DNA of 64,000 bases, from the NCBI GenBank assembly GCA_017640605.1, contig JAEPQH010000001.1, positions 124,001 to 188,000 of the forward strand, read 5' to 3'. The position numbers were made by a program, and so were the translations under genes. The stretch's first letter is position 1. Every line of letters begins with the position of its first letter. The notes under the pieces are model-generated. The model was not told where the DNA came from and did not search any database. It was given only the letters and a program-made list of their open reading frames with translations. This DNA is from Balneolaceae bacterium (GTDB lineage: Bacteria; Bacteroidota; Rhodothermia; Balneolales; Balneolaceae). Of the stretch, positions 1-64,000 are shown piece after piece.

Positions 1-953
1 ATAAATGCTGCATGGCTAATAAAATCGCCGAATTGACCGGAGGATAAATTCTCTAATTCAAAGAAGGCAGTCTCTCGGTCTTCAAAAAAGGAATCATCCG
101 TGATTGGAACAACTTTTTCGTACACCGCATCGCCAATCAAACCCGTAAAATTGAAGGTGTACTTTTTAAACTGATTCACGTCGTTAGTGTCGGCAGTGCT
201 GTATTCGTGATGGAATTTGGCATCAACTGTTAGCTTAGAGCCATCATGTTCATAGATTGCAACATTCAATCGAATACTATCGCTTTCGGATACAGTGGAT
301 ATATTTTGATCGAATACAATTACCGGGCCATTTAGAATTCTTAATGAAGTTTGGAAGCTGGAATACGGTGTGGTAGATGATTTCCAATTTGCAGGATTTC
401 CCACCATTTTTGCGAGCATGTTTGTAGTGCCACTGGCTCCATTTTTCAGATGATATTGATAGTGGCCACGCTCATCAAAACGTAACATGGGCACCGATGG
501 ATAGTTGGCAAAAGCGTTGATAAGATCGCTTTCATAGTTTCCCCAAGTGATACCAAAAAGTAGGCGATTTATCCCTTCGTCGGGTTGCGAAAACATAATC
601 ATCCCCGTTTCCAAATCAACTTGAATTGGTGCCGAAAGACTAATTAAATCATTTTCCTCATTTGAAACCGAAACTCTTTGTCCACGAGTAACTGTTTGCT
701 CAATGATTATTGTAACAGGCTCGAATGAGCTTTTTTCACCCGCACCAGATAATCGCAGCTGAGTTCCCGCTTCGAGATCAATCAACGGAATTAGTTCGAA
801 CTCGTTAACAGATGTATTGGCAGTAACTACTAACAGATCGCCGGGTAGCAATGTAGTTTGTGCATAGCTTTTTCCGAGTAAAACCCAGAGAAGTAGCAGA
901 GACGATACTATGTGTATTAACTTTAATACTCTTGATTGTAGCATACAACCCAT
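1..953 (-). CDS. Secreted Calx-beta-like protein, partial (C-terminus off the window)
   Basis: This reading frame is open from the window edge to an ATG at 953; a second in-frame ATG at 944 is equally possible. The N-terminus is a clear signal peptide (hydrophobic LLLLWVLLG then SYAQ). The next ~60 residues (LPGDLLVVTANTSVNEFELI, then Asp-Leu-Glu-Ala-Gly-Thr) resemble the repeated 'GD..i.....d..dFafvlL.di..GT' module of secreted Bacteroidota-type proteins. Near residue 285 the segment DDSFFEDRETAFFELEN looks like the Ca-binding end of a Calx-beta domain. It is probably exported to the cell surface or medium. The truncated C-terminus, where a sorting domain would sit, is not visible. Function unknown. 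Confidence 0.7.
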   Translation of the reverse strand, partial: MGCMLQSRVLKLIHIVSSLLLLWVLLGKSYAQTTLLPGDLLVVTANTSVNEFELIPLIDLEAGTQLRLSGAGEKSSFEPVTIIIEQTVTRGQRVSVSNEENDLISLSAPIQVDLETGMIMFSQPDEGINRLLFGITWGNYESDLINAFANYPSVPMLRFDERGHYQYHLKNGASGTTNMLAKMVGNPANWKSSTTPYSSFQTSLRILNGPVIVFDQNISTVSESDSIRLNVAIYEHDGSKLTVDAKFHHEYSTADTNDVNQFKKYTFNFTGLIGDAVYEKVVPITDDSFFEDRETAFFELENLSSGQFGDFISHAAF

Positions 954-1036
954 AGGCAAGTATTTGCGATAGAGAGTACTAGAATTAACGGCTTATTCTG
1001 CAAAATGCCATATTAATTCTTCCGATTATCGAAATT

Positions 1037-2341
1037 TTAATCTACTAAATTTGGCTCATGCAATTTCCCTTCTGATGCGGCCACAGCATACGAAACGGCG
1101 GCATCTCCGGTAATATTCACCACGGTACGGCACATATCTAAGATCCGATCAACTCCCAATATCAGTGCAATTCCTGCAGTTGGTACGTTAATCGACTCCA
1201 GAACTACTACAAGCATTACGATTCCGGCTCCCGGAACACCAGCTGCTCCAACAGATGCTGCGGTAGCAGTAAGTACAATCATTAATTGCTGAGTGAAGCT
1301 GAGATCAAGTCCAAGAGCCTGCGCAATAAACACCGCTGCAACAGCCTGGTAGGCACTGGTTCCGTCCATGTTGATGGTAGCACCTACAGGGAGTACAAAA
1401 CTTGCAACCTCTTCATCAACCCCAAGGTTTTTTTCTACACGTTCCATAGTAACCGGTAGAGTTGCCGAACTAGAACTGGTACTAAAACCAAGCAGCATAG
1501 CAGGTTGAATGGCTTTGAAAAATTGTAGTAAACTCAACTTCCCCTTACTGAAGTATTTAAACATACCTGCATATACAATCAAAATATGTAGTATTAAGGC
1601 GGCTAATAGTGTTAAACTGTATTGCCCTAACGCACCTAGCAGTTCTAAGGCTTTTCCTAAATCATCACCGGCAAGTTCTACGATTAGTCCGGCCATTAGG
1701 GCGAAAACACCGTACGGTGCTGTCTTCATGATCAGGTCTACAATCAAAATGATGACATCGTTAAACGCATCAAACACATTAACCAAGAGCTTGCCTTTTT
1801 CTCCTCCCAAGTGAATAATTCCAATACCCAGCAAAATTGCCACAAACACTACTTGAAGCATATTGGAGTTATTAGAAGCTGATTCGAAGAAGTTTTCCGG
1901 AACGATATTCACTAAAATATCCAGATTACCTCGTTCCTTAACTGCTTTGGCCGACTCTTCCCGATCTTCGATAGATTCACTGTAAGTTTCCTGTAAGCTA
2001 TCGCGGGTTTCTACCGGCAAGGATTTTCCCGGTTGGATTAGATTAACGGCCAGCAATCCAATCGAAACCGCAAATAAAGTGGTACACAAATAAATGAGTA
2101 CGGTTTTTCCACCCATTCGCGACAGTTTTGTGGTATCATTTAAGCTGGTTACCCCTGCAACTAACGACGCCAAAACTAACGGAACCGCAATTAACTTTAG
2201 TAAAGTGATGAATATGGTACCAAATGGCTTAATATACTCGAGCGTGAAATCGTTAAGCCCGGCTACACTGGAAATTAATCCATAAACGAGACCTAAAATC
2301 AGACCAATCACAATTTGCCAGTGTAATTTTTTATACCACAT
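1037..2341 (-). CDS. Dicarboxylate/amino acid:cation symporter (DAACS family)
   Basis: An inner-membrane symporter of the GltP/DctA family that uses a Na+ or H+ gradient to import acidic amino acids or C4-dicarboxylates. At 434 aa it has normal family length. The diagnostic motifs are all present: the serine-rich hairpin STSSSSATLPVT (residues 287-298), NMDGTS (324-329, cation site), GVPGAG (368-373, second hairpin), and DRILDMCRTVVNITGD (398-413, substrate and cation ligands). An acidic extracytoplasmic loop (about 105-140) is longer than in E. coli GltP. The substrate cannot be told from sequence alone; the Arg in DMCRT is the position that usually favours acidic substrates. It is followed by the DUF92 gene on the other side, on the same strand. 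Confidence 0.93.
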   Translation of the reverse strand: MWYKKLHWQIVIGLILGLVYGLISSVAGLNDFTLEYIKPFGTIFITLLKLIAVPLVLASLVAGVTSLNDTTKLSRMGGKTVLIYLCTTLFAVSIGLLAVNLIQPGKSLPVETRDSLQETYSESIEDREESAKAVKERGNLDILVNIVPENFFESASNNSNMLQVVFVAILLGIGIIHLGGEKGKLLVNVFDAFNDVIILIVDLIMKTAPYGVFALMAGLIVELAGDDLGKALELLGALGQYSLTLLAALILHILIVYAGMFKYFSKGKLSLLQFFKAIQPAMLLGFSTSSSSATLPVTMERVEKNLGVDEEVASFVLPVGATINMDGTSAYQAVAAVFIAQALGLDLSFTQQLMIVLTATAASVGAAGVPGAGIVMLVVVLESINVPTAGIALILGVDRILDMCRTVVNITGDAAVSYAVAASEGKLHEPNLVD

Positions 2342-2367
2342 ACAGTTAATCTATTGTTTATTGATTG

Positions 2368-3189
2368 TTAAAAAACGAGCAGGAAGATACAAATTGCAAG
2401 CAAAGACGCACTACCCGCCGATACCCAATTTGTAGTGTTATTGTCAAACTTGGTAATCTGATAATTAAATAGCACACTTATTTTCCTAGGAATTTTAGAA
2501 CCTTGCACATAATTACCAAGCAAAGAATCAATCAAACTTCCCGCAATTCCTGCAAGAATTACTAATACAATTATTCCCACAGATAACTCAGAATTAAAGG
2601 CCCAATAAATCAAGGCAATTAGAAGTGCACCAACCAATGAAGAAGCTGTTCCTGCTACGCTTACACCTCCATCAAGTCCAGGCTCTACTTTTTTGAAACT
2701 TCCAATCATCCACGTGGTGCCTTTAACACGTTTACCTCCAATTTCTGACGACCAGGTATCCGCGGTGGAAAAGGCAATACTACTTACTGCGGCTACTTCA
2801 AAAACTAATGCATCGGTGGTAAACCAAAAGATGAGCCAGAGTGCAAACCAAAAGCCATTCGACCACACCTGATATCCATCACGCCTAAACGGAATGGTAA
2901 AAAGATCGTCATTTTTATCACTTTTAGATAACAGTGAGGAAGTCACAAAAAATACTAAAACAACAGTTGCTGCTGAAAGTCCTCCAAAACCAAGAGAAAT
3001 GATACCAAACAATAATGCAGATAACGCACCATCAATGGTAAGCCAGTTTAAAACAAACGCAATGGTTACAAAAAGAATGGATAAAAAAACTGCTACAAAA
3101 AAACGTGTTTGCTCAAAACCTTCCGAGAACAGAAGAAAAACGAAAACAGTAGCAAAAAAGAAAAGTATATTTAGTTGCCGATCGAGCAC
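2368..3189 (-). CDS. DUF92 family integral membrane protein
   Basis: A 273-aa protein with about seven hydrophobic segments. The DUF92 signature is visible: NWLTIDGALSALLFGIISLG near residue 48, the polar DTWSSEIG motif near residue 145, and LIDSLLGNYVQG near residue 220. Plant VTE6, a phytyl-phosphate kinase, belongs to this family, and the bacterial members are thought to phosphorylate or handle isoprenoid alcohols or lipids. For this protein that is only an inference. Translation appears to start at GTG (3189), 8 nt after the stop of the upstream DUF3098 gene, so the two are probably co-transcribed. Confidence 0.82.
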   Translation of the reverse strand: MLDRQLNILFFFATVFVFLLFSEGFEQTRFFVAVFLSILFVTIAFVLNWLTIDGALSALLFGIISLGFGGLSAATVVLVFFVTSSLLSKSDKNDDLFTIPFRRDGYQVWSNGFWFALWLIFWFTTDALVFEVAAVSSIAFSTADTWSSEIGGKRVKGTTWMIGSFKKVEPGLDGGVSVAGTASSLVGALLIALIYWAFNSELSVGIIVLVILAGIAGSLIDSLLGNYVQGSKIPRKISVLFNYQITKFDNNTTNWVSAGSASLLAICIFLLVF

Positions 3190-3197
3190 AATTGTAC

Positions 3198-3440
3198 TCA
3201 GCTATCTTCGGGTGTATCTTCAACCCGATCGTGTTTCATGATTGCGAAAATTACCACAACATACCCGATCATCACAACAATCGGTGAAACGTAAAGCGAG
3301 ATAAACCCTTTAACTTCATTCTCTAAAAGCATGGCGGTAAATCCACCTACAATTAACAACACGGCTAATCCAATCAGTCGATAATTGAAGGCAGAAAAAA
3401 ACATTGGTTTAGAATCGGTAGCTTGCTTTGCTTTTGGCAT
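3198..3440 (-). CDS. DUF3098 family small membrane protein
   Basis: An 80-aa protein with two transmembrane segments (about 25-42 and 50-69). The Phe-Asn-Tyr-Arg-Leu start, the Gly-Gly-Phe end of helix 1, and the SPIVVMIGYVVVIFAIM second helix match the DUF3098 family, small inner-membrane proteins common in Bacteroidota that often lie near cell-division or export genes. The role is unknown. It heads a two-gene minus-strand unit with the DUF92 gene. The region between it and the divergent maf gene (3441-3534) must hold both promoters. Confidence 0.72.
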   Translation of the reverse strand: MPKAKQATDSKPMFFSAFNYRLIGLAVLLIVGGFTAMLLENEVKGFISLYVSPIVVMIGYVVVIFAIMKHDRVEDTPEDS

Positions 3441-3534
3441 GTTAACTTTAAAACTACTTTACGAAATTTCGGTTTGAAACGGATTGTGAAGTTATTTAAT
3501 TATTGAACAACTCCAAAGGAGAGACGAACAGAGT

Positions 3535-4128
3535 ATGCTAAAAATTGTATTGGCTTCACAAAGCCCGAGACGCAAAAAATTATTATCCCAGCTTGGATTA
3601 GTTTTTGAGATAATCCCAAGTACTTCGGAGGAAATTGTAACTTCAGATATTCCTGAGCAAGTAGTTACGGATTTAGCTTTCCAAAAAGCGGAAGAAGTGG
3701 CAAAAAACTGTTCAGAATCGTTGGTTATTGGCGCAGACACTATTGTTGTATTCGAAGGTAACATACTCGGCAAACCGGAAAACGAAAGAGACGCCATTAA
3801 TATGCTGCAACTACTCAGTAACAAAAAACACTCGGTGTTTACCGGCGTTGCGTTGATTGCCACAAATAGTGAATCAAAGGTGGTTAAAAGTCATACTTTT
3901 GTGGAAGAAACGATCGTTACTTTTAGCGCATTATCAAATAAAGAAATTGAAGCATACGTGGCAGGAGGCAGCCCAATGGATAAAGCCGGATCCTATGGCA
4001 TCCAAGATGATTGGGGCTCTGTGTTTGTAGAACGAATAGAAGGCGATTTCTACAATGTAGTAGGCTTCCCACTAAATAGATTTTACCGAGAAATGAAGGA
4101 ATTTGAACCAAATATTTTTAGCTCGTGA
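3535..4128 (+). CDS. maf: Maf family nucleoside triphosphate pyrophosphatase
   Basis: A house-cleaning cytosolic enzyme that hydrolyses non-canonical or excess NTPs (dTTP/UTP or modified bases, depending on subfamily) to NMP and PPi. The Maf signature LASQSPRRKKLL is at residues 6-17, ADTIV at 67-71, KPENERDA at 80-87, DKAGSYGIQ at 149-157 and GDFYNVVGFPL at 170-180. At 197 aa it has usual length. Its stop overlaps the GTG start of the following TPR gene (GTGA at 4125-4128), so the two are translationally coupled. The ADT and DKAGSYGIQ segments place it nearer the YhdE-type dTTP/UTP pyrophosphatases than YceF. Confidence 0.93.
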   Translation: MLKIVLASQSPRRKKLLSQLGLVFEIIPSTSEEIVTSDIPEQVVTDLAFQKAEEVAKNCSESLVIGADTIVVFEGNILGKPENERDAINMLQLLSNKKHSVFTGVALIATNSESKVVKSHTFVEETIVTFSALSNKEIEAYVAGGSPMDKAGSYGIQDDWGSVFVERIEGDFYNVVGFPLNRFYREMKEFEPNIFSS

Positions 4129-6047
4129 AACGAATATCCTATTCTTTACTCTGTTTTGTTTTGTTCGTTTTGATGATTGTACCAATTAATTCGGTGCATG
4201 CTCAATCAGATAATTCATTCCAGATTGCAACCCGTTTGATGCAGCAACAGCGGTATGAAGATGCGCTACCTATCTTGCAGAGCTTGCATAATCAACAGCC
4301 ACAGGTTTATGTATTCATGGAGCGTTTAGTAGAATGCAACATTCAGTTGAAAGAGTATGATCGAGCAATGGCTGTTGTAAATAAAGCCTTGAATGAAAAT
4401 CGTAATGTTGGGCTTACAAATATACTTTCTGCCAAACTTTTTCATCTTAAAGGCGACACTACAAGAGCCTACACTATCTGGCAGCAAAATCTGAATACGT
4501 TTCCAGACTTGCTTCAATTGTATATCAACACCGCTACAGTAATGACGGAGCGCCGTGAATTCGACAGAGCAATAGAAGTATACAAACGAGCACGAACAGT
4601 ATTTCAAAATGATGATCTATTTAGAACCGAAATACCTAATGTGTACATGCAATCCGGCAGATATCAGGAAGCAGTGGGTGAATGGCTTCAATTTATTGCG
4701 GATCAGCCCAATCAATCCAGCTTGTTCAAACGGTTACTGATTCGATACAACGATCCTTTGTTATTTGACGACAGCATTGCTGAGCTGGAATTTATGTTGC
4801 AAGATATGGCGGTAACACATCCTGCTTATAGTGAGCTCTTTCGTCTACAAATTTGGTTGCTCTTCGAGAACAAACTGTATCGTCGTGCCTTTGCTTCTGC
4901 GTTGGAATACGAAAAAGTTACTACCGAATATAATTACGCTTTAGATCTGGTAGGCAGCCAGCTGGCTGATAATAATCAGTACGAACTTGCTGCAAATGCC
5001 TTCCACTTCTACCGTACTAATGCTGAAGGAAATATCCAATGGATGGCTTATGAAAAGTTAGCCGATGTGTATGCTCGCTGGGGGAAATACTTGCAGGATT
5101 ATAACTTAGATGAGGATTTCGAAAGCCGAAAATTATTTTCTAAATCGATAGCCTACCTCGACACTCTAATTACAACTGCTCCAAATTATCGAAGTATTGA
5201 TCGAGTGTATCTAAGAAAAGCTGAGCTAAGTTTAGATCAGGTATATGATGTTGACGAAGCAAAAAAAGCAATTATTCAACTTAAAACATTTCCCGGTATG
5301 CAGGAATCGGCTCAAGCCGACTATCTGGATGGAAGAATCTACTTACATGATGGAGCCTACACGCAGGCACGGGTTAGTTTTACGCGAGCCAACCGGAAAG
5401 CAGGAACAGGTGAACTGGCAGAGAAGTCGCGCTACTTTTTAGCATTAACCGATTTTTATGCTGGTGATTTTGAATTCGCCACCATCCAGCTAAAAACACT
5501 TGGGCGGAAAAATACCTCTTACTATGCCAATGATGCCCTGCAACTCCGATTATGGCTTCAAGAAGGTTCCAATATCGACTCAGCTAATGTAGAATTACGT
5601 CTATTTGCTGCCGGAATTAAAGAACTTCAATCGAATCCTTATGAATTCAACTTTCAAACCATGTACGATTTTTTGGAGCAATTTCCACAAACCGTATTTA
5701 AAGATGACATCCTACTCGCAATGGCAGAATTTACCGATGGAACGAACCCTGAATTTATTGACCATCTTAATAATTTCTTGGATTCTGGGGAAGAAACACC
5801 ACTTAGAGAAGATTTAATGTGGGTAAGAGCTCGTAAATCAGAGTCCTTCGGTGCTTATCCCGTAGGTACTGATTCTGTAGATGTAATTACTGCAGCAAGC
5901 TGTTTTTTTAGTAGCTCCTGTACCAGACCTGTTCCTACTATTTCATCCACAGAGTTGTACGAACAAATTATTCTGGAATATCCTGATGGCTTCTATGCCC
6001 CTTATGCCCGCCAAAGGTTACAATCCCTCCCAAAAATTTCGTCTTGA
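4125..6047 (+). CDS. Secreted/periplasmic tetratricopeptide-repeat protein
   Basis: A 640-aa protein that starts at a GTG overlapping the maf stop codon. Residues 1-27 form a signal peptide (hydrophobic core LLCFVLFVLMIVPINSV, then HAQ). The rest is a long alpha-helical solenoid: degenerate TPR-like helical pairs are clear at about 32-170 (for example YEDALPILQSL, YDRAMAVVNKAL, FDRAIEVYKRA) and again at 330-480. It probably acts as a periplasmic or outer-membrane scaffold for protein interactions. The last ~60 residues (FFSSSCTRP and ELYEQIILEYPDGFYAPYAR) resemble the terminal TPR of YbgF/BamD-like proteins. The next gene starts 1 nt after its stop, which implies an operon. Partner unknown. 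Confidence 0.8.
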   Translation: MKRISYSLLCFVLFVLMIVPINSVHAQSDNSFQIATRLMQQQRYEDALPILQSLHNQQPQVYVFMERLVECNIQLKEYDRAMAVVNKALNENRNVGLTNILSAKLFHLKGDTTRAYTIWQQNLNTFPDLLQLYINTATVMTERREFDRAIEVYKRARTVFQNDDLFRTEIPNVYMQSGRYQEAVGEWLQFIADQPNQSSLFKRLLIRYNDPLLFDDSIAELEFMLQDMAVTHPAYSELFRLQIWLLFENKLYRRAFASALEYEKVTTEYNYALDLVGSQLADNNQYELAANAFHFYRTNAEGNIQWMAYEKLADVYARWGKYLQDYNLDEDFESRKLFSKSIAYLDTLITTAPNYRSIDRVYLRKAELSLDQVYDVDEAKKAIIQLKTFPGMQESAQADYLDGRIYLHDGAYTQARVSFTRANRKAGTGELAEKSRYFLALTDFYAGDFEFATIQLKTLGRKNTSYYANDALQLRLWLQEGSNIDSANVELRLFAAGIKELQSNPYEFNFQTMYDFLEQFPQTVFKDDILLAMAEFTDGTNPEFIDHLNNFLDSGEETPLREDLMWVRARKSESFGAYPVGTDSVDVITAASCFFSSSCTRPVPTISSTELYEQIILEYPDGFYAPYARQRLQSLPKISS

Positions 6048-6048
6048 T

Positions 6049-7314
6049 ATGTTGAATCAATTCATTTTACTCACTTTCATCTTATTCACCTCTTCTCTTT
6101 CGATGGCGCAGCAGCAGGTGTTAATACCAATGGATGCTTCCCAAACCGATCACTTAAAAGCTTATGGTGTGGTTTTTAATCACATTAAAGATGGATTTAA
6201 GGCAAAATGGTTATTGAATTATAGAGGGGGTTCATTCTTGATTGTAGCCGAAAATGATATTGTTCGAAAATCACGGCTGCGTAATGTGAGTTTGCAAATG
6301 GTAAGTTCATCCGAAGCTATATCGATCGTCAATCAGGTTGAATCTCCCGGCTCCAACACTTCCGTGGTTAATCTCGAGAAAGCACCGAATATTGCGGTGT
6401 ATACGCCCGATCAAGCTCTACCCTGGGATGATGCTGTAACTCTAGCCCTCACCTATGCAGAAGTGGAATACGATAAAATATGGGATATTGAAGTTCTTGC
6501 CGGTGAACTGGATAAATACGATTGGTTGCATCTTCATCATGAGGACTTTACCGGACAGTATGGAAAATTCTGGGGAAATTATCGAAATACACCTTGGTAC
6601 ATTACTCAAGTTCGGCAGATGGAGGCCATGGCCACTGAGCTTGGTTTTTCTAAAGTGAGTGAACAAAAGAAAGCAGTAGCGCGCGAAATTAAGCGATATG
6701 TTGGTAATGGCGGTTTTCTTTTTGCGATGTGCTCCGGCACCGATACTTTTGATATCGCACTTGCTGCAGAAGGAGTGGATATTGCACCCTCTCCTTTCGA
6801 TGGTGACCCGGTAGATCCTGACGCCCAGGAAAGACTCGATTACGATAAAACATTTGCCTTCAAAGACTTTAATATTGAATTAAGTCCTTACCAGTACGAA
6901 CACGCCGATGTGGACGTACCTGTTGCGATTAGAGAAGTTGATGAAAGTCTTGACTTCTTCACCCTATTCGATTTTTCAGCGAAATGGGATCCTGTTCCAA
7001 CTATGCTCACACAAAATCACGTGAGTAGCATTAAGGGCTTTTACGGACAAACAACCGCTTTCCGTACCGAAAAAGTGAAATCATCGGTTGTGGTTTTAGC
7101 CGAAGCACCCGGCAGAGATCAAGTGAAATATCTTCATGGAAATTATGGAAATGGCACATTCACCTTTTATGCCGGCCATGATCCGGAAGATTACACGCAT
7201 CGTGTGAATGATCCTCCAACAGACTTAGCCCTTCATCCAAACAGCCCCGGATATCGGCTTATACTGAATAACATTCTATTCCCGGCAGCGCAAAAGAAAA
7301 AGAGAAAAACCTAA
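6049..7314 (+). CDS. Secreted conserved protein, often annotated 'asparagine synthetase B'
   Basis: The 421-aa reading assumes the ATG at 6049, which gives a signal peptide (LNQFILLTFILFTSSLSMAQ) and lies 1 nt after the upstream stop; an in-frame ATG at 5986 would bury that peptide. The sequence matches a widespread Bacteroidota/Balneolota family: VLIPMDASQTDHLKAYGVV, WLLNYRGGSFL, LEKAPNIAVYTPDQALPWDD, LALTYAEVEYDKIWD, DWLHLHHEDFTGQYGKFWG and GGFLFAMCSGTDTFDIAL. Databases often call this asparagine synthetase B, but there is no N-terminal Cys2 amidotransferase nor a synthetase PP-loop here. A fold related to class I glutamine amidotransferases or ThuA is more likely. Its export signal argues against cytosolic asparagine synthesis. 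Confidence 0.75.
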   Translation: MLNQFILLTFILFTSSLSMAQQQVLIPMDASQTDHLKAYGVVFNHIKDGFKAKWLLNYRGGSFLIVAENDIVRKSRLRNVSLQMVSSSEAISIVNQVESPGSNTSVVNLEKAPNIAVYTPDQALPWDDAVTLALTYAEVEYDKIWDIEVLAGELDKYDWLHLHHEDFTGQYGKFWGNYRNTPWYITQVRQMEAMATELGFSKVSEQKKAVAREIKRYVGNGGFLFAMCSGTDTFDIALAAEGVDIAPSPFDGDPVDPDAQERLDYDKTFAFKDFNIELSPYQYEHADVDVPVAIREVDESLDFFTLFDFSAKWDPVPTMLTQNHVSSIKGFYGQTTAFRTEKVKSSVVVLAEAPGRDQVKYLHGNYGNGTFTFYAGHDPEDYTHRVNDPPTDLALHPNSPGYRLILNNILFPAAQKKKRKT

Positions 7315-7397
7315 TTGAATTTAAAATTCAAAATGAAAAATTAAGAATGGTATCTTTACCATAATCTTAAATTTTGAATCTTTCATTTTAAATTTTA
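7315..7397. repeat. AT-rich imperfect inverted repeat between two genes
   Basis: The gap before mazG is almost entirely an imperfect palindrome. The core is ATGGTA (7347-7352), TCTT, TACCAT (7357-7362), flanked by TTAAGA (7341-7346) and TCTTAA (7365-7370). The outer arms are variants of AAAATTCAAAATGAAAAATT and its complement. The same AAAATTCAAAATT type sequence occurs inside the LuxE-like gene at 24561-24590, so it looks like a dispersed low-complexity repeat. It may also act as a weak terminator of the upstream operon. What spreads it is unknown. Confidence 0.6.
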
Positions 7398-8162
7398 ATG
7401 AAGCCAAGCCGTGAATTTGAAGATCTCGTTGAACTAGTAGCTATCCTGAGAAAAGAATGCCCATGGGATCGTAAACAAACCCACGAAAGCATCAAAGATA
7501 ACCTGATTGAAGAGGCTTATGAAGCAATTGAGGCTATTGACAATCAAGATTTTGATGAGTTTAAGAAAGAGCTTGGAGATTTATTACTTCATGTAGTATT
7601 TCACACCAATATGGCCAACGAAAAATCGGCATTTAACATAGGTGATGTGATTTACACACTCATGGATAAGTTGATTACAAGACACCCACATGTTTTTGGC
7701 GAGCAGGTTGTAAAAGGGGAAGATGAAGTAGCTGAAAACTGGGAAAACATCAAATTGAAAGAAGGAAAAAAATCGACTTTGGATGGACTTCCTGCTCACC
7801 TACCGGCGCTAATTCGTGCCCAACGCATGCAGGAAAAAGCCGCTAATGTTGGCTTCGACTGGCCCGAATGGCGACAAGCATGGCATAAACTTGAAGAAGA
7901 ACTTGCTGAGTTTCGTGAAACGTTGGAATCGTCTCCCAAAGAAAAACAAGCCGATGAATTTGGTGATTTACTTTTCAGCTTGGTTAATGTTGCTCGTTTT
8001 TTTGAGTTAACTGCAGAAGACAGTTTGCGCCTTACTAATAAAAAATTCGAAACCCGATTTCGATTTGTGGAAGAATCACTAAAAAAGGAAGGAAAACCAC
8101 TTAAAGAAGCCAGTTTAGAGGAAATGGACCGATACTGGGAAGAAAGCAAGTCAACTATATAG
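7398..8162 (+). CDS. mazG: Nucleoside triphosphate pyrophosphohydrolase MazG
   Basis: A cytosolic all-alpha NTP pyrophosphohydrolase that removes NTPs and aberrant nucleotides, with links to the stringent response. Both MazG repeats are present in 254 aa, the usual length. Repeat 1 has CPWDRKQTHES (21-31), the metal-binding EEAYE (38-42) and ELGDLL (58-63). Repeat 2 has EEELAEFRE near 165 and DEFGDLLFSLVNVARF near 185, with TNKKFETRFRFVE at the end. The start ATG lies directly against the AT-rich inverted repeat. With maf it gives two nucleotide-sanitising enzymes within 5 kb. Confidence 0.95.
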   Translation: MKPSREFEDLVELVAILRKECPWDRKQTHESIKDNLIEEAYEAIEAIDNQDFDEFKKELGDLLLHVVFHTNMANEKSAFNIGDVIYTLMDKLITRHPHVFGEQVVKGEDEVAENWENIKLKEGKKSTLDGLPAHLPALIRAQRMQEKAANVGFDWPEWRQAWHKLEEELAEFRETLESSPKEKQADEFGDLLFSLVNVARFFELTAEDSLRLTNKKFETRFRFVEESLKKEGKPLKEASLEEMDRYWEESKSTI

Positions 8163-8301
8163 TTAGGCTCCCGAAGCTAAGGGCTTATACTTTTCGAGTA
8201 TTTTCTTTTTTCGTGATTTTAAGAAATATGCCCCAATTGCTACAGTTAAGGCAGTAGCTGTGGCAACTAGCACCCAAAATCCTGCAAATCGAAAAAATCG
8301 G
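8163..8301 (-). pseudogene. Displaced C-terminal tail of the DUF2306-like gene (other frame)
   Basis: On the minus strand the -1 neighbour frame continues the upstream protein without a break: after TTTT at about 8301-8304 it reads SRFFRFAGFWVLVATATAL, then TVAIGAYFLKSRKKK and ends in LASGA at 8163. This is a good final transmembrane helix followed by a basic cytosolic end, the expected C-terminus of the DUF2306 protein encoded just upstream. One extra T in the T run would account for the break. It is either a real frameshift mutation, a programmed slip, or an assembly error. Confidence 0.6.
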
Positions 8302-8646
8302 CTAAAAGGCTGCGTACAACCCGATAATCGACCAATTCATAAACTCGTAGTGAAATTCCAACCAGGTTTTTTCGGGTTTTCGTAGATAAGCAGGTATGAT
8401 ACCGCCCAATAAAGTTACCAAACTGATAACAGCTGCAATGTGGAAAGGGCCGAATTTTCCAAATAGTTTGTAGATTAATAGGGCCGTAATATTTAGAATT
8501 AACATCATTGCTGCGTAAGCATAACCGGCACGTACGTGTGTTTGACCTCCCTTTTTATTGAACAATACAAAAGCGCCTAAAATCATAGCTAGTATAGCTG
8601 ATAAAAAATGTAATCCGCCAAGAAAATCAAATTGATAAGTATCCAT
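8302..8646 (-). CDS. DUF2306-like membrane protein, probably frameshifted near its end
   Basis: A 114-aa protein with three or four transmembrane helices (about 10-28, 40-60, 68-86 and 100-113). The segments Thr-His-Val-Arg-Ala-Gly-Tyr, GPFHIAAVISLVTLLGGIIP and EFHYEFMNWSIIGLYAAF match the DUF2306 (predicted membrane protein) family. Homologues normally carry one more helix after GLYAAF. Here a TAG stop follows directly, while the missing helix lies in the next frame down to 8163, giving an intact length of about 160 aa. Function unknown; it may be regulated from the 213-bp divergent gap shared with citrate synthase. Confidence 0.68.
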   Translation of the reverse strand: MDTYQFDFLGGLHFLSAILAMILGAFVLFNKKGGQTHVRAGYAYAAMMLILNITALLIYKLFGKFGPFHIAAVISLVTLLGGIIPAYLRKPEKTWLEFHYEFMNWSIIGLYAAF

Positions 8647-8859
8647 AATCCTTCGTTTAATACTTATAAAGCTACGTTGACTTCAACTTGAGGTTACAAA
8701 TGGAAAAAACCGCTTTTTTACTGTTTAATATTTTCCCCTTGTTTGTGTAAATTCCTAATCTTAAAAAGTATCGGAATCGGGAAATTTTTTGGTCAAGAAA
8801 AGCATTCCTGTTGTCTGAACATATCCTGTATTGAACTACTAAATTTAAAGGAATAAACA

Positions 8860-10020
8860 ATGTCGAACGACCTACACACTGGCTTTGATGAAACGAAATA
8901 CCCATATATAAATAAGGGACTTGAGGGTATCGTTGCTTTTTCTACTACCAAAAGCAGTATTGATGGCCAAAGCGGTGAACTGATTTATGAAGGCTATAAT
9001 ATTGATGAACTAGCCGAGAACAGCACTTTCGAGGAAGTTTGCTTTTTGCTGTGGAACGATCGCTTACCAAATAAAGAAGAATTAGAAGCTTTACAGGAAA
9101 AATTACAGTCGCGCAGAGAATTACCAAAAGTAGTTGTTGATTATCTACACACAGTAAATAAGAAGTCGAACCCGATGTCGGTACTTCGTTCTGCTGTTTC
9201 CATGCTTTCCGAATCTGATATTGACCTACCCGATGATTCTTTTTACGAAAAAGCAATCAACATCACTGCAAAAATGCCAACTATCATAGCTGCTTTTTCC
9301 AGAATCCGAAGTGGTGAAGAAATGGTTGCTCCCCTAAGTGAAGGAAGCACTGCTTATAATTTCCTCTACATGCTGAATGGTGAACGCCCGGGTGAGCAAG
9401 CCGAAAAAACCTTAGATCTGTGTTTAATTCTACACGCTGAGCATGGCATGAACGCCTCAACATTTACATGTCGCGCAATTTGTGCAACCTTATCTGATAT
9501 GTATTCTGCAGTAACAGGAGCAATTGGCTCTTTAAAAGGTCCATTACACGGAGGTGCAAATACCGCCGTAATGAATACACTTCTTGAATTGGGTGAGCAG
9601 GGTGAAAACGCTGATGCCGTTGCATTTACCAAAGATAAATTAGCGAAGAAAGAAAAAATCATGGGCTTTGGTCACCGCGTGTATAAGACCTTTGATCCAA
9701 GAGCTCGTCACCTCCAAAAAATGGCTAAGAAACTCAGCGAAGAAACCGGCCATGAGCGTTTGTATAAGTGGTCGATGGATATGCTAAACACCATGAAGAG
9801 CGAAAAAAATATCGATCCAAATGTAGATTTCTTCTCTGCAACTGTGTATTACTCAATGGGTATTCAGCCCGACTTGTTTACTTGTATTTTTGCAATGAGT
9901 CGAATTTCCGGTTGGACCGGACATTTTATCGAGCAGTCTAAAAACAACCGCTTGGTTCGACCTCGTGCTTTGTACGTGGGTGAGAAAAACAAACCTTACC
10001 CAGCTTTAGGCGACCGATAA
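8860..10020 (+). CDS. gltA: Citrate synthase
   Basis: Condenses acetyl-CoA and oxaloacetate to citrate, the entry step of the TCA cycle, in the cytosol. The catalytic residues are visible: His230 in GPLHGGAN (227-234), His272 in GFGHRVYKTFDPRA (269-282) and Asp323 in NVDFFSATVY. HAEHGMNAS (192-200) is the conserved acyl-CoA-side segment. At 386 aa it is the short, type I-like bacterial form (CitZ/PrpC size), without the NADH-binding N-terminal domain of E. coli GltA. A 2-methylcitrate synthase role cannot be excluded, but no other methylcitrate gene is nearby. AAAGGA lies 8 nt before the ATG as a possible ribosome site. A strong terminator follows. Confidence 0.93.
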   Translation: MSNDLHTGFDETKYPYINKGLEGIVAFSTTKSSIDGQSGELIYEGYNIDELAENSTFEEVCFLLWNDRLPNKEELEALQEKLQSRRELPKVVVDYLHTVNKKSNPMSVLRSAVSMLSESDIDLPDDSFYEKAINITAKMPTIIAAFSRIRSGEEMVAPLSEGSTAYNFLYMLNGERPGEQAEKTLDLCLILHAEHGMNASTFTCRAICATLSDMYSAVTGAIGSLKGPLHGGANTAVMNTLLELGEQGENADAVAFTKDKLAKKEKIMGFGHRVYKTFDPRARHLQKMAKKLSEETGHERLYKWSMDMLNTMKSEKNIDPNVDFFSATVYYSMGIQPDLFTCIFAMSRISGWTGHFIEQSKNNRLVRPRALYVGEKNKPYPALGDR

Positions 10021-10040
10021 ACTGATTTGTCACGAAATTA

Positions 10041-10072
10041 AAAAGGCTTCTAACTACTTAGAAGCCTTTTTT
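10041..10072. terminator. Bidirectional Rho-independent terminator
   Basis: A perfect 13-bp stem (AAAAGGCTTCTAA at 10041-10053 and TTAGAAGCCTTTT at 10058-10070) with loop CTAC is followed by further T residues. It sits between the convergent citrate synthase and leuS genes. The A run on its left serves as the T run for leuS on the minus strand. Confidence 0.92.
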
Positions 10073-10106
10073 GGTTTGGTAAGACTGTCTTGGTCAAAAA
10101 ATGAAT

Positions 10107-12632
<2,526 letters not shown>

Positions 12633-13103
12633 TTAGCGAGTAATCTTTATTTAAATCAATGTTACAAGCTTCAAAATTACCACTATTCTTTGCCATTTAC
12701 CGAATGATTATTGGTTTGGATTTGAAAACTCATAAACCATCTAAAATTAAATTCAATGGTTCTAATGCCAACTCATATGCATAGAATCATCGAAATTGTT
12801 TCCTATCCGTAAGACACCCGGAACATCCGTTTGGTAACGTAATTATTACGAGCATATCATCCGTGATCAAAAATCATTCCTGAATATTTCGAATTACATT
12901 TAATGGAATCCCCAAAAATGGGACAGGGACCGGTTTAAAACAGATTAAACAAATACGGATAACGCATATAACATCACAAAATAAACCAAAGTACATCTAC
13001 AAATCCAGCTTGATGACTAGCAACTAAATCAATCTGCTTATTTTATTTAATGAATATTATTCTATTTTCGAATTTGAAAATAAAGTCAATATTATCAGAG
13101 TTC
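12633..13103. other. 471-bp intergenic region upstream of the PEGA/lipoprotein operon
   Basis: This divergent gap must hold the leuS promoter and the promoter of the 13104-21316 operon. No gene or tRNA fold was seen. The only clear structure is a palindrome, CGTAATTATTACG (12838-12850), which could be an operator. CCCCAAAAATGGG near 12912-12924 could form a weak hairpin. No confident -10/-33 boxes can be named by eye. Confidence 0.4.
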
Positions 13104-14069
13104 ATGCGGGTACTTCTTTTAGGTTTATTATTGTTCATTTCGGGGATGCCATCACTGTTTGCACAATTATCTGAAAGTGAAAATCCTAATGGTAAATTTG
13201 TTATCGAAAGTAAGATCGAAAATTTCATTTTACTGATCGACGATGATTTGGATAATCCGCTATATCTAAGTTCCGGTGACACCCTCGAATTACCGTCAGG
13301 TACTTATGCATTTCGGGGAATTCAGCAAGGCTATCACGATACTAAATTCAAGGGTACCATTTATCCCGAACAAACAAGCGGAATGCAAATTAATTTTAAC
13401 AAGCCACAGAATGTTAGCCCCAGAAGTTCTTATAAAACCATAGTTAATGGTTACAATGTGACGATCTATTCGGAAGAAGGTGCAGAGATATTTGTAGATC
13501 AGGTTCTGATTGGCTATTCACAGATTTCATTATTATTACCTGACAACTCGTACGAGCTATTTATAAATCATCCAGAGTTTGGAACATTAACCGACAAATT
13601 TGAAAGCACTCTAGAAGCTCAGAAGGAATTGCACCATTATTTCAACGACTACAGAAACATCCCAAATGTTGTGCGTTTTGTGCCCGGGCTTGTTTATTTC
13701 ATTAATGATGAAAAAAAAGAAGCTTTTCTAACTGTTGCAAGTATCGGTAGTTTGTTGGCTTACAGTAGTTACTCACAGAAGAAAGTGGAAAGAATACGCC
13801 AAGACCGTGACCTTTTTCTTTTTCGCGGATATGTACCGGGGCCAAGTGCTGATCAGCGATTAGACAACTACGAAAAAGATATCAGGAAAAATAAACGGCG
13901 CTCTACCCTTTCACTTATAGGTGCAGGTTTGATTTACACCTTTACCACCTACAAGGCTTTTAAACGCCCAAAAGGTGGTTATGCAACACCACCGGTACAG
14001 TTCAACGCTCAAGCACTTAATCGTAATGGTCAGCTTGCCCCACAACTTCATTTTACCTTCAATTTTTAA
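13104..14069 (+). CDS. Envelope PEGA-like/DUF5683-like protein A (first gene of the operon)
   Basis: A 321-aa exported protein. The ATG at 13104 is chosen because it gives a clean signal peptide (MRVLLLGLLLFISGMPSLFAQ); an in-frame ATG at 13050 adds 18 residues. The first domain (mature residues ~10-80) has a beta pattern around LLIDDDLDNPLYLSSGDTLE. The second is PEGA-like (YNVTIYSEEGAEIFVDQVLIG, then Leu-Leu-Pro-Asp). Then come a Pro-Gly turn (RFVPGLVYFINDEKKEAFL) and two hydrophobic helices around a charged stretch, as in DUF5683 proteins. The end has RPKGGYATPP and a terminal FTFNF. Paralogues start at 14085, 18153 and 19141. Likely periplasmic or outer-membrane; function unknown. Confidence 0.65.
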   Translation: MRVLLLGLLLFISGMPSLFAQLSESENPNGKFVIESKIENFILLIDDDLDNPLYLSSGDTLELPSGTYAFRGIQQGYHDTKFKGTIYPEQTSGMQINFNKPQNVSPRSSYKTIVNGYNVTIYSEEGAEIFVDQVLIGYSQISLLLPDNSYELFINHPEFGTLTDKFESTLEAQKELHHYFNDYRNIPNVVRFVPGLVYFINDEKKEAFLTVASIGSLLAYSSYSQKKVERIRQDRDLFLFRGYVPGPSADQRLDNYEKDIRKNKRRSTLSLIGAGLIYTFTTYKAFKRPKGGYATPPVQFNAQALNRNGQLAPQLHFTFNF

Positions 14070-14084
14070 TTTAACTTCTAACTT

Positions 14085-15071
14085 TTGATTGCTCATATCC
14101 TATATATCACATCCATTCTTTGCTTTCTTTTTTGCAACTCAGCTATTGCCCAAGATAATGAGTCCGAATTGCCTAAAGGATGGATAGAATTTGAGTTTAA
14201 CCTCGATTATTTATACGTGGTGGTTGACAATAATTATGAAGACCGCCATAAAGTAAAATCCGGTGACAGTATTCAGGTTAGTATTGGGTATAAACAGTTG
14301 CGTTTGGTGAACGAAGTGATGGATGATGTGATCTCCTATGCTTTGGTTGATGAAGATGAAACAACCTATAAATTCTATAATTTTAGACAATTTAGACGTG
14401 ATGCTAATACTTCATTTCAAGTACTGGAAAATGGTTATAATACCACTCTCACTACCGAAACTGATGGAGATCTAATCGTGAATGGTAACTATGTGGGTAC
14501 CGGCTACGCTGAAGTATTCTTAGCACCAGGTAAACATCAGTTGATTGTAAGACATCCCAAAGAAGGTGAAATCAAATATTCATTCAGTTCTGATCTTACT
14601 GAAATAACACACATTAACCGTTTTCACGGAAACCCGGATGATTGGGGCGTTCTAAAACTGCTTCCCGGAGGTGGTTACCTTTCTGCAAAGCGCTATGAAC
14701 ATGCAATTGTCACTTATTCAGCGTTCATAGGCTTAGGGGTTTTATTATCTAGTAATAATTCCAAGTATCAACGGGAAAAAAGCGAATACGACGAGATCTA
14801 CACCAATTATCAATCCACAAATAACACTCTGCTTGCTGTTCAGTTACGCAATGAACTGCAGTCCCCAAAAGCGAAAATGCAAGAACTGAATAATACACGT
14901 ACTATGATATTATCCGGTATGGCTGCTCTATATATTGCAACTACTATTCATGGATTCATGAAGCCTAAAAGTGGGTATTACAGCAGAAAAGTGAATGTTT
15001 CTCCCACTGTAGACCCGATATCCATGAGCGCGGCAATTTCTTTAAATTTAAGATTCGGAGGGGGTAAATGA
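14085..15071 (+). CDS. Envelope PEGA-like/DUF5683-like protein B
   Basis: A 328-aa exported paralogue of the preceding gene. TTG (14085) is the likely start; the signal peptide ends near AIAQ. A first beta domain (YLYVVVDNNYEDRHKVKSGD) is followed by a well-formed PEGA domain (TTLTTETDGDLIVNGNYVG, then LAPGKHQLIVRHP). The third part has LLPGGGYLSAKRYEHAIVTY, the Pro-Gly/Tyr/Lys pattern of DUF5683 proteins, then a hydrophobic helix, a coiled-coil-like stretch (EKSEYDEIYTNYQSTNNTL) and a second hydrophobic segment before KPKSGYYSRK. Its stop overlaps the next start (ATGA at 15068). PEGA domains are generally cell-envelope modules; the partner is unknown. Confidence 0.7.
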   Translation: MIAHILYITSILCFLFCNSAIAQDNESELPKGWIEFEFNLDYLYVVVDNNYEDRHKVKSGDSIQVSIGYKQLRLVNEVMDDVISYALVDEDETTYKFYNFRQFRRDANTSFQVLENGYNTTLTTETDGDLIVNGNYVGTGYAEVFLAPGKHQLIVRHPKEGEIKYSFSSDLTEITHINRFHGNPDDWGVLKLLPGGGYLSAKRYEHAIVTYSAFIGLGVLLSSNNSKYQREKSEYDEIYTNYQSTNNTLLAVQLRNELQSPKAKMQELNNTRTMILSGMAALYIATTIHGFMKPKSGYYSRKVNVSPTVDPISMSAAISLNLRFGGGK

Positions 15072-16081
15072 TGCGTAATTATACATACCATCGGATACTG
15101 TTTATATCCATCGCTTTCTTATCAATCACATGTCGTGAAATCCCGACTTTCGAAGCGAATCCTGTTGATCCTTTAAGTCCTGAATTTCAGGTTGCGCCAC
15201 CCATAAATATTAATGTTTTAGTGATCGACGCACGAAGATTTGGCGGGAGTTTGGACTACCGCTTAGTATGGAGTGTACCCATAGATAAACCATATGGTGT
15301 TTTTAACGGCGTTGAAGTAGAACGATTCAATTTTGATCTAAATAAATTTCAAGAATTTGAGATTTTCAGTAAACAAACTTACTTCCTACAAATACTAAAT
15401 ATTGAAAATGAAAGAGAACAATTTCGGGTACGCACCTTTTTTGCTGGTGATGATTTCGAAACTATTTATTCTGAATGGGTTGTAAGTGATGTGATCACTA
15501 AAGTTGATACAAAGATAGATCTGCTAAATGTTGAATTTTTGAATAGCTCTGATGTTAAATTATTCCTACAAGTTTCGAGTGTAATAGGTAATGACTCTTC
15601 TTCTACCGCAGATATTGAGAAAAAAATAAATAACGGAAGTTATACCTCGGTAACTCAAGTAAAAGTGGGTACAGAATTTTTTTGGGATGATATAAATCTT
15701 TCCCTTGGAGATAGTATCAGATTTCGGGCACGAATTTCTAACGACTTAAATAATTCCGAATTCGTTTATTCTGATTCAAGAGTACTAGAGTTTGACTTAA
15801 GCGCTCCGCAATACGCAAATGTGTACGGCGGAATGGATTCTATTTACGTTTATTTTGATGAAAACATTTCAGCAGATGGCTATCGAGTAATTCTAAGAGA
15901 TAACAATGAATCCGTTATTGAGAACAGAACTATTTCTTTCGATAGAAATACACCATTCTACACGGCATTTGGTGATTTGGAAGGCTTTACAGAGCCGTTC
16001 AATTTAGAGTTATTTTTACGCCTAGATGGACAAGAATCCGAACCTGTTGAGTACATTGATGATGTTTATTTGGATCAGTAA
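15068..16081 (+). CDS. FnIII-like lipoprotein E (first of three in tandem)
   Basis: A 337-aa protein with a lipoprotein-type leader: hydrophobic ILFISIAFLSIT then Cys, although Thr at -1 makes the lipobox atypical. After the Cys comes EANPVDPLSPEFQVAPP, a spacer that recurs in the next two lipoproteins. The remaining ~300 residues are beta-rich with FnIII-like strands (LDYRLVWSVPIDK, YFLQILNIENEREQFRVRTF). Start and stop overlap the neighbours (ATGA at 15068; TAATG at 16079-16083), so translation is coupled. No catalytic motif is visible. It is probably surface- or periplasm-anchored. Confidence 0.6.
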   Translation: MMRNYTYHRILFISIAFLSITCREIPTFEANPVDPLSPEFQVAPPININVLVIDARRFGGSLDYRLVWSVPIDKPYGVFNGVEVERFNFDLNKFQEFEIFSKQTYFLQILNIENEREQFRVRTFFAGDDFETIYSEWVVSDVITKVDTKIDLLNVEFLNSSDVKLFLQVSSVIGNDSSSTADIEKKINNGSYTSVTQVKVGTEFFWDDINLSLGDSIRFRARISNDLNNSEFVYSDSRVLEFDLSAPQYANVYGGMDSIYVYFDENISADGYRVILRDNNESVIENRTISFDRNTPFYTAFGDLEGFTEPFNLELFLRLDGQESEPVEYIDDVYLDQ

Positions 16082-17103
16082 TGATTAAAGAGCGAATTGT
16101 AATTTTTTTGATAATTCTTTTCACCGGAGTGGCTTGTATTCCGGATACTCCTACAGGAAATGTTGTTGATCCTTTATCATCGATCTACACTCTTCCACCA
16201 CCAAAAAATCTTGAATTCAAACAACTGGGAAACGGACAGTTGCGAATTACTATGGATCCACAATCTTTATTTAATATTACCGGGCAAGAAGTATTTATTG
16301 TTAAGGATGGTGAAATTTTCGAGCAGTATATGATCGAAGTAGATGCAACTAGTGGCTTGGGATTTATACGTCCGGCTTTTTTAGAATTTCCACAAACCTA
16401 TGCTGCACGCTCTTATTTTGAATTTAATAATGAAGATTCACCGGAAGCTGCCATCCGCTATTATTCTGATTTTGCTTATGCAACGCTTCCTACGAGAGAC
16501 ATATTAGGAATCATTTATGCACGAAAATCTTCCAATCAGCTGAGTTATAATCCTAAATTCGTAAATCCTTCGTTTCGAATTGAACTCGAATATGCGCCCG
16601 ATTCAGTGAACTTCATTACTTTGGAAAATCGCCTTGCTAACCTTCAATCCTCAATCATTTATGACGATTTTTTTACAGAGTTTGATAATGATATCGATGG
16701 TATTATCCGTCATAAATTGATTTACCAAGGTATCGAATCGGATTATGTTAGTACTGCCGATCCACAATTTTCTACCTGTGCCGATGCCCCTACCCCAACA
16801 GAGATACCAGAACTTGATGTTAGGGCTTCGCCATTCAATACAAATGCTATTTTCATCAATTTTAGTGTACAAAACGAGTGTTTCGACGAAATTTTTATAT
16901 ATCTAAAAACTGAGAATGATTCCGAGTTTCAGGTCATAGAACGATTGCATTTGAGTCCTTCATCCACGGTTATAGAACCTCCATCCACCGAAAATACTTA
17001 CATAATAAAAATGGCTGGTATACGTCATGGAATTACCTCGTTCGAAAGTGACGAAATAATAATGATTTACGAAAATGGAAAGTGGGTGAAAGATGGGGAA
17101 TAA
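16081..17103 (+). CDS. FnIII-like lipoprotein F (second of three)
   Basis: A 340-aa lipoprotein with lipobox GVAC (leader IVIFLIILFTGVAC). The mature end is IPDTPTGNVVDPLSSIYTLP, nearly the same spacer as in the flanking lipoproteins. The body is beta-rich without recognisable catalytic motifs; Cys-containing segments (FSTCADAPTP, VQNECFDEIF) near 225-265 may form a disulfide, since equivalent cysteines are found in the next gene (SLSACTNDP, EIPCFDY). It overlaps its downstream neighbour by 11 nt. It is clearly a paralogue of the next gene. Function unknown. Confidence 0.65.
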   Translation: MIKERIVIFLIILFTGVACIPDTPTGNVVDPLSSIYTLPPPKNLEFKQLGNGQLRITMDPQSLFNITGQEVFIVKDGEIFEQYMIEVDATSGLGFIRPAFLEFPQTYAARSYFEFNNEDSPEAAIRYYSDFAYATLPTRDILGIIYARKSSNQLSYNPKFVNPSFRIELEYAPDSVNFITLENRLANLQSSIIYDDFFTEFDNDIDGIIRHKLIYQGIESDYVSTADPQFSTCADAPTPTEIPELDVRASPFNTNAIFINFSVQNECFDEIFIYLKTENDSEFQVIERLHLSPSSTVIEPPSTENTYIIKMAGIRHGITSFESDEIIMIYENGKWVKDGE

Positions 17104-18160
17104 TTTATTACCATTTCTCTTTTTTGGGTTGACTATACTTTTTTTAGTTCAATGCGTACCGGATACTCCAACAGGAAATATAGTTGATATTGCTAATCCT
17201 GATTTTCATTTATCCAAGCCTTCGGTGAGGTCTATCGATGCAGTGACTAATTTTATTGAGTTTACTGAAGGTCCCCAGCAAAATATAGACGGTTACGCGA
17301 TATTTGAAATTAAGAATGGCTTCAGTTATTTGGATAATTTTACTCGAGTACAACCTAATGGTTTTTTTAACACAATTAATACATCTGAAATTAATGATCT
17401 CCAATTAGCCATTGCTTCCTTTATTGAATTACCATCAGATACTGACATTTCTCATCTACAATCATCCAGTGTATACGTAACTTCCAGAACTTTTAATGAT
17501 GCCACCTCCTATCGTGTTTTTTCAGATACTGTACGTTTTAATTATGTGCAGGAAGTCTCAGATATTTGGTTTGAAAATAGAAGTGGAGAATTATGGCTTA
17601 ATTGGAAACATAATTTCTTTAATGATGCTTCTCTGTTGCTCAGTTATGCATCTGACTCGATCAATTTTAGTGTTTTAGGATCTGTAAAACTTAAGCTTGG
17701 TAGTGGATATATTCCTAATTATATAAGCACCTTGGGCTATGACTTTGATGGAATCTTTCGATTTCAAGCAATGAGTAGTCGCGGAGAGATTTCACAAGGT
17801 TGGGATACTCGATCAAATAGTCTGAGTGCTTGTACGAATGATCCGAACGCACTAACTGCTCCTTCTAACTTAAACTTCCACAGTAAACCAAGTGGATTAA
17901 ACTGGATTCACGTACTAAGTTTTGAAGAAATCCCTTGTTTTGATTATGGGATTCTATTTGAACAGAAATCTTCCGAAAATACCTTTAAACATGTAGGATG
18001 GTTGGATTCGTCAATGAATAGTTTTAGCAGGTCTTACCCAGATCAACAATATGACTTCACCTATAAAATTGGGTTTATCCGTTTCGGGCAACCTATTGTA
18101 TTTACCGAATCTATTTCCGTTACTTTCAATGGCAACGACTGGGTACAAACTAATGACTGA
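17093..18160 (+). CDS. FnIII-like lipoprotein G (third of three)
   Basis: A 355-aa lipoprotein, with lipobox LVQC after FLFFGLTILF, then VPDTPTGNIVDIANPDFHL. The Pro-Asp-Thr-Pro-Thr-Gly-Asn stretch is identical to that of the preceding paralogue, showing recent tandem duplication or strong constraint. The body is beta-rich, with the conserved Cys pair (SLSACTNDPN and EIPCFDYGI), the second followed by a strand with Phe-Glu. The start at 17093 lies inside the previous gene (11-nt overlap), and the end overlaps the next gene by 8 nt. Expected location: outer membrane lipoprotein, possibly facing the exported PEGA proteins. Confidence 0.65.
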   Translation: MGNNLLPFLFFGLTILFLVQCVPDTPTGNIVDIANPDFHLSKPSVRSIDAVTNFIEFTEGPQQNIDGYAIFEIKNGFSYLDNFTRVQPNGFFNTINTSEINDLQLAIASFIELPSDTDISHLQSSSVYVTSRTFNDATSYRVFSDTVRFNYVQEVSDIWFENRSGELWLNWKHNFFNDASLLLSYASDSINFSVLGSVKLKLGSGYIPNYISTLGYDFDGIFRFQAMSSRGEISQGWDTRSNSLSACTNDPNALTAPSNLNFHSKPSGLNWIHVLSFEEIPCFDYGILFEQKSSENTFKHVGWLDSSMNSFSRSYPDQQYDFTYKIGFIRFGQPIVFTESISVTFNGNDWVQTND

Positions 18161-19151
18161 TATTAAATTGAAACACTTCCAATTTCTAATTCTGCTAATA
18201 ATTTTTCTTTTTTCAAGTACTATTTCTAATGCTCAATCTACTAAAACCAATGCTGATTCCGGTTGGGTTCAAATCACTACCAATCTGGATGAGTTCTACG
18301 TTGTGATAAATGAGGATTTTTATAATCCTGTACTTCTCAATAATAACGAGTATCTGCTTTTAGCATCCGGGAAAAATCAACTTCGATTGGTTTGGAATAC
18401 CATAAACGATTGGCAAACCCAGGTTACGGTCATCCCCGGCGATACCGTAAATACAGGCATTAGTTTTTCCTTTAGAAATCAAAATCTAATGAGAAGTTCT
18501 TATACAACTTTGCTTAATCAAGTTAATACTGAACTTAGAGGTACTCCGGAAAGCAGTTTCCGAATAAATGGTAAACTTTTATCTGCCAATTATACCGATA
18601 CGCTTTTAGCTCCCGGACTATATAAAATGGAAATTGGAAACGGGAGAAATTGGCAAAGTCGTGATGTGATGATCACTGCAGGAACATTCACTGAATTCAG
18701 TTATGAAATAGCTGAAATTCACCCAAAAAGTAAGAGTTTTTATTTCATTCCCGGAGCCGGTTATTGGTACCATCGCAAGAAGGTTAAAAGTATACTAACA
18801 GTTTCAGCCTTAGCTCTAATATCGGGGCCACTCATCGATGAAATGGCAACTTTCGGCGACGCCAAATCGAGTTTCGAAAAATGGGAATCGCAGTATAATG
18901 AAACGCTAAATACGCAGGATGCAATTAGATTCCGAGAAAATGCTGACGCACAAAGAGAATCAATGATTGAAGCCCGAAAACAAGCACTTTGGTACGGCGC
19001 GGGACTTGCTTTAATTTACGGATTCAGCGTTTGGGACAGTATGAATATTGGGACAACTCGCTATTATCGTACTAAAGTTACGACAAGTTTGGTTTCGTCA
19101 GGTTTTGAAAATACTCTTTACCCAACGTTGGTACTTACTCATGATTTTTAA
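18153..19151 (+). CDS. Envelope PEGA-like/DUF5683-like protein C
   Basis: A 332-aa exported protein. The ATG at 18153 is selected because the following residues form a signal peptide (FQFLILLIIFLFSSTISNAQ) and it overlaps the previous stop by 8 nt; longer upstream starts would be cytosolic. The N-terminal beta domain (DEFYVVINEDFYNPVLLNNN) parallels proteins A and B. The central domain (TTLLNQVNTELRGTPESSF, then LLAPGLYKMEIG) is a divergent PEGA. YFIPGAGYWYHRKKVKSIL is the Pro-Gly/Tyr/Lys element. A polar helical stretch and a second hydrophobic segment precede the TTRYYRTKV end and the terminal LVLTHDF. It overlaps the next gene by 11 nt. Confidence 0.65.
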   Translation: MTDIKLKHFQFLILLIIFLFSSTISNAQSTKTNADSGWVQITTNLDEFYVVINEDFYNPVLLNNNEYLLLASGKNQLRLVWNTINDWQTQVTVIPGDTVNTGISFSFRNQNLMRSSYTTLLNQVNTELRGTPESSFRINGKLLSANYTDTLLAPGLYKMEIGNGRNWQSRDVMITAGTFTEFSYEIAEIHPKSKSFYFIPGAGYWYHRKKVKSILTVSALALISGPLIDEMATFGDAKSSFEKWESQYNETLNTQDAIRFRENADAQRESMIEARKQALWYGAGLALIYGFSVWDSMNIGTTRYYRTKVTTSLVSSGFENTLYPTLVLTHDF

Positions 19152-20103
19152 ATACCTAGTATTTTGTTGTTTGATAATCCTTGGTAGTTTATCTCAACAT
19201 CTTCAAGCGCAGTATGGCTATATCCGGTTCAATGTGAATGCTGATTCTGTACTACTGATTGTAGATCTGGATACGGAAAATGCCAGATCTATTAGCAATG
19301 GGACGATAGTACAATTAAAACCCGGTTCACATCTCATACAACTAAGTACTCCCCTCGGATTTGTTCGGCCTCGAGATATCTTTATTAATCGAGGTGACAC
19401 CATAACTTTTTACGGCAAGTTTCCGGAATCCAATCGAATTCCTATTTCAAATTTGCATTTGAATCCTTCTACCAAAGAATTTTTTGGTAAGGATGGATTA
19501 GTTTTTACCGATAGTACTACCAAAATCTATCAGTATGATAAACTTATAGGCACTGGAACAGCGCTTGTTGATCTCCCGAAAGATGGAAATAGTTATATAA
19601 AATTTGAAAATCCCTATTTCGGAAGCAAATCTTTACTATTTACGAGTGAGTCAACTTTTCAAGTGATGGAACATTACCGCCAACCGAAAAAATCTACGAC
19701 ACAAGCTTTATCTATACTACCGGGAGTAAGTCAGGTTTATAAACGGCAATATTTGAAGGGCGGTGTTTTTTTGGCCACTAATTTGATTTCGATGAATTTT
19801 TATTTCAATACTGCTAATGAATATTCGAGAGAACAAAACCGATTTGATGAATTAGTATTGCAATATAACGCTACCCGGAACGAACAAACCGCTTTCGAAC
19901 TTGGAAACCAAATAGAAACCCTTCAGGGAGAAATCAAAGATTTAGAAACTCGTAAGAACATATTGTTAGGCACAACAATCGGTATATATGCCCTGAATGT
20001 TTTCGACGCTTTTCGCTCTAAACCAAAAGGCGGATACAGAACTAACAATTTTAACATAGAATTCGAAATAGACAGTGATGCGACAGTTAGAATCAACTTT
20101 TAA
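19141..20103 (+). CDS. Envelope PEGA-like/DUF5683-like protein D
   Basis: A 320-aa exported protein. The ATG at 19141 gives the signal peptide IFKYLVFCCLIILGSLSQ then HLQAQ, and overlaps the upstream stop by 11 nt. The N-terminal domain carries VLLIVDLDTENARSISNGT, equivalent to the short Asp-rich strand of proteins A-C. The third part, ILPGVSQVYKRQYLKGGVFL, is the clearest DUF5683-type element (Pro-Gly, Gln-Val-Tyr, Lys-Gly) in the operon. A coiled-coil-like stretch (LGNQIETLQGEIKDLETRK) precedes the final hydrophobic helix and KPKGGYRTNN. It ends in VRINF. The following lipoprotein gene begins 26 nt before its stop. Confidence 0.66.
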   Translation: MIFKYLVFCCLIILGSLSQHLQAQYGYIRFNVNADSVLLIVDLDTENARSISNGTIVQLKPGSHLIQLSTPLGFVRPRDIFINRGDTITFYGKFPESNRIPISNLHLNPSTKEFFGKDGLVFTDSTTKIYQYDKLIGTGTALVDLPKDGNSYIKFENPYFGSKSLLFTSESTFQVMEHYRQPKKSTTQALSILPGVSQVYKRQYLKGGVFLATNLISMNFYFNTANEYSREQNRFDELVLQYNATRNEQTAFELGNQIETLQGEIKDLETRKNILLGTTIGIYALNVFDAFRSKPKGGYRTNNFNIEFEIDSDATVRINF

Positions 20104-21316
20104 ACTACTACCTATTTTTGGACTCTTATTACTTTTCTATTCTGGCTGTGGTACAGAACCGAAGTTTGAGAGGGTAAATGCAAATGACCCTCAATCACAA
20201 TTTTTTTCACCAAAAACTGGTAGATTTTTTTCAGGTTTAAATTCCGATAAAACAGTCCGTTTGTCTTGGAATGATATAAGTGATTTTGAATCCGGTTATC
20301 TGATATGGAAAGGTTTAGGTGATAATTCAGATAAAATATTACTTGCTGAATTAGACGCAAATGAAACTAATTATGTTGATGAATCGGGAGAACTTGATAA
20401 AATTACTACTTATTTCTTAGCGGCTAAAAGTGAATATGTATCAAATTATGACTCTTTAAATAGTAAAAATGTATTAATCAATTTTACAGGAGGTATCGAA
20501 GATTTAACTGTTAATAGAGAAGGAAATATAATTTCATTGTACTGGGATAATACTTCCATCATCTCTGATTTTGTAACTGTTAATAGAATCTACCAAAATA
20601 GTGAATCGGAAATTTTGGATACTTTGAATAGAGAAGTCGAATCATTTCAGTTTACTAATCTTGAGGAGGATTATTCTACACAATTAGTGGTGTCCACGCT
20701 TTTGATCAATCACAATAATGAGCCACAAATTATACACTCAAATACAACCGGTAAGATTTTTTATAATACACCTCGAATCCACTCAATTTTATTTGAAAAT
20801 GAAGCTATTGCCAAAATCGAATTTGAAGATAATTCACCTTTCGACGACCAAATCTTAGTCTATCAAAGAAGTAGAAGGAATTCTAGCTATCCATACTCAA
20901 ATTGGGCATTTGCGGATACGCTAAATAAAGAGGATGGAAGATTTAAAATTAAAAAAACAACCAATAGAGATTATCAATTTAGCTTAATTGCTAACTATAA
21001 TGGGCTTGAAAGTACTCGATCTGGAGTAGCTACAAAATCACCAGGATCTTCACCGCCTAAAGATATTCAAATTGAGGAAATAGCAGAAAAAACAATTCGT
21101 ATTAGTTGGGTAGATGCTAATCCTCCAGAATTTACCCATAAGTATTTTTTGGATCGGAGAAATGGTGATTATGGCAGCTATAGTACTATTGCTGAACTAG
21201 ATGCGGGAGTTAATTCATATATAATTGATGATATAACACCAGCATATATTGAACATTTTAGAATCAGAACCTATAGTTCAGGGTTTAGAACATTTACTTA
21301 CGACGGCAGAAATTAA
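20078..21316 (+). CDS. FnIII-domain lipoprotein H (last gene of the operon)
   Basis: A 412-aa lipoprotein beginning at ATG 20078 (a GTG sits directly before it at 20075). Leader LLPIFGLLLLFYSGC gives lipobox YSGC, followed by GTEPKFERVNANDPQSQFF, a variant of the spacer in the other three lipoproteins. Two fibronectin-III-like domains are visible: about 45-125 (VRLSWNDISDFESGYLIWKG) and about 325-405 (IRISWVDANPPEFTHKYFLD, then FRIRTYSSG). It is longer than the other three lipoproteins. It closes the eight-gene run; the sequence directly after its stop is the remnant of a toxin gene on the opposite strand. Confidence 0.68.
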   Translation: MRQLESTFKLLPIFGLLLLFYSGCGTEPKFERVNANDPQSQFFSPKTGRFFSGLNSDKTVRLSWNDISDFESGYLIWKGLGDNSDKILLAELDANETNYVDESGELDKITTYFLAAKSEYVSNYDSLNSKNVLINFTGGIEDLTVNREGNIISLYWDNTSIISDFVTVNRIYQNSESEILDTLNREVESFQFTNLEEDYSTQLVVSTLLINHNNEPQIIHSNTTGKIFYNTPRIHSILFENEAIAKIEFEDNSPFDDQILVYQRSRRNSSYPYSNWAFADTLNKEDGRFKIKKTTNRDYQFSLIANYNGLESTRSGVATKSPGSSPPKDIQIEEIAEKTIRISWVDANPPEFTHKYFLDRRNGDYGSYSTIAELDAGVNSYIIDDITPAYIEHFRIRTYSSGFRTFTYDGRN

Positions 21317-21512
21317 TTTTTTTAAAATAGGAATGACTCAGAATTTTTTTTGTAAGGAATTCCATCTGGTTTGGACTATAAGATATGGAAAAGCGAAAAC
21401 AGATTGATGGAACAATGATTGAATCTGGTTTTAATATGACGGGTTCGATAATATCTGCATGAGATCCTTCCATGAAATACTCGAGCCAAAACGATGAATC
21501 TATAACATTCAA
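21294..21512 (-). pseudogene. Truncated PIN-domain toxin (VapC-like remnant)
   Basis: The first ~38 residues (VIDSSFWLEYFMEG, then IIVPSIC) match the start of a PIN-domain ribonuclease of the VapC family, including the first metal-binding Asp. Full PIN toxins are about 120-135 aa. Here the similarity stops at SIC and a 34-residue unrelated tail follows, so the other three acidic active-site residues are absent. Translation would start at a TTG overlapping the antitoxin stop. The gene has been broken by a deletion near 21400 and should be inactive. Confidence 0.65.
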
Positions 21513-21715
21513 AGTCGATCTGCTTCTTTTTCAATGTTTAGTTCTATTCCTTTCGCTATTCCGCGTAATGACTTAGCATCTTTGATTGGCACCATTTCGA
21601 TTCTACCATCAATAGGAATCATTAAGACCTTTTGTCCTGCTTTTATATTCAATGACTTCATGATTTTAGCAGGAATTGATATTTGAAATTTTGGTGATAC
21701 TTTTACGGCTTCCAT
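21509..21715 (-). CDS. AbrB/SpoVT-type antitoxin (VapB-like)
   Basis: A 68-aa DNA-binding antitoxin. The swapped-hairpin AbrB fold is recognised from VKVSPKFQISIPAKIMKSLN (residues 4-23), the Gly-Gln-Lys-Val-Leu turn, and IEMVPIKDAKSLRGIAKGI. The last part is the toxin-binding tail. It normally represses its own operon and neutralises a partner PIN toxin. The partner just downstream is truncated, so the antitoxin is now orphaned; it may still bind DNA or neutralise toxins encoded elsewhere. Confidence 0.8.
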   Translation of the reverse strand: MEAVKVSPKFQISIPAKIMKSLNIKAGQKVLMIPIDGRIEMVPIKDAKSLRGIAKGIELNIEKEADRL

Positions 21716-21854
21716 ATTTTACTCTTCATTGATCGATAATAAATACGTAAAACACATCTTTGTTAAACGTTAGAATTGAATCAAGCAATCGGATTTGGTC
21801 ACACAACACCTACTCATACTAGTTGCTGTTAGCATTGGTAGTACATCTTAAAAC

Positions 21855-22892
21855 TCAAATAACCGGAATCCCATCCGGTTCCCACCACAGCGGTGGTCGT
21901 TGAGCCATGCTTAGAAACTCAGTCTTTACGCCCTCGATTTTTTCCCCGGCGGTGTAGACCGTTTGTACAGCCCCACCATATTTGTTTAATAATTCTTTCA
22001 CTTTCTCCTCATCCCCTTCCACCCAATGTAAGGTGGCATCGAGTTCCGGAAAGTCTTCGCTGTCCTGAATTAAGAAATGATCGAGCCAGGCTTGATCTCG
22101 GCCAATGGCTTTGTTGTAAGCAAACTGATATTCAATAGCATCGGTAGGTTTTTTGGTAGGCGGATTTTTCAGCCAAAAAGCTTCTATGTAATCCTGAAAA
22201 TGGCATTTTAATTTCGAAAAACGGGTTGGACTTACCACCACGGCTACCGATCGGCAACCCTGACTGCCATAACGGAAAATGGCTTCTACTAAATCGGTTA
22301 CAACTTCCGGCTCTTCGCTGGTGATGTACGCTATCGAGAACTTGGCGGTTCGGATCGTAAACTCCGTTTCTTCATTAACCGCTTGAAGCCTTATCAATTC
22401 TTTTTTTACAGTTTCAACGGACGATTCCGACCCGGCAAAGAGTACTTTATCAGCCTGTACTCCTTCAAAAGAGTCCAATTCGGTTGAATATCGGATCGAA
22501 TTAAATAGACCTGATTCTTGAAGCGAATCCAAAAAGGCTGCTAACAGATAGGGATCTTTTTTTGAAAGTTTTCCATAGTAATTTGCACCGGAAAGTATCG
22601 TACCCAAAGCATCCTGAAATCCAACTAATGGCAAATTACCGGCATGTAAACACAATACTTTTTTATCCATTTGATTGTATACATCACTAAGCTCAGCTCG
22701 CTTAGCCCATTCCGATACTTGCCCGGTATCCACTTTTTCCTTGAGTGCAAGAATTGCAAACTTAATGTCCTCAAAAGTGAACAATCCTTCTGCTACCGTT
22801 CTTTCAATCGCCTTTTTGAGTTTGGTATTATCCGGGCGAAACCACTTTTTTGTGGTTTCTTCGATGAGGGTTATGTGGTTTGTGATTGTCAT
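21855..22892 (-). CDS. LuxC-like acyl-CoA reductase
   Basis: A 345-aa cytosolic enzyme of the LuxC (fatty acid reductase) family, which reduces activated acyl groups to aldehydes with NADPH. Recognisable parts are LCLHAGNLPLVGFQDALGTI (about 79-98), SGANYYGKLSKKDPYLLAAF (100-119) and FRYGSQGCRSVAVVVSP (about 205-221). The Cys in GSQGCRS matches the family's predicted catalytic cysteine. It is shorter than luminous-bacteria LuxC (~480 aa), as usual for the Bacteroidota-type enzymes. Its probable partner, the LuxE-like gene, lies 0.9 kb upstream on the same strand, separated by the GIY-YIG repeat element. No luciferase genes are in the window, so a role in lipid or surface-molecule synthesis is more likely than light. 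Confidence 0.82.
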   Translation of the reverse strand: MTITNHITLIEETTKKWFRPDNTKLKKAIERTVAEGLFTFEDIKFAILALKEKVDTGQVSEWAKRAELSDVYNQMDKKVLCLHAGNLPLVGFQDALGTILSGANYYGKLSKKDPYLLAAFLDSLQESGLFNSIRYSTELDSFEGVQADKVLFAGSESSVETVKKELIRLQAVNEETEFTIRTAKFSIAYITSEEPEVVTDLVEAIFRYGSQGCRSVAVVVSPTRFSKLKCHFQDYIEAFWLKNPPTKKPTDAIEYQFAYNKAIGRDQAWLDHFLIQDSEDFPELDATLHWVEGDEEKVKELLNKYGGAVQTVYTAGEKIEGVKTEFLSMAQRPPLWWEPDGIPVI

Positions 22893-22951
22893 TCTGGTAA
22901 AGTAACGACTTTGTCCTCGAATTACCTCACATCTATAGTAAGGATTAAGTT

Positions 22952-23200
22952 CCGAGACGGTTTACAACCAAATACCCTTGATTCTTGGCATCTCGACCAG
23001 CGGGAGAGATCTAAAGAGCTATCCACCAACATACCCTCTAGATTTCTCACTCGTATGCACTCGTTCGAAAGGACAAAGACCGGAACAGTTTACAAGCGCA
23101 AAGCCCCAATTTTGGCATCTCGACCAACGAGTGAGATCTAAAGCGCTATCCACCAACATACCCTCTAGATTTCTCACTCGTATGCACTCGTTCGAAAGGA
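22952..23200. repeat. Two tandem ~127-bp direct repeats (left flank of GIY-YIG element)
   Basis: Unit 1 starts near 22952 and unit 2 near 23080. Matching anchors lie 127 bp apart: GGCATCTCGACCA at 22987 and 23114, and TTCGAAAGGA at 23064 and 23191. The strongly conserved inner block includes ATCCACCAACATACCCTCTA and GATTTCTCACTCGTATGCAC. Within each unit ATCTC and GAGAT, 11 nt apart, can form a small hairpin (for example 22990-23010). The same family recurs right of the nuclease gene. It is noncoding, although frames through it stay open by chance. Confidence 0.85.
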
Positions 23201-23214
23201 GAATGGCTAACAAC

Positions 23215-23565
23215 TCAGTAATGAGATCTTCTGTTTTTAATATTTCTCTCATCGGAATAATCTCCAAAAGGATATAAACCAAGCTCTTGATTTAGAAATC
23301 TAAACTCTGGGTTAGTTGTAGCTACCAGTTTATCTTTTTTCGACCTACTCCACTTTTTTATCTGTTTCTCACGATAAATAGCTTCATCTACGTATTTATA
23401 TTCTTCATAATAGGTCAAGTTGAAGCAGTAGTACCTACCTGCAAAAGTCTCTGGTTTCCCAGCGTTTAAACCATGTTCCAAAATACGCGAGGGTAAATCG
23501 TTTGTCATTCCAATGTAAACTGTACTTTTCGTTTGATTTGTTGTTATGTATACATAGTATGGCAT
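23215..23565 (-). CDS. GIY-YIG nuclease superfamily protein
   Basis: A 116-aa single-domain GIY-YIG endonuclease. The two beta-strand motifs are YYVYI (3-7) and VYIGMTNDL (16-24), followed by Arg27 and His31 in SRILEH, and the helix AIYREKQIKKWSR (about 62-74), which carries the metal-binding Glu. This URI/YhbQ-like form is often multicopy in Bacteroidota-type genomes. Here the gene is bracketed on both sides by the ~127-bp direct repeats and sits between luxE-like and luxC-like genes, suggesting a mobile or repeat-associated nuclease. It has no additional DNA-binding domain. Confidence 0.88.
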   Translation of the reverse strand: MPYYVYITTNQTKSTVYIGMTNDLPSRILEHGLNAGKPETFAGRYYCFNLTYYEEYKYVDEAIYREKQIKKWSRSKKDKLVATTNPEFRFLNQELGLYPFGDYSDERNIKNRRSHY

Positions 23566-23622
23566 CCTTTAAGATCATTAATTTATCGTTTTTTACAAAG
23601 TAAGATTGGCAATAATACAGCT

Positions 23623-23789
23623 CCCTAAATTTCTCTCTCGTATCCATTCGTTCGAAAAGACAAAAGTCGGAACAGTTAGCTAGCGCAAAGCACCATTTTT
23701 GCCATCTCGACCAACGGTAGAGATCTAAAAAGCCATCCACCAACACACTCCCCTAGATTTCTCTCTTATTCACTCGTTCGAAAAGACAA
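23623..23789. repeat. Partial and full ~126-bp direct repeat (right flank of GIY-YIG element)
   Basis: A half unit (23623-23665) is followed by a full unit (about 23666-23789). TTCGAAAAGA recurs at 23651 and 23777, 126 bp apart. It is diverged from the left-hand copies (AAAAGAC for AAAGGAC, CCATTCG for GCACTCG) but keeps the same order and orientation, including the hairpin ATCTCGACCAACGGTAGAGAT split as ATCTC and GAGAT arms. The left pair is more alike within itself than with the right pair. Confidence 0.82.
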
Positions 23790-23797
23790 TAACTAAA

Positions 23798-24787
23798 TTA
23801 GTCGTCGATCAAAAAGTTACAGCCGCGCAAGTTTCTTGGATTCCAGCGCCCTAACACTTGAAACTTACCATCTTCACGTTGAATCCCTTTATCTCCGGTT
23901 AGGATTAATGAACAAGAAAATAGGTTTGCCAAATCAATCACCCCAATGAGTCCTTCCTTGCCGCTAGGTAAAATTTCAAATGGATTTTGAGGATTTCTGA
24001 TCGAAACTCGCATCCACGGCACACATTCAAACCATAAAGAACCTTGACTATAAGCCTGACTCAACAATTCTGTCATTCCATATTCGGAGTGAATCGAGGA
24101 TGTTGGAAGTCCAAACCCGACTGCTAATTGTTCGTGAAGTTCCTCTTTCGTCATTTCCCGACGATGGGTTTTCATCCCACCGGTTTCTAATATGATAGAT
24201 TGTTTCGGTAAGGATGGTGATCCCATTTCAATCAAATCTAATAGTCCAAAAGCTGCGCCGAATAGCATCACTTTTTTTCCGGTTGATGTGATCTCATCCA
24301 GCAAGTCTGAATCAATCACATCACCAAGAGGCAAAAAGCGACTCAATCCTGATTGATCGTTTTCGATAAGTGCATTCAACATCCAAACCAGGGAAGAATG
24401 AGGATTAGCATTATAGCCGGGAGTGTATGCAAGAATCACATATTCGTCCAGATCATAAAAATGGTTCATTCCAAGGATGATGGAATCTCGGTAGACCGCA
24501 GTATCGATGAGATAATGCCTACTTCGCTGCATTCCGGACGTTCCGCTACTTTGAAAAAATTCTAAATTTTGAATTTTGAATTTTGAATTCGGTGATGAAA
24601 TCACCGTAGCATCTTTGAATGCCTGGATTGGGAGTAATGGAATATCATCGGTGGATTTTATCGCCCCAACACCTAGTGCCTTGCAAAATCGTTTATATAC
24701 TAGATTATTTTTCTTCTGAAATTCGAAGATTTGAAGAGCTTTTTCTTCGAAGCTCAAAGATGCATCGAATGGATTTAGCAAACTCAA
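23798..24787 (-). CDS. LuxE-like acyl-protein synthetase/acyltransferase
   Basis: A 329-aa protein of the LuxE (acyl-protein synthetase) family, which activates a fatty acid with ATP and passes it to a LuxC-type reductase. The family signature FFQSSGTSGMQRSRHYLID (about 75-93) is the adenylate-forming P-loop-like motif. AAFGLLDLIE, TGGMKTHRREMTKEEL (about 205-220) and SEYGMTELLSQAYSQG (about 237-252) are further conserved parts. A short repetitive insert (NSKFKIQNLEF, ~66-76) is encoded by an AT-rich repeat at 24561-24590. The ORF follows the beta-barrel gene by 3 nt, so they are co-transcribed. Partner: the LuxC-like reductase beyond the GIY-YIG element. Confidence 0.82.
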   Translation of the reverse strand: MSLLNPFDASLSFEEKALQIFEFQKKNNLVYKRFCKALGVGAIKSTDDIPLLPIQAFKDATVISSPNSKFKIQNLEFFQSSGTSGMQRSRHYLIDTAVYRDSIILGMNHFYDLDEYVILAYTPGYNANPHSSLVWMLNALIENDQSGLSRFLPLGDVIDSDLLDEITSTGKKVMLFGAAFGLLDLIEMGSPSLPKQSIILETGGMKTHRREMTKEELHEQLAVGFGLPTSSIHSEYGMTELLSQAYSQGSLWFECVPWMRVSIRNPQNPFEILPSGKEGLIGVIDLANLFSCSLILTGDKGIQREDGKFQVLGRWNPRNLRGCNFLIDD

Positions 24788-24790
24788 AAC

Positions 24791-25297
24791 TTAAAAATAT
24801 ATACTCGCAGAAATCAGTGTGGCTGTATTAAAATTCACATTTCCTGGATTTCCAAATCTAAAAGATCCTTCATCCGAAATGGAAGCATTTCCCTGAAGTT
24901 CAATTCCAATACTAAAATTTGGGTTAAAGAAATACTCTCCTCCATAACCTAGACCCACTACAAAATCAGTGATTGTATCCCCCTCTTTAGGCATTCCAAT
25001 TACTGCACCACCTTTAATAGAAAAGAAAGGAACTGCACCTACCGTTTCCTTTTGAAACTTTTTTAATACCAAGCCGACAGTTAAATCAGTGCCAATATCC
25101 TGGGCATATACAGCACCAATAACCGGAGCAATTATAGTTTGGTTATTCGTCCAAATGGGAATCTGAAATTCTAACTGATCACTTTGAATGACTGCCGTTA
25201 CCCCTGAACCCCTTTCCGTTTCTTCTGTTGATTGAGCCTGAACATAGCTTATTGTCAATATGGATAGTACAAATAGACTAGTAAGTTTTTTGCGCAT
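24791..25297 (-). CDS. Small outer-membrane beta-barrel protein
   Basis: A 168-aa exported protein. The signal peptide is KLTSLFVLSILTISYVQAQ. The remainder alternates hydrophobic and polar residues in strands typical of an 8-stranded barrel (LTVGLVLKKF, FFSIKGGAVIGM, FVVGLGYGGEYFF, FSIGIELQGNAS) and ends in the aromatic ISASIYF, the usual BAM-recognition C-terminus. It is the first gene of the run leading to the LuxE-like protein, separated by 3 nt. Function unknown. Confidence 0.75.
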   Translation of the reverse strand: MRKKLTSLFVLSILTISYVQAQSTEETERGSGVTAVIQSDQLEFQIPIWTNNQTIIAPVIGAVYAQDIGTDLTVGLVLKKFQKETVGAVPFFSIKGGAVIGMPKEGDTITDFVVGLGYGGEYFFNPNFSIGIELQGNASISDEGSFRFGNPGNVNFNTATLISASIYF

Positions 25298-25342
25298 AAT
25301 TTGTTTTTGTTTTTGCTGAAATTTGAAATAAAGTCATCAAAT

Positions 25343-26020
25343 TTAGTCTTCGTTATAATTATTTGGATCACATTCTGTAACGCGTTCAAAATTCATTTCT
25401 TCTAATCCTGGTGGATTTGAACCTGTAGGTCCCATCATGTATAAATCTCTCCAAAACAAATGATCACCAACTTTAAAAAAAATTCGGTAAAACCCGGGTG
25501 GAGTATCCCCGCCAAAACAAGTATTACTTGTCATTGTTTGTATTGAATGCGTTCCAGCAACTTTCTCTTCATTATCCACTAATACTTTACGATAAAAAGA
25601 TCCAGTGGCATGATATGGTAATAGCGGTTCTTTACCCGATGAGCCCCATGTAGCTTCTTCAATCCATATTGAAACCTTGGATGTCACCGGCAAATGAAAT
25701 TGAATAGTTGACCCACTTGTGGTGGGGTTGGGATAAGGATTATCCATTCCTAAATAACCAGGAACTTGATAACAATACTCGTCTTGTGGACAGTCGATGG
25801 TCTCTGGTTCTACTTCAATACCATCTGGGAAATTAGGATTTCCCCAAACTGCAAAACCCCAGGGGCTTGCTTCATCGGTGATATTAATTCCGGTTACTAT
25901 GTTTTTACTGCCTGGAGTAATCGCGTATGGATTATCACAACTTTGAATAGATATAAGAAGGATAAATAACGGTAATAAGTGCTTTAAATTTAACGCCACA
26001 ATGATTATTTGTATAGACAA
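25343..26020 (-). CDS. Lipoprotein with FlgD-like/sorting-like segment
   Basis: A 225-aa lipoprotein (leader LLPLFILLISIQSC gives lipobox IQSC, then DNPYA). Around residue 95 NPYPNPTTSGSTIQFHLPV is a shortened relative of the NPFNPST-type module seen in the sorted proteins of this window, but here it is internal and is followed by about 110 more residues (VSIWIEEATWG, then FYRIFFKVGDHLFWRDLYM). That second part resembles an Ig-like domain of secreted Balneolota proteins. There are three or four cysteines in the middle. Function unknown. Confidence 0.65.
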   Translation of the reverse strand: MSIQIIIVALNLKHLLPLFILLISIQSCDNPYAITPGSKNIVTGINITDEASPWGFAVWGNPNFPDGIEVEPETIDCPQDEYCYQVPGYLGMDNPYPNPTTSGSTIQFHLPVTSKVSIWIEEATWGSSGKEPLLPYHATGSFYRKVLVDNEEKVAGTHSIQTMTSNTCFGGDTPPGFYRIFFKVGDHLFWRDLYMMGPTGSNPPGLEEMNFERVTECDPNNYNED

Positions 26021-26121
26021 TTTAGATGTTAGAATCTAAGCAAAACTACAAAAAAATCAATCATTAACTATTGCTAGTTTAAAGCCAATTTTTATTAAAA
26101 CCTTATAATGGAATAAATCAC

Positions 26122-26871
26122 TTACTGTCTAGTATTCTTGTCGATGCGATCGCTAAACAGCTTAAACGTATGAACTCCAAATTCCACCTCTTGGAAAATA
26201 TTTGGCCCGAACCCAACTAACGGAAAACGCTCACCAATAATCCCGTTCTGACTTAGTATCACTGTTTGTTTATTTACACGATCTGTGATAATCAATCGGT
26301 CGCCATCCACCTCAAGATTGGCTGGGACAATTCCATCCAAATCAAAGCTATCGATGAAATTCCCATTTTCGTCAAATTTTAGAATAGATTTTGAAACTTC
26401 ATCAAACACAAACAATTCATCAAAGTCATTAACCACAATTTGAGTCGGCTTCATTTGACGATTTGTGAATGGAACTTCCGTCTTAATAGAGCTAAGAAAT
26501 CTGAAACGGCGGTCATAAATCTGAACGCGCATGTTTCGGTTATCAGAAATGTAAATCTGGAGTCCATTGGTGGCATCCACATCAATGGGCCTGTCAAATT
26601 GATAATCACCTGATCCCAATCCCCCGAGTGTAGCTACAACATCTCCATCGTAATTGAGCTTCAAAATCCGATGTTTTCCCGATTCCACCACAAATAGGTG
26701 ATCTTGAGTTGCATAAATCGAGGTCGGATTAACCAAACCGGAATAAATAACCTGGGCGGTTTGAGCAAAAATTGTAGTAGATATCAAACAACAGAACAAA
26801 ATAATACATAACCCAAATCGCTCAGTTTTTCTGAGACTTATATCATTAAATATGTTCTGATTTGGGTTCAT
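26122..26871 (-). CDS. Secreted NHL-repeat (six-bladed beta-propeller) protein
   Basis: A 249-aa protein with a long N-terminus and signal peptide (LCIILFCCLISTTIFAQ). The NHL-type repeats are clear: LFVVESGKHRILKLNYDGD, then YQFDRPIDVDATNG, IYISDNRNMRVQIYDRRF, ELFVFDEVSKSILKFDENG and LIITDRVNKQTVILSQNG. That gives about five blades, somewhat short for a six-bladed propeller. NHL propellers bind proteins or ligands; the target is unknown here. The last gene of the run that starts with purD, but a 56-bp spacer with a tandem repeat intervenes. Confidence 0.75.
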   Translation of the reverse strand: MNPNQNIFNDISLRKTERFGLCIILFCCLISTTIFAQTAQVIYSGLVNPTSIYATQDHLFVVESGKHRILKLNYDGDVVATLGGLGSGDYQFDRPIDVDATNGLQIYISDNRNMRVQIYDRRFRFLSSIKTEVPFTNRQMKPTQIVVNDFDELFVFDEVSKSILKFDENGNFIDSFDLDGIVPANLEVDGDRLIITDRVNKQTVILSQNGIIGERFPLVGFGPNIFQEVEFGVHTFKLFSDRIDKNTRQ

Positions 26872-26900
26872 TAAACTTCTAACTTAATACAAAATTCCCT

Positions 26901-26928
26901 TTGCTCCTTACTCCTTGCTCCTTACTCC
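26901..26928. repeat. Two exact 14-bp tandem repeats between purD and the NHL gene
   Basis: TTGCTCCTTACTCC is repeated exactly at 26901-26914 and 26915-26928. The second copy touches the last base of the purD stop codon. On the minus strand it reads GGAGTAAGGAGCAA twice, giving several GGAG runs ahead of the NHL gene. It resembles dispersed low-complexity repeats of Bacteroidota-type intergenic DNA. Confidence 0.7.
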
Positions 26929-28208
26929 TAATCAACGTGCCTCAACCCTTTCGCACCTATATCCGTCCGATAAAACGATCCTTCAAAAGTAATTTTTTCT
27001 ATATCGGCGTAAGCTTGATCGATGGCTTTTTTGAGTGTTTCTCCTGCGCCAACCACATTCAAGACGCGACCGCCATTTGTTACAATCTGATCTCCTTCTT
27101 GCTTGGTTCCTGCATGAAAAATCATGGCATCATTTACAGAATCTAAACCTGAAATAGTTTTTCCCTTTTCATAGCTTTGTGGATATCCACCCGATGCTAA
27201 CACCACCGTGCATCGATACTTATCATCAAAATTGATGTTGGTTAATTCGAGCTTGCCATCCACTGAGTTTAACATAATTTCCAGCAAATCTGACTGCATC
27301 CTCGGAGTTATCACTTGACACTCAGGATCCCCAAAACGGCAATTATATTCTACAACTCTTGGTCCTTCTTCCGTAATCATCAACCCAACATAAAGAAAAC
27401 CGGTATAAGGATAGCCTTCCGATTTCATACCGTTTATAGTTGGCAAAATGATTTCTTTCTCGGTTTTTGCCAGCAATTCTGCAGTTAGAATTGGTGCTGG
27501 CGAATAGGCCCCCATCCCGCCAGTATTAAGTCCGGTATCTCCTTCACCCACTCTTTTGTGATCTTGCGCATTACCGATCACTTTAAAGGTGTTTCCATCG
27601 CAAATGGCAAACACCGAAGCTTCTTCACCAACCATAAATTCTTCGATCACTAATCGGGAAGCGGCTCCGCTTAACGAACCTGATCTGAGTTCCTCCAGAG
27701 CCTCCATCGCTTCGGCTTCCGATTCTGGAATCAATACGCCCTTACCACCAGCAAGTCCATCCGCTTTTAGTACAATCGGATATGAATTTTGCGCTTTGAT
27801 GTAGGCAGCAGCAGCATCAAAATCATCCTGATCAAATACTTCATATTTAGCTGTTGGGATGTTGTGCCTCGCCATAAAATCTTTGGCGAACTCTTTACTA
27901 CCCTCGAGCATGGCTGCTGCTTTCTTGGGACCAAAGACTTTATGTCCGGCTTTTTCCAGATAATCAGCGATACCTTCAACCAAAGGTTGTTCAGGACCAA
28001 CAACTGTCAGCTTCACATTATTATCTTCAATAAACTGTTGAACCTCTGCATGATTTGAAACATCTAGCGAGACATTTTCACCCAGCGATTCCGTACCCGG
28101 ATTACCGGGTGCTATGTAAAGCGTGGCTAATAATGGTGATTTTGCAATTCCCCAGGCTAGCGCATGTTCTCGCCCACCGGAGCCAATAAGAAGTACGTTT
28201 AATGACAT
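26928..28208 (-). CDS. purD: Phosphoribosylamine-glycine ligase
   Basis: ATP-grasp enzyme of de novo purine synthesis, joining 5-phosphoribosylamine and glycine to GAR. The 426-aa length is standard. VLLIGSGGREHALAWGIAKS is at 5-24, YIAPGNPGT at about 31, and VVGPEQPLVEGIADYL near 70. ATP-grasp motifs include PIVLKADGLAGGKGVLIP near 145 and YVGLMITEEGPRVVEYNCRF, then GDPECQ, near 290. The AIRS-binding C-terminus (RVLNVVGAGETLKKAIDQAY) is intact. purK and purE lie elsewhere in the window, so purine genes are dispersed. Confidence 0.96.
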   Translation of the reverse strand: MSLNVLLIGSGGREHALAWGIAKSPLLATLYIAPGNPGTESLGENVSLDVSNHAEVQQFIEDNNVKLTVVGPEQPLVEGIADYLEKAGHKVFGPKKAAAMLEGSKEFAKDFMARHNIPTAKYEVFDQDDFDAAAAYIKAQNSYPIVLKADGLAGGKGVLIPESEAEAMEALEELRSGSLSGAASRLVIEEFMVGEEASVFAICDGNTFKVIGNAQDHKRVGEGDTGLNTGGMGAYSPAPILTAELLAKTEKEIILPTINGMKSEGYPYTGFLYVGLMITEEGPRVVEYNCRFGDPECQVITPRMQSDLLEIMLNSVDGKLELTNINFDDKYRCTVVLASGGYPQSYEKGKTISGLDSVNDAMIFHAGTKQEGDQIVTNGGRVLNVVGAGETLKKAIDQAYADIEKITFEGSFYRTDIGAKGLRHVD

Positions 28209-28288
28209 TTGAATAATAATTTTGTGAGTCAGTCAGAGCGTAGCAAAGAGTCTACACAGCATTTTGTCGCCTAATGTTGACTATGCAG

Positions 28289-28318
28289 ATCCTTCACCGC
28301 CGGTTGGCGGTTCAGGAT
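28289..28318. repeat. GC-rich hairpin in the purD-tpiA gap
   Basis: ACCGCC (28296-28301), GGTT, GGCGGT (28306-28311) forms a perfect 6-bp stem with a tetraloop. ATCCT and AGGAT (28289-28293, 28314-28318) extend it beyond a TC/TC internal loop. It is unusually GC-rich for this genome and lacks a T run, so it is more like an intergenic repeat (REP-like) or mRNA processing site than a terminator. The adjoining sequence (28228-28288) has the look of a dispersed repeat remnant. Confidence 0.5.
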
Positions 28319-28337
28319 TACATTCGTTAAATCAGGG

Positions 28338-29105
28338 TTATGATAACTTCTCGGCAGTGGTTATGATTGCAGCAAAACTAGCAGCATCAAGTGAAGCACC
28401 GCCGATCAGACCGCCATCAACGTCGGGTTGACTTAGCAGTTCTTCGGCATTTGCAGGCTTCATACTTCCACCGTACAGAATTCGAATTCCATCGGCGGTT
28501 TCCTGATCGTATAACTCTGCAACTACTTCTCTAATGAATGCGTGCATTTCTTGTGCTTGTTCTTTAGAAGCTGTTTCACCCGTTCCGATTGCCCAAATAG
28601 GCTCGTACGCGATAACTACATCCAGCGCTTCATTACTCGAAATACCTTCAAATGCTGCAGCAACTTGATTTTTCACCAAATCAAAGTGAATATCCTGCTT
28701 ACGTTGGTCCAGGCTTTCACCCACACATAGCACAGGAACCAAATCAAATTCGAGCGATTTTTTGATTTTCTTGTTCACGGAAGAATCGGTTTCACCAAAA
28801 TATTCTCTTCGTTCAGAGTGCCCGATAATCACAAAAGAGCAGCCACATTCTGTTAGCATACTTGCGCTGATTTCCCCGGTAAAAGCTCCATTATCTTCGA
28901 AATGGATATTTTGAGCTCCTACGTGAATGTCGGTATCTTGCAGGTAATTAACGCTCATCCCTAAGCTTACAAAAGGCGGACAAACGAGTACATCAACATC
29001 CTCCGCTACTTCTGCTTTTTCTTTTTTTAGTCCTTCCAGCAGTTCCGCTGCATCTACAGGACCACAATTCATTTTCCAGTTTCCGGCTATTAAAAATCGG
29101 CGCAT
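28338..29105 (-). CDS. tpiA: Triosephosphate isomerase
   Basis: Interconverts dihydroxyacetone phosphate and glyceraldehyde 3-phosphate in glycolysis and gluconeogenesis. Catalytic residues are evident: Lys11 in GNWKMN, electrophile His95 in IIGHSERRE (93-100) and base Glu167 in AYEPIWAIGTG (165-175, the hinge of loop 6). The phosphate-binding GG is near 230. At 255 aa it is the normal dimer-forming length. It is followed 4 nt upstream by the thioredoxin-like lipoprotein gene on the same strand (29110), so the two are probably one operon. Confidence 0.97.
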   Translation of the reverse strand: MRRFLIAGNWKMNCGPVDAAELLEGLKKEKAEVAEDVDVLVCPPFVSLGMSVNYLQDTDIHVGAQNIHFEDNGAFTGEISASMLTECGCSFVIIGHSERREYFGETDSSVNKKIKKSLEFDLVPVLCVGESLDQRKQDIHFDLVKNQVAAAFEGISSNEALDVVIAYEPIWAIGTGETASKEQAQEMHAFIREVVAELYDQETADGIRILYGGSMKPANAEELLSQPDVDGGLIGGASLDAASFAAIITTAEKLS

Positions 29106-29109
29106 AACC

Positions 29110-30462
29110 TTAGTTATTCATTAATGTTTTAGTGATTCCGGGTATAATCCCGTCAAATTCTTCTCCAATGTATTTTCGAACCAGATTTCCTTCTTCATCA
29201 ACAAGAATTCGAGTTGGAAAATATTGGATGTTAAAATCATCCTTCAGTTCTTCCTTATCAAATGAAGGTGGATCGGCGATCGGCCAAAACCGGTCTCTTT
29301 CCTCGTAAAAAGCTAAAATTGTATTAACACTTGCATCGAAAGGTACAGTGAAATAGTTCAATCCCTTTGGACCATACAACTGATAAACAACCGTACTTTC
29401 ATCATACTGCTGCTGGTACAAGCGGCTTGCCATTTCAGTGAATTCTAACACATACACTTGTCCTAGCATGTTCTCTCGGGAGATTGTATCTCCAGCAGCG
29501 GTTACAAAACTGAAATCAGGAATCGCACTTCCAGGTGGCAGCTCGTACAATTCGAATCGAATATTTTTATACCAGAATGAGTAATCGTCTTCTTCCTCAT
29601 AATTTCGTTCATATCTGCTTAGTAGCGAGCGGGCCTGCTCTACATAGGCACTATCGAGGTGTAGTTTGATTTTTGCCCTATCAAAAGTTTGATGGATATT
29701 TTCTTCTTTCGTTAAAGCTTTTACAGAATCTAAGTAGCTTACAGCGGCCTCAAAACCACGAACTTGTGCCACAAAGTCCTTACCGTACGTAACGGCCAAG
29801 GCATAAGCGTACTCTTCGTCAAATGCCTGATTCAACTTATCATACATTTGCTTTCGATCGAATTTTTCGAGCAAAGTAATTGCACTTTCAAGGGCAAATT
29901 TAGATGCAAATGTTCCTTTCTTTTCTTCGTATACATCCCAATATAAATCCACCCATTTTTGCAATTCCACTGGAATTTCCTCGCCGGCTATTTGTCCGGT
30001 TTGGATGAATAAATTCACACGATTAAAACCATTATCAACTCGTTCGTATACTTCCATGGCTCTATTCTCGCGCGAATCAATATCCAGCGTTGACGATAAA
30101 TCCGGAAATTCCCCTGAAAAACGAATGGTATCATCGTCGGATAGCAGTAATCGCATCGATGACAAATTCACTCTGTTCCTGGAAATTTGTAATGGATATG
30201 CTCCTGGTTCTTCAAATGGAATAATGCCGCTTAAAACACCGGCAGTGTCAGTTACTCCATAAAAAAGTGTGTCGATGGGATCGTTTACCGAAAGTCGGTT
30301 ATACACCAAAAAAGAAAACCCTGAATAATCGCCGGTTTGATCGATGGAATCAGCTACCGAGATATTTGCTTCGAAGTGCACCTCAAGTTTTTCGGGAGTT
30401 CTTGAACAAGCTGTAACGATTAAAATCAGTACGAGTACTGAATAGCCAAACTTTTGCATCAA
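29110..30462 (-). CDS. Thioredoxin-fold (AhpC/TSA-like) lipoprotein lacking the CxxC
   Basis: A 450-aa lipoprotein (leader VLVLILIVTAC, lipobox VTAC). The N-terminal 110 residues form a DUF4369-like beta domain (FSFLVYNRLSVNDPIDTLF) and the middle is helical. The C-terminal ~140 residues are a thioredoxin/TlpA-like fold: IPDFSFVTAAGDTISRENM, then YVLEFTEMASRLYQQQYDE, FTVPFDASVNTILAFYEERD, and FPTRILVDEEGNLVRKYIGE. The catalytic CxxC region is replaced by Thr-Glu-Met-Ala-Ser. The only cysteine in the protein is the lipid-modified one, so it cannot be a dithiol oxidoreductase; a binding or scaffold role is more likely. Confidence 0.78.
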   Translation of the reverse strand: MMQKFGYSVLVLILIVTACSRTPEKLEVHFEANISVADSIDQTGDYSGFSFLVYNRLSVNDPIDTLFYGVTDTAGVLSGIIPFEEPGAYPLQISRNRVNLSSMRLLLSDDDTIRFSGEFPDLSSTLDIDSRENRAMEVYERVDNGFNRVNLFIQTGQIAGEEIPVELQKWVDLYWDVYEEKKGTFASKFALESAITLLEKFDRKQMYDKLNQAFDEEYAYALAVTYGKDFVAQVRGFEAAVSYLDSVKALTKEENIHQTFDRAKIKLHLDSAYVEQARSLLSRYERNYEEEDDYSFWYKNIRFELYELPPGSAIPDFSFVTAAGDTISRENMLGQVYVLEFTEMASRLYQQQYDESTVVYQLYGPKGLNYFTVPFDASVNTILAFYEERDRFWPIADPPSFDKEELKDDFNIQYFPTRILVDEEGNLVRKYIGEEFDGIIPGITKTLMNN

Positions 30463-30465
30463 AAT

Positions 30466-31914
30466 CTATCCTTCTAACTTTTTTGTAACCATTTGGGTTA
30501 CCATTTTCGGGTTCGCTTTCCCCATAGAGGCTTTCATCGCTTGTCCTACAAAAAAGCCCATTAGTTGTTTTTTCCCGGCTTTAAATCGCTCTACTTCATC
30601 CGGATTATTGGCAATGATTTCATCCACCAACTCTTCAAGGAATCCGGTATCAGAAACCTGAATCAGGTTCATTTCTTTGGCTAATTCTTCGGCCGATTTA
30701 TCCTCATCCAGCATGGCATCGAAAATTTTCTGCATGGCCGATGAGTTAATTTTGTCTTCTTCTTTTAGCTTGATAAGCTCCGCCAGTCGCGCCGGATTAA
30801 CCCCAAACTCTTTAATGTTGATACTCTGCTCATTCAAGACACGTAGCACTTCACTCAACACCAAATTTAGTGCTGCCTTTGGATTTCCTGCTGCCTCAGC
30901 AACTTCTTCGAAGAAATCTGCCAGATAACGATCTTCTGTGATGGTTACCGCATCTACTTCGCTCATTCCGTAATCGGACACAAAGCGTTTTTGGCGGACA
31001 TCGGCCAGTTCCGGCAACTCTTCTTTAATTTCGCTGAGCATTTCGGAAGTTACTATGATTGGTGGCAAATCCGGCTCGGGGAAATAGCGATAATCGTGCG
31101 CTTCTTCTTTCGATCGCATGATGCGCGTCTGCATTTTGGAAGTATCCCACAAACGGGTTTGTTGCACTACCTCTCCACCACTTTCGATTAATTCTATTTG
31201 TCGGTAAATCTCGAACTCTATGGCTTTTTCCACATTACGGAACGAGTTCATGTTTTTGAGCTCGGTTCGAGTTCCGAACTTTTCTCTGCCTCGCGGACGT
31301 ACAGAAACGTTGGCATCGCAGCGCAGTGAACCTTCTTCCATGTTCCCGTCACAAATCTCCAAATACTGAACAATCTGCTTGATTTTAGTGAGGTAGGCAT
31401 ACGCTTCTTGCGGTGTACGTAAATCCGGCTCCGAAACAATCTCGATCAACGGTGTTCCGGCACGGTTTAAATCTACCAGCGTATTATATGGATCCTGATC
31501 GTGGATGGATTTCCCGGCATCTTCTTCCATGTGGATGCGGGTTAAACCAATGCGTTTGTTGTATTCTGCGAGCTCGATATCAATAAAACCATCGAAACAA
31601 ATGGGCGTTTCGAATTGCGAAATCTGATAGCCTTTGGGTAAATCAGGATAGAAATAGTTTTTGCGTGCAAAAATAGATTTTTCTGCTACACTACAATTGG
31701 TAGCCAAGCCCATTTTAATGATGTATCGCACCAGATTTTCGTTAACAACGGGAAGGGTTCCGGGGTGACCTAAACATAGCGGAGTTACCATGGTGTTCGG
31801 GGCTTCGCCATAAATGGGTGCTACCGGGGCAAAGGCTTTACTGTTAGTTAGTAACTGGGCGTGGACTTCCAACCCGATTACGGCTTCAAAACGCTCGTGA
31901 GCTATCGTACTCAT
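30466..31914 (-). CDS. gatB: Asp-tRNA(Asn)/Glu-tRNA(Gln) amidotransferase subunit B
   Basis: Binds misacylated tRNA and, with GatA and GatC, converts Glu-tRNA(Gln) or Asp-tRNA(Asn) to the amidated form. GLEVHAQLLTNSKAFAP (residues 14-30) opens the protein; CLGHPGTLPVVN, KNYFYPDLPKGYQISQFETP (about 87-106) and GSLRCDANVSVRP (about 195-207) are canonical. The C-terminal YqeY-like tail ends with FFVGQAMKASMGKANPK (about 450-466). The 482-aa length is normal. gatA and gatC are not in the window. Presence of GatB implies that this organism lacks at least one of GlnRS or AsnRS. Confidence 0.97.
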   Translation of the reverse strand: MSTIAHERFEAVIGLEVHAQLLTNSKAFAPVAPIYGEAPNTMVTPLCLGHPGTLPVVNENLVRYIIKMGLATNCSVAEKSIFARKNYFYPDLPKGYQISQFETPICFDGFIDIELAEYNKRIGLTRIHMEEDAGKSIHDQDPYNTLVDLNRAGTPLIEIVSEPDLRTPQEAYAYLTKIKQIVQYLEICDGNMEEGSLRCDANVSVRPRGREKFGTRTELKNMNSFRNVEKAIEFEIYRQIELIESGGEVVQQTRLWDTSKMQTRIMRSKEEAHDYRYFPEPDLPPIIVTSEMLSEIKEELPELADVRQKRFVSDYGMSEVDAVTITEDRYLADFFEEVAEAAGNPKAALNLVLSEVLRVLNEQSINIKEFGVNPARLAELIKLKEEDKINSSAMQKIFDAMLDEDKSAEELAKEMNLIQVSDTGFLEELVDEIIANNPDEVERFKAGKKQLMGFFVGQAMKASMGKANPKMVTQMVTKKLEG

Positions 31915-32042
31915 TCAAAAAATTTGTTTTCGTCGATGAATTAAGAGCTTGGAAGATACTCAAGTTGAGAATGAGATAGTAAGTTTAATATGACTTTGAT
32001 TTTGGTATTTGCTACGTTACTGCGAACCAATTATTTAGGGTT

Positions 32043-33464
32043 ATGAGAGTTGTACTACTGATATGCATTTCTTCATTGATTTGGAGCATTGGATTCGGTC
32101 AAGAAAAATACTTCCATGATTTGCGTGGATTAGAAGATTCTACGGGAACTACTCATTTGTTTTATCGCATGTATGAGTTTGAATCATATACATTTACCTG
32201 TGACGATTATGAACAGACATTTCAATCCTCTTGGAATAGCGTTTATCATTTAGATTTATCGGAAGACTCCGACACGCTGTTTCTTGAGGATTATTCGTTA
32301 AGTGGTGGCTGTACTGGGTTCGATTTAGTCAAAAATGTGATCGACTATAATTTTTTTGATAATGATATTACTAAATGGATCGCGAATGGCTTTGCTGGTT
32401 GCTCGGGTATGAGTATTTGGGATTACAAAAGTAGAAGTACTCATTTACCAAGTTATTGTATCACCAAAGCTCACCCAAAAGAGTTTGATTTGAGTAGTAA
32501 GTATACTTTCATTCTAAATGAGCCTCAGGACAGCTTATTTTTAGAGTATAACGATCACAATTTCAAATTCACGATTTCTGATAGTATTTATCCTCAGTTT
32601 AATAATGATGACTATTTATACTACGAAGAACTAGTTGACACGCTTGCGGATGGACCTGCTGTTTTCGCAATTAATCCACATTTCAAAAATATTTACTACT
32701 CAAAAGATAATGATTGGAATCTGATTGTTAGCCAACGCTACAGCAAAGATTTTCAAACAGCGGATTCAACTCTAATAGTTAGAAAATTAGCTTTTGATAA
32801 GGATCCGAATACCGTTTATGCATTAGTTACGGAAAAGATCAATGACAACTACATTTCGGGTATTTCAATTTCAGAAGATAAAGGATTGCCAAATTCCTGG
32901 TCTGATATTTATGAAGCTGAGTCTGGAAATCGTCTAGTATTTATTGAAACAGATGCATTGGCTTCTGGTCAAATTTTTGTCGCCACTGATAATGCTGTAT
33001 TCAAAAGTTCGGATTATGGGAAATCATTCGAAAAAATTACAACCACAGAAATCAAGATAACTGGCTTACATAAGAAAGCTGGAACAAGTCATTTATATAT
33101 ACTTACCAGAGAAAATCTTATAGAGTTTAATCTGAACACAATGGAAGAAAAGGTATTAAAATCACTTCCAGTATCGAATGAAGCTGAACCGAATAAACCA
33201 ACCAAAATCACCCTCCATCAAAACTACCCCAATCCGTTTAATCCGAGTACAGTCATCAGTTATCAGTTAGCATCGAACAGCTTTGTTCAGCTTAAAATTT
33301 TCGATGCTTTGGGTCGAGAAGTGGCTGTTTTGGAGGATGGATTTAAATTAGCGGGTAATCATTCTGTTACTTTTGATGCCAGTTCACTTTCGAGTGGAAT
33401 CTACTTTTATCAATTAGAGACAAACGGACTAGTATTAACGAAGAAGCTCACTCTTATTAAATAA
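32043..33464 (+). CDS. Secreted protein with C-terminal sorting domain (tandem paralogue 1)
   Basis: A 473-aa exported protein. Signal peptide: VVLLICISSLIWSIGFGQ. The mature start, EKYFHDLRGLEDSTGTTHLF, is almost repeated in the next gene. The middle is a sortilin/BNR-like propeller: NDNYISGISISEDKG, NAVFKSSDYGKSFEKIT. The last ~80 residues are the sorting module, with HQNYPNPFNPSTVISYQLA, IFDALGREVAVL, VTFDASSLSSGIYFYQL, and a basic tail LTKKLTLIK. Such modules direct T9SS-like export and anchoring in related phyla. Function otherwise unknown. Confidence 0.78.
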   Translation: MRVVLLICISSLIWSIGFGQEKYFHDLRGLEDSTGTTHLFYRMYEFESYTFTCDDYEQTFQSSWNSVYHLDLSEDSDTLFLEDYSLSGGCTGFDLVKNVIDYNFFDNDITKWIANGFAGCSGMSIWDYKSRSTHLPSYCITKAHPKEFDLSSKYTFILNEPQDSLFLEYNDHNFKFTISDSIYPQFNNDDYLYYEELVDTLADGPAVFAINPHFKNIYYSKDNDWNLIVSQRYSKDFQTADSTLIVRKLAFDKDPNTVYALVTEKINDNYISGISISEDKGLPNSWSDIYEAESGNRLVFIETDALASGQIFVATDNAVFKSSDYGKSFEKITTTEIKITGLHKKAGTSHLYILTRENLIEFNLNTMEEKVLKSLPVSNEAEPNKPTKITLHQNYPNPFNPSTVISYQLASNSFVQLKIFDALGREVAVLEDGFKLAGNHSVTFDASSLSSGIYFYQLETNGLVLTKKLTLIK

Positions 33465-33468
33465 TGAA

Positions 33469-34971
33469 ATGAAAAGACTCTCCCTCTTACTTTTTCTTAT
33501 GATTGGTGCATCAACGTTTATTTCAGCCCAAGAAAAATACTTCCATGATTTGCGTGGAATGGAGGATTCAAATGGTGCTACTCATTTATTTTATCGAGTC
33601 TTCGAAGAAAAGACCATTGACTGCTCGTATTACGATAGTGAGTCTGATAGTTATGTCCCGTCAACTGCTCGAACTGTTGATAATAATGTGTATCATTTCG
33701 AAACTGCTACTGAAGTCGACACTTTAAAATTTACAGATACTACTCATCACTACCCGGATTGTTATAGTACAAGAGGTGGTACTTACAAATATACTTTTTT
33801 CGATAATCATCCCGATTCAGTATTCGCAATAGAATTCTTTTATGGCGGACTATCAGGCGGGTACTTTTTCCCGTTGCAAACAGAAGATTATAATGTCTTT
33901 GAGCTTGGATTTGGAAATCCTTTAGGTGTCAATTTCGATCAAAACTTAAACTCTTTTTTACTGACCGGAAAAACATCGGAAATTATCATAAAAGCTGTTG
34001 ATAAAGATTATGCGAAAGGTTTCGGCAACTCAATTCGTTATTCCCTACAAGATACTTCATGGCATGATTTTACTAATTTTTCTGAGGTACCTGATTCATT
34101 ATATCTAGACTTTTTAGTTGCAGGTATAAACCCATACAAAAAAGGACATTATGTGGGTTTCAAAGATTCATCCATTGTAATATCAACCGATTATGGTCAA
34201 TCATTTCAAAGGATTACAACTCATAATTGGGAACTGTACGATTTTTATGCTTCTGATGAGCTACTACCACAAATTCCATTTCTTGATGAAACTTTATTTG
34301 ATGCAGACTCAAGTAGTTTCTACCTCAAATTTTACTCGGAGGCATCTTCAAGAAACCTACCAAGCTCACTTATATACCTTGTAAGACAAATTAACGATAC
34401 CTGGCAATACAAGTCTATTAGTACTGATCATGAAAATTACACTATCACTTTAGATCAAAGCCAATCAGGGTCTCTCTACTTTTCTAGTGAAAATGAGTTG
34501 CATCACTCAAACGATTTTGGAAACAGTTCTAATGTTATTGAATATTTTGATGCCCCTATAACAGGCTTGTATAAAAAGCCAAACTCAGAGTTGGTATTTG
34601 TATTAACCAGTGAGAAAATGTTTGAATATAATCTCTCGACTACGGATTTAATTGTTCTTAAGGTACTACCGGTGACTAACGAGATACAAGAAAATCAACC
34701 GTATACAATCACCCTCCACCAAAACTACCCCAATCCATTTAATCCGAGTACTGTCATTAGTTATTCGATTCCGAAGGGCAGCGCAGTAATACTTAGAGTG
34801 TTTGATCAGCTAGGAAGAGAAGTTCAAACTCTGGAGAATACCTACAAACAGGCTGGAACGCATACAGTTACTTTTGATGCCAGTTCCTTATCCAGCGGGG
34901 TGTATTTTTATGTATTAGAGGCTAAGGATTTAAACGAACGCATCACTCAAAAAATGATGTTGATCAAATGA
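33469..34971 (+). CDS. Secreted protein with C-terminal sorting domain (tandem paralogue 2)
   Basis: A 500-aa paralogue 4 nt after the preceding gene, so the two form one operon and a tandem duplication. Signal peptide LSLLLFLMIGASTFISAQ, then EKYFHDLRGMEDSNGATHLF. The central part has VISTDYGQSFQRITTHNWEL, again like BNR-repeat propellers. Tail: HQNYPNPFNPSTVISYSIP, VFDQLGREVQTL, TVTFDASSLSSGVYFYVL and ITQKMMLIK. Mid-sections have diverged strongly while both ends stay alike. This may reflect different ligands or targets under a shared export system. A rhodanese lipoprotein follows at 35002. Confidence 0.78.
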   Translation: MKRLSLLLFLMIGASTFISAQEKYFHDLRGMEDSNGATHLFYRVFEEKTIDCSYYDSESDSYVPSTARTVDNNVYHFETATEVDTLKFTDTTHHYPDCYSTRGGTYKYTFFDNHPDSVFAIEFFYGGLSGGYFFPLQTEDYNVFELGFGNPLGVNFDQNLNSFLLTGKTSEIIIKAVDKDYAKGFGNSIRYSLQDTSWHDFTNFSEVPDSLYLDFLVAGINPYKKGHYVGFKDSSIVISTDYGQSFQRITTHNWELYDFYASDELLPQIPFLDETLFDADSSSFYLKFYSEASSRNLPSSLIYLVRQINDTWQYKSISTDHENYTITLDQSQSGSLYFSSENELHHSNDFGNSSNVIEYFDAPITGLYKKPNSELVFVLTSEKMFEYNLSTTDLIVLKVLPVTNEIQENQPYTITLHQNYPNPFNPSTVISYSIPKGSAVILRVFDQLGREVQTLENTYKQAGTHTVTFDASSLSSGVYFYVLEAKDLNERITQKMMLIK

Positions 34972-35001
34972 AACAATAAGGACACTAAATATTGACCAAA
35001 T

Positions 35002-35442
35002 ATGAAAAAAGCTACCCTTCCCACTTTCGCCTTTTCACTTCTCCTATTAGCCACCGCCTGTGAAGCCGAAAAGAAAGCCCCTCAAACCGAACCTACTCCT
35101 GCCCTTGCCCCTGTAACATCTTCATATACCGACATCACTCAGGATGAGTTTAAGAACATGGAATCCAATCTTCCCGAAGATGTGGTTATACTCGATGTAC
35201 GTACCGATCCTGAAGTTGCTGAAGGCATGATTGATGGAGCTATTCAAATAGATTACAGAAGTGAGAACTTTGCTGATGAAGTAGCCAAATTAGATACTTC
35301 AAAAACATACATAGTGTATTGCCGAAGCGGTGGACGTTCTTCCGCTGCCTCCAAACTAATGACCGAAGAACTTGGGTTTAAAAACGTTAATAACTTGTTG
35401 GGTGGATATTCAGAGTATTCTTCAGAAGATTTTGAAAACTGA
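35002..35442 (+). CDS. Rhodanese-domain lipoprotein
   Basis: A 146-aa lipoprotein: leader FAFSLLLLATAC with lipobox ATAC, a Pro/Thr-rich linker (~25-45), then a single rhodanese domain. The active-site loop is VYCRSGGRSS (about 113-122, Cys115), preceded by VVILDVRTDPEVAEGMIDGA and followed by LLGGYSEY. Rhodaneses transfer sulfane sulfur; in the periplasm they may detoxify cyanide or handle persulfides, but the donor and acceptor are unknown. It ends 1 nt before the end of the convergent 982-aa gene. Confidence 0.87.
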   Translation: MKKATLPTFAFSLLLLATACEAEKKAPQTEPTPALAPVTSSYTDITQDEFKNMESNLPEDVVILDVRTDPEVAEGMIDGAIQIDYRSENFADEVAKLDTSKTYIVYCRSGGRSSAASKLMTEELGFKNVNNLLGGYSEYSSEDFEN

Positions 35443-35443
35443 T

Positions 35444-38344
35444 CTATTTTAACAGAGTCATTCTTCGGGTTTCTATTACTCCATCAACATTTAGTTGATA
35501 TAAATAGATACCCGAAGCTAGAGACCCTGCATCGAAAGTGACTGTGTGTGTTCCAGCAGAATATCTTTGATTGGTTACAGACTGAATTTTTCTGCCAAGC
35601 ATATCATAAATATCAACTTTTACAACACTCGAAACAGGTAAAGTAATGTTAATATTTGTTGTTGGATTGAATGGATTTGGATAATTCTGAGATAGTTTAA
35701 AGTCATCTTTGGTTCCACTTTTATTTAGATAATTCTTTGACCCGTCTGTAATATATATTCCAACATTTCTAGTTGGAATGTCATCTACATATCTGAAGTT
35801 TCCGGAAAACAGAATCCCCTCATCTATTGATTGCATCTGATAAACGCGCCCACCAAAATCTCTAGCTATTTGAACAGTTGAAGGTAAACCTCTCCACTTT
35901 TCACCATCCCATATTGCAATAGGACCTATTTCATTGTCTCCATTTTTCTGAAACTCTCCACTTACAACCAGATGCCCGTCATGTTCTATTATAAACCAGA
36001 CTAAATGATCAAAATCAGCTCCAAGTTGCTCCCAACTACCATCAACGAATCTTACAATTTGTGAATTATCTCTTCTTGCCTCTCGATTTTCAAATGATAT
36101 AGATGCATGAAGTATACCATCATAAAATGCAATGTTATCAAAACTAGAATTTCTTGGAAGGCCTTCAATAGGATATTTAAGCCATTCATCCCCATCCCAT
36201 GTCGCGATATACGGTTGATTACTATATTCTCCAGAAATATACAGTTGGTCTTCAAATGTGAGGATGTCGTAGAAAGCTTGTGAATCAAAATCTATATCAG
36301 GCAACCGAATATCTACCCATTCTTTACCATTGAACTTTGTAAATGCATAAATCCTATCCGAAAAACTTCCATTCGGATCATTTTGAATACTAAAATAACC
36401 AACAGCATAAAGTGTATCTTGAAATTCATGTAACTCAACAATACGCCCTCCACTATAGGGTTTACCGATTTGCACCCATTCATCCTTATCCCATTTTGCT
36501 ACTCCTATGATACTTTTATCATCCTGAGTCCAATAACCGCTAACATATAATTCGCCATCTTTTTTTAATACGGAAGTTATATAGTCGGTATAGAATAGTT
36601 GATATTCACCTAGTTCAGAAGGAAATGCCCTCAATCCATTTCTCGAATTGTGGAAAGCAAAGTTATTGAAATCGAATGAACCTACTTGTTCAAATGCTCC
36701 ATATAAATATAAGGTCCCATCTATTTCTTTGGCATACGTATAACGACCTTTGGAACCCAGACCAGACTGAGGTGAATCAATTCTGCGAAATTTATTTTGA
36801 TAATCAATAAAACCAGAAGTGATTTGGGTACTTTCATTATCTGACCTTCCTGAAATAAAGTAGCCATCCTCAAATTTAGCTATTGTAGTTACAATGAATG
36901 GGAAATCATGGTTACCTAATTGTGACCAAGAATTATCGCTCCATATAGCCACGCCATGAATAGATTGACCACTTATAGATTCTATATTCCCATAAATGAT
37001 TAGTTCTTCATCAATTGATGTAATTGAACTAACAAAACCAGTGATTTCATCTCCAATCTGTACCCAAGAATCATTGGTCCATTTAAAAATCTTACTCACA
37101 GTTTGATCAGATACATTATCACTATAACCTGCGTAAATCTCCCCATTGTGAAAGGTTGAATAAACATTAGAATCAACCGGAAATCGCGGAAATGACTGAA
37201 TTTCTGAACCATTCCATATAAAGATATTATCCACTCTGTTCGGAAGTTCCTTTTTTGCATTCGTTGAGTTTTTGACTTTTTGTACTTGGAATCGAATCTC
37301 TTCATCTAAACCTTGAACACAGTTATAGTTTTCTTCTCTAATAGCTAATATGAATTCACTGTCATCAGTTGAATTAAAGCTACCTTTTAAGTAGTTGGTT
37401 GGCCCTAAAGTGTTATCTCTCCCTACACAATAATCATTGATATAAGTATCTATAGTTACGTTTTGACCCCATCCGCCAACAGTATCTGAAAAGGACAACC
37501 AAAATGAAGGACAATATCCATGATTATCTGGGCACACTTGAACATGCCTATCACCATAAGTTACACCCGATGAGCTCATAGACCCTTGAACAATTATTGA
37601 CCTGAATGTTCTCTGACCATTTCCTAGTAACCACCACTTAGAACTGTCCCCTCTATAAAACGCAGTATCAATTTGTGTGAACTCATACTCTCCGGTAAAC
37701 ATACCATCTGGAATAGTATTATATGTCGCGATTTGATCAATATCACCACTAAAAAGTAATAATGAATCCATAGAATTTAGAGAAACTATGTTTTCATTCG
37801 CTGGAAACCTAAAATCAAAAGGTTGCCATGATTCACCATCCCATCTACTAATCCTATCTATTTTATTGTTTTCTTCCTCTTTCTGAAATGCTCCGTAAGC
37901 AATTAAATCACCTTCATATTCTACCAATTCAGTAACAGCATTAGGCAACCCATCTCCAACACTATTCCATTTTTCTCCATCCCAATAAGCAATATTATTT
38001 ATACGCTCATCCCCCTTATAAGTAAAATAACCTCCAGCGTAAAGTTTGTTATCAATAACAATTAGTTGATTTACCCCGCCTTCAAAATTTTGAAGATTTA
38101 TTCCATCTTCAAGTGCTACCCAACCATTCCCTTCCCACTTTGCTATTCCGTTAATTATTTGATCATTATATGTATAAAAGGTGCCACCAATATATAACTC
38201 ACCTTCAAAAACAATTGCTGAACTTATTGGACCATCTAATCCCGGTAGATAAAATGATTGATCGAATGTTCCGTTAAAAATATCTTGGCTACTAGCACCA
38301 ACCGGTATTAGGAACAAGAGCAGTAAAATTAACCGTATTCTCAT
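35444..38344 (-). CDS. Large secreted repeat (propeller-like) protein with sorting domain
   Basis: The ATG at 38344 is preferred because it starts a signal peptide (RIRLILLLLFLIPVGASSQ); an in-frame ATG at 38392 adds 16 residues. The 966-aa protein has about twelve repeats of the form 'g.i..W.g..W..lgdg....': IAKWEGNGWVAL, IAYWDGEKWNSVGDG, ISRWDGESWQPF, VAIWSDNSWSQLGNH, VAKWDKDEWVQIGK, IATWDGDEWLKYPI and IAIWDGEKWRGLP, so it likely folds as two beta-propellers. An inserted domain with cysteines is at about 215-370. The tail has NYPNPFNPTTNINITLP and TVTFDAGSLASGIYLYQL, a sorting domain. Cell-surface binding is inferred. Confidence 0.78.
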   Translation of the reverse strand: MRIRLILLLLFLIPVGASSQDIFNGTFDQSFYLPGLDGPISSAIVFEGELYIGGTFYTYNDQIINGIAKWEGNGWVALEDGINLQNFEGGVNQLIVIDNKLYAGGYFTYKGDERINNIAYWDGEKWNSVGDGLPNAVTELVEYEGDLIAYGAFQKEEENNKIDRISRWDGESWQPFDFRFPANENIVSLNSMDSLLLFSGDIDQIATYNTIPDGMFTGEYEFTQIDTAFYRGDSSKWWLLGNGQRTFRSIIVQGSMSSSGVTYGDRHVQVCPDNHGYCPSFWLSFSDTVGGWGQNVTIDTYINDYCVGRDNTLGPTNYLKGSFNSTDDSEFILAIREENYNCVQGLDEEIRFQVQKVKNSTNAKKELPNRVDNIFIWNGSEIQSFPRFPVDSNVYSTFHNGEIYAGYSDNVSDQTVSKIFKWTNDSWVQIGDEITGFVSSITSIDEELIIYGNIESISGQSIHGVAIWSDNSWSQLGNHDFPFIVTTIAKFEDGYFISGRSDNESTQITSGFIDYQNKFRRIDSPQSGLGSKGRYTYAKEIDGTLYLYGAFEQVGSFDFNNFAFHNSRNGLRAFPSELGEYQLFYTDYITSVLKKDGELYVSGYWTQDDKSIIGVAKWDKDEWVQIGKPYSGGRIVELHEFQDTLYAVGYFSIQNDPNGSFSDRIYAFTKFNGKEWVDIRLPDIDFDSQAFYDILTFEDQLYISGEYSNQPYIATWDGDEWLKYPIEGLPRNSSFDNIAFYDGILHASISFENREARRDNSQIVRFVDGSWEQLGADFDHLVWFIIEHDGHLVVSGEFQKNGDNEIGPIAIWDGEKWRGLPSTVQIARDFGGRVYQMQSIDEGILFSGNFRYVDDIPTRNVGIYITDGSKNYLNKSGTKDDFKLSQNYPNPFNPTTNINITLPVSSVVKVDIYDMLGRKIQSVTNQRYSAGTHTVTFDAGSLASGIYLYQLNVDGVIETRRMTLLK

Positions 38345-38392
38345 ACAGAACATTACAAATTTGGTTATCAAATTGAAATACTCTAAGCCCAC

Positions 38393-38710
38393 AACTAAAA
38401 GAAAAATCTGTGAATCAATTTCATATACAGTAAACGTAGGTTACTTGATTAGCAAATCACTAATGTAACCGCTTTTCTAAAACATAGAGCCACATTTTCA
38501 TTTCTAGCACAGCTTTATTGCGGTTCAATTTTTTTGCTAAAATTCAACACCTTTTTTTTAGCTGATCTTATTTCACACTTTCTTCACTTTAGATAAACAT
38601 AATTAATGTGGTGCACTGATCAGCTTAAATTATGAAAGCGCTTTTTCAGTATCACTAAAATGCTTAAACAGAAATCAATCTCATAAATTGAGGGTAAAAC
38701 AGGTACTCAT
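38393..38710. other. Intergenic region upstream of pckA
   Basis: A 318-bp gap with no gene detected. It contains the palindromic site TGAAAGCGCTTTTTCA at 38633-38648, 63 bp before the pckA start, listed separately. T-rich runs near 38520-38570 could include a promoter, but no boxes are assigned. The left end must hold the promoter of the minus-strand 982-aa gene. Confidence 0.4.
38633..38648. promoter_or_regulatory. Palindromic operator-like site upstream of pckA
   Basis: TGAAAGCGCTTTTTCA has the core AAAGCGCTTT, a perfect 10-bp palindrome, and resembles catabolite-response (CcpA/LacI-family) operators of the form TGNAANCGNTNNCA. It lies 63 bp upstream of the PEP carboxykinase start, a gluconeogenic gene where carbon control is expected. 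A second copy of the same motif (58692-58704) is between glnA and menA. Confidence 0.55.
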
Positions 38711-40363
38711 ATGCTTATCTTAAAAGGACCATATAAACCGATAGAAACAGGAGCTATGAAAGCGGATTACGATGTACACCCCAGAAGCCATATTGGACTG
38801 GATTATCTGGGATTAGAAAACAATACAGAAGTGTATTGGAACCTCACACCGGCTGAACTTTACGAGCATGCAATTTTACACGGGGAAGCAATTTTAACTA
38901 AAGATCATGCCTTGCTGGTACATACCGGTAAATTTACGGGGCGCTCTCCGAAAGATAAGTTTGTGGTTGAACAACCTGAAATTATGGATGAAATTGATTG
39001 GGGTCCCATCAACCAACCTACCACAGAAGACGTATTCGACAATCTCTTCAAAAAAGTACAGGAATACCTATCCGATAAACGCCTTTTTGTTAAGGACGTA
39101 TTTTGTGGCGCAGATGAAAACAATCGCTTAAAAGTACGTGTTGTTTCTGAGGTAGCTTATCACGCTTTATTTACAGACAACATGTTTATCAATCCAAGCG
39201 ATGAAGAGCTTGCCGCTCATGTTCCTGAATTTACAGTGATGGCTGCCCCATTTTTTGAAGCAGATCCTGCAGTTGATAGCACAAGATCCAGCACCTTTAT
39301 TTTAGTGAACATGGCCAAGAAAATCATTTTGATTGGAGGCACAATGTACTCCGGTGAAGTGAAAAAAGGCATTTTCTCTATCATGAATTACTTATTACCC
39401 AAAAAAGGGGTAATGGCTATGCACTGTTCAGCCAATCATGATGCAAATGGTAAAACGGCTATCTTTTTCGGGCTTTCAGGAACAGGAAAAACTACCTTGT
39501 CTGCCGACCCAGACAAGACGCTGATTGGCGATGACGAACATGGTTGGAGCGATGAAGGTGTATTTAATTTTGAAGGCGGGTGTTATGCTAAGACCATCAA
39601 CCTAACTGAAGAAAATGAACCTCTTATTTTCGCAACCACAAAAATGCCGGGTACTATTCTCGAAAATGTGGTTCTAAATGAAAATCGAGAGCCCGATTTT
39701 GAGGATGTAAGTCTTACACAAAACACTCGTTGTTCATATCCACTTAAGTTCATACCTAACGCTAGCGAAACCGGAAAAGGAAATCACCCAGAAAATGTAA
39801 TTTTCCTTACTTGTGATGCTTTTGGTGTATTGCCTCCAATCAGCCGATTAACTCCCGAACAAGCAATGTATCACTTCATCAGTGGATATACTGCAAAGGT
39901 TGCAGGTACAGAGCGAGGTGTAACAGAACCTCAGGCTACTTTTTCGGCTTGTTTCGGATCTCCTTTCATGCCACTACATCCGTCAGTGTATGCAGAATTA
40001 CTTGCCGAAAAGATTCGTAAACATGAATCTAAAGTTTGGCTGGTAAACACCGGTTGGACCGGCGGACCGGCTGGAACTGGCGAACGTATGAAACTTAAAT
40101 TCACCCGTAAAATGCTTTCAGAAGCTATAGACGGTGGATTGGACAAGGTAGAGTATGTAAAAGACCCGATTTTCGGTTTTGATGTTCCTATTCAAGTGGA
40201 TGGAGTTCCTTCTAAAGTGTTAATTCCAAGATATACCTGGCAAGATGCACGTGACTATGACAACAAAGCTGATGAACTTGCTAAAATGTTTATCAAAAAC
40301 TTTAAGCAGTTTGAGGATAAATGCAGTAAGGAAATTCTTAATGCTGCACCTCGAGTGCTATAA
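38711..40363 (+). CDS. pckA: Phosphoenolpyruvate carboxykinase (ATP)
   Basis: Converts oxaloacetate and ATP to PEP, CO2 and ADP, the first committed step of gluconeogenesis from TCA intermediates. The P-loop GLSGTGKTT is at 254-262, with GDDEHGWSDEGVFNFEGGCYAK after it and the substrate-binding TGRSPKDKF at 76-84. The 550-aa length is slightly long for ATP-type PEPCK (520-540); an in-frame ATG at 38756 would remove 15 residues and may be the true start. The carbon-control site upstream fits a gluconeogenic gene. A strong terminator follows. Confidence 0.97.
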   Translation: MLILKGPYKPIETGAMKADYDVHPRSHIGLDYLGLENNTEVYWNLTPAELYEHAILHGEAILTKDHALLVHTGKFTGRSPKDKFVVEQPEIMDEIDWGPINQPTTEDVFDNLFKKVQEYLSDKRLFVKDVFCGADENNRLKVRVVSEVAYHALFTDNMFINPSDEELAAHVPEFTVMAAPFFEADPAVDSTRSSTFILVNMAKKIILIGGTMYSGEVKKGIFSIMNYLLPKKGVMAMHCSANHDANGKTAIFFGLSGTGKTTLSADPDKTLIGDDEHGWSDEGVFNFEGGCYAKTINLTEENEPLIFATTKMPGTILENVVLNENREPDFEDVSLTQNTRCSYPLKFIPNASETGKGNHPENVIFLTCDAFGVLPPISRLTPEQAMYHFISGYTAKVAGTERGVTEPQATFSACFGSPFMPLHPSVYAELLAEKIRKHESKVWLVNTGWTGGPAGTGERMKLKFTRKMLSEAIDGGLDKVEYVKDPIFGFDVPIQVDGVPSKVLIPRYTWQDARDYDNKADELAKMFIKNFKQFEDKCSKEILNAAPRVL

Positions 40364-40407
40364 ATTTGTGAAATAGTAACTAAGCATTTAGTTATTTAGT
40401 GATGAGA

Positions 40408-40444
40408 AAAGCCCGTTGAACGAAATCAGCGGGCTTTCTTTTTT
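40408..40444 (+). terminator. Rho-independent terminator after pckA
   Basis: AAAGCCCG (40408-40415) pairs with CGGGCTTT (40430-40437); the stem extends inward through 40419 and 40426, leaving the loop ACGAAA. It is followed by a T-rich tract. It separates pckA from the toxin-antitoxin pair. Confidence 0.9.
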
Positions 40445-40464
40445 TGGGTCAATTAGATACATTG

Positions 40465-40494
40465 ATACGTATAAATTAACTAATTCATACGTAT
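40465..40494. promoter_or_regulatory. Paired palindromic operator of the toxin-antitoxin operon
   Basis: The perfect 8-bp palindrome ATACGTAT occurs at 40465-40472 and at 40487-40494, with centres 22 bp apart (two helical turns). The second copy overlaps the antitoxin start codon at 40493. This is the arrangement expected for autoregulation by a ribbon-helix-helix antitoxin dimer pair. Ownership by this antitoxin is inference. Confidence 0.6.
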
Positions 40495-40744
40495 GAATAC
40501 AAAGCTCACATTAAGCATCGACCCAGAGATAAAGAAAAGAGCTAAAGCTTACGCTAAAGCAAATAACACGTCTATTTCAAAAATAGTGGAGCAATATCTC
40601 GAGCAACTGTCTGATTCTGAGGAAAGTGATGATTCATGGAAAGATTTTTTATCGCCTGTAGTACGTGATATGGTTGGCTCATTAGATAAGGATAAAGTTA
40701 TTGATGATGAACGATATCAGTATCTAATTAAAAAGTACTCATGA
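40493..40744 (+). CDS. Ribbon-helix-helix antitoxin (DUF6364-like)
   Basis: An 83-aa antitoxin with an N-terminal ribbon-helix-helix domain: strand KLTLSIDPEIKKRAKAYA (3-20), turn ANNTSIS and helix KIVEQYLEQL (30-39). The acidic C-terminal half (SDSEESDDSW, then VIDDERYQYL) should wrap the toxin. It matches the DUF6364 family, usually found upstream of PIN toxins. The stop overlaps the toxin start by 4 nt (ATGA at 40741). Likely autoregulated via the two ATACGTAT palindromes. Confidence 0.85.
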   Translation: MNTKLTLSIDPEIKKRAKAYAKANNTSISKIVEQYLEQLSDSEESDDSWKDFLSPVVRDMVGSLDKDKVIDDERYQYLIKKYS

Positions 40745-41151
40745 ATAAGTTTTTTATCGATTCAGATATTTTTCTAGACATTTTTTTAGAACGCAATTTT
40801 TTTGGAAAGAGCTCAGCACTATTTTATGATCTATGTGCGAAATCGAGCGATATTGAGATTTATACATCGAGTATATGCATCAGTAATATTCATTACATCT
40901 ACTCAAAACATGTTGGATCTGAAGTTGCCAAATCTAAATTGGCGTATTATCTATCATCTTTCGGGGTAATCCCAACATCAGAAAATGCTGTAGTCAAAGC
41001 TATAGAATCTTCCTTTAATGATTTTGAAGACGCTCTACAATATTTCACATGCAAAGAGAATGATATAAATCTCATCATCACCCGAAACAAGAAAGACTAC
41101 GCACTTTCTCGCATACCGGTTGTAAGTCCGGTTGAATTTTTAGGCAATTAA
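40741..41151 (+). CDS. PIN-domain ribonuclease toxin (VapC-like)
   Basis: A 136-aa PIN toxin. The first acidic cluster FFIDSDIFLDIFLERN (4-19) carries Asp7 and Asp9; the central Glu and Asp are in SSFNDFEDALQYFTC (about 89-103), and the last Asp is near ITRNKKDY (about 112-119). All four metal-binding positions appear present, so it should be active, unlike the truncated copy at 21294. PIN toxins cleave tRNA or rRNA loops; the target is unknown. Its stop overlaps the stop of the convergent prfA by 3 nt. Confidence 0.87.
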   Translation: MNKFFIDSDIFLDIFLERNFFGKSSALFYDLCAKSSDIEIYTSSICISNIHYIYSKHVGSEVAKSKLAYYLSSFGVIPTSENAVVKAIESSFNDFEDALQYFTCKENDINLIITRNKKDYALSRIPVVSPVEFLGN

Positions 41152-42224
41152 TCAGCCATTTCCTGCATGCGTTCTAGGTTTTCCTGAACGCGAAGTGCAT
41201 CAATTACTTCGCCGATATCCCCTTTCATAATGTTATCCAAATTATAAAGCGTGAGATTTATTCTGTGATCGGTACATCGCCCTTGAGGATAATTATAGGT
41301 TCGGATTTTAGCGGATCGATCTCCAGTAGAAACCTGACTCTTCCTTTCTGCTGCACGTGCCTTTTGCTTTTTCTCGAGCTCAATATCATACATTTTGGAG
41401 CGTAACATCGTCATTGCCCGCTCTTTATTTTGATGTTGCGACCGCTCTTCCTGACATTCAACTACAATTCCGGTGGGTTCATGCGTAATTCGAATGGCTG
41501 AGTCAGTTTTGTTAACATGCTGCCCTCCTGCTCCACTAGCTCGAAAGGTGTCAATGCGTAAATCAGCCGTATTTATTTGAATATCAACTTCTTCTACCTC
41601 CGGTAACACGGCTACAGTAGCAGCCGAAGTATGTACTCTCCCCTGACTTTCAGTAGCCGGAACTCGTTGAACCCGATGCACACCGGATTCAAATTTCATT
41701 TTTCCAAACACTTCGTTGCCTTCCAAGCCAAAGGCAATTTCTTTATACCCGCCTTTCTCGGATTCATTCAGGCTCATCAAACTCATTTTCCAACCTTGAG
41801 CATCGGCGTATCTTCGATACATATCAAATAAATCACCTGCAAAAATTGCGGCTTCATCTCCGCCCGTTCCTGCTCTAATCTCAATGATGGCATTTTTGGA
41901 ATCCTCCGGATCTTTGGGAACGAGCTTGATCTTAATCTCTTTTTCTAATTTCGATAACTCATCCTTTATTTCTGCGTTCTCCATCTTAGCCATTTCGGTA
42001 ATCTCGGGATCTTCATCCATCTCGATGAGTTCTTTATTTCCCTCTTGCCTGTTTTTCAGGTCCATCCAAGTGTCATAATCCTGTACTAACTCTTCTAATT
42101 CGCTGCGCTCTTTGGTTAGGGATGTATATTTATCGGGATCGTCAAAAACTCCCGGATCGCTCATCGCGGCATTTATTTCTTCAAATCTAGATTTTATCTG
42201 CTTGAGCTTATTTTCAATATCCAT
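41148..42224 (-). CDS. prfA: Peptide chain release factor 1
   Basis: Reads UAA and UAG in the ribosomal A site and triggers hydrolysis. The ATG at 42224 gives 358 aa, the usual length; an in-frame start at 42278 would add 18 residues. The class I signature GGQ is in RASGAGGQHVNKTDSAIRIT (about 226-245), and the codon-reading tripeptide Pro-Ala-Thr is in QRVPATESQGRVHTSAATVA (about 183-202), the hallmark of RF1 rather than RF2. No frameshift element is present. It overlaps the end of the PIN toxin gene, so the two 3' ends are interleaved. Confidence 0.96.
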   Translation of the reverse strand: MDIENKLKQIKSRFEEINAAMSDPGVFDDPDKYTSLTKERSELEELVQDYDTWMDLKNRQEGNKELIEMDEDPEITEMAKMENAEIKDELSKLEKEIKIKLVPKDPEDSKNAIIEIRAGTGGDEAAIFAGDLFDMYRRYADAQGWKMSLMSLNESEKGGYKEIAFGLEGNEVFGKMKFESGVHRVQRVPATESQGRVHTSAATVAVLPEVEEVDIQINTADLRIDTFRASGAGGQHVNKTDSAIRITHEPTGIVVECQEERSQHQNKERAMTMLRSKMYDIELEKKQKARAAERKSQVSTGDRSAKIRTYNYPQGRCTDHRINLTLYNLDNIMKGDIGEVIDALRVQENLERMQEMAD

Positions 42225-42302
42225 GTTGAGATTTCGTGCTGGTCTGTATTTTGGTTGTGAAGTTAATGAATCGTTCAATCAATAGAATGTAGGACCTAGA
42301 AT

Positions 42303-42665
42303 TTAGCTTTCAAGAATTTTGGATATGTAAGACCTCAGCATTTTACTTACTTCAGTTAAATCTCGCTTTAGTTTCTCGGTATTGGCATACCCTAAATCAT
42401 GTACTAAAATCATATAATATTGGCATTCTTCAAGCGACCCTTCTGCAATGTTCATAAATCTTGCTTTGTCTTTTATTCCTCGTTTCCTAAATCCCTCAGC
42501 AATATTTGCAGGTATAGATACTGCTGCTCTTCGTAATAGAGAGGTGAGCCCGTATACTTCTGATTTAGGAAATTGCTCGCTCATCTTATAAACACTTAAA
42601 ACAAATTGATGTGCTTTTTGCCAAACTAATAGGTCTTTAAAACTTGAGGCTGGAATACGATTCAT
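42303..42665 (-). CDS. Four-helix-bundle protein (23S rRNA intervening-sequence family)
   Basis: A 120-aa protein with the conserved four-helix pattern: FKDLLVWQKAHQFVLSVYKM (9-28), LTSLLRRAAVSIPANIAEGF (40-59), the SLEECQYYMILVHDLGY segment (77-93) and a final helix. It belongs to the family first found in 23S rRNA intervening sequences and common in Bacteroidota-type genomes, often in multiple copies next to mobile sequences. Its function is not known; an RNA- or protein-binding role is guessed. AT-rich repetitive sequence flanks it (42666-42720). Confidence 0.88.
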   Translation of the reverse strand: MNRIPASSFKDLLVWQKAHQFVLSVYKMSEQFPKSEVYGLTSLLRRAAVSIPANIAEGFRKRGIKDKARFMNIAEGSLEECQYYMILVHDLGYANTEKLKRDLTEVSKMLRSYISKILES

Positions 42666-42769
42666 TCTATCTCCTAAATTATTCTAGATTCTAAATTCTA
42701 TTATTCTAAATACTATTTTCTCAAATCTTCACATATCTTAACCCTTTAATAAAAACGAAATTTGAATCA

Positions 42770-43927
42770 TTGACAACCTCAATAAAAGCATCCACAAAGC
42801 TCGGTTTTTTAGGCGCCGGACAACTTGCCAGAATGAGCGCACTACAAGCATTTCGATTTGGTATACAGGTAGCCGTTTATTCTGATCGGCCGGAAAATGA
42901 ACCTGTACAATTTATGACTCCATATTCCTACAATGGGTCGTTCGATGATGTGGACAAAATGGTAGAATTTGCCAAATCTTGCGATGTGATCACCCTCGAA
43001 AATGAGTTCATAAATTCAAGTGTATTACGCAAGGTTCAAAAAGAAAGCGGAACTCCGATTTACCCAAGCCCCGATAGTTTTGCCCTCATCGAAAATAAGC
43101 TTATCGAAAAACAAACTTTTGAGAATGCAGGCATCCCGGTAACTCCCTATAAGTTGGTAAAGGATAGTGTTGATTTTACCGATTTCGGAAAAAAATATGG
43201 TTGGCCTTTTCTTTTAAAATCCAGTAAAGGGGGCTACGATGGCTACGGTAATAAAACCGTTCATAATTTGACAGAAGCGGCCAAAGCATTTGAAGCTCTT
43301 GGAGGTCATGAAGGTCACGATATTATCGCAGAAGCATTTGTAGATTTCACCCACGAACTGGCCGTGCAAGTTGCACGAAACGAAACGGGTTCGGTCGTAT
43401 ATTCATGCTGCGAGACCGTTCAAGAAAATCATATTTGTCTTGCGGTATTGGCTCCTGCTCCGGTTGATGAGGCAATCCAAAAGAAAGCGCAAGAGTTAGC
43501 CGTTCAGGCTACAGAAGCTATTAATGGTAAAGGAATTTTTGCCTTCGAATTTTTTCTCACAAAAAATGGTGAGGTTTTGTTGAACGAATCTGCTCCACGT
43601 CCGCATAATTCGGGGCATTATTCCATCGAAGGTTGTATTGGTTCACAGTTCGAAAATCATGTACGGGCAGTCCTTGGTTTACCATTGGCATCAACCAAAA
43701 TGACCGAACCTGCTGCTGTTATGATAAATCTACTTGGAACACACAGTCGCCCGGCAGAAGCGGATCATGTCACCGATGCGCTTACTACCAAAGATGGTCA
43801 TTTACATGTGTATGGCAAAGTTCAAAGTAAAATTGGCCGTAAAATGGCGCATTTTACATTATTAGGTGATGATCTTGAATCCACACACCAAAAAGCTAAG
43901 CTCTTAACCAAAGATATTGAGATTTAA
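42770..43927 (+). CDS. purK: 5-(Carboxyamino)imidazole ribonucleotide synthase
   Basis: ATP-grasp enzyme that carboxylates AIR to N5-CAIR with bicarbonate in purine synthesis. It likely starts at TTG (42770), giving 385 aa. LGFLGAGQLARMSALQAFRF is at 12-31, IYPSPDSFALIENKLIEKQT at about 96-115, LLKSSKGGYDGYGNKTV at 145-161, and VLLNESAPRPHNSGHYSIEG at about 265-284. The start of the next gene overlaps its stop. purE, its partner, is 0.45 kb downstream with a GNAT gene between. Confidence 0.95.
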   Translation: MTTSIKASTKLGFLGAGQLARMSALQAFRFGIQVAVYSDRPENEPVQFMTPYSYNGSFDDVDKMVEFAKSCDVITLENEFINSSVLRKVQKESGTPIYPSPDSFALIENKLIEKQTFENAGIPVTPYKLVKDSVDFTDFGKKYGWPFLLKSSKGGYDGYGNKTVHNLTEAAKAFEALGGHEGHDIIAEAFVDFTHELAVQVARNETGSVVYSCCETVQENHICLAVLAPAPVDEAIQKKAQELAVQATEAINGKGIFAFEFFLTKNGEVLLNESAPRPHNSGHYSIEGCIGSQFENHVRAVLGLPLASTKMTEPAAVMINLLGTHSRPAEADHVTDALTTKDGHLHVYGKVQSKIGRKMAHFTLLGDDLESTHQKAKLLTKDIEI

Positions 43928-44334
43928 TGATCAGGTATCAGGTTGAGGAACAGTTAGATTTCCGGGAGTTTATTACCGTATTAAAAAAGTCCGGACTAAG
44001 TGACCGAAGACCGATCGACGATGAAGAGCGGATCAAAAAGATGGTGCAGAATGCTCAACTAATTATTACTGCCAGATCAGATTCCAAATTGATTGGAGTT
44101 GCTCGTTCTGTCACAGACTTTGCTTATTGCACCTATTTATCCGATCTAGCTGTTGATGTTGATTATCAAGGCCAAGGAATTGGGACGGAGTTGATTCGAA
44201 GAACAAAACTAGCCAGCCCTGATGCTGCTCTAATCTTGCTATCTGCTCCGGCTGCAATTAGCTATTATCCAAAAATCGGGATGGAAGAACACTCGGCTTG
44301 TTTTATTTTGCGAGATATCAAGAATCTTAAGTAA
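43927..44334 (+). CDS. GNAT family N-acetyltransferase
   Basis: A 135-aa single GNAT domain. Acetyl-CoA binding motif A is LAVDVDYQGQGIGTELIRRT (about 75-94), with the Gln-Gly-Gln-Gly-Ile-Gly loop; motif B is near ISYYPKIGME. A short N-terminal segment (FREFITVLKKSGLSDRRP) suggests an amino-acid or small-molecule substrate, as in the small bacterial GNATs. It overlaps purK by 1 nt and precedes purE, so it is co-expressed with purine genes for reasons unclear. Confidence 0.87.
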   Translation: MIRYQVEEQLDFREFITVLKKSGLSDRRPIDDEERIKKMVQNAQLIITARSDSKLIGVARSVTDFAYCTYLSDLAVDVDYQGQGIGTELIRRTKLASPDAALILLSAPAAISYYPKIGMEEHSACFILRDIKNLK

Positions 44335-44380
44335 GAAAAGCCAGATTTCTTACCTTACCCAAAACTAAAAATATTGAGTA

Positions 44381-44869
44381 ATGAGTAATTCTCCCCTTGT
44401 TGGCGTTGTTATGGGCAGTGATAGCGATTGGTCAACCATGAAACAAGCCACAGAAATTCTAAGCCACTTTGGTATTCCCTTCGAAAAAAAAGTGGTTTCC
44501 GCCCATCGCACGCCCGATGACATGGCAACTTATGGCAAAGAAGCACGAGCTCGTGGAATTCAGATAATCATTGCGGGAGCAGGCGGTGCAGCTCATTTAC
44601 CTGGAATGTTGGCTAGCCATACCACATTACCGGTAATTGGTGTTCCTATCCAAACCTCGGCGTTAGGTGGCGTGGATAGCTTATACTCCATTGTTCAAAT
44701 GCCAAATGGAATTCCGGTTGCTACCGTTGCTATCGGGAAAGCTCAAAATGCCGGCTTACTTGCTGCAAGAATTTTAAGTACAACCGATGCAGAATTAGCA
44801 AATAAACTGAATATTTATCACGAAGAAATGGCTGTAGCATCCAGAAAGAAGACAGAGAATCTAATTTAG
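44381..44869 (+). CDS. purE: N5-carboxyaminoimidazole ribonucleotide mutase
   Basis: Class I PurE, moving the carboxyl of N5-CAIR to carbon 4 to yield [24 protein letters not shown] (7-26), [20 protein letters not shown] (34-53, with the His-Arg pair), [16 protein letters not shown] (66-81) and [20 protein letters not shown] (86-105) are the standard elements. The 162-aa length is normal. Co-operonic with purK and the GNAT gene. A small hairpin-forming GGGTTTTACCC overlaps its end. Confidence 0.97.
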
Positions 44870-44953
44870 GGTTTTACCCCCTCTACAACTGATTCTAATT
44901 GATTTAGTACAATTTAAATAGTATAGTAAACTGTTTAATATTAGGGAGGGGTT

Positions 44954-46225
44954 ATGAAAATATCGACCATACTAGCTTTAACAGCGTTTTGGATCAGTCA
45001 AGTAAGTTGTTTTAATTTCGGTGATTGTTTTTTGGAATTCCCGGACGAAACTGCTCAAACTGAGATTTTAGAGATTGTTGCTGCCACCGACTTTAGTAAT
45101 GTTCGAGTTGTTAGGAAAACAAAATTAGATCGTGGAGATTCATTTATCCCATTTGATGGTGATCTGTACAATTTTAACTTTTCCATAAATGGTGAGTATT
45201 CAACTTTTTTTAGTTATGAAAATCCAAGTGGTAATAAAGTATTACGCTACGGACCTTATTTTGACGACTTCAGCCGTGATCTTGGACCTATAAAGACTAT
45301 TGACGGGTCTATTTCGCCTGATGGAAAATCATATAGTTTTATAGATCTAAGCAGTATCACTTTCAGCTTATCTCATTTAAATGGTGCTGATTCATACATC
45401 TCTAATTATGATTTAATAGTTAATGACTTGTTTGAATCAAAAAGCGATACTATTGTAGTTGGTTATGAGCCCTTTTTCACCGATTCTATGTCTACTCAAG
45501 CAATTTTTCTGGATGATCTGCAGTATGATTCCGAAGGTAATGCAATTGTAATATCTGCAACACTTCAATCCGATGTAGAATGGACCAAAGTACTTTGGAG
45601 TTCTGCGTATTATGACATCCCAAAAAGAGTATTAAATCCTAGCCTTATTGCTATTAATTCATTTAATGAAATAGATACATTATACAATATTCCCACATCT
45701 ACCGACACACTTTCAGGTTCCATTATATTTCATTTCCAATCGCAATATGATTTTTATTACAAGGTAACTCCTCATGGCATCTTTATTAAAAGAGGTGATG
45801 TAATCTATCGTTTGAATGAATCCGAAAAAAAACTATCTGAACCTTTATATGAAGGAAATCTTCCTAAACAAATAAGCCCAAACGGGAAGTTTGCATTAAC
45901 CAGAAATAAGCTTATTAACTTAGAAACTAAGGATGTTTTCGATCCAGAACAGACGTTTGGTAATTATTATCAAGGGTTTGTCTCAGATTCAAAAATCATT
46001 TTTACCGGTAGCGATCTCCAAAGCATCGCAATTTTTAATTTGGAAACTTTTGAAATGGAAAGTGAAATTTCCATCACAGATCTTCCAAAATTCAATAACC
46101 TGGAACTCGCTGAATATACCAGAGAATATGTAACAGCACCACTTATCAATCAGAATGATGAAGTGGTTTTTATGCGAGTAAGGCATGCCTATCTCAAAGA
46201 TCCAAACTATGATTGTTACGATTAA
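44954..46225 (+). CDS. Lipoprotein of unknown function, propeller-like C-terminus
   Basis: A 423-aa lipoprotein starting behind a strong ribosome-binding site (GGGAGGGG, 44943-44950). Leader ILALTAFWISQVSC with lipobox QVSC. The body is beta-rich. Motifs such as ISPDGKSYSFIDLSS and VTPHGIFIKRGDVIYRL look like TolB/WD40-type strands, and ISPNGKFALTRNKLINL repeats the pattern, suggesting a periplasmic beta-propeller. Cysteine residues occur near both ends (FGDCFLE and DPNYDCYD). No relatives were recognised by name. Confidence 0.6.
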   Translation: MKISTILALTAFWISQVSCFNFGDCFLEFPDETAQTEILEIVAATDFSNVRVVRKTKLDRGDSFIPFDGDLYNFNFSINGEYSTFFSYENPSGNKVLRYGPYFDDFSRDLGPIKTIDGSISPDGKSYSFIDLSSITFSLSHLNGADSYISNYDLIVNDLFESKSDTIVVGYEPFFTDSMSTQAIFLDDLQYDSEGNAIVISATLQSDVEWTKVLWSSAYYDIPKRVLNPSLIAINSFNEIDTLYNIPTSTDTLSGSIIFHFQSQYDFYYKVTPHGIFIKRGDVIYRLNESEKKLSEPLYEGNLPKQISPNGKFALTRNKLINLETKDVFDPEQTFGNYYQGFVSDSKIIFTGSDLQSIAIFNLETFEMESEISITDLPKFNNLELAEYTREYVTAPLINQNDEVVFMRVRHAYLKDPNYDCYD

Positions 46226-46315
46226 ATAAGTCATTTATAGTCTTATACTTTTCTTGAAATAGTTTATACTTGTTTGATTATCCGTACAGTATCAAAATCT
46301 AATAATGATATGTAA

Positions 46316-48133
46316 ATGAAGAAGTATTTTTTAATTCTTGCCAGTCTTTCCCTTACCAATGAAATTTTGGCTCAATCACTGCAAATAACAACCGTCGACA
46401 ACCGGGTATCAACTTCCTTAAACGGTGAATGGAAGTACTTAATTGATCCCTATGAAAACGGGTTTTACAATTACAGATTACAGCCCTTCGATGAGATGGA
46501 TAATCCGCCAAAAAGTGCCTATTTCACCGATTCTAAACCGGCCGACAAAACCGAATTATTAGAATATGATTGGGATACCTCTCCTTCCATTTCCGTTCCT
46601 GGAGATTGGAATCATCAGTTCGAGAATTTAGAGTGGTATGAAGGGACCATCTGGTATCGAAAAAAATTCAGCTACCAAAAATCAGAGGCATCAAATAGGG
46701 TATTTATCCATTTTGGGGCTATTAATTATCATTCCAAGATTTACTTAAATGGCGAGAAAGTTGGGGAACATACCGGCGGATTTACTCCCTTTCAATTTGA
46801 AGTAACGGATTTAATTCAGGATGAAAATTCTATCGTGGTTTTTGTCAACAATAATCGCAAGCCCGAAGGTGTGCCTACCGTAAACACCGATTGGTACAAT
46901 TACGGAGGAATTACACGAGATGTAATGCTCATCGAAACGCCGCAACAATATGTAAGCGATTATATGATTCAGTTGAATCCGGAAAACCCAAATGAAATCA
47001 AAGGGTATATTCACACGGATGGATTCAATAGAGACTTAACGGCTACTATTTCAATTCCGGAGCTTTCTGTATCCGAGAGTTTCACTCTTGAAGAAAGGGT
47101 TGGTGCTTTCAACTTCACGGTTAACAATATCGAGTATTGGAGCCCCGAAAACCCTAAGCTTTATGAAGTAATTATTGAAACGGAGCATGAGCGAATAACT
47201 GACCAAATTGGCTTTCGAACAATTACAACAAAAGGCGCCGATATTTTATTAAATGGCGAGTCTATTTTCTTAAGGGGAATTTCGATCCATGAGGAAAACC
47301 CTTATCGCGAAGGCAGAGCCAGATCAGAAGCAGATGCTGAATTATTACTTAGATGGGCAAAGGATCTTGGTTGCAATTTTGTTCGATTGGCCCACTATCC
47401 ACATAACCGCCACATGATTCGCCTTGCTAATGAGCTCGGCTTACTGGTGTGGGAAGAAGTTCCCGTTTACTGGACTATTCATTGGGAAAACCCGGAAACC
47501 TATGCCAATGCAGAGCATCAGCTTAAAGCGATGATTCATCGCCATAAAAACAGTGCGGCAACCATCATTTGGTCGCTCGCTAACGAAACACCGGTTAGTG
47601 AAGCAAGGACAGAGTTTCTTGTAAAGCTAGCTAATACTGCCCGCTCGTTGGATGATACTCGATTACTTAGTGCGGCAATGGAAGTACATCTTGAAGATGA
47701 TCCTAATGAGTATATCGTAGGTGATCCGCTTGCTGATTACGTGGATCTCGTTAGCTTCAATCAATATGTAGGCTGGTATAATGGCGCGCCGGAAAAGGTG
47801 GTGCGATCAAAATGGAAAGTACCTTACAATAAACCCGTATTTATTTCGGAATTCGGAGCTGGAGCGAAAGCAGGATTTCATGCCGATACTTTAACTAGAT
47901 TTAGTGAAGAATATCAGGCTGATCTATACACAAAAACACTGGATGCACTCTCTCAAATCGAGAATTTACGTGGTATGTCGCCATGGATTTTGGTGGATTT
48001 TAAATCTCCACGCCGACAGTTGTCTGTTATTCAGGATGGATGGAATCGTAAAGGTTTAATTGGAAATAACGGTGAAAAGAAAATGGCGTATTTTGTACTT
48101 CAGTCATACTATCATCAAAAAGCTTCTGAATAA
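46316..48133 (+). CDS. Glycoside hydrolase family 2 (beta-glucuronidase/beta-galactosidase-like)
   Basis: A 605-aa exported GH2 enzyme: signal peptide KYFLILASLSLTNEILAQ. Domain order: sugar-binding jelly-roll (30-210, with GEWKYLIDPYENG and YEGTIWYRKKFSY), Ig-like (215-300) and TIM barrel (305-600). The acid/base is Glu424 in IIWSLANETPVS, with GISIHEENPYREGRARSEAD (321-340) before it, and the nucleophile is Glu512 in PVFISEFGAGAKAG. WILVDFKSPRRQLS (557-570) resembles the lid of beta-glucuronidases. The substrate is uncertain between beta-glucuronide and beta-galactoside. The protein overlaps no neighbour but the following secreted gene is 10 nt away. Confidence 0.9.
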   Translation: MKKYFLILASLSLTNEILAQSLQITTVDNRVSTSLNGEWKYLIDPYENGFYNYRLQPFDEMDNPPKSAYFTDSKPADKTELLEYDWDTSPSISVPGDWNHQFENLEWYEGTIWYRKKFSYQKSEASNRVFIHFGAINYHSKIYLNGEKVGEHTGGFTPFQFEVTDLIQDENSIVVFVNNNRKPEGVPTVNTDWYNYGGITRDVMLIETPQQYVSDYMIQLNPENPNEIKGYIHTDGFNRDLTATISIPELSVSESFTLEERVGAFNFTVNNIEYWSPENPKLYEVIIETEHERITDQIGFRTITTKGADILLNGESIFLRGISIHEENPYREGRARSEADAELLLRWAKDLGCNFVRLAHYPHNRHMIRLANELGLLVWEEVPVYWTIHWENPETYANAEHQLKAMIHRHKNSAATIIWSLANETPVSEARTEFLVKLANTARSLDDTRLLSAAMEVHLEDDPNEYIVGDPLADYVDLVSFNQYVGWYNGAPEKVVRSKWKVPYNKPVFISEFGAGAKAGFHADTLTRFSEEYQADLYTKTLDALSQIENLRGMSPWILVDFKSPRRQLSVIQDGWNRKGLIGNNGEKKMAYFVLQSYYHQKASE

Positions 48134-48143
48134 ATTACCCTTT

Positions 48144-48641
48144 ATGAGATCATTCGTTCTATTTTTCGCATTATTTCTTGCAACCACATTACACGCTCAG
48201 CAATTTGATACTGAGACTGATAATCCCTTGCAACACTTCGAGTTTTTAGTTGGTGGTGAATGGCGAACTCCAACAACACTACAAACTTTCGAATGGGGCG
48301 TTGGCAAACAATCAATCCACTCTAAGTTATATATTATCAATGGCGCTGATACTACACTAAATGGTGAGATTACTTGGTTTTGGCATCCGGGGATGCAAAC
48401 CATTAAAGGTTATGGCAACTTGCTAAACGAGCATATAAATTTTTTCGATTATTCCACCGAGTTTACAGATCCAAGACGAATGAATAACAGTATTGTTGGT
48501 TACGGAGGATCGGCAGAAGGTGTCAATATTATTGAATCACTGGAATTTATTGGCGAAGACAAATATAGATGGACGATGTACAATCGGGTACTTGATCAGT
48601 TGCAACCTGCGATGAGCGCAATGTTTACGCGCGAGTATTAA
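48144..48641 (+). CDS. Small secreted protein following the GH2 gene
   Basis: The ATG at 48144 gives a signal peptide (RSFVLFFALFLATTLHAQ) and 165 aa; an upstream in-frame ATG at 48060 overlaps the GH2 gene. After cleavage QFDTETDNPLQHFEFLVGGE begins a beta-rich domain resembling DUF1579-like or lipocalin-like proteins (LVGGEWRTPTTLQTFEWGVG). The sequence ends with MSAMFTREY. Only 10 nt after the GH2 stop, so the two are probably co-expressed. Function unknown. Confidence 0.65.
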   Translation: MRSFVLFFALFLATTLHAQQFDTETDNPLQHFEFLVGGEWRTPTTLQTFEWGVGKQSIHSKLYIINGADTTLNGEITWFWHPGMQTIKGYGNLLNEHINFFDYSTEFTDPRRMNNSIVGYGGSAEGVNIIESLEFIGEDKYRWTMYNRVLDQLQPAMSAMFTREY

Positions 48642-48664
48642 TGGTTTAATAAAACAGCGATTTA

Positions 48665-48713
48665 AACAATTAATTGTTGATCGCAAGAATTCGATGTATT
48701 TTATCCGCGGATA
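48665..48713. promoter_or_regulatory. Two palindromes upstream of the RRM gene
   Basis: AACAATTAATTGTT (48665-48678) is a perfect 14-bp palindrome and TATCCGCGGATA (48702-48713) a perfect 12-bp one, 24 bp apart, about 95-145 bp before the RRM start. Either may bind a regulator. The RRM gene could be cold-regulated, as its relatives often are, but nothing here proves it. Confidence 0.4.
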
Positions 48714-48808
48714 CAACGCTGAGCTTATCATCTTGTTCAAGTTATTTTTGACCTGAGGCTATGTTTCTGACTTGTTCCGTATAACTTGATAACACACTTA
48801 TATTTGAT

Positions 48809-49114
48809 ATGAACATTTATGTAGGAAATCTTAGCTATGGGGTTTCTGACGACAACTTAAGAGAAGTATTTGAAGCTTTCGGAACTGTAAGTTCTGCTAA
48901 AGTAATTACCGATAAATACTCTGGACGATCTAAAGGATTTGGATTTGTAGAGATGGATAACGACGCTGAAGCAAATGCTGCTATCGACCAATTGGATGGT
49001 GCAGAAATTGACGGACGTTCGGTTAAAGTAAACGAAGCACGTCCTCGTGAAGATCGCGGAAATGGCGGTGGTCGTAACAATCGTGGTGGCGGCGGAGGCG
49101 GCTACCGCAGATAA
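48809..49114 (+). CDS. RRM-domain RNA-binding protein with glycine-rich tail
   Basis: A 101-aa protein: one RNA recognition motif (1-78) with RNP2 MNIYVGNLSYG (1-11) and RNP1 RSKGFGFVEMDN (45-56), then an Arg/Gly tail (RGNGGGRNNRGGGGGGYRR) as in cyanobacterial Rbp and other bacterial glycine-rich RRM proteins. The length and order are those of single-RRM cold-inducible proteins, which bind mRNA and may act as RNA chaperones. Terminator directly downstream. Confidence 0.94.
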   Translation: MNIYVGNLSYGVSDDNLREVFEAFGTVSSAKVITDKYSGRSKGFGFVEMDNDAEANAAIDQLDGAEIDGRSVKVNEARPREDRGNGGGRNNRGGGGGGYRR

Positions 49115-49134
49115 GAATTTTATTTTCTTACATT

Positions 49135-49164
49135 GAAAGCCTTTCTATTCAGAAAGGCTTTTTT
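49135..49164 (+). terminator. Rho-independent terminator after the RRM gene
   Basis: AAAGCCTTTC (49135-49144) and GAAAGGCTTT (49151-49160) form a perfect 10-bp stem with loop TATTCA, followed by four more T residues. A textbook intrinsic terminator for the plus-strand gene. Confidence 0.92.
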
Positions 49165-49246
49165 TATGTCAAAAATTTGGTAACTAAATCATGTTGAATT
49201 AGTATCAGCAATCTGTAAAAATTAATCACTTAATACGGTATTTATC

Positions 49247-49567
49247 ATGGTAATGAGCACAACCAATTCTTTGGATGGCAAAGAAATCAGCAACTATTTA
49301 GGCGTAGTAACCGGCGAAGCTATTTTAGGTGCAAACATCTTCAAAGATATATTTGCAGGAATCAGAGACATTGTTGGTGGGCGATCCAGTTCGTACGAAC
49401 GAGAACTACAGGAAGCACGGCGTTTAGCATTCGCCGAAATGGAGGAAAAAGCACGTCGAGTTGGTGCAAATGCAATAGTTGGCATCGATATCGACTACGA
49501 AACGATTGGTGCTAACGGCAGTATGTTGATGGTGTCCGTTTCCGGTACAGCAGTGCAAGCTGAATAA
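49247..49567 (+). CDS. YbjQ/UPF0145 family protein
   Basis: A 106-aa protein of the YbjQ family (also called heavy-metal-binding domain). [20 protein letters not shown] (20-39), then [20 protein letters not shown] (42-61) and [16 protein letters not shown] (73-88) are its characteristic segments. It forms a pentameric ring in known structures and the function remains unresolved. Translation likely starts at 49247 or the second ATG at 49253. Confidence 0.9.
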
Positions 49568-49577
49568 ATTTCAAAAA

Positions 49578-49609
49578 AAATCCCGCGCATTTTTCGATAC
49601 GCGGGATTT
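49578..49609. terminator. Bidirectional terminator between convergent genes
   Basis: AAATCCCGCG (49578-49587) and CGCGGGATTT (49600-49609) make a perfect 10-bp stem with a 12-nt loop. Runs of A before and T after serve both directions. It separates the YbjQ gene from the secreted basic protein on the minus strand. Confidence 0.9.
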
Positions 49610-49614
49610 CTCCA

Positions 49615-50187
49615 TTATCTCCCTCTTCTTGGGTTGGGTCGGGTTCTATGATTTTCTACTAGTTCCTCTCTCATAGTATCAGAAAACCGATACATAATTC
49701 GTCGGTGTTCGTTCTCATTAATTATTCCTCTTCGGTGCCCTACTAATCGTAGTTCTGAAAACCGATAATACAGCCGCTCTTGCTTTTCTAAACGGTGCAC
49801 CAATTCAGCATATTCACTCCTGACTGTTCGTTTCTCTTGATGTACTCCATTCCTTTTCGAATGCAATTTGGGAGTTCGCCAATCGTAATGGTAATAACCA
49901 TTTTGCTGATAACGTTGACGATCAAATCTTCTTAATGTTCGCTCGGTTTGCTCAATTTCTCGTTCCATATCCCTTAATATATTTCTCTTGGTAGTTCGAG
50001 CTAATCGTGCATTTTCTGTGAGCATCGCATACGATAATTGCTCTATATCGTATTCGAAATCCCTTAGTTCTTCTCGATCTAATCTGTAATTAGTGCGATC
50101 GTTGTTATGATACGCTGAATAACGTTGTGCGCTTGATTGTGCAGTAAAAATTATGCTAAAAATGAATAGTATTGTCAGGCGTTTCAT
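49615..50187 (-). CDS. Secreted highly basic coiled-coil protein of unknown function
   Basis: A 190-aa exported protein (leader RLTILFIFSIIFTAQSSAQ). The mature part is rich in Arg, Glu, Tyr and Gln (EREIEQTERTLRRFDRQRYQ, RLVGHRRGIINENEHRRIMY) and is predicted helical. It ends in RTRPNPRRGR. No domain is recognised. The 119-bp gap upstream holds a striking palindrome (50247-50266). Charge pattern suggests nucleic-acid or polyanion binding, which is speculation. Confidence 0.55.
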   Translation of the reverse strand: MKRLTILFIFSIIFTAQSSAQRYSAYHNNDRTNYRLDREELRDFEYDIEQLSYAMLTENARLARTTKRNILRDMEREIEQTERTLRRFDRQRYQQNGYYHYDWRTPKLHSKRNGVHQEKRTVRSEYAELVHRLEKQERLYYRFSELRLVGHRRGIINENEHRRIMYRFSDTMREELVENHRTRPNPRRGR

Positions 50188-50246
50188 GGTGCCTCCTTAT
50201 TTTTGAACTCGTTACACCAATAAAACGCTGAGTTACGCCCTTCGTT

Positions 50247-50266
50247 ACTCACATCTTGATGTGAGT
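50247..50266. promoter_or_regulatory. Perfect 20-bp palindrome, candidate operator
   Basis: ACTCACATC (50247-50255), TT, GATGTGAGT (50258-50266) is a perfect inverted repeat with only 2 nt between arms. The tiny loop favours a protein-binding site rather than an RNA hairpin. It lies 60 bp upstream of the secreted basic protein and 40 bp downstream of the membrane glycosyltransferase-like gene. No T run follows. Confidence 0.55.
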
Positions 50267-50305
50267 TGCAAATCATAAACCATCTAAACTACTGTAATTA
50301 CTAAT

Positions 50306-51865
50306 CTAGTTTGATATTTTTTTAAAGAAATACATACTAAAAACCTGATTTTGAGTAGAAATCGGATCTTTGATTTGTTCAAATTGATCGGGGTTTTGGA
50401 GGAAATAGTCCAAAGGTAATGTACTTGAGTCTCGGCGTGGGCGGTAAGAATAATGAGCGTCCCAAACGATGATCGAACCAATTTCTGCGGTCTGCACAGC
50501 ATCAAGTTTTACCCTTTTTGAATTAGGTTCGAAATCTTGTGGAACCTTGTTCAAATAATATGGGATCAACGTGTGGCTAAATATCCATTGTGTACCTTGG
50601 GTATAGTTTTGATCGATCCATGCTGAGGCAACTTTAACTATTTGATCTTCTTCACTGAGATTTTTTGGACGAACAGTTAGCAATATTCCCAATAAACTTA
50701 CACCTATAATAAGACGATTTATCCATTGCTTGCTTAACCCAAGAATTGCTATCTCGAAGGTTAAAATCAGAATTAGTATGTGGCTAAAATCCCGCTTATA
50801 GGTGTATTTTAGATGATTGTGCTCGAAAGACATAAAAAATATTGCTATCAAGATAAGTGGTATAAATACCCATAAATATTTTAACCGTTCTTTTTTCGAC
50901 GTTTGCTCATAAATTCGTTCTGCCCCTATTGCAGCCAATATTGCTAGCAAGGGAGCTATTACCATAAGGTATCTTAGGTTTCCACCGGTTGATGGACCAA
51001 TTTTTATGCTTTCCATGCTAAACAACACATGTATTGTAAAAAAGATTACACATGGCAACAGAATAGGCCAATACCAAGTCTTTCGTTTCATCAATCCTTG
51101 CACAAAAAACGCTACTAAAAAGGTAAATGTAACCCCACCAATAACAGGTAATAGCATTAGAAAATAGTGTTCGCCACCTTGTCGCGGATAAGCACTTTGA
51201 ATGGCACCACTGAAGCCAAAAATTGCATCATAGAGATACCATGGATTACCAAATAAAATCCAACCGGCAATGTGCTGAGTGAAAGGAAATACAAGAATTA
51301 ATAAAACCGACTTCCATTCTTTTTTAACGGCGAGATATAGAGCAAATAATCCAACGATGGGATAAAATTCTTGCCGGATGGTAAGTATATACGACAGTAA
51401 AAGCGCCGCAAGCCAGTGCTTTCTAGCGTAAAAAGCCCAAACAGATGATACTAACAGAAAAGCGGTTAAAATTTCGGAATATGTTCGAAATGAAAGTTCT
51501 ATCCAAAATGGCTGAGTTGCTAGAAATATGAAAACCAGCCAGGGCCTCGAATAACCGAGTTGCTCCATAATTTTGTAGGCAACGAAACTACAGGCCGCGG
51601 CAAACAGACAATTTAAAAGCGTCACCGCTTCTAATCCTAAAAGAGCAACAGGAGCATATATCAGCTTAAAGCCCGGCTTTCCCCAATTCCCCATAATTAC
51701 TTCCGGTTGATGCCAGAATTGAAGCATGTTTGTAAAATGCGCTGCTTCATCATGCTGGTAAAATCCTTCCGAAAAGATTGAAAACAAATAATACACCACA
51801 ACTAGTAATATCGTACTGATTACCAGGTGATTTTGAAGAAAGTCAGATGACAAATTATACTTCAT
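50306..51865 (-). CDS. GT-C-like polytopic membrane glycosyltransferase
   Basis: The ATG at 51865 overlaps the stop of the upstream GT2 gene by 11 nt and gives 519 aa. About ten transmembrane helices alternate with polar loops. The early FSEGFYQHDEAAHFTNMLQF (with Asp-Glu, the usual GT-C catalytic acid site), WGKPGFKLIYAPVALLGLEA and LTIRQEFYPIVGLFALYLAV segments resemble lipid-linked-sugar-dependent mannosyl/arabinosyl transferases. Partnership with the polyprenyl-phosphate GT2 just upstream suggests transfer of that sugar to a surface acceptor. The sugar is unknown. Confidence 0.7.
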   Translation of the reverse strand: MKYNLSSDFLQNHLVISTILLVVVYYLFSIFSEGFYQHDEAAHFTNMLQFWHQPEVIMGNWGKPGFKLIYAPVALLGLEAVTLLNCLFAAACSFVAYKIMEQLGYSRPWLVFIFLATQPFWIELSFRTYSEILTAFLLVSSVWAFYARKHWLAALLLSYILTIRQEFYPIVGLFALYLAVKKEWKSVLLILVFPFTQHIAGWILFGNPWYLYDAIFGFSGAIQSAYPRQGGEHYFLMLLPVIGGVTFTFLVAFFVQGLMKRKTWYWPILLPCVIFFTIHVLFSMESIKIGPSTGGNLRYLMVIAPLLAILAAIGAERIYEQTSKKERLKYLWVFIPLILIAIFFMSFEHNHLKYTYKRDFSHILILILTFEIAILGLSKQWINRLIIGVSLLGILLTVRPKNLSEEDQIVKVASAWIDQNYTQGTQWIFSHTLIPYYLNKVPQDFEPNSKRVKLDAVQTAEIGSIIVWDAHYSYRPRRDSSTLPLDYFLQNPDQFEQIKDPISTQNQVFSMYFFKKISN

Positions 51866-52826
51866 CAGAAATATGCTTTTTCTTCTCTCCTGACTGCCAA
51901 ACATCTTTAATAATATATCGAGGTCGTTGTTTAACCTCAGCGTAAATCCTTGATAAGTATACACCAATCAATCCTAAAAACAGCATTTGAACGCCGCCTA
52001 AAAATAGGATGATTACTAACGAAGATGCCCAACCCGGAACGGCTGTATCTAAAATCAATCGCGCATAAAACACCCAAATTATGCCCACAACCGCTAACAT
52101 CGAAACTGAAACTCCTAAATGAGTAGCGATACGAAGTGGTTTGTCGGAAAAGGAAGTTACAGCATGAGTTGCCAAACGAAGCATTTTTGAAAGCGGATAT
52201 TTTGTATTTCCGGCTTTTCGTTTTTCCCGGTGGTAGTGAATTCCTGTTTGATTAAAACCGAGCCAGGAAACCAAGCCTCGCACAAATGGTTGTTGTTCAT
52301 TTAACTGCTGATAAGCCTGAATTACCGGACGAGATAGCAATCTGAAATCACCGGTATCTAATGGGATATCCAAATCTGTGAGCCATTTGAAAAATCTATA
52401 AAATGCTTTGGCCGTTATCCGCTTAAAATACGTTTCACCTTCTCTACTTTCTCGGATACCATACACAACATCGTACCCTTTTTTCCATTCGTCAATCATT
52501 TTCCCTGCAACTTCTAATGGATCTTGTAAATCTGCATCCATAATGATCACAGCATCGGTGGTAACTAAATCGAGCCCGGCAGTTACAGCAAGTTGATGGC
52601 CAAAATTCTTCGAAAAGCTAACTAGTTTATAACCCTCAAGAGAAGTGGTAAGCTCTAAAACACGTACGACCGTCTTATCGGAAGACCCATCATTAATAAA
52701 AATTATTTCTGAAATTTCGGGTCGTTCTACTCTGAATTTTTCGATCTCAGTTACTAATAAAGGGAGTACTTCTTGCTCGTTAAATAGAGGTATCAGTAAT
52801 GAAACGTTTTTCTTTGACTTGGCCAT
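51855..52826 (-). CDS. Polyprenyl-phosphate glycosyltransferase (GT2, DPM1/GtrB-like)
   Basis: A 323-aa membrane-associated GT2. The catalytic domain (1-230) has VSLLIPLFNEQEVLPLL (8-24), FINDGSSDKTV (43-53), FSKNFGHQLAVTAGLD (71-86) and the DxD-type DADLQDP (97-103). DTGDFRLLSRPVIQA and FVRGLVSWLGFNQTGIHYHR lead into two transmembrane helices (about 238-300). Such enzymes load undecaprenyl phosphate with glucose or a similar sugar. It overlaps the GT-C-like gene by 11 nt, so they are a functional pair. Confidence 0.9.
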   Translation of the reverse strand: MAKSKKNVSLLIPLFNEQEVLPLLVTEIEKFRVERPEISEIIFINDGSSDKTVVRVLELTTSLEGYKLVSFSKNFGHQLAVTAGLDLVTTDAVIIMDADLQDPLEVAGKMIDEWKKGYDVVYGIRESREGETYFKRITAKAFYRFFKWLTDLDIPLDTGDFRLLSRPVIQAYQQLNEQQPFVRGLVSWLGFNQTGIHYHREKRKAGNTKYPLSKMLRLATHAVTSFSDKPLRIATHLGVSVSMLAVVGIIWVFYARLILDTAVPGWASSLVIILFLGGVQMLFLGLIGVYLSRIYAEVKQRPRYIIKDVWQSGEKKKHISDEV

Positions 52827-52896
52827 TGCTTGGATTTACATTCGAGCCAAATATGCACCTTCTAAATTACACTTGCACAACTGCTTTGCTTAGAAT

Positions 52897-54105
52897 TTAT
52901 TCATGACGAATGGCATCGATAGGATCTAATCGCGCTGCACGCCAGGCCGGATAGGTTCCAAAAGTTACTCCAATTATCACTGCTAAAATCAAGATAATGA
53001 GAACCGACAGAGGATTCACCACTACACTAAATTCAATATTTACAAGTGAGTTGACCAACGGAACAAAAATCAATACGCCAAGCATACCAACAATCCAACC
53101 TAGGCATGAACCAACCATAGAAATGGTAATCGACTCCGACATAAACTGCATGACAATATCTTTACTTTTAGCCCCACTCGCTTTTCTAATACCGATTTCT
53201 TTGGTACGCTCGGTTACTGATATCAATAATACATTCATGATACCAATTCCTCCTACAAGCACAGAGATACCGGTTATTGCGCCCATTATCAGTTTAAACA
53301 ATAAGATTCCCTCACTCAGCTGATCTACCCAAAAATCATCTTTTATCAAACTGAAAGCTTCAGCTCCTTGGTCGAATTCCTCATCAAGCCATTGCTTAAT
53401 TTCCTGCTCGATAATCGGGATTTCTTCTACATTTGCAACTTTCATGGTGATTGACGGATACGCTTGGCCGGAGGCATCAAATGCTGTAATTGGTATTAAT
53501 GCCCGCGGACTTTCCATTGGTAATTGTATAGTTCCAATGATTTTAAAATCCGTTTGGTTTATGGAGACTATTTCCCCAATCACGGTATTAGAATCGGCTA
53601 AATTGGATACAAAATGATTGTTAACCAACATCACATTAGCAGCAGAGTCTACTTCTGAACGCGTAAACATTCTCCCATTTATTAATTCAAAATCCGGCAG
53701 TAATTGATCGGCGTTATCTAACGATCCATGCAGAAAAAGACCAATGGTAGAATCCTGAATGGAGGCTTCAGTAGTTCGCATAGCTACATATTCAACAATG
53801 GCTTTGGTATCGTACAATTCTTCGATGTAGCGGGCGTGCTTGTAGCTCAATTTTGGCCGGTTTTGTACTGCTACACTAATCCCGTTTCGCATAACTCGTG
53901 CGTTCGAACTTATTGTAAATGATTGTACCGTAGTGGTTTTGGAGAGTTGATCACGTGCTGCTTTTTCTAATCCATCACCTAAGGCAAGGATACCTACCAA
54001 AGCGGCAACCCCGATTATTATACCTAACGTTGAAAGTAATGTGTGCAATGGATTAGCCCGAATATTATCTATTGCGATGCGGGCAGAATTAAAAAATTGA
54101 TTCAT
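52897..54105 (-). CDS. MacB-like ABC transporter permease (FtsX family)
   Basis: A 402-aa inner-membrane permease: one N-terminal helix (ALHTLLSTLGIIIGVAALVGI, 20-40), a ~220-aa periplasmic MacB_PCD domain (YAMRTTEASIQDSTIGLFLHG, LLPDFELINGRMFTRSEVDS), and three C-terminal helices with the FtsX motif GGIGIMNVLLISVTERTKEI (about 288-307), then GIRKASGAKSKDIVMQFMSE. MacB-type exporters use mechanotransmission to move lipoproteins, peptides or macrolides. The ATP-binding partner is not in this window. It ends in the standard YPAWRAARLDPIDAIRHE. Confidence 0.92.
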   Translation of the reverse strand: MNQFFNSARIAIDNIRANPLHTLLSTLGIIIGVAALVGILALGDGLEKAARDQLSKTTTVQSFTISSNARVMRNGISVAVQNRPKLSYKHARYIEELYDTKAIVEYVAMRTTEASIQDSTIGLFLHGSLDNADQLLPDFELINGRMFTRSEVDSAANVMLVNNHFVSNLADSNTVIGEIVSINQTDFKIIGTIQLPMESPRALIPITAFDASGQAYPSITMKVANVEEIPIIEQEIKQWLDEEFDQGAEAFSLIKDDFWVDQLSEGILLFKLIMGAITGISVLVGGIGIMNVLLISVTERTKEIGIRKASGAKSKDIVMQFMSESITISMVGSCLGWIVGMLGVLIFVPLVNSLVNIEFSVVVNPLSVLIILILAVIIGVTFGTYPAWRAARLDPIDAIRHE

Positions 54106-54158
54106 CGAATATATATTTTGATGAATCGACTACGAAGCTGTATTACTTCTGTTTCGGC

Positions 54159-54632
54159 TTATTTCACTTGTATGGTGTGCGAATGTAACTCTGCATTGAA
54201 AGAAAAATGTGAATCAGACCAAGAAGCAGGACCAAACCGTCCACGAGCATTGTTTGAAAAACCGTAACGCTCTTTTGGAATCCCTAGGAGATTGGTATCG
54301 AGTTTACCATTCGCATTTTTATCATGATACACGGCAATTGCATACTCACCAAATGGTAGCTCATCTACTTGCCAATCTACTACGGTGCTATCTACTGATA
54401 AAACTACCGCATACATTGGATCTACGGTATATGTGTCCTGAGAGTTAAATACCGCAATTCTGAGCTCACCCTCAGCTTTTGCCAAACCTTCTACGGTTAA
54501 ATAAAAGCTCGCTGTTTTTTCAGTAATATAGTCTGGGCGTTCTTGCGCCACGCTATCTGAATTTAGGGATCCAACGATTCCCACAAATAATAAAATGAAT
54601 TGAATCATTTTCGACTTCAACTTCAATTGCAC
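54159..54632 (-). CDS. DUF2141 domain secreted protein
   Basis: A 157-aa exported protein (leader FILLFVGIVGSLNSDSVAQ). The DUF2141 domain is evident: FYLTVEGLAKAEGELRIAVF (about 43-62), VDELPFGEYAIAVYHDKNAN (about 90-109), then GKLDTNLLGIPKERYGFSNN (110-129) and a final Phe-Asn-Ala strand. This family is common in Bacteroidota-type and proteobacterial periplasm. The Asp/Asn-rich turn (HDKNANGKLDTN) looks like a Ca-binding loop. Function unknown. Confidence 0.9.
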   Translation of the reverse strand: MQLKLKSKMIQFILLFVGIVGSLNSDSVAQERPDYITEKTASFYLTVEGLAKAEGELRIAVFNSQDTYTVDPMYAVVLSVDSTVVDWQVDELPFGEYAIAVYHDKNANGKLDTNLLGIPKERYGFSNNARGRFGPASWSDSHFSFNAELHSHTIQVK

Positions 54633-54708
54633 TCTCGCGATATTTTTTGATGAATGTTAGTTTTGAATTGCAACTCTAAATTTGGGCAAATCATTCTGTA
54701 GGAATGAA

Positions 54709-55770
54709 TTATAATTCTGGTTCCCAAGCTAAAAACTCCTCACACTTAACCAGATTATTGTCAATCCATGGGGTTACTTCGGGTAACATAGAATTTTGAA
54801 AAGACAAATAAACCATCGGCTTAACAAAATCATTTTGATAAACTTGCACCATATATGGTAAATATTGTTCCACAAAGAATGAATCCAAACCATTATTATC
54901 ATGATCAGCCAATTGTTCCAAAATCATTGAATAACCATTTGCTATAAAGTCTATTTCCGATTCAAACTCACCTTCGGTATGTTTTTGAGCACTAAACCCC
55001 ATCAACAACATTTCATACATCGTAAATCCACTATCCATAGCCCCTCCTAAGAATAAATTCACTTCTATTCTACCAGTATCTTCATTCTTTTTTGCTTGAT
55101 TGAATATAGCCTGTATCGCGTCATACGTTTGAAGTGTTCGAGGAGAATCTTGTTCTATTTGGATAAAATATGTATAAGCAAATAATGCCGGAATATGATT
55201 TCTTTGGTCGTGATAAATTCTACCCAATAATAAATGACTACTAGCATGGCCAAAATTTACTCGAATTGCATTTTGTAGACTAACTATTGCTTCATCAACT
55301 TCCCCTAGATTCAATAAGGTAATTGCAAGACTGTAATGCGCTAAATGGAATTCATTATTTAACAGTATTGCTTTTTGAAATGCCTTTTTTGCTCGATTCG
55401 GGTAGCCTGCATGATCCAGTTCAATGCCCTGTATGTGATAAAACGACGCTCTATTTGGTGCATCGATAGTTTGCCCTCTTTTTACAAGCTCTAAACTTGT
55501 TTTTGAGTTACCGAGCGTACTTTCAGTCATTGCCAACTCATAAATTACTTCTGATGAATTTGGGTTTGCCTCGAGCAATTCAGAGAATATATCCTTGGCT
55601 TTTCGATAATTACCCAAATCATATTCATTTATAGCGCGATTATACTCTTCGATTTCAATTTCATTCAACTCTTCATTATGATACAAAGTTGATGGTTCTG
55701 TTACTTTATAAAGCGATGAAGTTGAACAACCGATTATTAAAAAAGGAAATAAACAGAATAAAATTCTCAT
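54709..55770 (-). CDS. TPR lipoprotein
   Basis: A 353-aa lipoprotein (leader LFCLFPFLIIGC, lipobox IIGC). Several TPR units: EYNRAINEYDLGNYRKAKDI (about 42-61), SEVIYELAMTESTLGNSKTS, RAKKAFQKAILLNNEFHLA, and YSLAITLLNLGEVDEAIVSL, then LGRIYHDQRNHIPALFAYTY, about five TPRs over residues 40-200. The C-terminal third (VNLFLGGAMDSGFTMYEMLL, FVEQYLPYMVQVYQNDF) is not TPR and ends in LEWEPEL-like acidic sequence. It probably is a periplasmic protein-interaction scaffold. Partner unknown. Confidence 0.83.
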   Translation of the reverse strand: MRILFCLFPFLIIGCSTSSLYKVTEPSTLYHNEELNEIEIEEYNRAINEYDLGNYRKAKDIFSELLEANPNSSEVIYELAMTESTLGNSKTSLELVKRGQTIDAPNRASFYHIQGIELDHAGYPNRAKKAFQKAILLNNEFHLAHYSLAITLLNLGEVDEAIVSLQNAIRVNFGHASSHLLLGRIYHDQRNHIPALFAYTYFIQIEQDSPRTLQTYDAIQAIFNQAKKNEDTGRIEVNLFLGGAMDSGFTMYEMLLMGFSAQKHTEGEFESEIDFIANGYSMILEQLADHDNNGLDSFFVEQYLPYMVQVYQNDFVKPMVYLSFQNSMLPEVTPWIDNNLVKCEEFLAWEPEL

Positions 55771-55813
55771 ACAATGACATTTACTAATTAACTATAGCAT
55801 AATAAGTAATTTA

Positions 55814-56152
55814 TCATAGTAATTTCTTCCCATTTTCAATTTCTTTATCCGGAACAGCAAGTATTACATGGCCATTATCGTCGTAAAATCCGGTAATTAA
55901 ACATTGCGACATAAACGGCCCAATCTGCTTCGCAGGAAAGTTAACTACCCCTATAACTTGTTTCCCTAACAACTGTTCCTTCGAATAATGATGGGTTAAT
56001 TGAGCCGATGATTTTCTTTGGCCAATTTCATTCCCAAAATCTACAATTAATTTATAGGAAGGATTGCGGGCTTCGGGGAAATCATCAACCTTGATGATTG
56101 TCCCCACCCGCAATTCTACTTGCTCAAATTCTTGCCAAGAGATTTCTTTCAT
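55814..56152 (-). CDS. csaA: CsaA-like tRNA-binding domain protein
   Basis: A 112-aa OB-fold protein of the CsaA family. QVELRVGTIIKVDDFPEARN (10-29, with the usual RVGT strand and the conserved Pro-Glu-Ala), PSYKLIVDFGNEIGQRKSSA (31-50), GKQVIGVVNFPAKQIGPFMS (63-82) and LITGFYDDNGHVILAVPD (84-101) are hallmark segments. In Bacillus CsaA is a protein-export chaperone; related domains bind tRNA. The cytosolic role here is not tested. Short intergenic distance (~30 bp) suggests co-expression with the flanking genes, all on the minus strand. Confidence 0.92.
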   Translation of the reverse strand: MKEISWQEFEQVELRVGTIIKVDDFPEARNPSYKLIVDFGNEIGQRKSSAQLTHHYSKEQLLGKQVIGVVNFPAKQIGPFMSQCLITGFYDDNGHVILAVPDKEIENGKKLL

Positions 56153-56181
56153 TATTCGGTAGAACTATCAGAACTAGTTAA

Positions 56182-57438
56182 TTATTTAATTAGAGTCATC
56201 GAGCGAGTCAATCGAATTCCTAATTCTGGTTGTTCCAATACATAGTAGTATAAACCACTTGATAAGCCTGTTGCCGAAAAACTTACCTGATACGAACCAG
56301 CCGGTTTTATCTCGTTCACAAGATCTGTTACTTTACGACCTAACATGTCATAAATGGCGAGCTTAGTTAATCCGGTTTGCTGTACGTTAAAAGAAATAGA
56401 TGTACTAGGATTGAATGGATTTGGATAATTCTGAGAAAGACTTAATGAGTTAGGTTGGTCATTATTCAGCTCCGAAGATGTAGTATTTTCATAGGTATAC
56501 ACTCTTCGTGATTCCGGCTCAAAAGCATTGCCACTTGCATATTCATACGTTCTGGTCGAAATTTCGCCATCTTCATATTCAAATAGATACCGCTCTTCAT
56601 CCTGCCACTCCGTATCGTACCAGCCTTCTGTTAGCAGCTCAACAACCTGATCATTGTTTTTGAACATGGTAATTCTTTCGAATGGTATCCATTCTTCAGT
56701 CGCAAAATAATATTCATCATTGTATACATCGAAGAACTGGAAATCGGTGAATGCGAATTGCAATAATTGAACAACGGTAATATCGAAATAGGTATATCGA
56801 TCGATAAATTCTGCGTAGATATAGTGCTCAATATAATTACCATCTCTCAGCAAGGCGTAGTCGCCGGCAATCACTCCAGATTCCCCCTCACTCGGATAGT
56901 CGTAGTAGTTTATAATTTCAATACTATCAGCGGTATGAGGTACAAATTCTACACGATCGTAATAGAAATCCTCTCCATCATCTTCTACAATTACCACAGA
57001 ATCCAGCATGGAAAAATCGTTGTTGTAGTAAAATTTCTGCTCATATTTATACCCACCTTCAACCGACTCTTCTACAAACTCAGTGAGCAGACCATTGCTA
57101 TTTAGTTTGATGATGCTCTCCGAAACCTTGACAAATGTATCACCGGATTTGAAATAAGTTTCATCTGTAATTACTGTTCGATCTTCATTATAGCTTAGAT
57201 CGTGGCGTTCAAAAACCATCCACTCATTATTGTTAAAATAATCGACCGTAAAACTACTAATCCCTCGATCAATACTACTCTTTTGTTTCAGTATCGAACT
57301 TAAAGGAGCACTGTTCAATTTCTCTATTATTTTTTGCGTTCCACGTGTGTTCTTGTCCCCTCTTTCTTGTGCTTCAATTCCTGTGCTTAATAGCAGGCCC
57401 AGAAGTACACAAATGACCCCTATTTTTGTTGATTTCAT
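56182..57438 (-). CDS. Secreted protein with C-terminal sorting domain
   Basis: A 418-aa exported protein (leader KIGVICVLLGLLLSTGIEAQ). The central ~280 residues repeat beta-strands with Tyr, Asp and Phe: MVFERHDLSYNEDRTVITDE, YFATEEWIPFERITMFKNND, DGEISTRTYEYASGNAFEPE. These resemble the 'YD..g.....' strands of secreted Bacteroidota proteins. The tail is a type-IX-like sorting domain: LSQNYPNPFNPSTSISFNVQ, IYDMLGRKVTDLVNE, VSFSATGLSSGLYYYVLEQ and basic LTRSMTLIK. Fourth such protein in the window. Function unknown. Confidence 0.78.
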   Translation of the reverse strand: MKSTKIGVICVLLGLLLSTGIEAQERGDKNTRGTQKIIEKLNSAPLSSILKQKSSIDRGISSFTVDYFNNNEWMVFERHDLSYNEDRTVITDETYFKSGDTFVKVSESIIKLNSNGLLTEFVEESVEGGYKYEQKFYYNNDFSMLDSVVIVEDDGEDFYYDRVEFVPHTADSIEIINYYDYPSEGESGVIAGDYALLRDGNYIEHYIYAEFIDRYTYFDITVVQLLQFAFTDFQFFDVYNDEYYFATEEWIPFERITMFKNNDQVVELLTEGWYDTEWQDEERYLFEYEDGEISTRTYEYASGNAFEPESRRVYTYENTTSSELNNDQPNSLSLSQNYPNPFNPSTSISFNVQQTGLTKLAIYDMLGRKVTDLVNEIKPAGSYQVSFSATGLSSGLYYYVLEQPELGIRLTRSMTLIK

Positions 57439-57497
57439 AGTGATAGTATTTATAGTTAATCAGTTGTTTAAAGGATAGTTTCTTAGTAACAATGTTA

Positions 57498-57535
57498 CAA
57501 AAAAAGCCTGCCTCCTAAAATAGAAGACAGGCTAA
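57498..57535 (-). terminator. Terminator after glnA (minus strand)
   Basis: On the minus strand AGCCTGTCTTC (57533-57523) pairs with GGAGGCAGGCT (57515-57505, with G-U pairs) and is followed by a run of seven T residues. It lies about 28 bp after the glnA stop codon. Confidence 0.88.
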
Positions 57536-57560
57536 TAACTTCGATAAGTAAGCGATTATT

Positions 57561-58574
57561 TTAGTCGGTAACAGTTTTTACTGTTTTAATTATCCGAGCA
57601 GCCACTTTATATGGATCTGCATTGGATGCAGGTCTGCGATCTTCCAAATAACCACTCCATCCGTGTGTAGCTGTGTAAACAGGAATACGAATTGAAGCAC
57701 CACGATCTGATACACCATATGAGAACTGATCGATAGCTGCCGTTTCATGATCTCCGGTTAAACGTTGATCGTTATCGGCACCATAAACTGCAATATGCTC
57801 ATCTACTACATTTCTGAATGCTTCGCATACTTTTTCGATCTTTTCTTTCGATCCAGCAGTACGAATATATTCGTTCGAGAAGTTTGCATGCATTCCCGAA
57901 CCATTCCAGTCAGTTTTGCCTAGTGGTTTTGGGTGATATTCAATGTAAAGACCATATTTTTCTGAAAGTCTTTCCATTAGAAAACGTGCAACCCAGATTT
58001 GGTCACCGGCTGATTTCGCTCCTTTAGCAAAAATCTGCCATTCCCACTGTCCGGCAGCAACCTCACCGTTTGTACCTTCAACATTTAAGCCGGCATCTAA
58101 ACAAATATCTAAATGCTCATCTTTAAAGGCACGGCCGAAGGCGTTTTGCCCGCCAACGCCACAGTAGTATGGACCTTGAGGTCTTGGATATCCATTTGCC
58201 GGAAAGCCTAATGGTAAATTTGTATCCAAATCCATTAGAAAATATTCTTGTTCGAAACCGAACCAGAAATCTTCGTCTTCATCGTCGATAGTAGCTCGGC
58301 CATTAGACTCATGTGGAGTGCCATCGGCATTTAGTACCTCGGTCATAACCAAGTACCCGTTACGTACTTCCGGATCTTCAAAAATAGCAACCGGATTCAA
58401 TAAACAATCGGAGCTTCCTCCTTCAGCTTGCAGGGTAGAACTCCCGTCGAACGACCATTCCGGGCAATCTTCCAACTTTCCGCTGAAATCACGCACAATT
58501 TTAGTTTTACTTCTTAGCGATTGAGTGGGTTTATAACCATCCAACCAAATGTATTCGAGTTTTGCGAACGCCAT
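57561..58574 (-). CDS. glnA: Glutamine synthetase, eukaryote-like type II (GSII)
   Basis: Makes glutamine from glutamate, ammonia and ATP in the cytosol. At 337 aa it is the short GSII form, not the ~470-aa GSI of most bacteria. The beta-Grasp domain has LEYIWLDGYKPTQSLRSKTK (6-25) and PEWSFDGSSTLQAEGGSSDC (38-57). The ATP-grasp-like catalytic part has FGFEQEYFLMD (about 107-117), GPYYCGVGGQNAFGRAFKDE (133-152), NGEVAAGQWEWQIF (168-181) and GSGMHANFSNE (about 229-239). No adenylylation-site region is present as in GSI. Divergent from menA, with a carbon-control-like palindrome between. Confidence 0.94.
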   Translation of the reverse strand: MAFAKLEYIWLDGYKPTQSLRSKTKIVRDFSGKLEDCPEWSFDGSSTLQAEGGSSDCLLNPVAIFEDPEVRNGYLVMTEVLNADGTPHESNGRATIDDEDEDFWFGFEQEYFLMDLDTNLPLGFPANGYPRPQGPYYCGVGGQNAFGRAFKDEHLDICLDAGLNVEGTNGEVAAGQWEWQIFAKGAKSAGDQIWVARFLMERLSEKYGLYIEYHPKPLGKTDWNGSGMHANFSNEYIRTAGSKEKIEKVCEAFRNVVDEHIAVYGADNDQRLTGDHETAAIDQFSYGVSDRGASIRIPVYTATHGWSGYLEDRRPASNADPYKVAARIIKTVKTVTD

Positions 58575-58691
58575 GTGAACTTTATTTTTTTATGAGATTC
58601 GTTAAAAAATCAAAACAAATATAACGCACTTTTTTTAAAACACTCAATTAAATTAACCAATTAGTTTTCCACATATTAAAAATGATGGCAT

Positions 58692-58704
58692 AAAAGCGCT
58701 TTCA
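58692..58704. promoter_or_regulatory. Palindromic operator-like site between glnA and menA
   Basis: AAAAGCGCTTTCA reads TGAAAGCGCTTTT on the other strand, matching the site upstream of pckA over 13 bp. It lies 118 bp before the glnA start and about 143 bp before menA, so it could control either or both. See the pckA entry for the comparison with LacI/CcpA-type operators. Confidence 0.5.
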
Positions 58705-58846
58705 TAGCCAATTTTTTTTCAAGACTTAATAAATTCAACCTCATCATTCAGCCTAGATCAGGCATTTTTTACTAAATAATCTGGTTTAACTACTTAATTA
58801 AGCTTTCTATCTTTTTACTACTTATTCACATCAAACTTTAGAGTAA

Positions 58847-59743
58847 TTGTCTTCTACTACGCAATCTAAGATTAATATTTGGGTTCAGGCTGCCCGCCCG
58901 AAAACACTTGCAGCTGCATTTACCCCTGTACTTATTGGCGCAGCTATTGCATTGCATGATGGCGCTTTCCAGGCTATTGTTACTTTTGTAGCCCTTTGGT
59001 GTGCTTTTCTGATTCAAATTGGAACCAACTTTGCCAACGATTATTTCGATTTTATTAAAGGCGCCGATACCGACGAACGCATTGGCTTCGAGCGAGCTAC
59101 TGCTGCCGGATTAATCGCTCCAAAAACGATGTTGCAAGCCACTATTTTGGTAATGGCTGTCGCATTTTTTTCCGGTTTGTATTTGGTATGGATTGGCGGC
59201 TGGACTATTCTAATTATCGGAGTTTTATCTCTCATCTTCGGAATACTTTATACCGGCGGGCCTTTTCCCCTCGGTTACAATGGATTAGGAGATGTTTTTG
59301 TATTTATTTTTTTCGGAATTGTAGCTGTGATGACTACCTATTATGTAAATGCTCTGGAATGGTCGGAAGCAACATTTTGGGCATCGTTAGCGGTTGGTGC
59401 GCTTTGCACAAATATATTGGTTATCAACAATTTGCGTGATGTAGAACAAGATGCTAAAGTAGGCAAACGCACGCTTGGTGTTTTATTTGGCGAAACTGCT
59501 TTAAAGTTTGAATACACCCTAATGCTGGCCCTTGCGTTTGCAATTCCTCCACATTTTCACGTTCAATTAGATTATGCTATTTGGATCTATTTACCCTTCC
59601 TTTCTTTGCCTTTAGCGCTCTTTCATTTACGTAAAGTTTGGACAGAAACTCATAAGCCAAATTTGAATAAAGTTTTGGAACAAACAGCACAATTGATGGC
59701 TATATACGGCATCCTTTTTTCGATGGGGGTAATTCTTAGCTAA
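58847..59743 (+). CDS. menA: 1,4-Dihydroxy-2-naphthoate polyprenyltransferase
   Basis: Integral membrane prenyltransferase that attaches the polyprenyl tail to DHNA in menaquinone synthesis. It probably starts at TTG (58847) and has 298 aa. The two Asp-rich motifs are NDYFDFIKGADTDERIG (about 66-82, divalent-metal/pyrophosphate binding) and NNLRDVEQDAKVGKRTLGV (about 194-212). Eight or nine transmembrane helices are distributed as in UbiA proteins; AARPKTLAAAFTPVLIGAAI (14-33) is a classic MenA start. Followed directly by menC (1-nt overlap). Confidence 0.95.
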   Translation: MSSTTQSKINIWVQAARPKTLAAAFTPVLIGAAIALHDGAFQAIVTFVALWCAFLIQIGTNFANDYFDFIKGADTDERIGFERATAAGLIAPKTMLQATILVMAVAFFSGLYLVWIGGWTILIIGVLSLIFGILYTGGPFPLGYNGLGDVFVFIFFGIVAVMTTYYVNALEWSEATFWASLAVGALCTNILVINNLRDVEQDAKVGKRTLGVLFGETALKFEYTLMLALAFAIPPHFHVQLDYAIWIYLPFLSLPLALFHLRKVWTETHKPNLNKVLEQTAQLMAIYGILFSMGVILS

Positions 59744-60813
59744 TGTTTTCTGTGCACGCCTACAAGATTCCGTTTTCTTCTCCTTTTCAACTCGCGGGTA
59801 AGCGCTTTGAGACTCGCAAAGGCCTCATTCTCTCTTTTACGGATGGAGATGTAACTGCTTACGGAGAAGTAGCTCCCCTGCCCGGCTTTTCAAGCGAATC
59901 TTTAGAGGAAATACTGACTGTACTCTTACAAAATCAACGTGAGCTTGATAACGCATTCCGAAATGGTGAAAGCGGTCAGTTGCTTTCCGTATTGCATAGT
60001 ATTCATAAAATTCCATCGCTTTCATTTGGATTGGATACCCTTCAAGCGGATTACCTTGCAAAAAAAGCAGGAGTTTCATTATGCGAGCATCTCTTTGGTC
60101 GGCCCTTTGTCTCTCCAAAAGTAAATGCAACCTTAGGCATTCAAGACCTTGAGAAAGCACTCAAATCTGCCGATAACATCTACAATGATGGATTCCGTAC
60201 TTTTAAAATTAAAGTAGGATCCGATCATAAGAGAGAGATTGAGTTAATTCAAAGATTACGAGAGAAATTTCCGGAGATTCAAATCCGGATTGATGCCAAT
60301 CAAGCCTGGCAAACAGAAGAAGCCGTTAAAAAGCTTACAGATTTTTCGAAGTATAATATTGAGTATTGCGAGCAACCGGTAGATAAACATGATATCGATG
60401 GCATGAAAAAAATTACGGCATCACATATTGTTCCTATTGCGGCAGATGAAGCTGTTCGTTCTATTCGCGACGCTAAATTGCTGATTCAAGAAAAAGCTTG
60501 CAACCTTTTGATACTTAAACCCGCTTTATTCGGCAGAATTGGAGATTTGATCGTAACAAAAGAATGGGCTAACACTCATTCCATACACGTTGTATTAACA
60601 ACAGCGTTTGATAGTATTATAGGAAGGACAATAACCGCAGTATTGGCATCGGGTCTGGGTTCCGACAACAGGGCTCATGGCTTAGCTACCAGCAAGTTTC
60701 TTAATGAACCCTACAGATTACCGAATGAGGTTCATGCTGGCAAATACGTACTGCCAGATGGTGCGGGAATTACTCATTCCATAGATTTATCCTATTTCAA
60801 AAAAATAGCCTGA
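59743..60813 (+). CDS. menC: o-Succinylbenzoate synthase
   Basis: Enolase-superfamily enzyme that dehydrates SHCHC to o-succinylbenzoate. At 356 aa it has the expected size. The catalytic set is clear: Lys157 in FKIKVG (154-159), Asp184 in IRIDANQAW (181-189), Glu210 in YCEQPVD (208-214), Asp235 in AADEAV (233-238) and Lys259 in LILKP (256-260). The capping domain (1-115) carries FSSPFQLAGKRFETRKGLIL (11-30). It is co-operonic with menA and menE. Confidence 0.95.
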   Translation: MFSVHAYKIPFSSPFQLAGKRFETRKGLILSFTDGDVTAYGEVAPLPGFSSESLEEILTVLLQNQRELDNAFRNGESGQLLSVLHSIHKIPSLSFGLDTLQADYLAKKAGVSLCEHLFGRPFVSPKVNATLGIQDLEKALKSADNIYNDGFRTFKIKVGSDHKREIELIQRLREKFPEIQIRIDANQAWQTEEAVKKLTDFSKYNIEYCEQPVDKHDIDGMKKITASHIVPIAADEAVRSIRDAKLLIQEKACNLLILKPALFGRIGDLIVTKEWANTHSIHVVLTTAFDSIIGRTITAVLASGLGSDNRAHGLATSKFLNEPYRLPNEVHAGKYVLPDGAGITHSIDLSYFKKIA

Positions 60814-60814
60814 C

Positions 60815-62302
60815 GTGTTTAAATCAAGATTACACATATTTGAATTCAAAAAATCCACTCCAGATTATGTATTTCTGGCTTCGAAGGATGGAATGTATAC
60901 GTATGGTGATCTTGAAAAATTCACAGCTTACTTCCAGGATATCCTAATCCGGAAATCCGATTCTTTGAAATGGCCCGTCGCTTTTTTGTCTGACTCCAGC
61001 GACATGCTGGTGCTCTCAATTGCAGCGTGTTGGCAACTCGGCGTTCCCTTTATACCTCTAGATCCAAAACTACCCCAGGCCGAACTTGAGGAACAAATCG
61101 CATCACTTAGTCCAAGCCTGATATTTTGTGATTCTAAAAATCGAAGCCGATTAACCGGAGATGATGTCATCCACATGGATGAGAACTATTTTATCAATGC
61201 ATTCACATTTGATGCACGAAATGTTGAACTCCCAAATCCTGCAAAAATTGATAAAGAAGAATGCTTTGGGTATTTCTTTACTTCCGGCACATCGGGTAAA
61301 CCAAAAATTGTACCGCTAAAACGCCGACAAATGTTCTCTGCGGCTAAGTCATCGGCTCGCAATCTACGGCCCGATCCTAATCACTTTTGGTTGTTATGTT
61401 TACCTCTCAATCACATTGGTGGCATTTCTATCATCCTACGTTCATTGATTTATGGAACCGGAGTTTATCGTTTAGACATTTTTCATGAGGAAATGATTAA
61501 GGAATTTTTGGCGGAAAATACGCGATTTCAAGCCGCTTCGTTGGTCCCAACAATGCTTAAACGATTACTTGAAGATCCTTTTTTCCGAACGCATCCCGGC
61601 TTCAAAGCGGTGTTGTTAGGTGGTGGGCCTTCCAACGAAACACTACTCCGAAAAGCTGTTGAGCGTGGAATTCCAATGATATCAAGTTATGGGATGACGG
61701 AAACATGTGCTCAAATTGTTGCGAATCCAATGCTGGTGCCCTCCGGTACGTATATTCCAATCAAAAGTGTAGGTAAAATTTTCTCAGCCAATACTCTTGA
61801 AATACGAGATGTACACGGAAAGCGCCAACCCATGAATGAATCCGGGTTAATTTGGTTGAAAGGTCCACAAGTTTTTGATGGATACTATGGCAGCCAACAG
61901 CATGATGCATCTTTTGATGAAAAAGGCTGGTTTTGTACTGGCGATTACGGTCATTTAAATGGAAACGGGCATTTATTTATCGAATCCCGCCGCACTGATT
62001 TGATAGTATCCGGTGGCGAAAATATTAATCCATTTGAGGTGGAACAAGCCATTGAGGGACTAAAAGAAATCAAGGAAGCTGCAGTTCTTGGTGTGGAAGA
62101 TGATGAGTGGGGACAAAAAGTGGTTGCCGTTGTTACACTTGCTAACGGCATGCATCCGGATCTCGATTTGCTGAAAAATCAGCTAAAAGGAAAAATCGCT
62201 GATTTCAAATTACCCAAAGAACTACGCATTGTTGATCAACTCCCTAAAACTGCAACCGGTAAAGTAAAACGACGAGAACTATTGAAGATTCTTAAAAAGT
62301 AA
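60815..62302 (+). CDS. menE: o-Succinylbenzoate-CoA ligase
   Basis: Adenylate-forming ligase that joins CoA to OSB before ring closure by MenB. It probably starts at GTG (60815), 1 nt after the menC stop. FFTSGTSGKPKIVPL (about 150-164) is the P-loop; SSYGMTETCAQIVANP (about 289-304), FCTGDYGHLNGNGHLFIESR (about 370-389), and VSGGENINPFEVEQAIEG (about 395-412) follow. The final LPKTATGKVKRRELLKIL holds the catalytic Lys. The 495-aa length is normal. An inverted repeat covers its stop codon. Confidence 0.95.
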   Translation: MFKSRLHIFEFKKSTPDYVFLASKDGMYTYGDLEKFTAYFQDILIRKSDSLKWPVAFLSDSSDMLVLSIAACWQLGVPFIPLDPKLPQAELEEQIASLSPSLIFCDSKNRSRLTGDDVIHMDENYFINAFTFDARNVELPNPAKIDKEECFGYFFTSGTSGKPKIVPLKRRQMFSAAKSSARNLRPDPNHFWLLCLPLNHIGGISIILRSLIYGTGVYRLDIFHEEMIKEFLAENTRFQAASLVPTMLKRLLEDPFFRTHPGFKAVLLGGGPSNETLLRKAVERGIPMISSYGMTETCAQIVANPMLVPSGTYIPIKSVGKIFSANTLEIRDVHGKRQPMNESGLIWLKGPQVFDGYYGSQQHDASFDEKGWFCTGDYGHLNGNGHLFIESRRTDLIVSGGENINPFEVEQAIEGLKEIKEAAVLGVEDDEWGQKVVAVVTLANGMHPDLDLLKNQLKGKIADFKLPKELRIVDQLPKTATGKVKRRELLKILKK

Positions 62303-62325
62303 TCTACTAAGTCTTTTTAAGAATC
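62287..62325. terminator. Inverted repeat over the menE stop, bidirectional terminator
   Basis: GATTCTTAAAAAG (62287-62299) and CTTTTTAAGAATC (62313-62325) form a perfect 13-bp inverted repeat with a 13-nt loop. Its left arm lies inside the last menE codons and its stem is AT-rich. The following sequence is pyrimidine-rich but no pure T run. It separates two convergent genes. Confidence 0.6.
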
Positions 62326-62358
62326 CTGTCTTCCCTTTTGTAGGATCGTTCTTCTCGT

Positions 62359-62994
62359 TTAGTAGCTAACAAACGGCATTTGATATAAGTATTCATCCGA
62401 TTCTACCTGCTTTAGAATAAAATCTGCAAGATCTTCTCTACCTAACGAAGTACCGGAGTTAACACCTACCCAACTAACCTTGTATGATCCTTTAGCTGGC
62501 TCATTTGTTAATCTTGGACCTCGGACAATTATCCATTTCAAGCCACTTTGTTCTAGTACTTTATGATGGGCAATAGCATCATTAAGAATTTTTGGAACTG
62601 CGACTTTCATAATGAACCGGATTATTTTGTCTACAAATTTAGGCTCATCTTTTTCAGGAAAAGGCAATCCACCACCCGACAATGAAATAATCTTTTCCAA
62701 TCCGTATTTCTTCATTGCAGCAATGATGTTAACCGTACCACCTTTTTGGAGCCATTCCGGGGAGCCTTTTACATGCCCAAACACACTGATTACAAAATCA
62801 CATCCATTTATCGTTTGTTCTACATCAGAAAGGTTCAAAATATCGCCTTTAATCACTTCCAAAAACTCGTGGTGAAACTCAAGCTTATCAGGATTTCTAA
62901 CTAACGCTTTTACCTGATAACCCTGCTCAACGGCTAATTTCAATACGTGTTTTCCGGTTTGTCCCGTCGCTCCAAATAAGGCAATTTTCTTCAT
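62359..62994 (-). CDS. NAD(P)-binding epimerase-like protein (SDR, NmrA-like)
   Basis: A cytosolic protein of 211 aa. The ATG at 62994 starts the Rossmann strand (KKIALFGATGQTGKHVLKLA); an in-frame ATG at 63051 adds 19 residues without a fold. The GxxGxxG nucleotide site is Gly-Ala-Thr-Gly-Gln-Thr-Gly (7-13). VKGDILNLSDVEQTINGCDF and ISVFGHVKG place the NAD(P)-dependent core; SLSGGGLPFPEK follows. No Tyr-x-x-x-Lys pair is obvious, typical for NmrA/flavin-reductase-like members. It diverges from the HxlR regulator next door, which may control it. Confidence 0.85.
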   Translation of the reverse strand: MKKIALFGATGQTGKHVLKLAVEQGYQVKALVRNPDKLEFHHEFLEVIKGDILNLSDVEQTINGCDFVISVFGHVKGSPEWLQKGGTVNIIAAMKKYGLEKIISLSGGGLPFPEKDEPKFVDKIIRFIMKVAVPKILNDAIAHHKVLEQSGLKWIIVRGPRLTNEPAKGSYKVSWVGVNSGTSLGREDLADFILKQVESDEYLYQMPFVSY

Positions 62995-63081
62995 GATGAT
63001 TGAGTATTGTTGTGATTTTTTGAAAAGATAATTCTTTATAATACCACTCACTATATTAGCTGTACTAACCTTTTTGTAAGT

Positions 63082-63426
63082 ATGGAAAAAGAAAAAATAT
63101 ACGTCACTGCACGTTGCCCTATTCGAACCACTCTTGAACTGATTGGCGGGAAATGGAAACTAATTATCCTGCAACAACTTATTATGAACTCAGAACTTCG
63201 TTTGTTCGAGTTAAAAGAATTGATTCCGGATATCAGCGAAAAAATGCTGATCCAGGAATTAAAAACGTTAGCGATATCGGGCTTAGTCCATCGAAAGAAT
63301 TACGGAGAAGTACCACCCAGAGTGGGATATCGCATAACTAAGAAAGGAGCAGAAGCTGAATCTCTGATTAAAGAAATGGTGAAATTTGCCCGGAACTACG
63401 AAGAAATAGGCCACGAGCCTATGTAG
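63082..63426 (+). CDS. HxlR family transcriptional regulator
   Basis: A 114-aa winged-helix regulator. CPIRTTLELIGGKWKLIILQ (13-32) is the family signature, with Cys13 usually the redox- or aldehyde-sensing residue. The helix-turn-helix covers FELKELIPDISEKMLIQELK (about 44-63), the wing VHRKNYGEVPPRVGYRITKK (about 71-90). HxlR-like proteins often regulate a divergent oxidoreductase, and the SDR gene at 62359 fits this. An operator in the 87-bp gap (62995-63081) is expected but not identified. Confidence 0.94.
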   Translation: MEKEKIYVTARCPIRTTLELIGGKWKLIILQQLIMNSELRLFELKELIPDISEKMLIQELKTLAISGLVHRKNYGEVPPRVGYRITKKGAEAESLIKEMVKFARNYEEIGHEPM

Positions 63427-63504
63427 ATTTTTGCAACCATTTTAAACGGTTTCGTAACGAGGACGTCTTAAAACCGACTCAAACTATTAATCTATTATTT
63501 GTTC

Positions 63505-64000
63505 GTGTTCCCAGATATTAGAAAGTACCCTAAATTCTTCCAGAAATTCAGTATTACTTGCGCTTTTTTGGCTTTGCTTACGATTCATTCTGTCAGCGCA
63601 CAACCTATTGTTCCTTATAATGATCAAAAAATTGCTGAGGAATATGGGTTTTCATCTGCAGCCTTCGATTCCCTTGCTACATTCCTCGAGGAAGCGGGCT
63701 CATCTTCTATGTTAATTTTATCAAAAGGAAAGATTGTATTCGAATGGGGAGAAACAACGAGACGACATACCATTCATTCGATCAGAAAACCCTTAATAAG
63801 TGCCCTTTACGGCATATTCATTCAACAGGGGATTATCGATACCTCAGAAACACTTAACTCTTTAAATATTGATGATATTTACTCTTTAAGCGAAATAGAG
63901 CGTTCTGCGAGATTGATTGATGTACTTAAATCTAGATCGGGTGTATATCATGATGCCGCGGCAAATTCCCGTGGTATGATTGCAAACCGCCCGCCCAGAA
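63505..64000 (+). CDS. Serine hydrolase (beta-lactamase class C-like), partial
   Basis: This frame is open to the window end. GTG at 63505 (or TTG at 63499) is the only plausible start, giving leader FFQKFSITCAFLALLTIHSV then SAQ. The mature part resembles class C beta-lactamase/esterase relatives: SSMLILSKGKIVFEWGETT (about 72-90), HSIRKPLISALYGIFIQQG (about 95-113, where Ser-Ile-Arg-Lys is the catalytic SxxK) and IDVLKSRSGVYHDAA (about 141-155). The Tyr-x-Asn and Lys-Thr-Gly motifs lie beyond the window. An esterase or peptidase function is as likely as lactamase activity. Confidence 0.75.
   Translation, partial: MFPDIRKYPKFFQKFSITCAFLALLTIHSVSAQPIVPYNDQKIAEEYGFSSAAFDSLATFLEEAGSSSMLILSKGKIVFEWGETTRRHTIHSIRKPLISALYGIFIQQGIIDTSETLNSLNIDDIYSLSEIERSARLIDVLKSRSGVYHDAAANSRGMIANRPPR

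Follow-up and report, generated by a model that had tools for sequence, protein, structure and literature searches.

Introduction

Free-standing homing endonucleases of the I-TevI and T4 Seg type possess a GIY-YIG domain, single-gene mobility and homology arms at their site. The Neisseria GIY-YIG nuclease Ssn is reported by Chenal, Veyrier and colleagues (Nat Commun, 2025) to cut single-stranded DNA (ssDNA) at a repeat with hundreds of genomic copies, and its homologues are reported to have other specificities. In REP/RAYT systems (REPtrons), a small nuclease gene, encoding the HUH tyrosine transposase RAYT, is flanked by its own palindromic repeat with a GTAG tag, and the repeat type follows the enzyme type. 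A literature search, with the 2025 Ssn report outside its scope, returned no paper tying GIY-YIG nucleases to REP-type or dRS3 repeats.

The CGTC-tagged REP superfamily, which includes Neisseria dRS3 and Rickettsia RPE-4 and RPE-6, is defined by a CGTC, TGTC or CCTC tag, a stem that begins with AT, a tail that is often CCA, and head-to-head dimers (Di Nocera et al. 2013, PMC3733652). These repeats "apparently lack a dedicated transposase", and GIY-YIG is unmentioned in the same paper (PMC3733652). Here we describe a GIY-YIG gene flanked by repeats of this type within a 64,000-nucleotide stretch of a Balneolaceae genome (the window), together with its counterparts in relatives and in other phyla.

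Results

A GIY-YIG gene among decayed CGTC-type REP dimers

In agreement with the original prediction, the GIY-YIG nuclease gene (23215..23565, minus strand) encodes a 116-residue protein; it matches PF01541 (1.6e-16), and its catalytic residues are intact. It is contained in an insert (22893..23797) that fills the interval between a LuxC-like acyl-CoA reductase gene (21855..22892, minus strand) and a LuxE-like acyl-protein synthetase gene (23798..24787, minus strand). As had been anticipated, no transposase adjoins the gene, its neighbours being these LuxC-like and LuxE-like genes. Further out, a small ORF pair (21294-21715, minus strand) resembles, by eye, an AbrB-type antitoxin and a truncated PIN toxin.

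Repeat comparison confirmed the predicted bracketing of the gene by direct repeats, with left anchors 127 bp apart and one and a half units on the right, all in one common orientation. One repeat pair (22985-23076 and 23112-23203) is 95% identical at an offset of exactly 127 bp, a second (23038-23161 and 23625-23748) is 83% identical, and four 37-nt copies recur at spacings of 127, 460 and 126. The repeat unit comprises a ~90-bp head-to-head dimer and a ~37-bp spacer. Dimer 1 (22986..23075, plus strand) reads TGGC-ATCTC..GAGAT-CT ... AGATTTCTC..TTCGAAAGGACA, with the tag decayed to TGGC from TGTC; dimer 2 (23113..23202, plus strand; DNA fold z -2.16) follows 127 bp downstream. On the 5' side of the gene, a half-unit corresponding to the 3' half of a dimer (23627..23663, plus strand) precedes the full dimer 3 (23700..23788, plus strand), which reads TGCC-ATCTC..GAGAT-CT ... 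AGATTTCTC..TTCGAAAAGACA.

On reading the sequence, each ~90-bp unit forms an imperfect palindrome of two head-to-head hairpins, with 5-bp ATCTC/GAGAT stems and 11-nt loops. The 5' arm reads TGGC/TGCC-ATCTC-GACCA..-GAGAT-CT and the 3' arm, on the other strand, approximately GTC-(C/T)TTTC-..-GAAAT-CT; the outer 3' arms mostly retain GTC, and the 5' arms have decayed to TGGC or TGCC. Judged by this anatomy, the unit is a decayed CGTC-tagged REP. The unpaired CGTC/TGTC/CCTC tag is present in relatives and partly in the window copy, AT..AT stem ends occur in both, and the short tail is mostly CCA in other taxa. Compared with described CGTC REPs, the window units have large loops and tags that have decayed to TGGC or TGCC, and in the window family the tail is CT in place of CCA.

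An Rfam scan of the locus returned nothing above chance, nor did a terminator and promoter scan of the window region, where no terminator-like site was found. The hairpins, which lie on both sides of the GIY-YIG gene, could serve it only as terminators or mRNA-stability elements, but we regard this as very improbable, given the empty terminator scan, the solitary copies found away from the gene, and a conserved unpaired tag and symmetric upstream dimers that it leaves unexplained.

The insertion in the window is old and partly decayed though its gene is intact, which makes it an ageing yet valid member of its family. It is classed as decayed because its dimers fold weakly (z -0.4, -2.2 and -0.8, versus -4.7 for the fresh copy at locus L017 in a relative), its tags are degraded, and BLASTN finds a single relic elsewhere in its own genome (C29:6500-6540). 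The motif TGTCATYTCGA is present in 3 copies in this genome versus 50 in relative G018, so that the high genomic copy number of CGTC REPs is seen in relatives such as G018 and not here. The idea that the repeat spreads thus applies to relatives, the repeat being unamplified in the window's own genome, and the strength of the case comes from those relatives rather than from the window copy.

The association recurs in related genomes

A protein search of 59 relatives yielded more than 80 matches in 25 genomes. Comparison of flanks (900 bp per side, direct repeats of at least 60 bits) shows bracketing of 36/70 related GIY-YIG genes versus 8/532 random positions in the same genomes (Fisher p about 1e-30, an indicative value, because control positions overlap one another and the 70 loci include overlapping and tandem ones); the eight control bracketings are confined to a few adjacent stretches. 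The repeat sequence varies by locus, and most share the architecture GTCAT-hairpin-ATCT ... AGAT-hairpin-ATGAC. GTCAT..ATCT half-units lie within 500 bp on both sides of 40/72 related genes versus 12/1083 control positions. In several copies the gene is enclosed by one inverted pair only, GTCATCCTGAACTTGTTTCAGGATCT - gene - AGATCCTGAAACAAGTTCAGGATGAC.

Of the perfect 7-bp hairpins whose outer pair is AT, those close to the genes are tagged CGTC (18), TGTC (15), AGTC (9) and GGTC (6), and comprise 14 different stems with a CT tail in nearly all; control hairpins of the same kind show no enriched tag. Solitary repeat copies also occur away from the gene, for example in G001 and G007. TGTCATYTCGA is abundant in some genomes (G001, G007, G034) that have no close window-clade gene. 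A GIY-YIG gene whose product is 67% identical to the window protein (L021; G025:C1:341433-341726) has no repeats around it and is possibly a domesticated or stranded copy. In the host genome, a tandem 8-bp CACTGAGG repeat adjoins another GIY-YIG cassette (L010 1038-1104; G000:C27).

Tagged hairpins in independent collections

A tblastn search of a plasmid collection with relative L035 returned 31 records, of which 12 loci, spanning alpha-, beta- and gammaproteobacteria, one cyanobacterium and one Bacteroidota species, were examined by reading. Tagged REPs adjoin the GIY-YIG gene in all 12 by this reading, in some on one side only. The N. gonorrhoeae locus contains GTCATTCCCGCGCAGGCGGGAATC, a dRS3-type sequence, and the A. 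lipoferum gene lies between sufB and sufC; S. meliloti and A. lipoferum both appear in the 2013 list of CGTC REP species (PMC3733652). Two records filed as plasmids, NZ_CP119142.1 (2.17 Mb, N. gonorrhoeae) and CP090106.1 (3.7 Mb, S. meliloti; ntrX, hfq, hflX), appear to be chromosomes by size or gene content.

A further 80 loci, mostly proteobacterial, were drawn from genome contigs by protein similarity alone and played no part in motif discovery. GTC-tagged perfect hairpins occur at 1.24/kb within 700 bp of these genes versus 0.061/kb beyond 1.5 kb, a 20-fold difference. A GTC- or CCTC-tagged hairpin is present at 55/80 loci, about a third being without a recognisable one. Among 136 hairpins, 102 are tagged CGTC and 26 TGTC, 97 have the tail CCA, and 23 stem sequences are represented. 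When the hairpin is not presupposed, a 6-bp stem follows 30% of GTCAT occurrences near the gene versus 4% far from it, compared with 2.6% versus 1.0% for other tags.

The close, tandem spacing of the window units could in itself suggest an ordinary local tandem duplication or an assembly artefact. We give that reading practically no credence, as it is refuted by the recurrence of the architecture across phyla in many independent genomes, among them records labelled as complete sequences.

Repeat type follows nuclease clade

Nucleases that are more alike have more similar repeats: at 143 loci the Mantel r between protein identity and repeat similarity is 0.40, against a null distribution with a mean near 0 and an sd of 0.02. 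Host relatedness was taken out by shuffling repeat signatures among the GIY genes of a single genome: the repeat is more similar, by a mean of 0.151, to that of the best-matching nuclease elsewhere (null sd 0.014), a value reached in 0/1000 shuffles. Repeat type therefore follows nuclease clade, even between copies within one genome.

One repeat, GTCATCCTGAACTTGTTTCAGGATC, is found in 12/59 genomes, and the matching nuclease clade in 11, all among those 12 (p 4e-11, indicative, the clade cut-off of E <= 5e-28 having been picked after the list was seen). G023 and G012 hold only two copies each, flanking the gene, and G018 and G007 hold 22 and 14. Genomes with window-clade genes likewise contain more copies of TGTCATYTCGA than the others (Mann-Whitney p 2e-4); the matching is not exclusive, because G001, G007 and G034 are also rich in this motif.

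These patterns bear on a passive association, in which REPs are hot spots for insertion or recombination and GIY-YIG genes are brought in by another enzyme or by REP-REP recombination. REPs can be targets of other insertions (PMC3733652), and direct repeats permit recombination. We nevertheless hold this explanation to be improbable, in view of the matching of REP type to nuclease clade inside single genomes, the restriction of one REP type to the genomes that have the matching nuclease and a single further genome, and the transposase-free surroundings of the window gene.

Cassette boundaries and empty sites

The luxE-luxC pair is conserved in most relatives, and in relatives the window insert is absent or has a different, solitary REP dimer in its place: the interval holds little or nothing in G014, G019 and G009, and in G001 and G007 it holds a solitary REP dimer of a different type, with the nuclease absent. 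In Shinella, a REP-GIY-REP block separates two genes in two strains, and the same genes are adjacent without the block in two other records. The search for empty sites that had been proposed for this locus was thus successful both at luxE-luxC and in Shinella.

Between cassettes at non-orthologous sites, similarity tends to stop at the REP edge. The left homology boundary falls at GTCA in 38/76 cassette pairs (6.4 expected) and the right boundary at TGAC in 28/59 (4.2 expected), counts that do not represent independent events since pairs share loci. Two Mesorhizobium loci of one assembly (L170 and L171) have 534 bp in common, from CTTCGTCAT to ATGACGAAG, between unrelated flanks. The cassettes accordingly have defined boundaries as well as empty sites; target-site duplications were not identified at them.

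A nuclease of Ssn type might instead cut its own repeat in ssDNA and modulate uptake or recombination without self-mobility, the repeats being kept for host function. This would fit the Neisseria homologue (L107, of N. gonorrhoeae), which shares 40% identity over 87 residues with the window protein and sits among dRS3-type repeats, and it would fit what the Ssn family is reported to do in Neisseria. By itself, such a role appears rather unlikely, although compatible with a mobile cassette, for it leaves unexplained the several cassettes per genome with different repeat types, the homology ends at REP edges at unrelated sites, and the empty sites.

The nuclease and its nearest relatives

Residues Y6, Y17, G19, R27, H31, E66 and N85 are invariant over the alignment. 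The AlphaFold model of the window protein (pLDDT 86) matches the UPF0213 structure 1zg2 best, followed by Slx1, with I-TevI lower, and sequence profiles match UPF0213 only (1zg2 and 1ywl). The YhbQ-like UPF0213 proteins therefore represent the nearest solved structures, both entries by sequence and 1zg2 by fold; unlike the window family, these entries are "hypothetical" and have no recorded repeat association. The window protein has no NCBIfam match and belongs to no PADLOC defence family, and PHROGs gave merely weak homing-endonuclease matches, for relatives. A conserved inverted repeat, TGTAAGGA..TCTTACA, lies just 5' of the GIY-YIG start codon in L048, L057, L061, L067, L076, L083 and others, where it overlaps the likely ribosome-binding site and possibly exerts translational control of the nuclease.

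A second GIY-YIG subfamily at tRNA genes

The host genome also carries tRNA-linked GIY-YIG copies, which we considered as possible instances of the same element and treat as a separate subfamily. This subfamily resides at tRNA gene 3' ends (G000 C11:97941-98183, L008/L230; relatives L231-L259), with further host copies on C13 (L004) and C14 (L013) and at the ends of C3 and C25 (L006 and L005). A tRNA lies within 1.5 kb at 24/28 loci versus 2 tRNAs in 380 kb of control, with tRNA and gene all on the same strand and the tRNA upstream of the gene in 22. At many loci the tRNA 3' end is duplicated (16-24/24 nt) just 3' of the gene, and the four closest loci, the query's own included, are all at tRNA-Ser with different anticodons. 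The pattern suggests a one-gene element that targets the 3' ends of tRNAs. Contigs C3 and C25 begin (first ~600 bases) inside GIY-YIG/tRNA repeat arrays, so the host assembly was probably broken by these repeats.

Discussion

We read the window locus as a probable minimal REP-GIY-REP cassette, mobile or homing, with a nuclease that would recognise its cognate hairpin. A cassette of one or more REPs on each side of the GIY-YIG gene would have inserted between luxE and luxC, and the small nuclease would recognise the hairpin formed by its cognate CGTC-type REP, the likeliest substrate being single-stranded or extruded DNA arising in replication, repair or uptake. Cutting at the REP could let the cassette be copied into further sites or persist at those it already occupies, and solitary dimers of the same type are probably copied or kept likewise. 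The data fit two routes, single-strand transposition and RecA-dependent homing in which REPs act as homology arms, without favouring either. The REP/RAYT-like logic put forward in the original prediction is strongly supported as regards association, which recurs across phyla with type matching and empty sites; that the nuclease cuts and moves the repeat is the part we infer.

Each of the closest systems shares some of these features. REP/RAYT resembles the cassette in its small nuclease gene flanked by a cognate tagged palindrome and in the dependence of repeat type on enzyme type, and differs in having a HUH enzyme and a GTAG tag where a GIY-YIG enzyme and a GTC tag are found here. Homing endonucleases of the I-TevI and T4 Seg type share the GIY-YIG domain, single-gene mobility and homology arms; here there is no intron, and in place of a long, unique stretch of gene sequence the putative site would be a short hairpin with dispersed copies. 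Ssn is likewise a GIY-YIG protein of about 100 residues with a cognate repeat in many genomic copies, and in our data, too, a GIY-YIG of the subfamily is flanked by and matched to a genomic repeat. Its activity is reported for Neisseria and some homologues, whereas sequence-specific ssDNA cleavage by the window family is predicted. The Ssn reports, if right, would supply a biochemical precedent and limit the novelty of the present proposal.

More broadly, we suggest tentatively that CGTC REPs, including dRS3 and the Rickettsia palindromes, may be non-autonomous partners of a very widespread class of one-gene elements whose sole protein is a ~100-residue GIY-YIG nuclease recognising the hairpin of its own repeat. 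In a great many bacteria the intergenic regions are filled with short palindromic repeats, of which the CGTC half was reported in 2013 to have no enzyme. The GIY-YIG/REP pairing provides a testable candidate enzyme for CGTC REPs and predicts which nuclease goes with which repeat. Empty and occupied alleles in Shinella and at luxE-luxC, together with the two-site Mesorhizobium genome, offer experimental material, and the pairing would also be a source of numerous small nucleases predicted to differ in the hairpins they recognise. The broader proposal, if true, would give REP-like repeats a third enzymatic basis, alongside RAYTs and classical MITE transposases.
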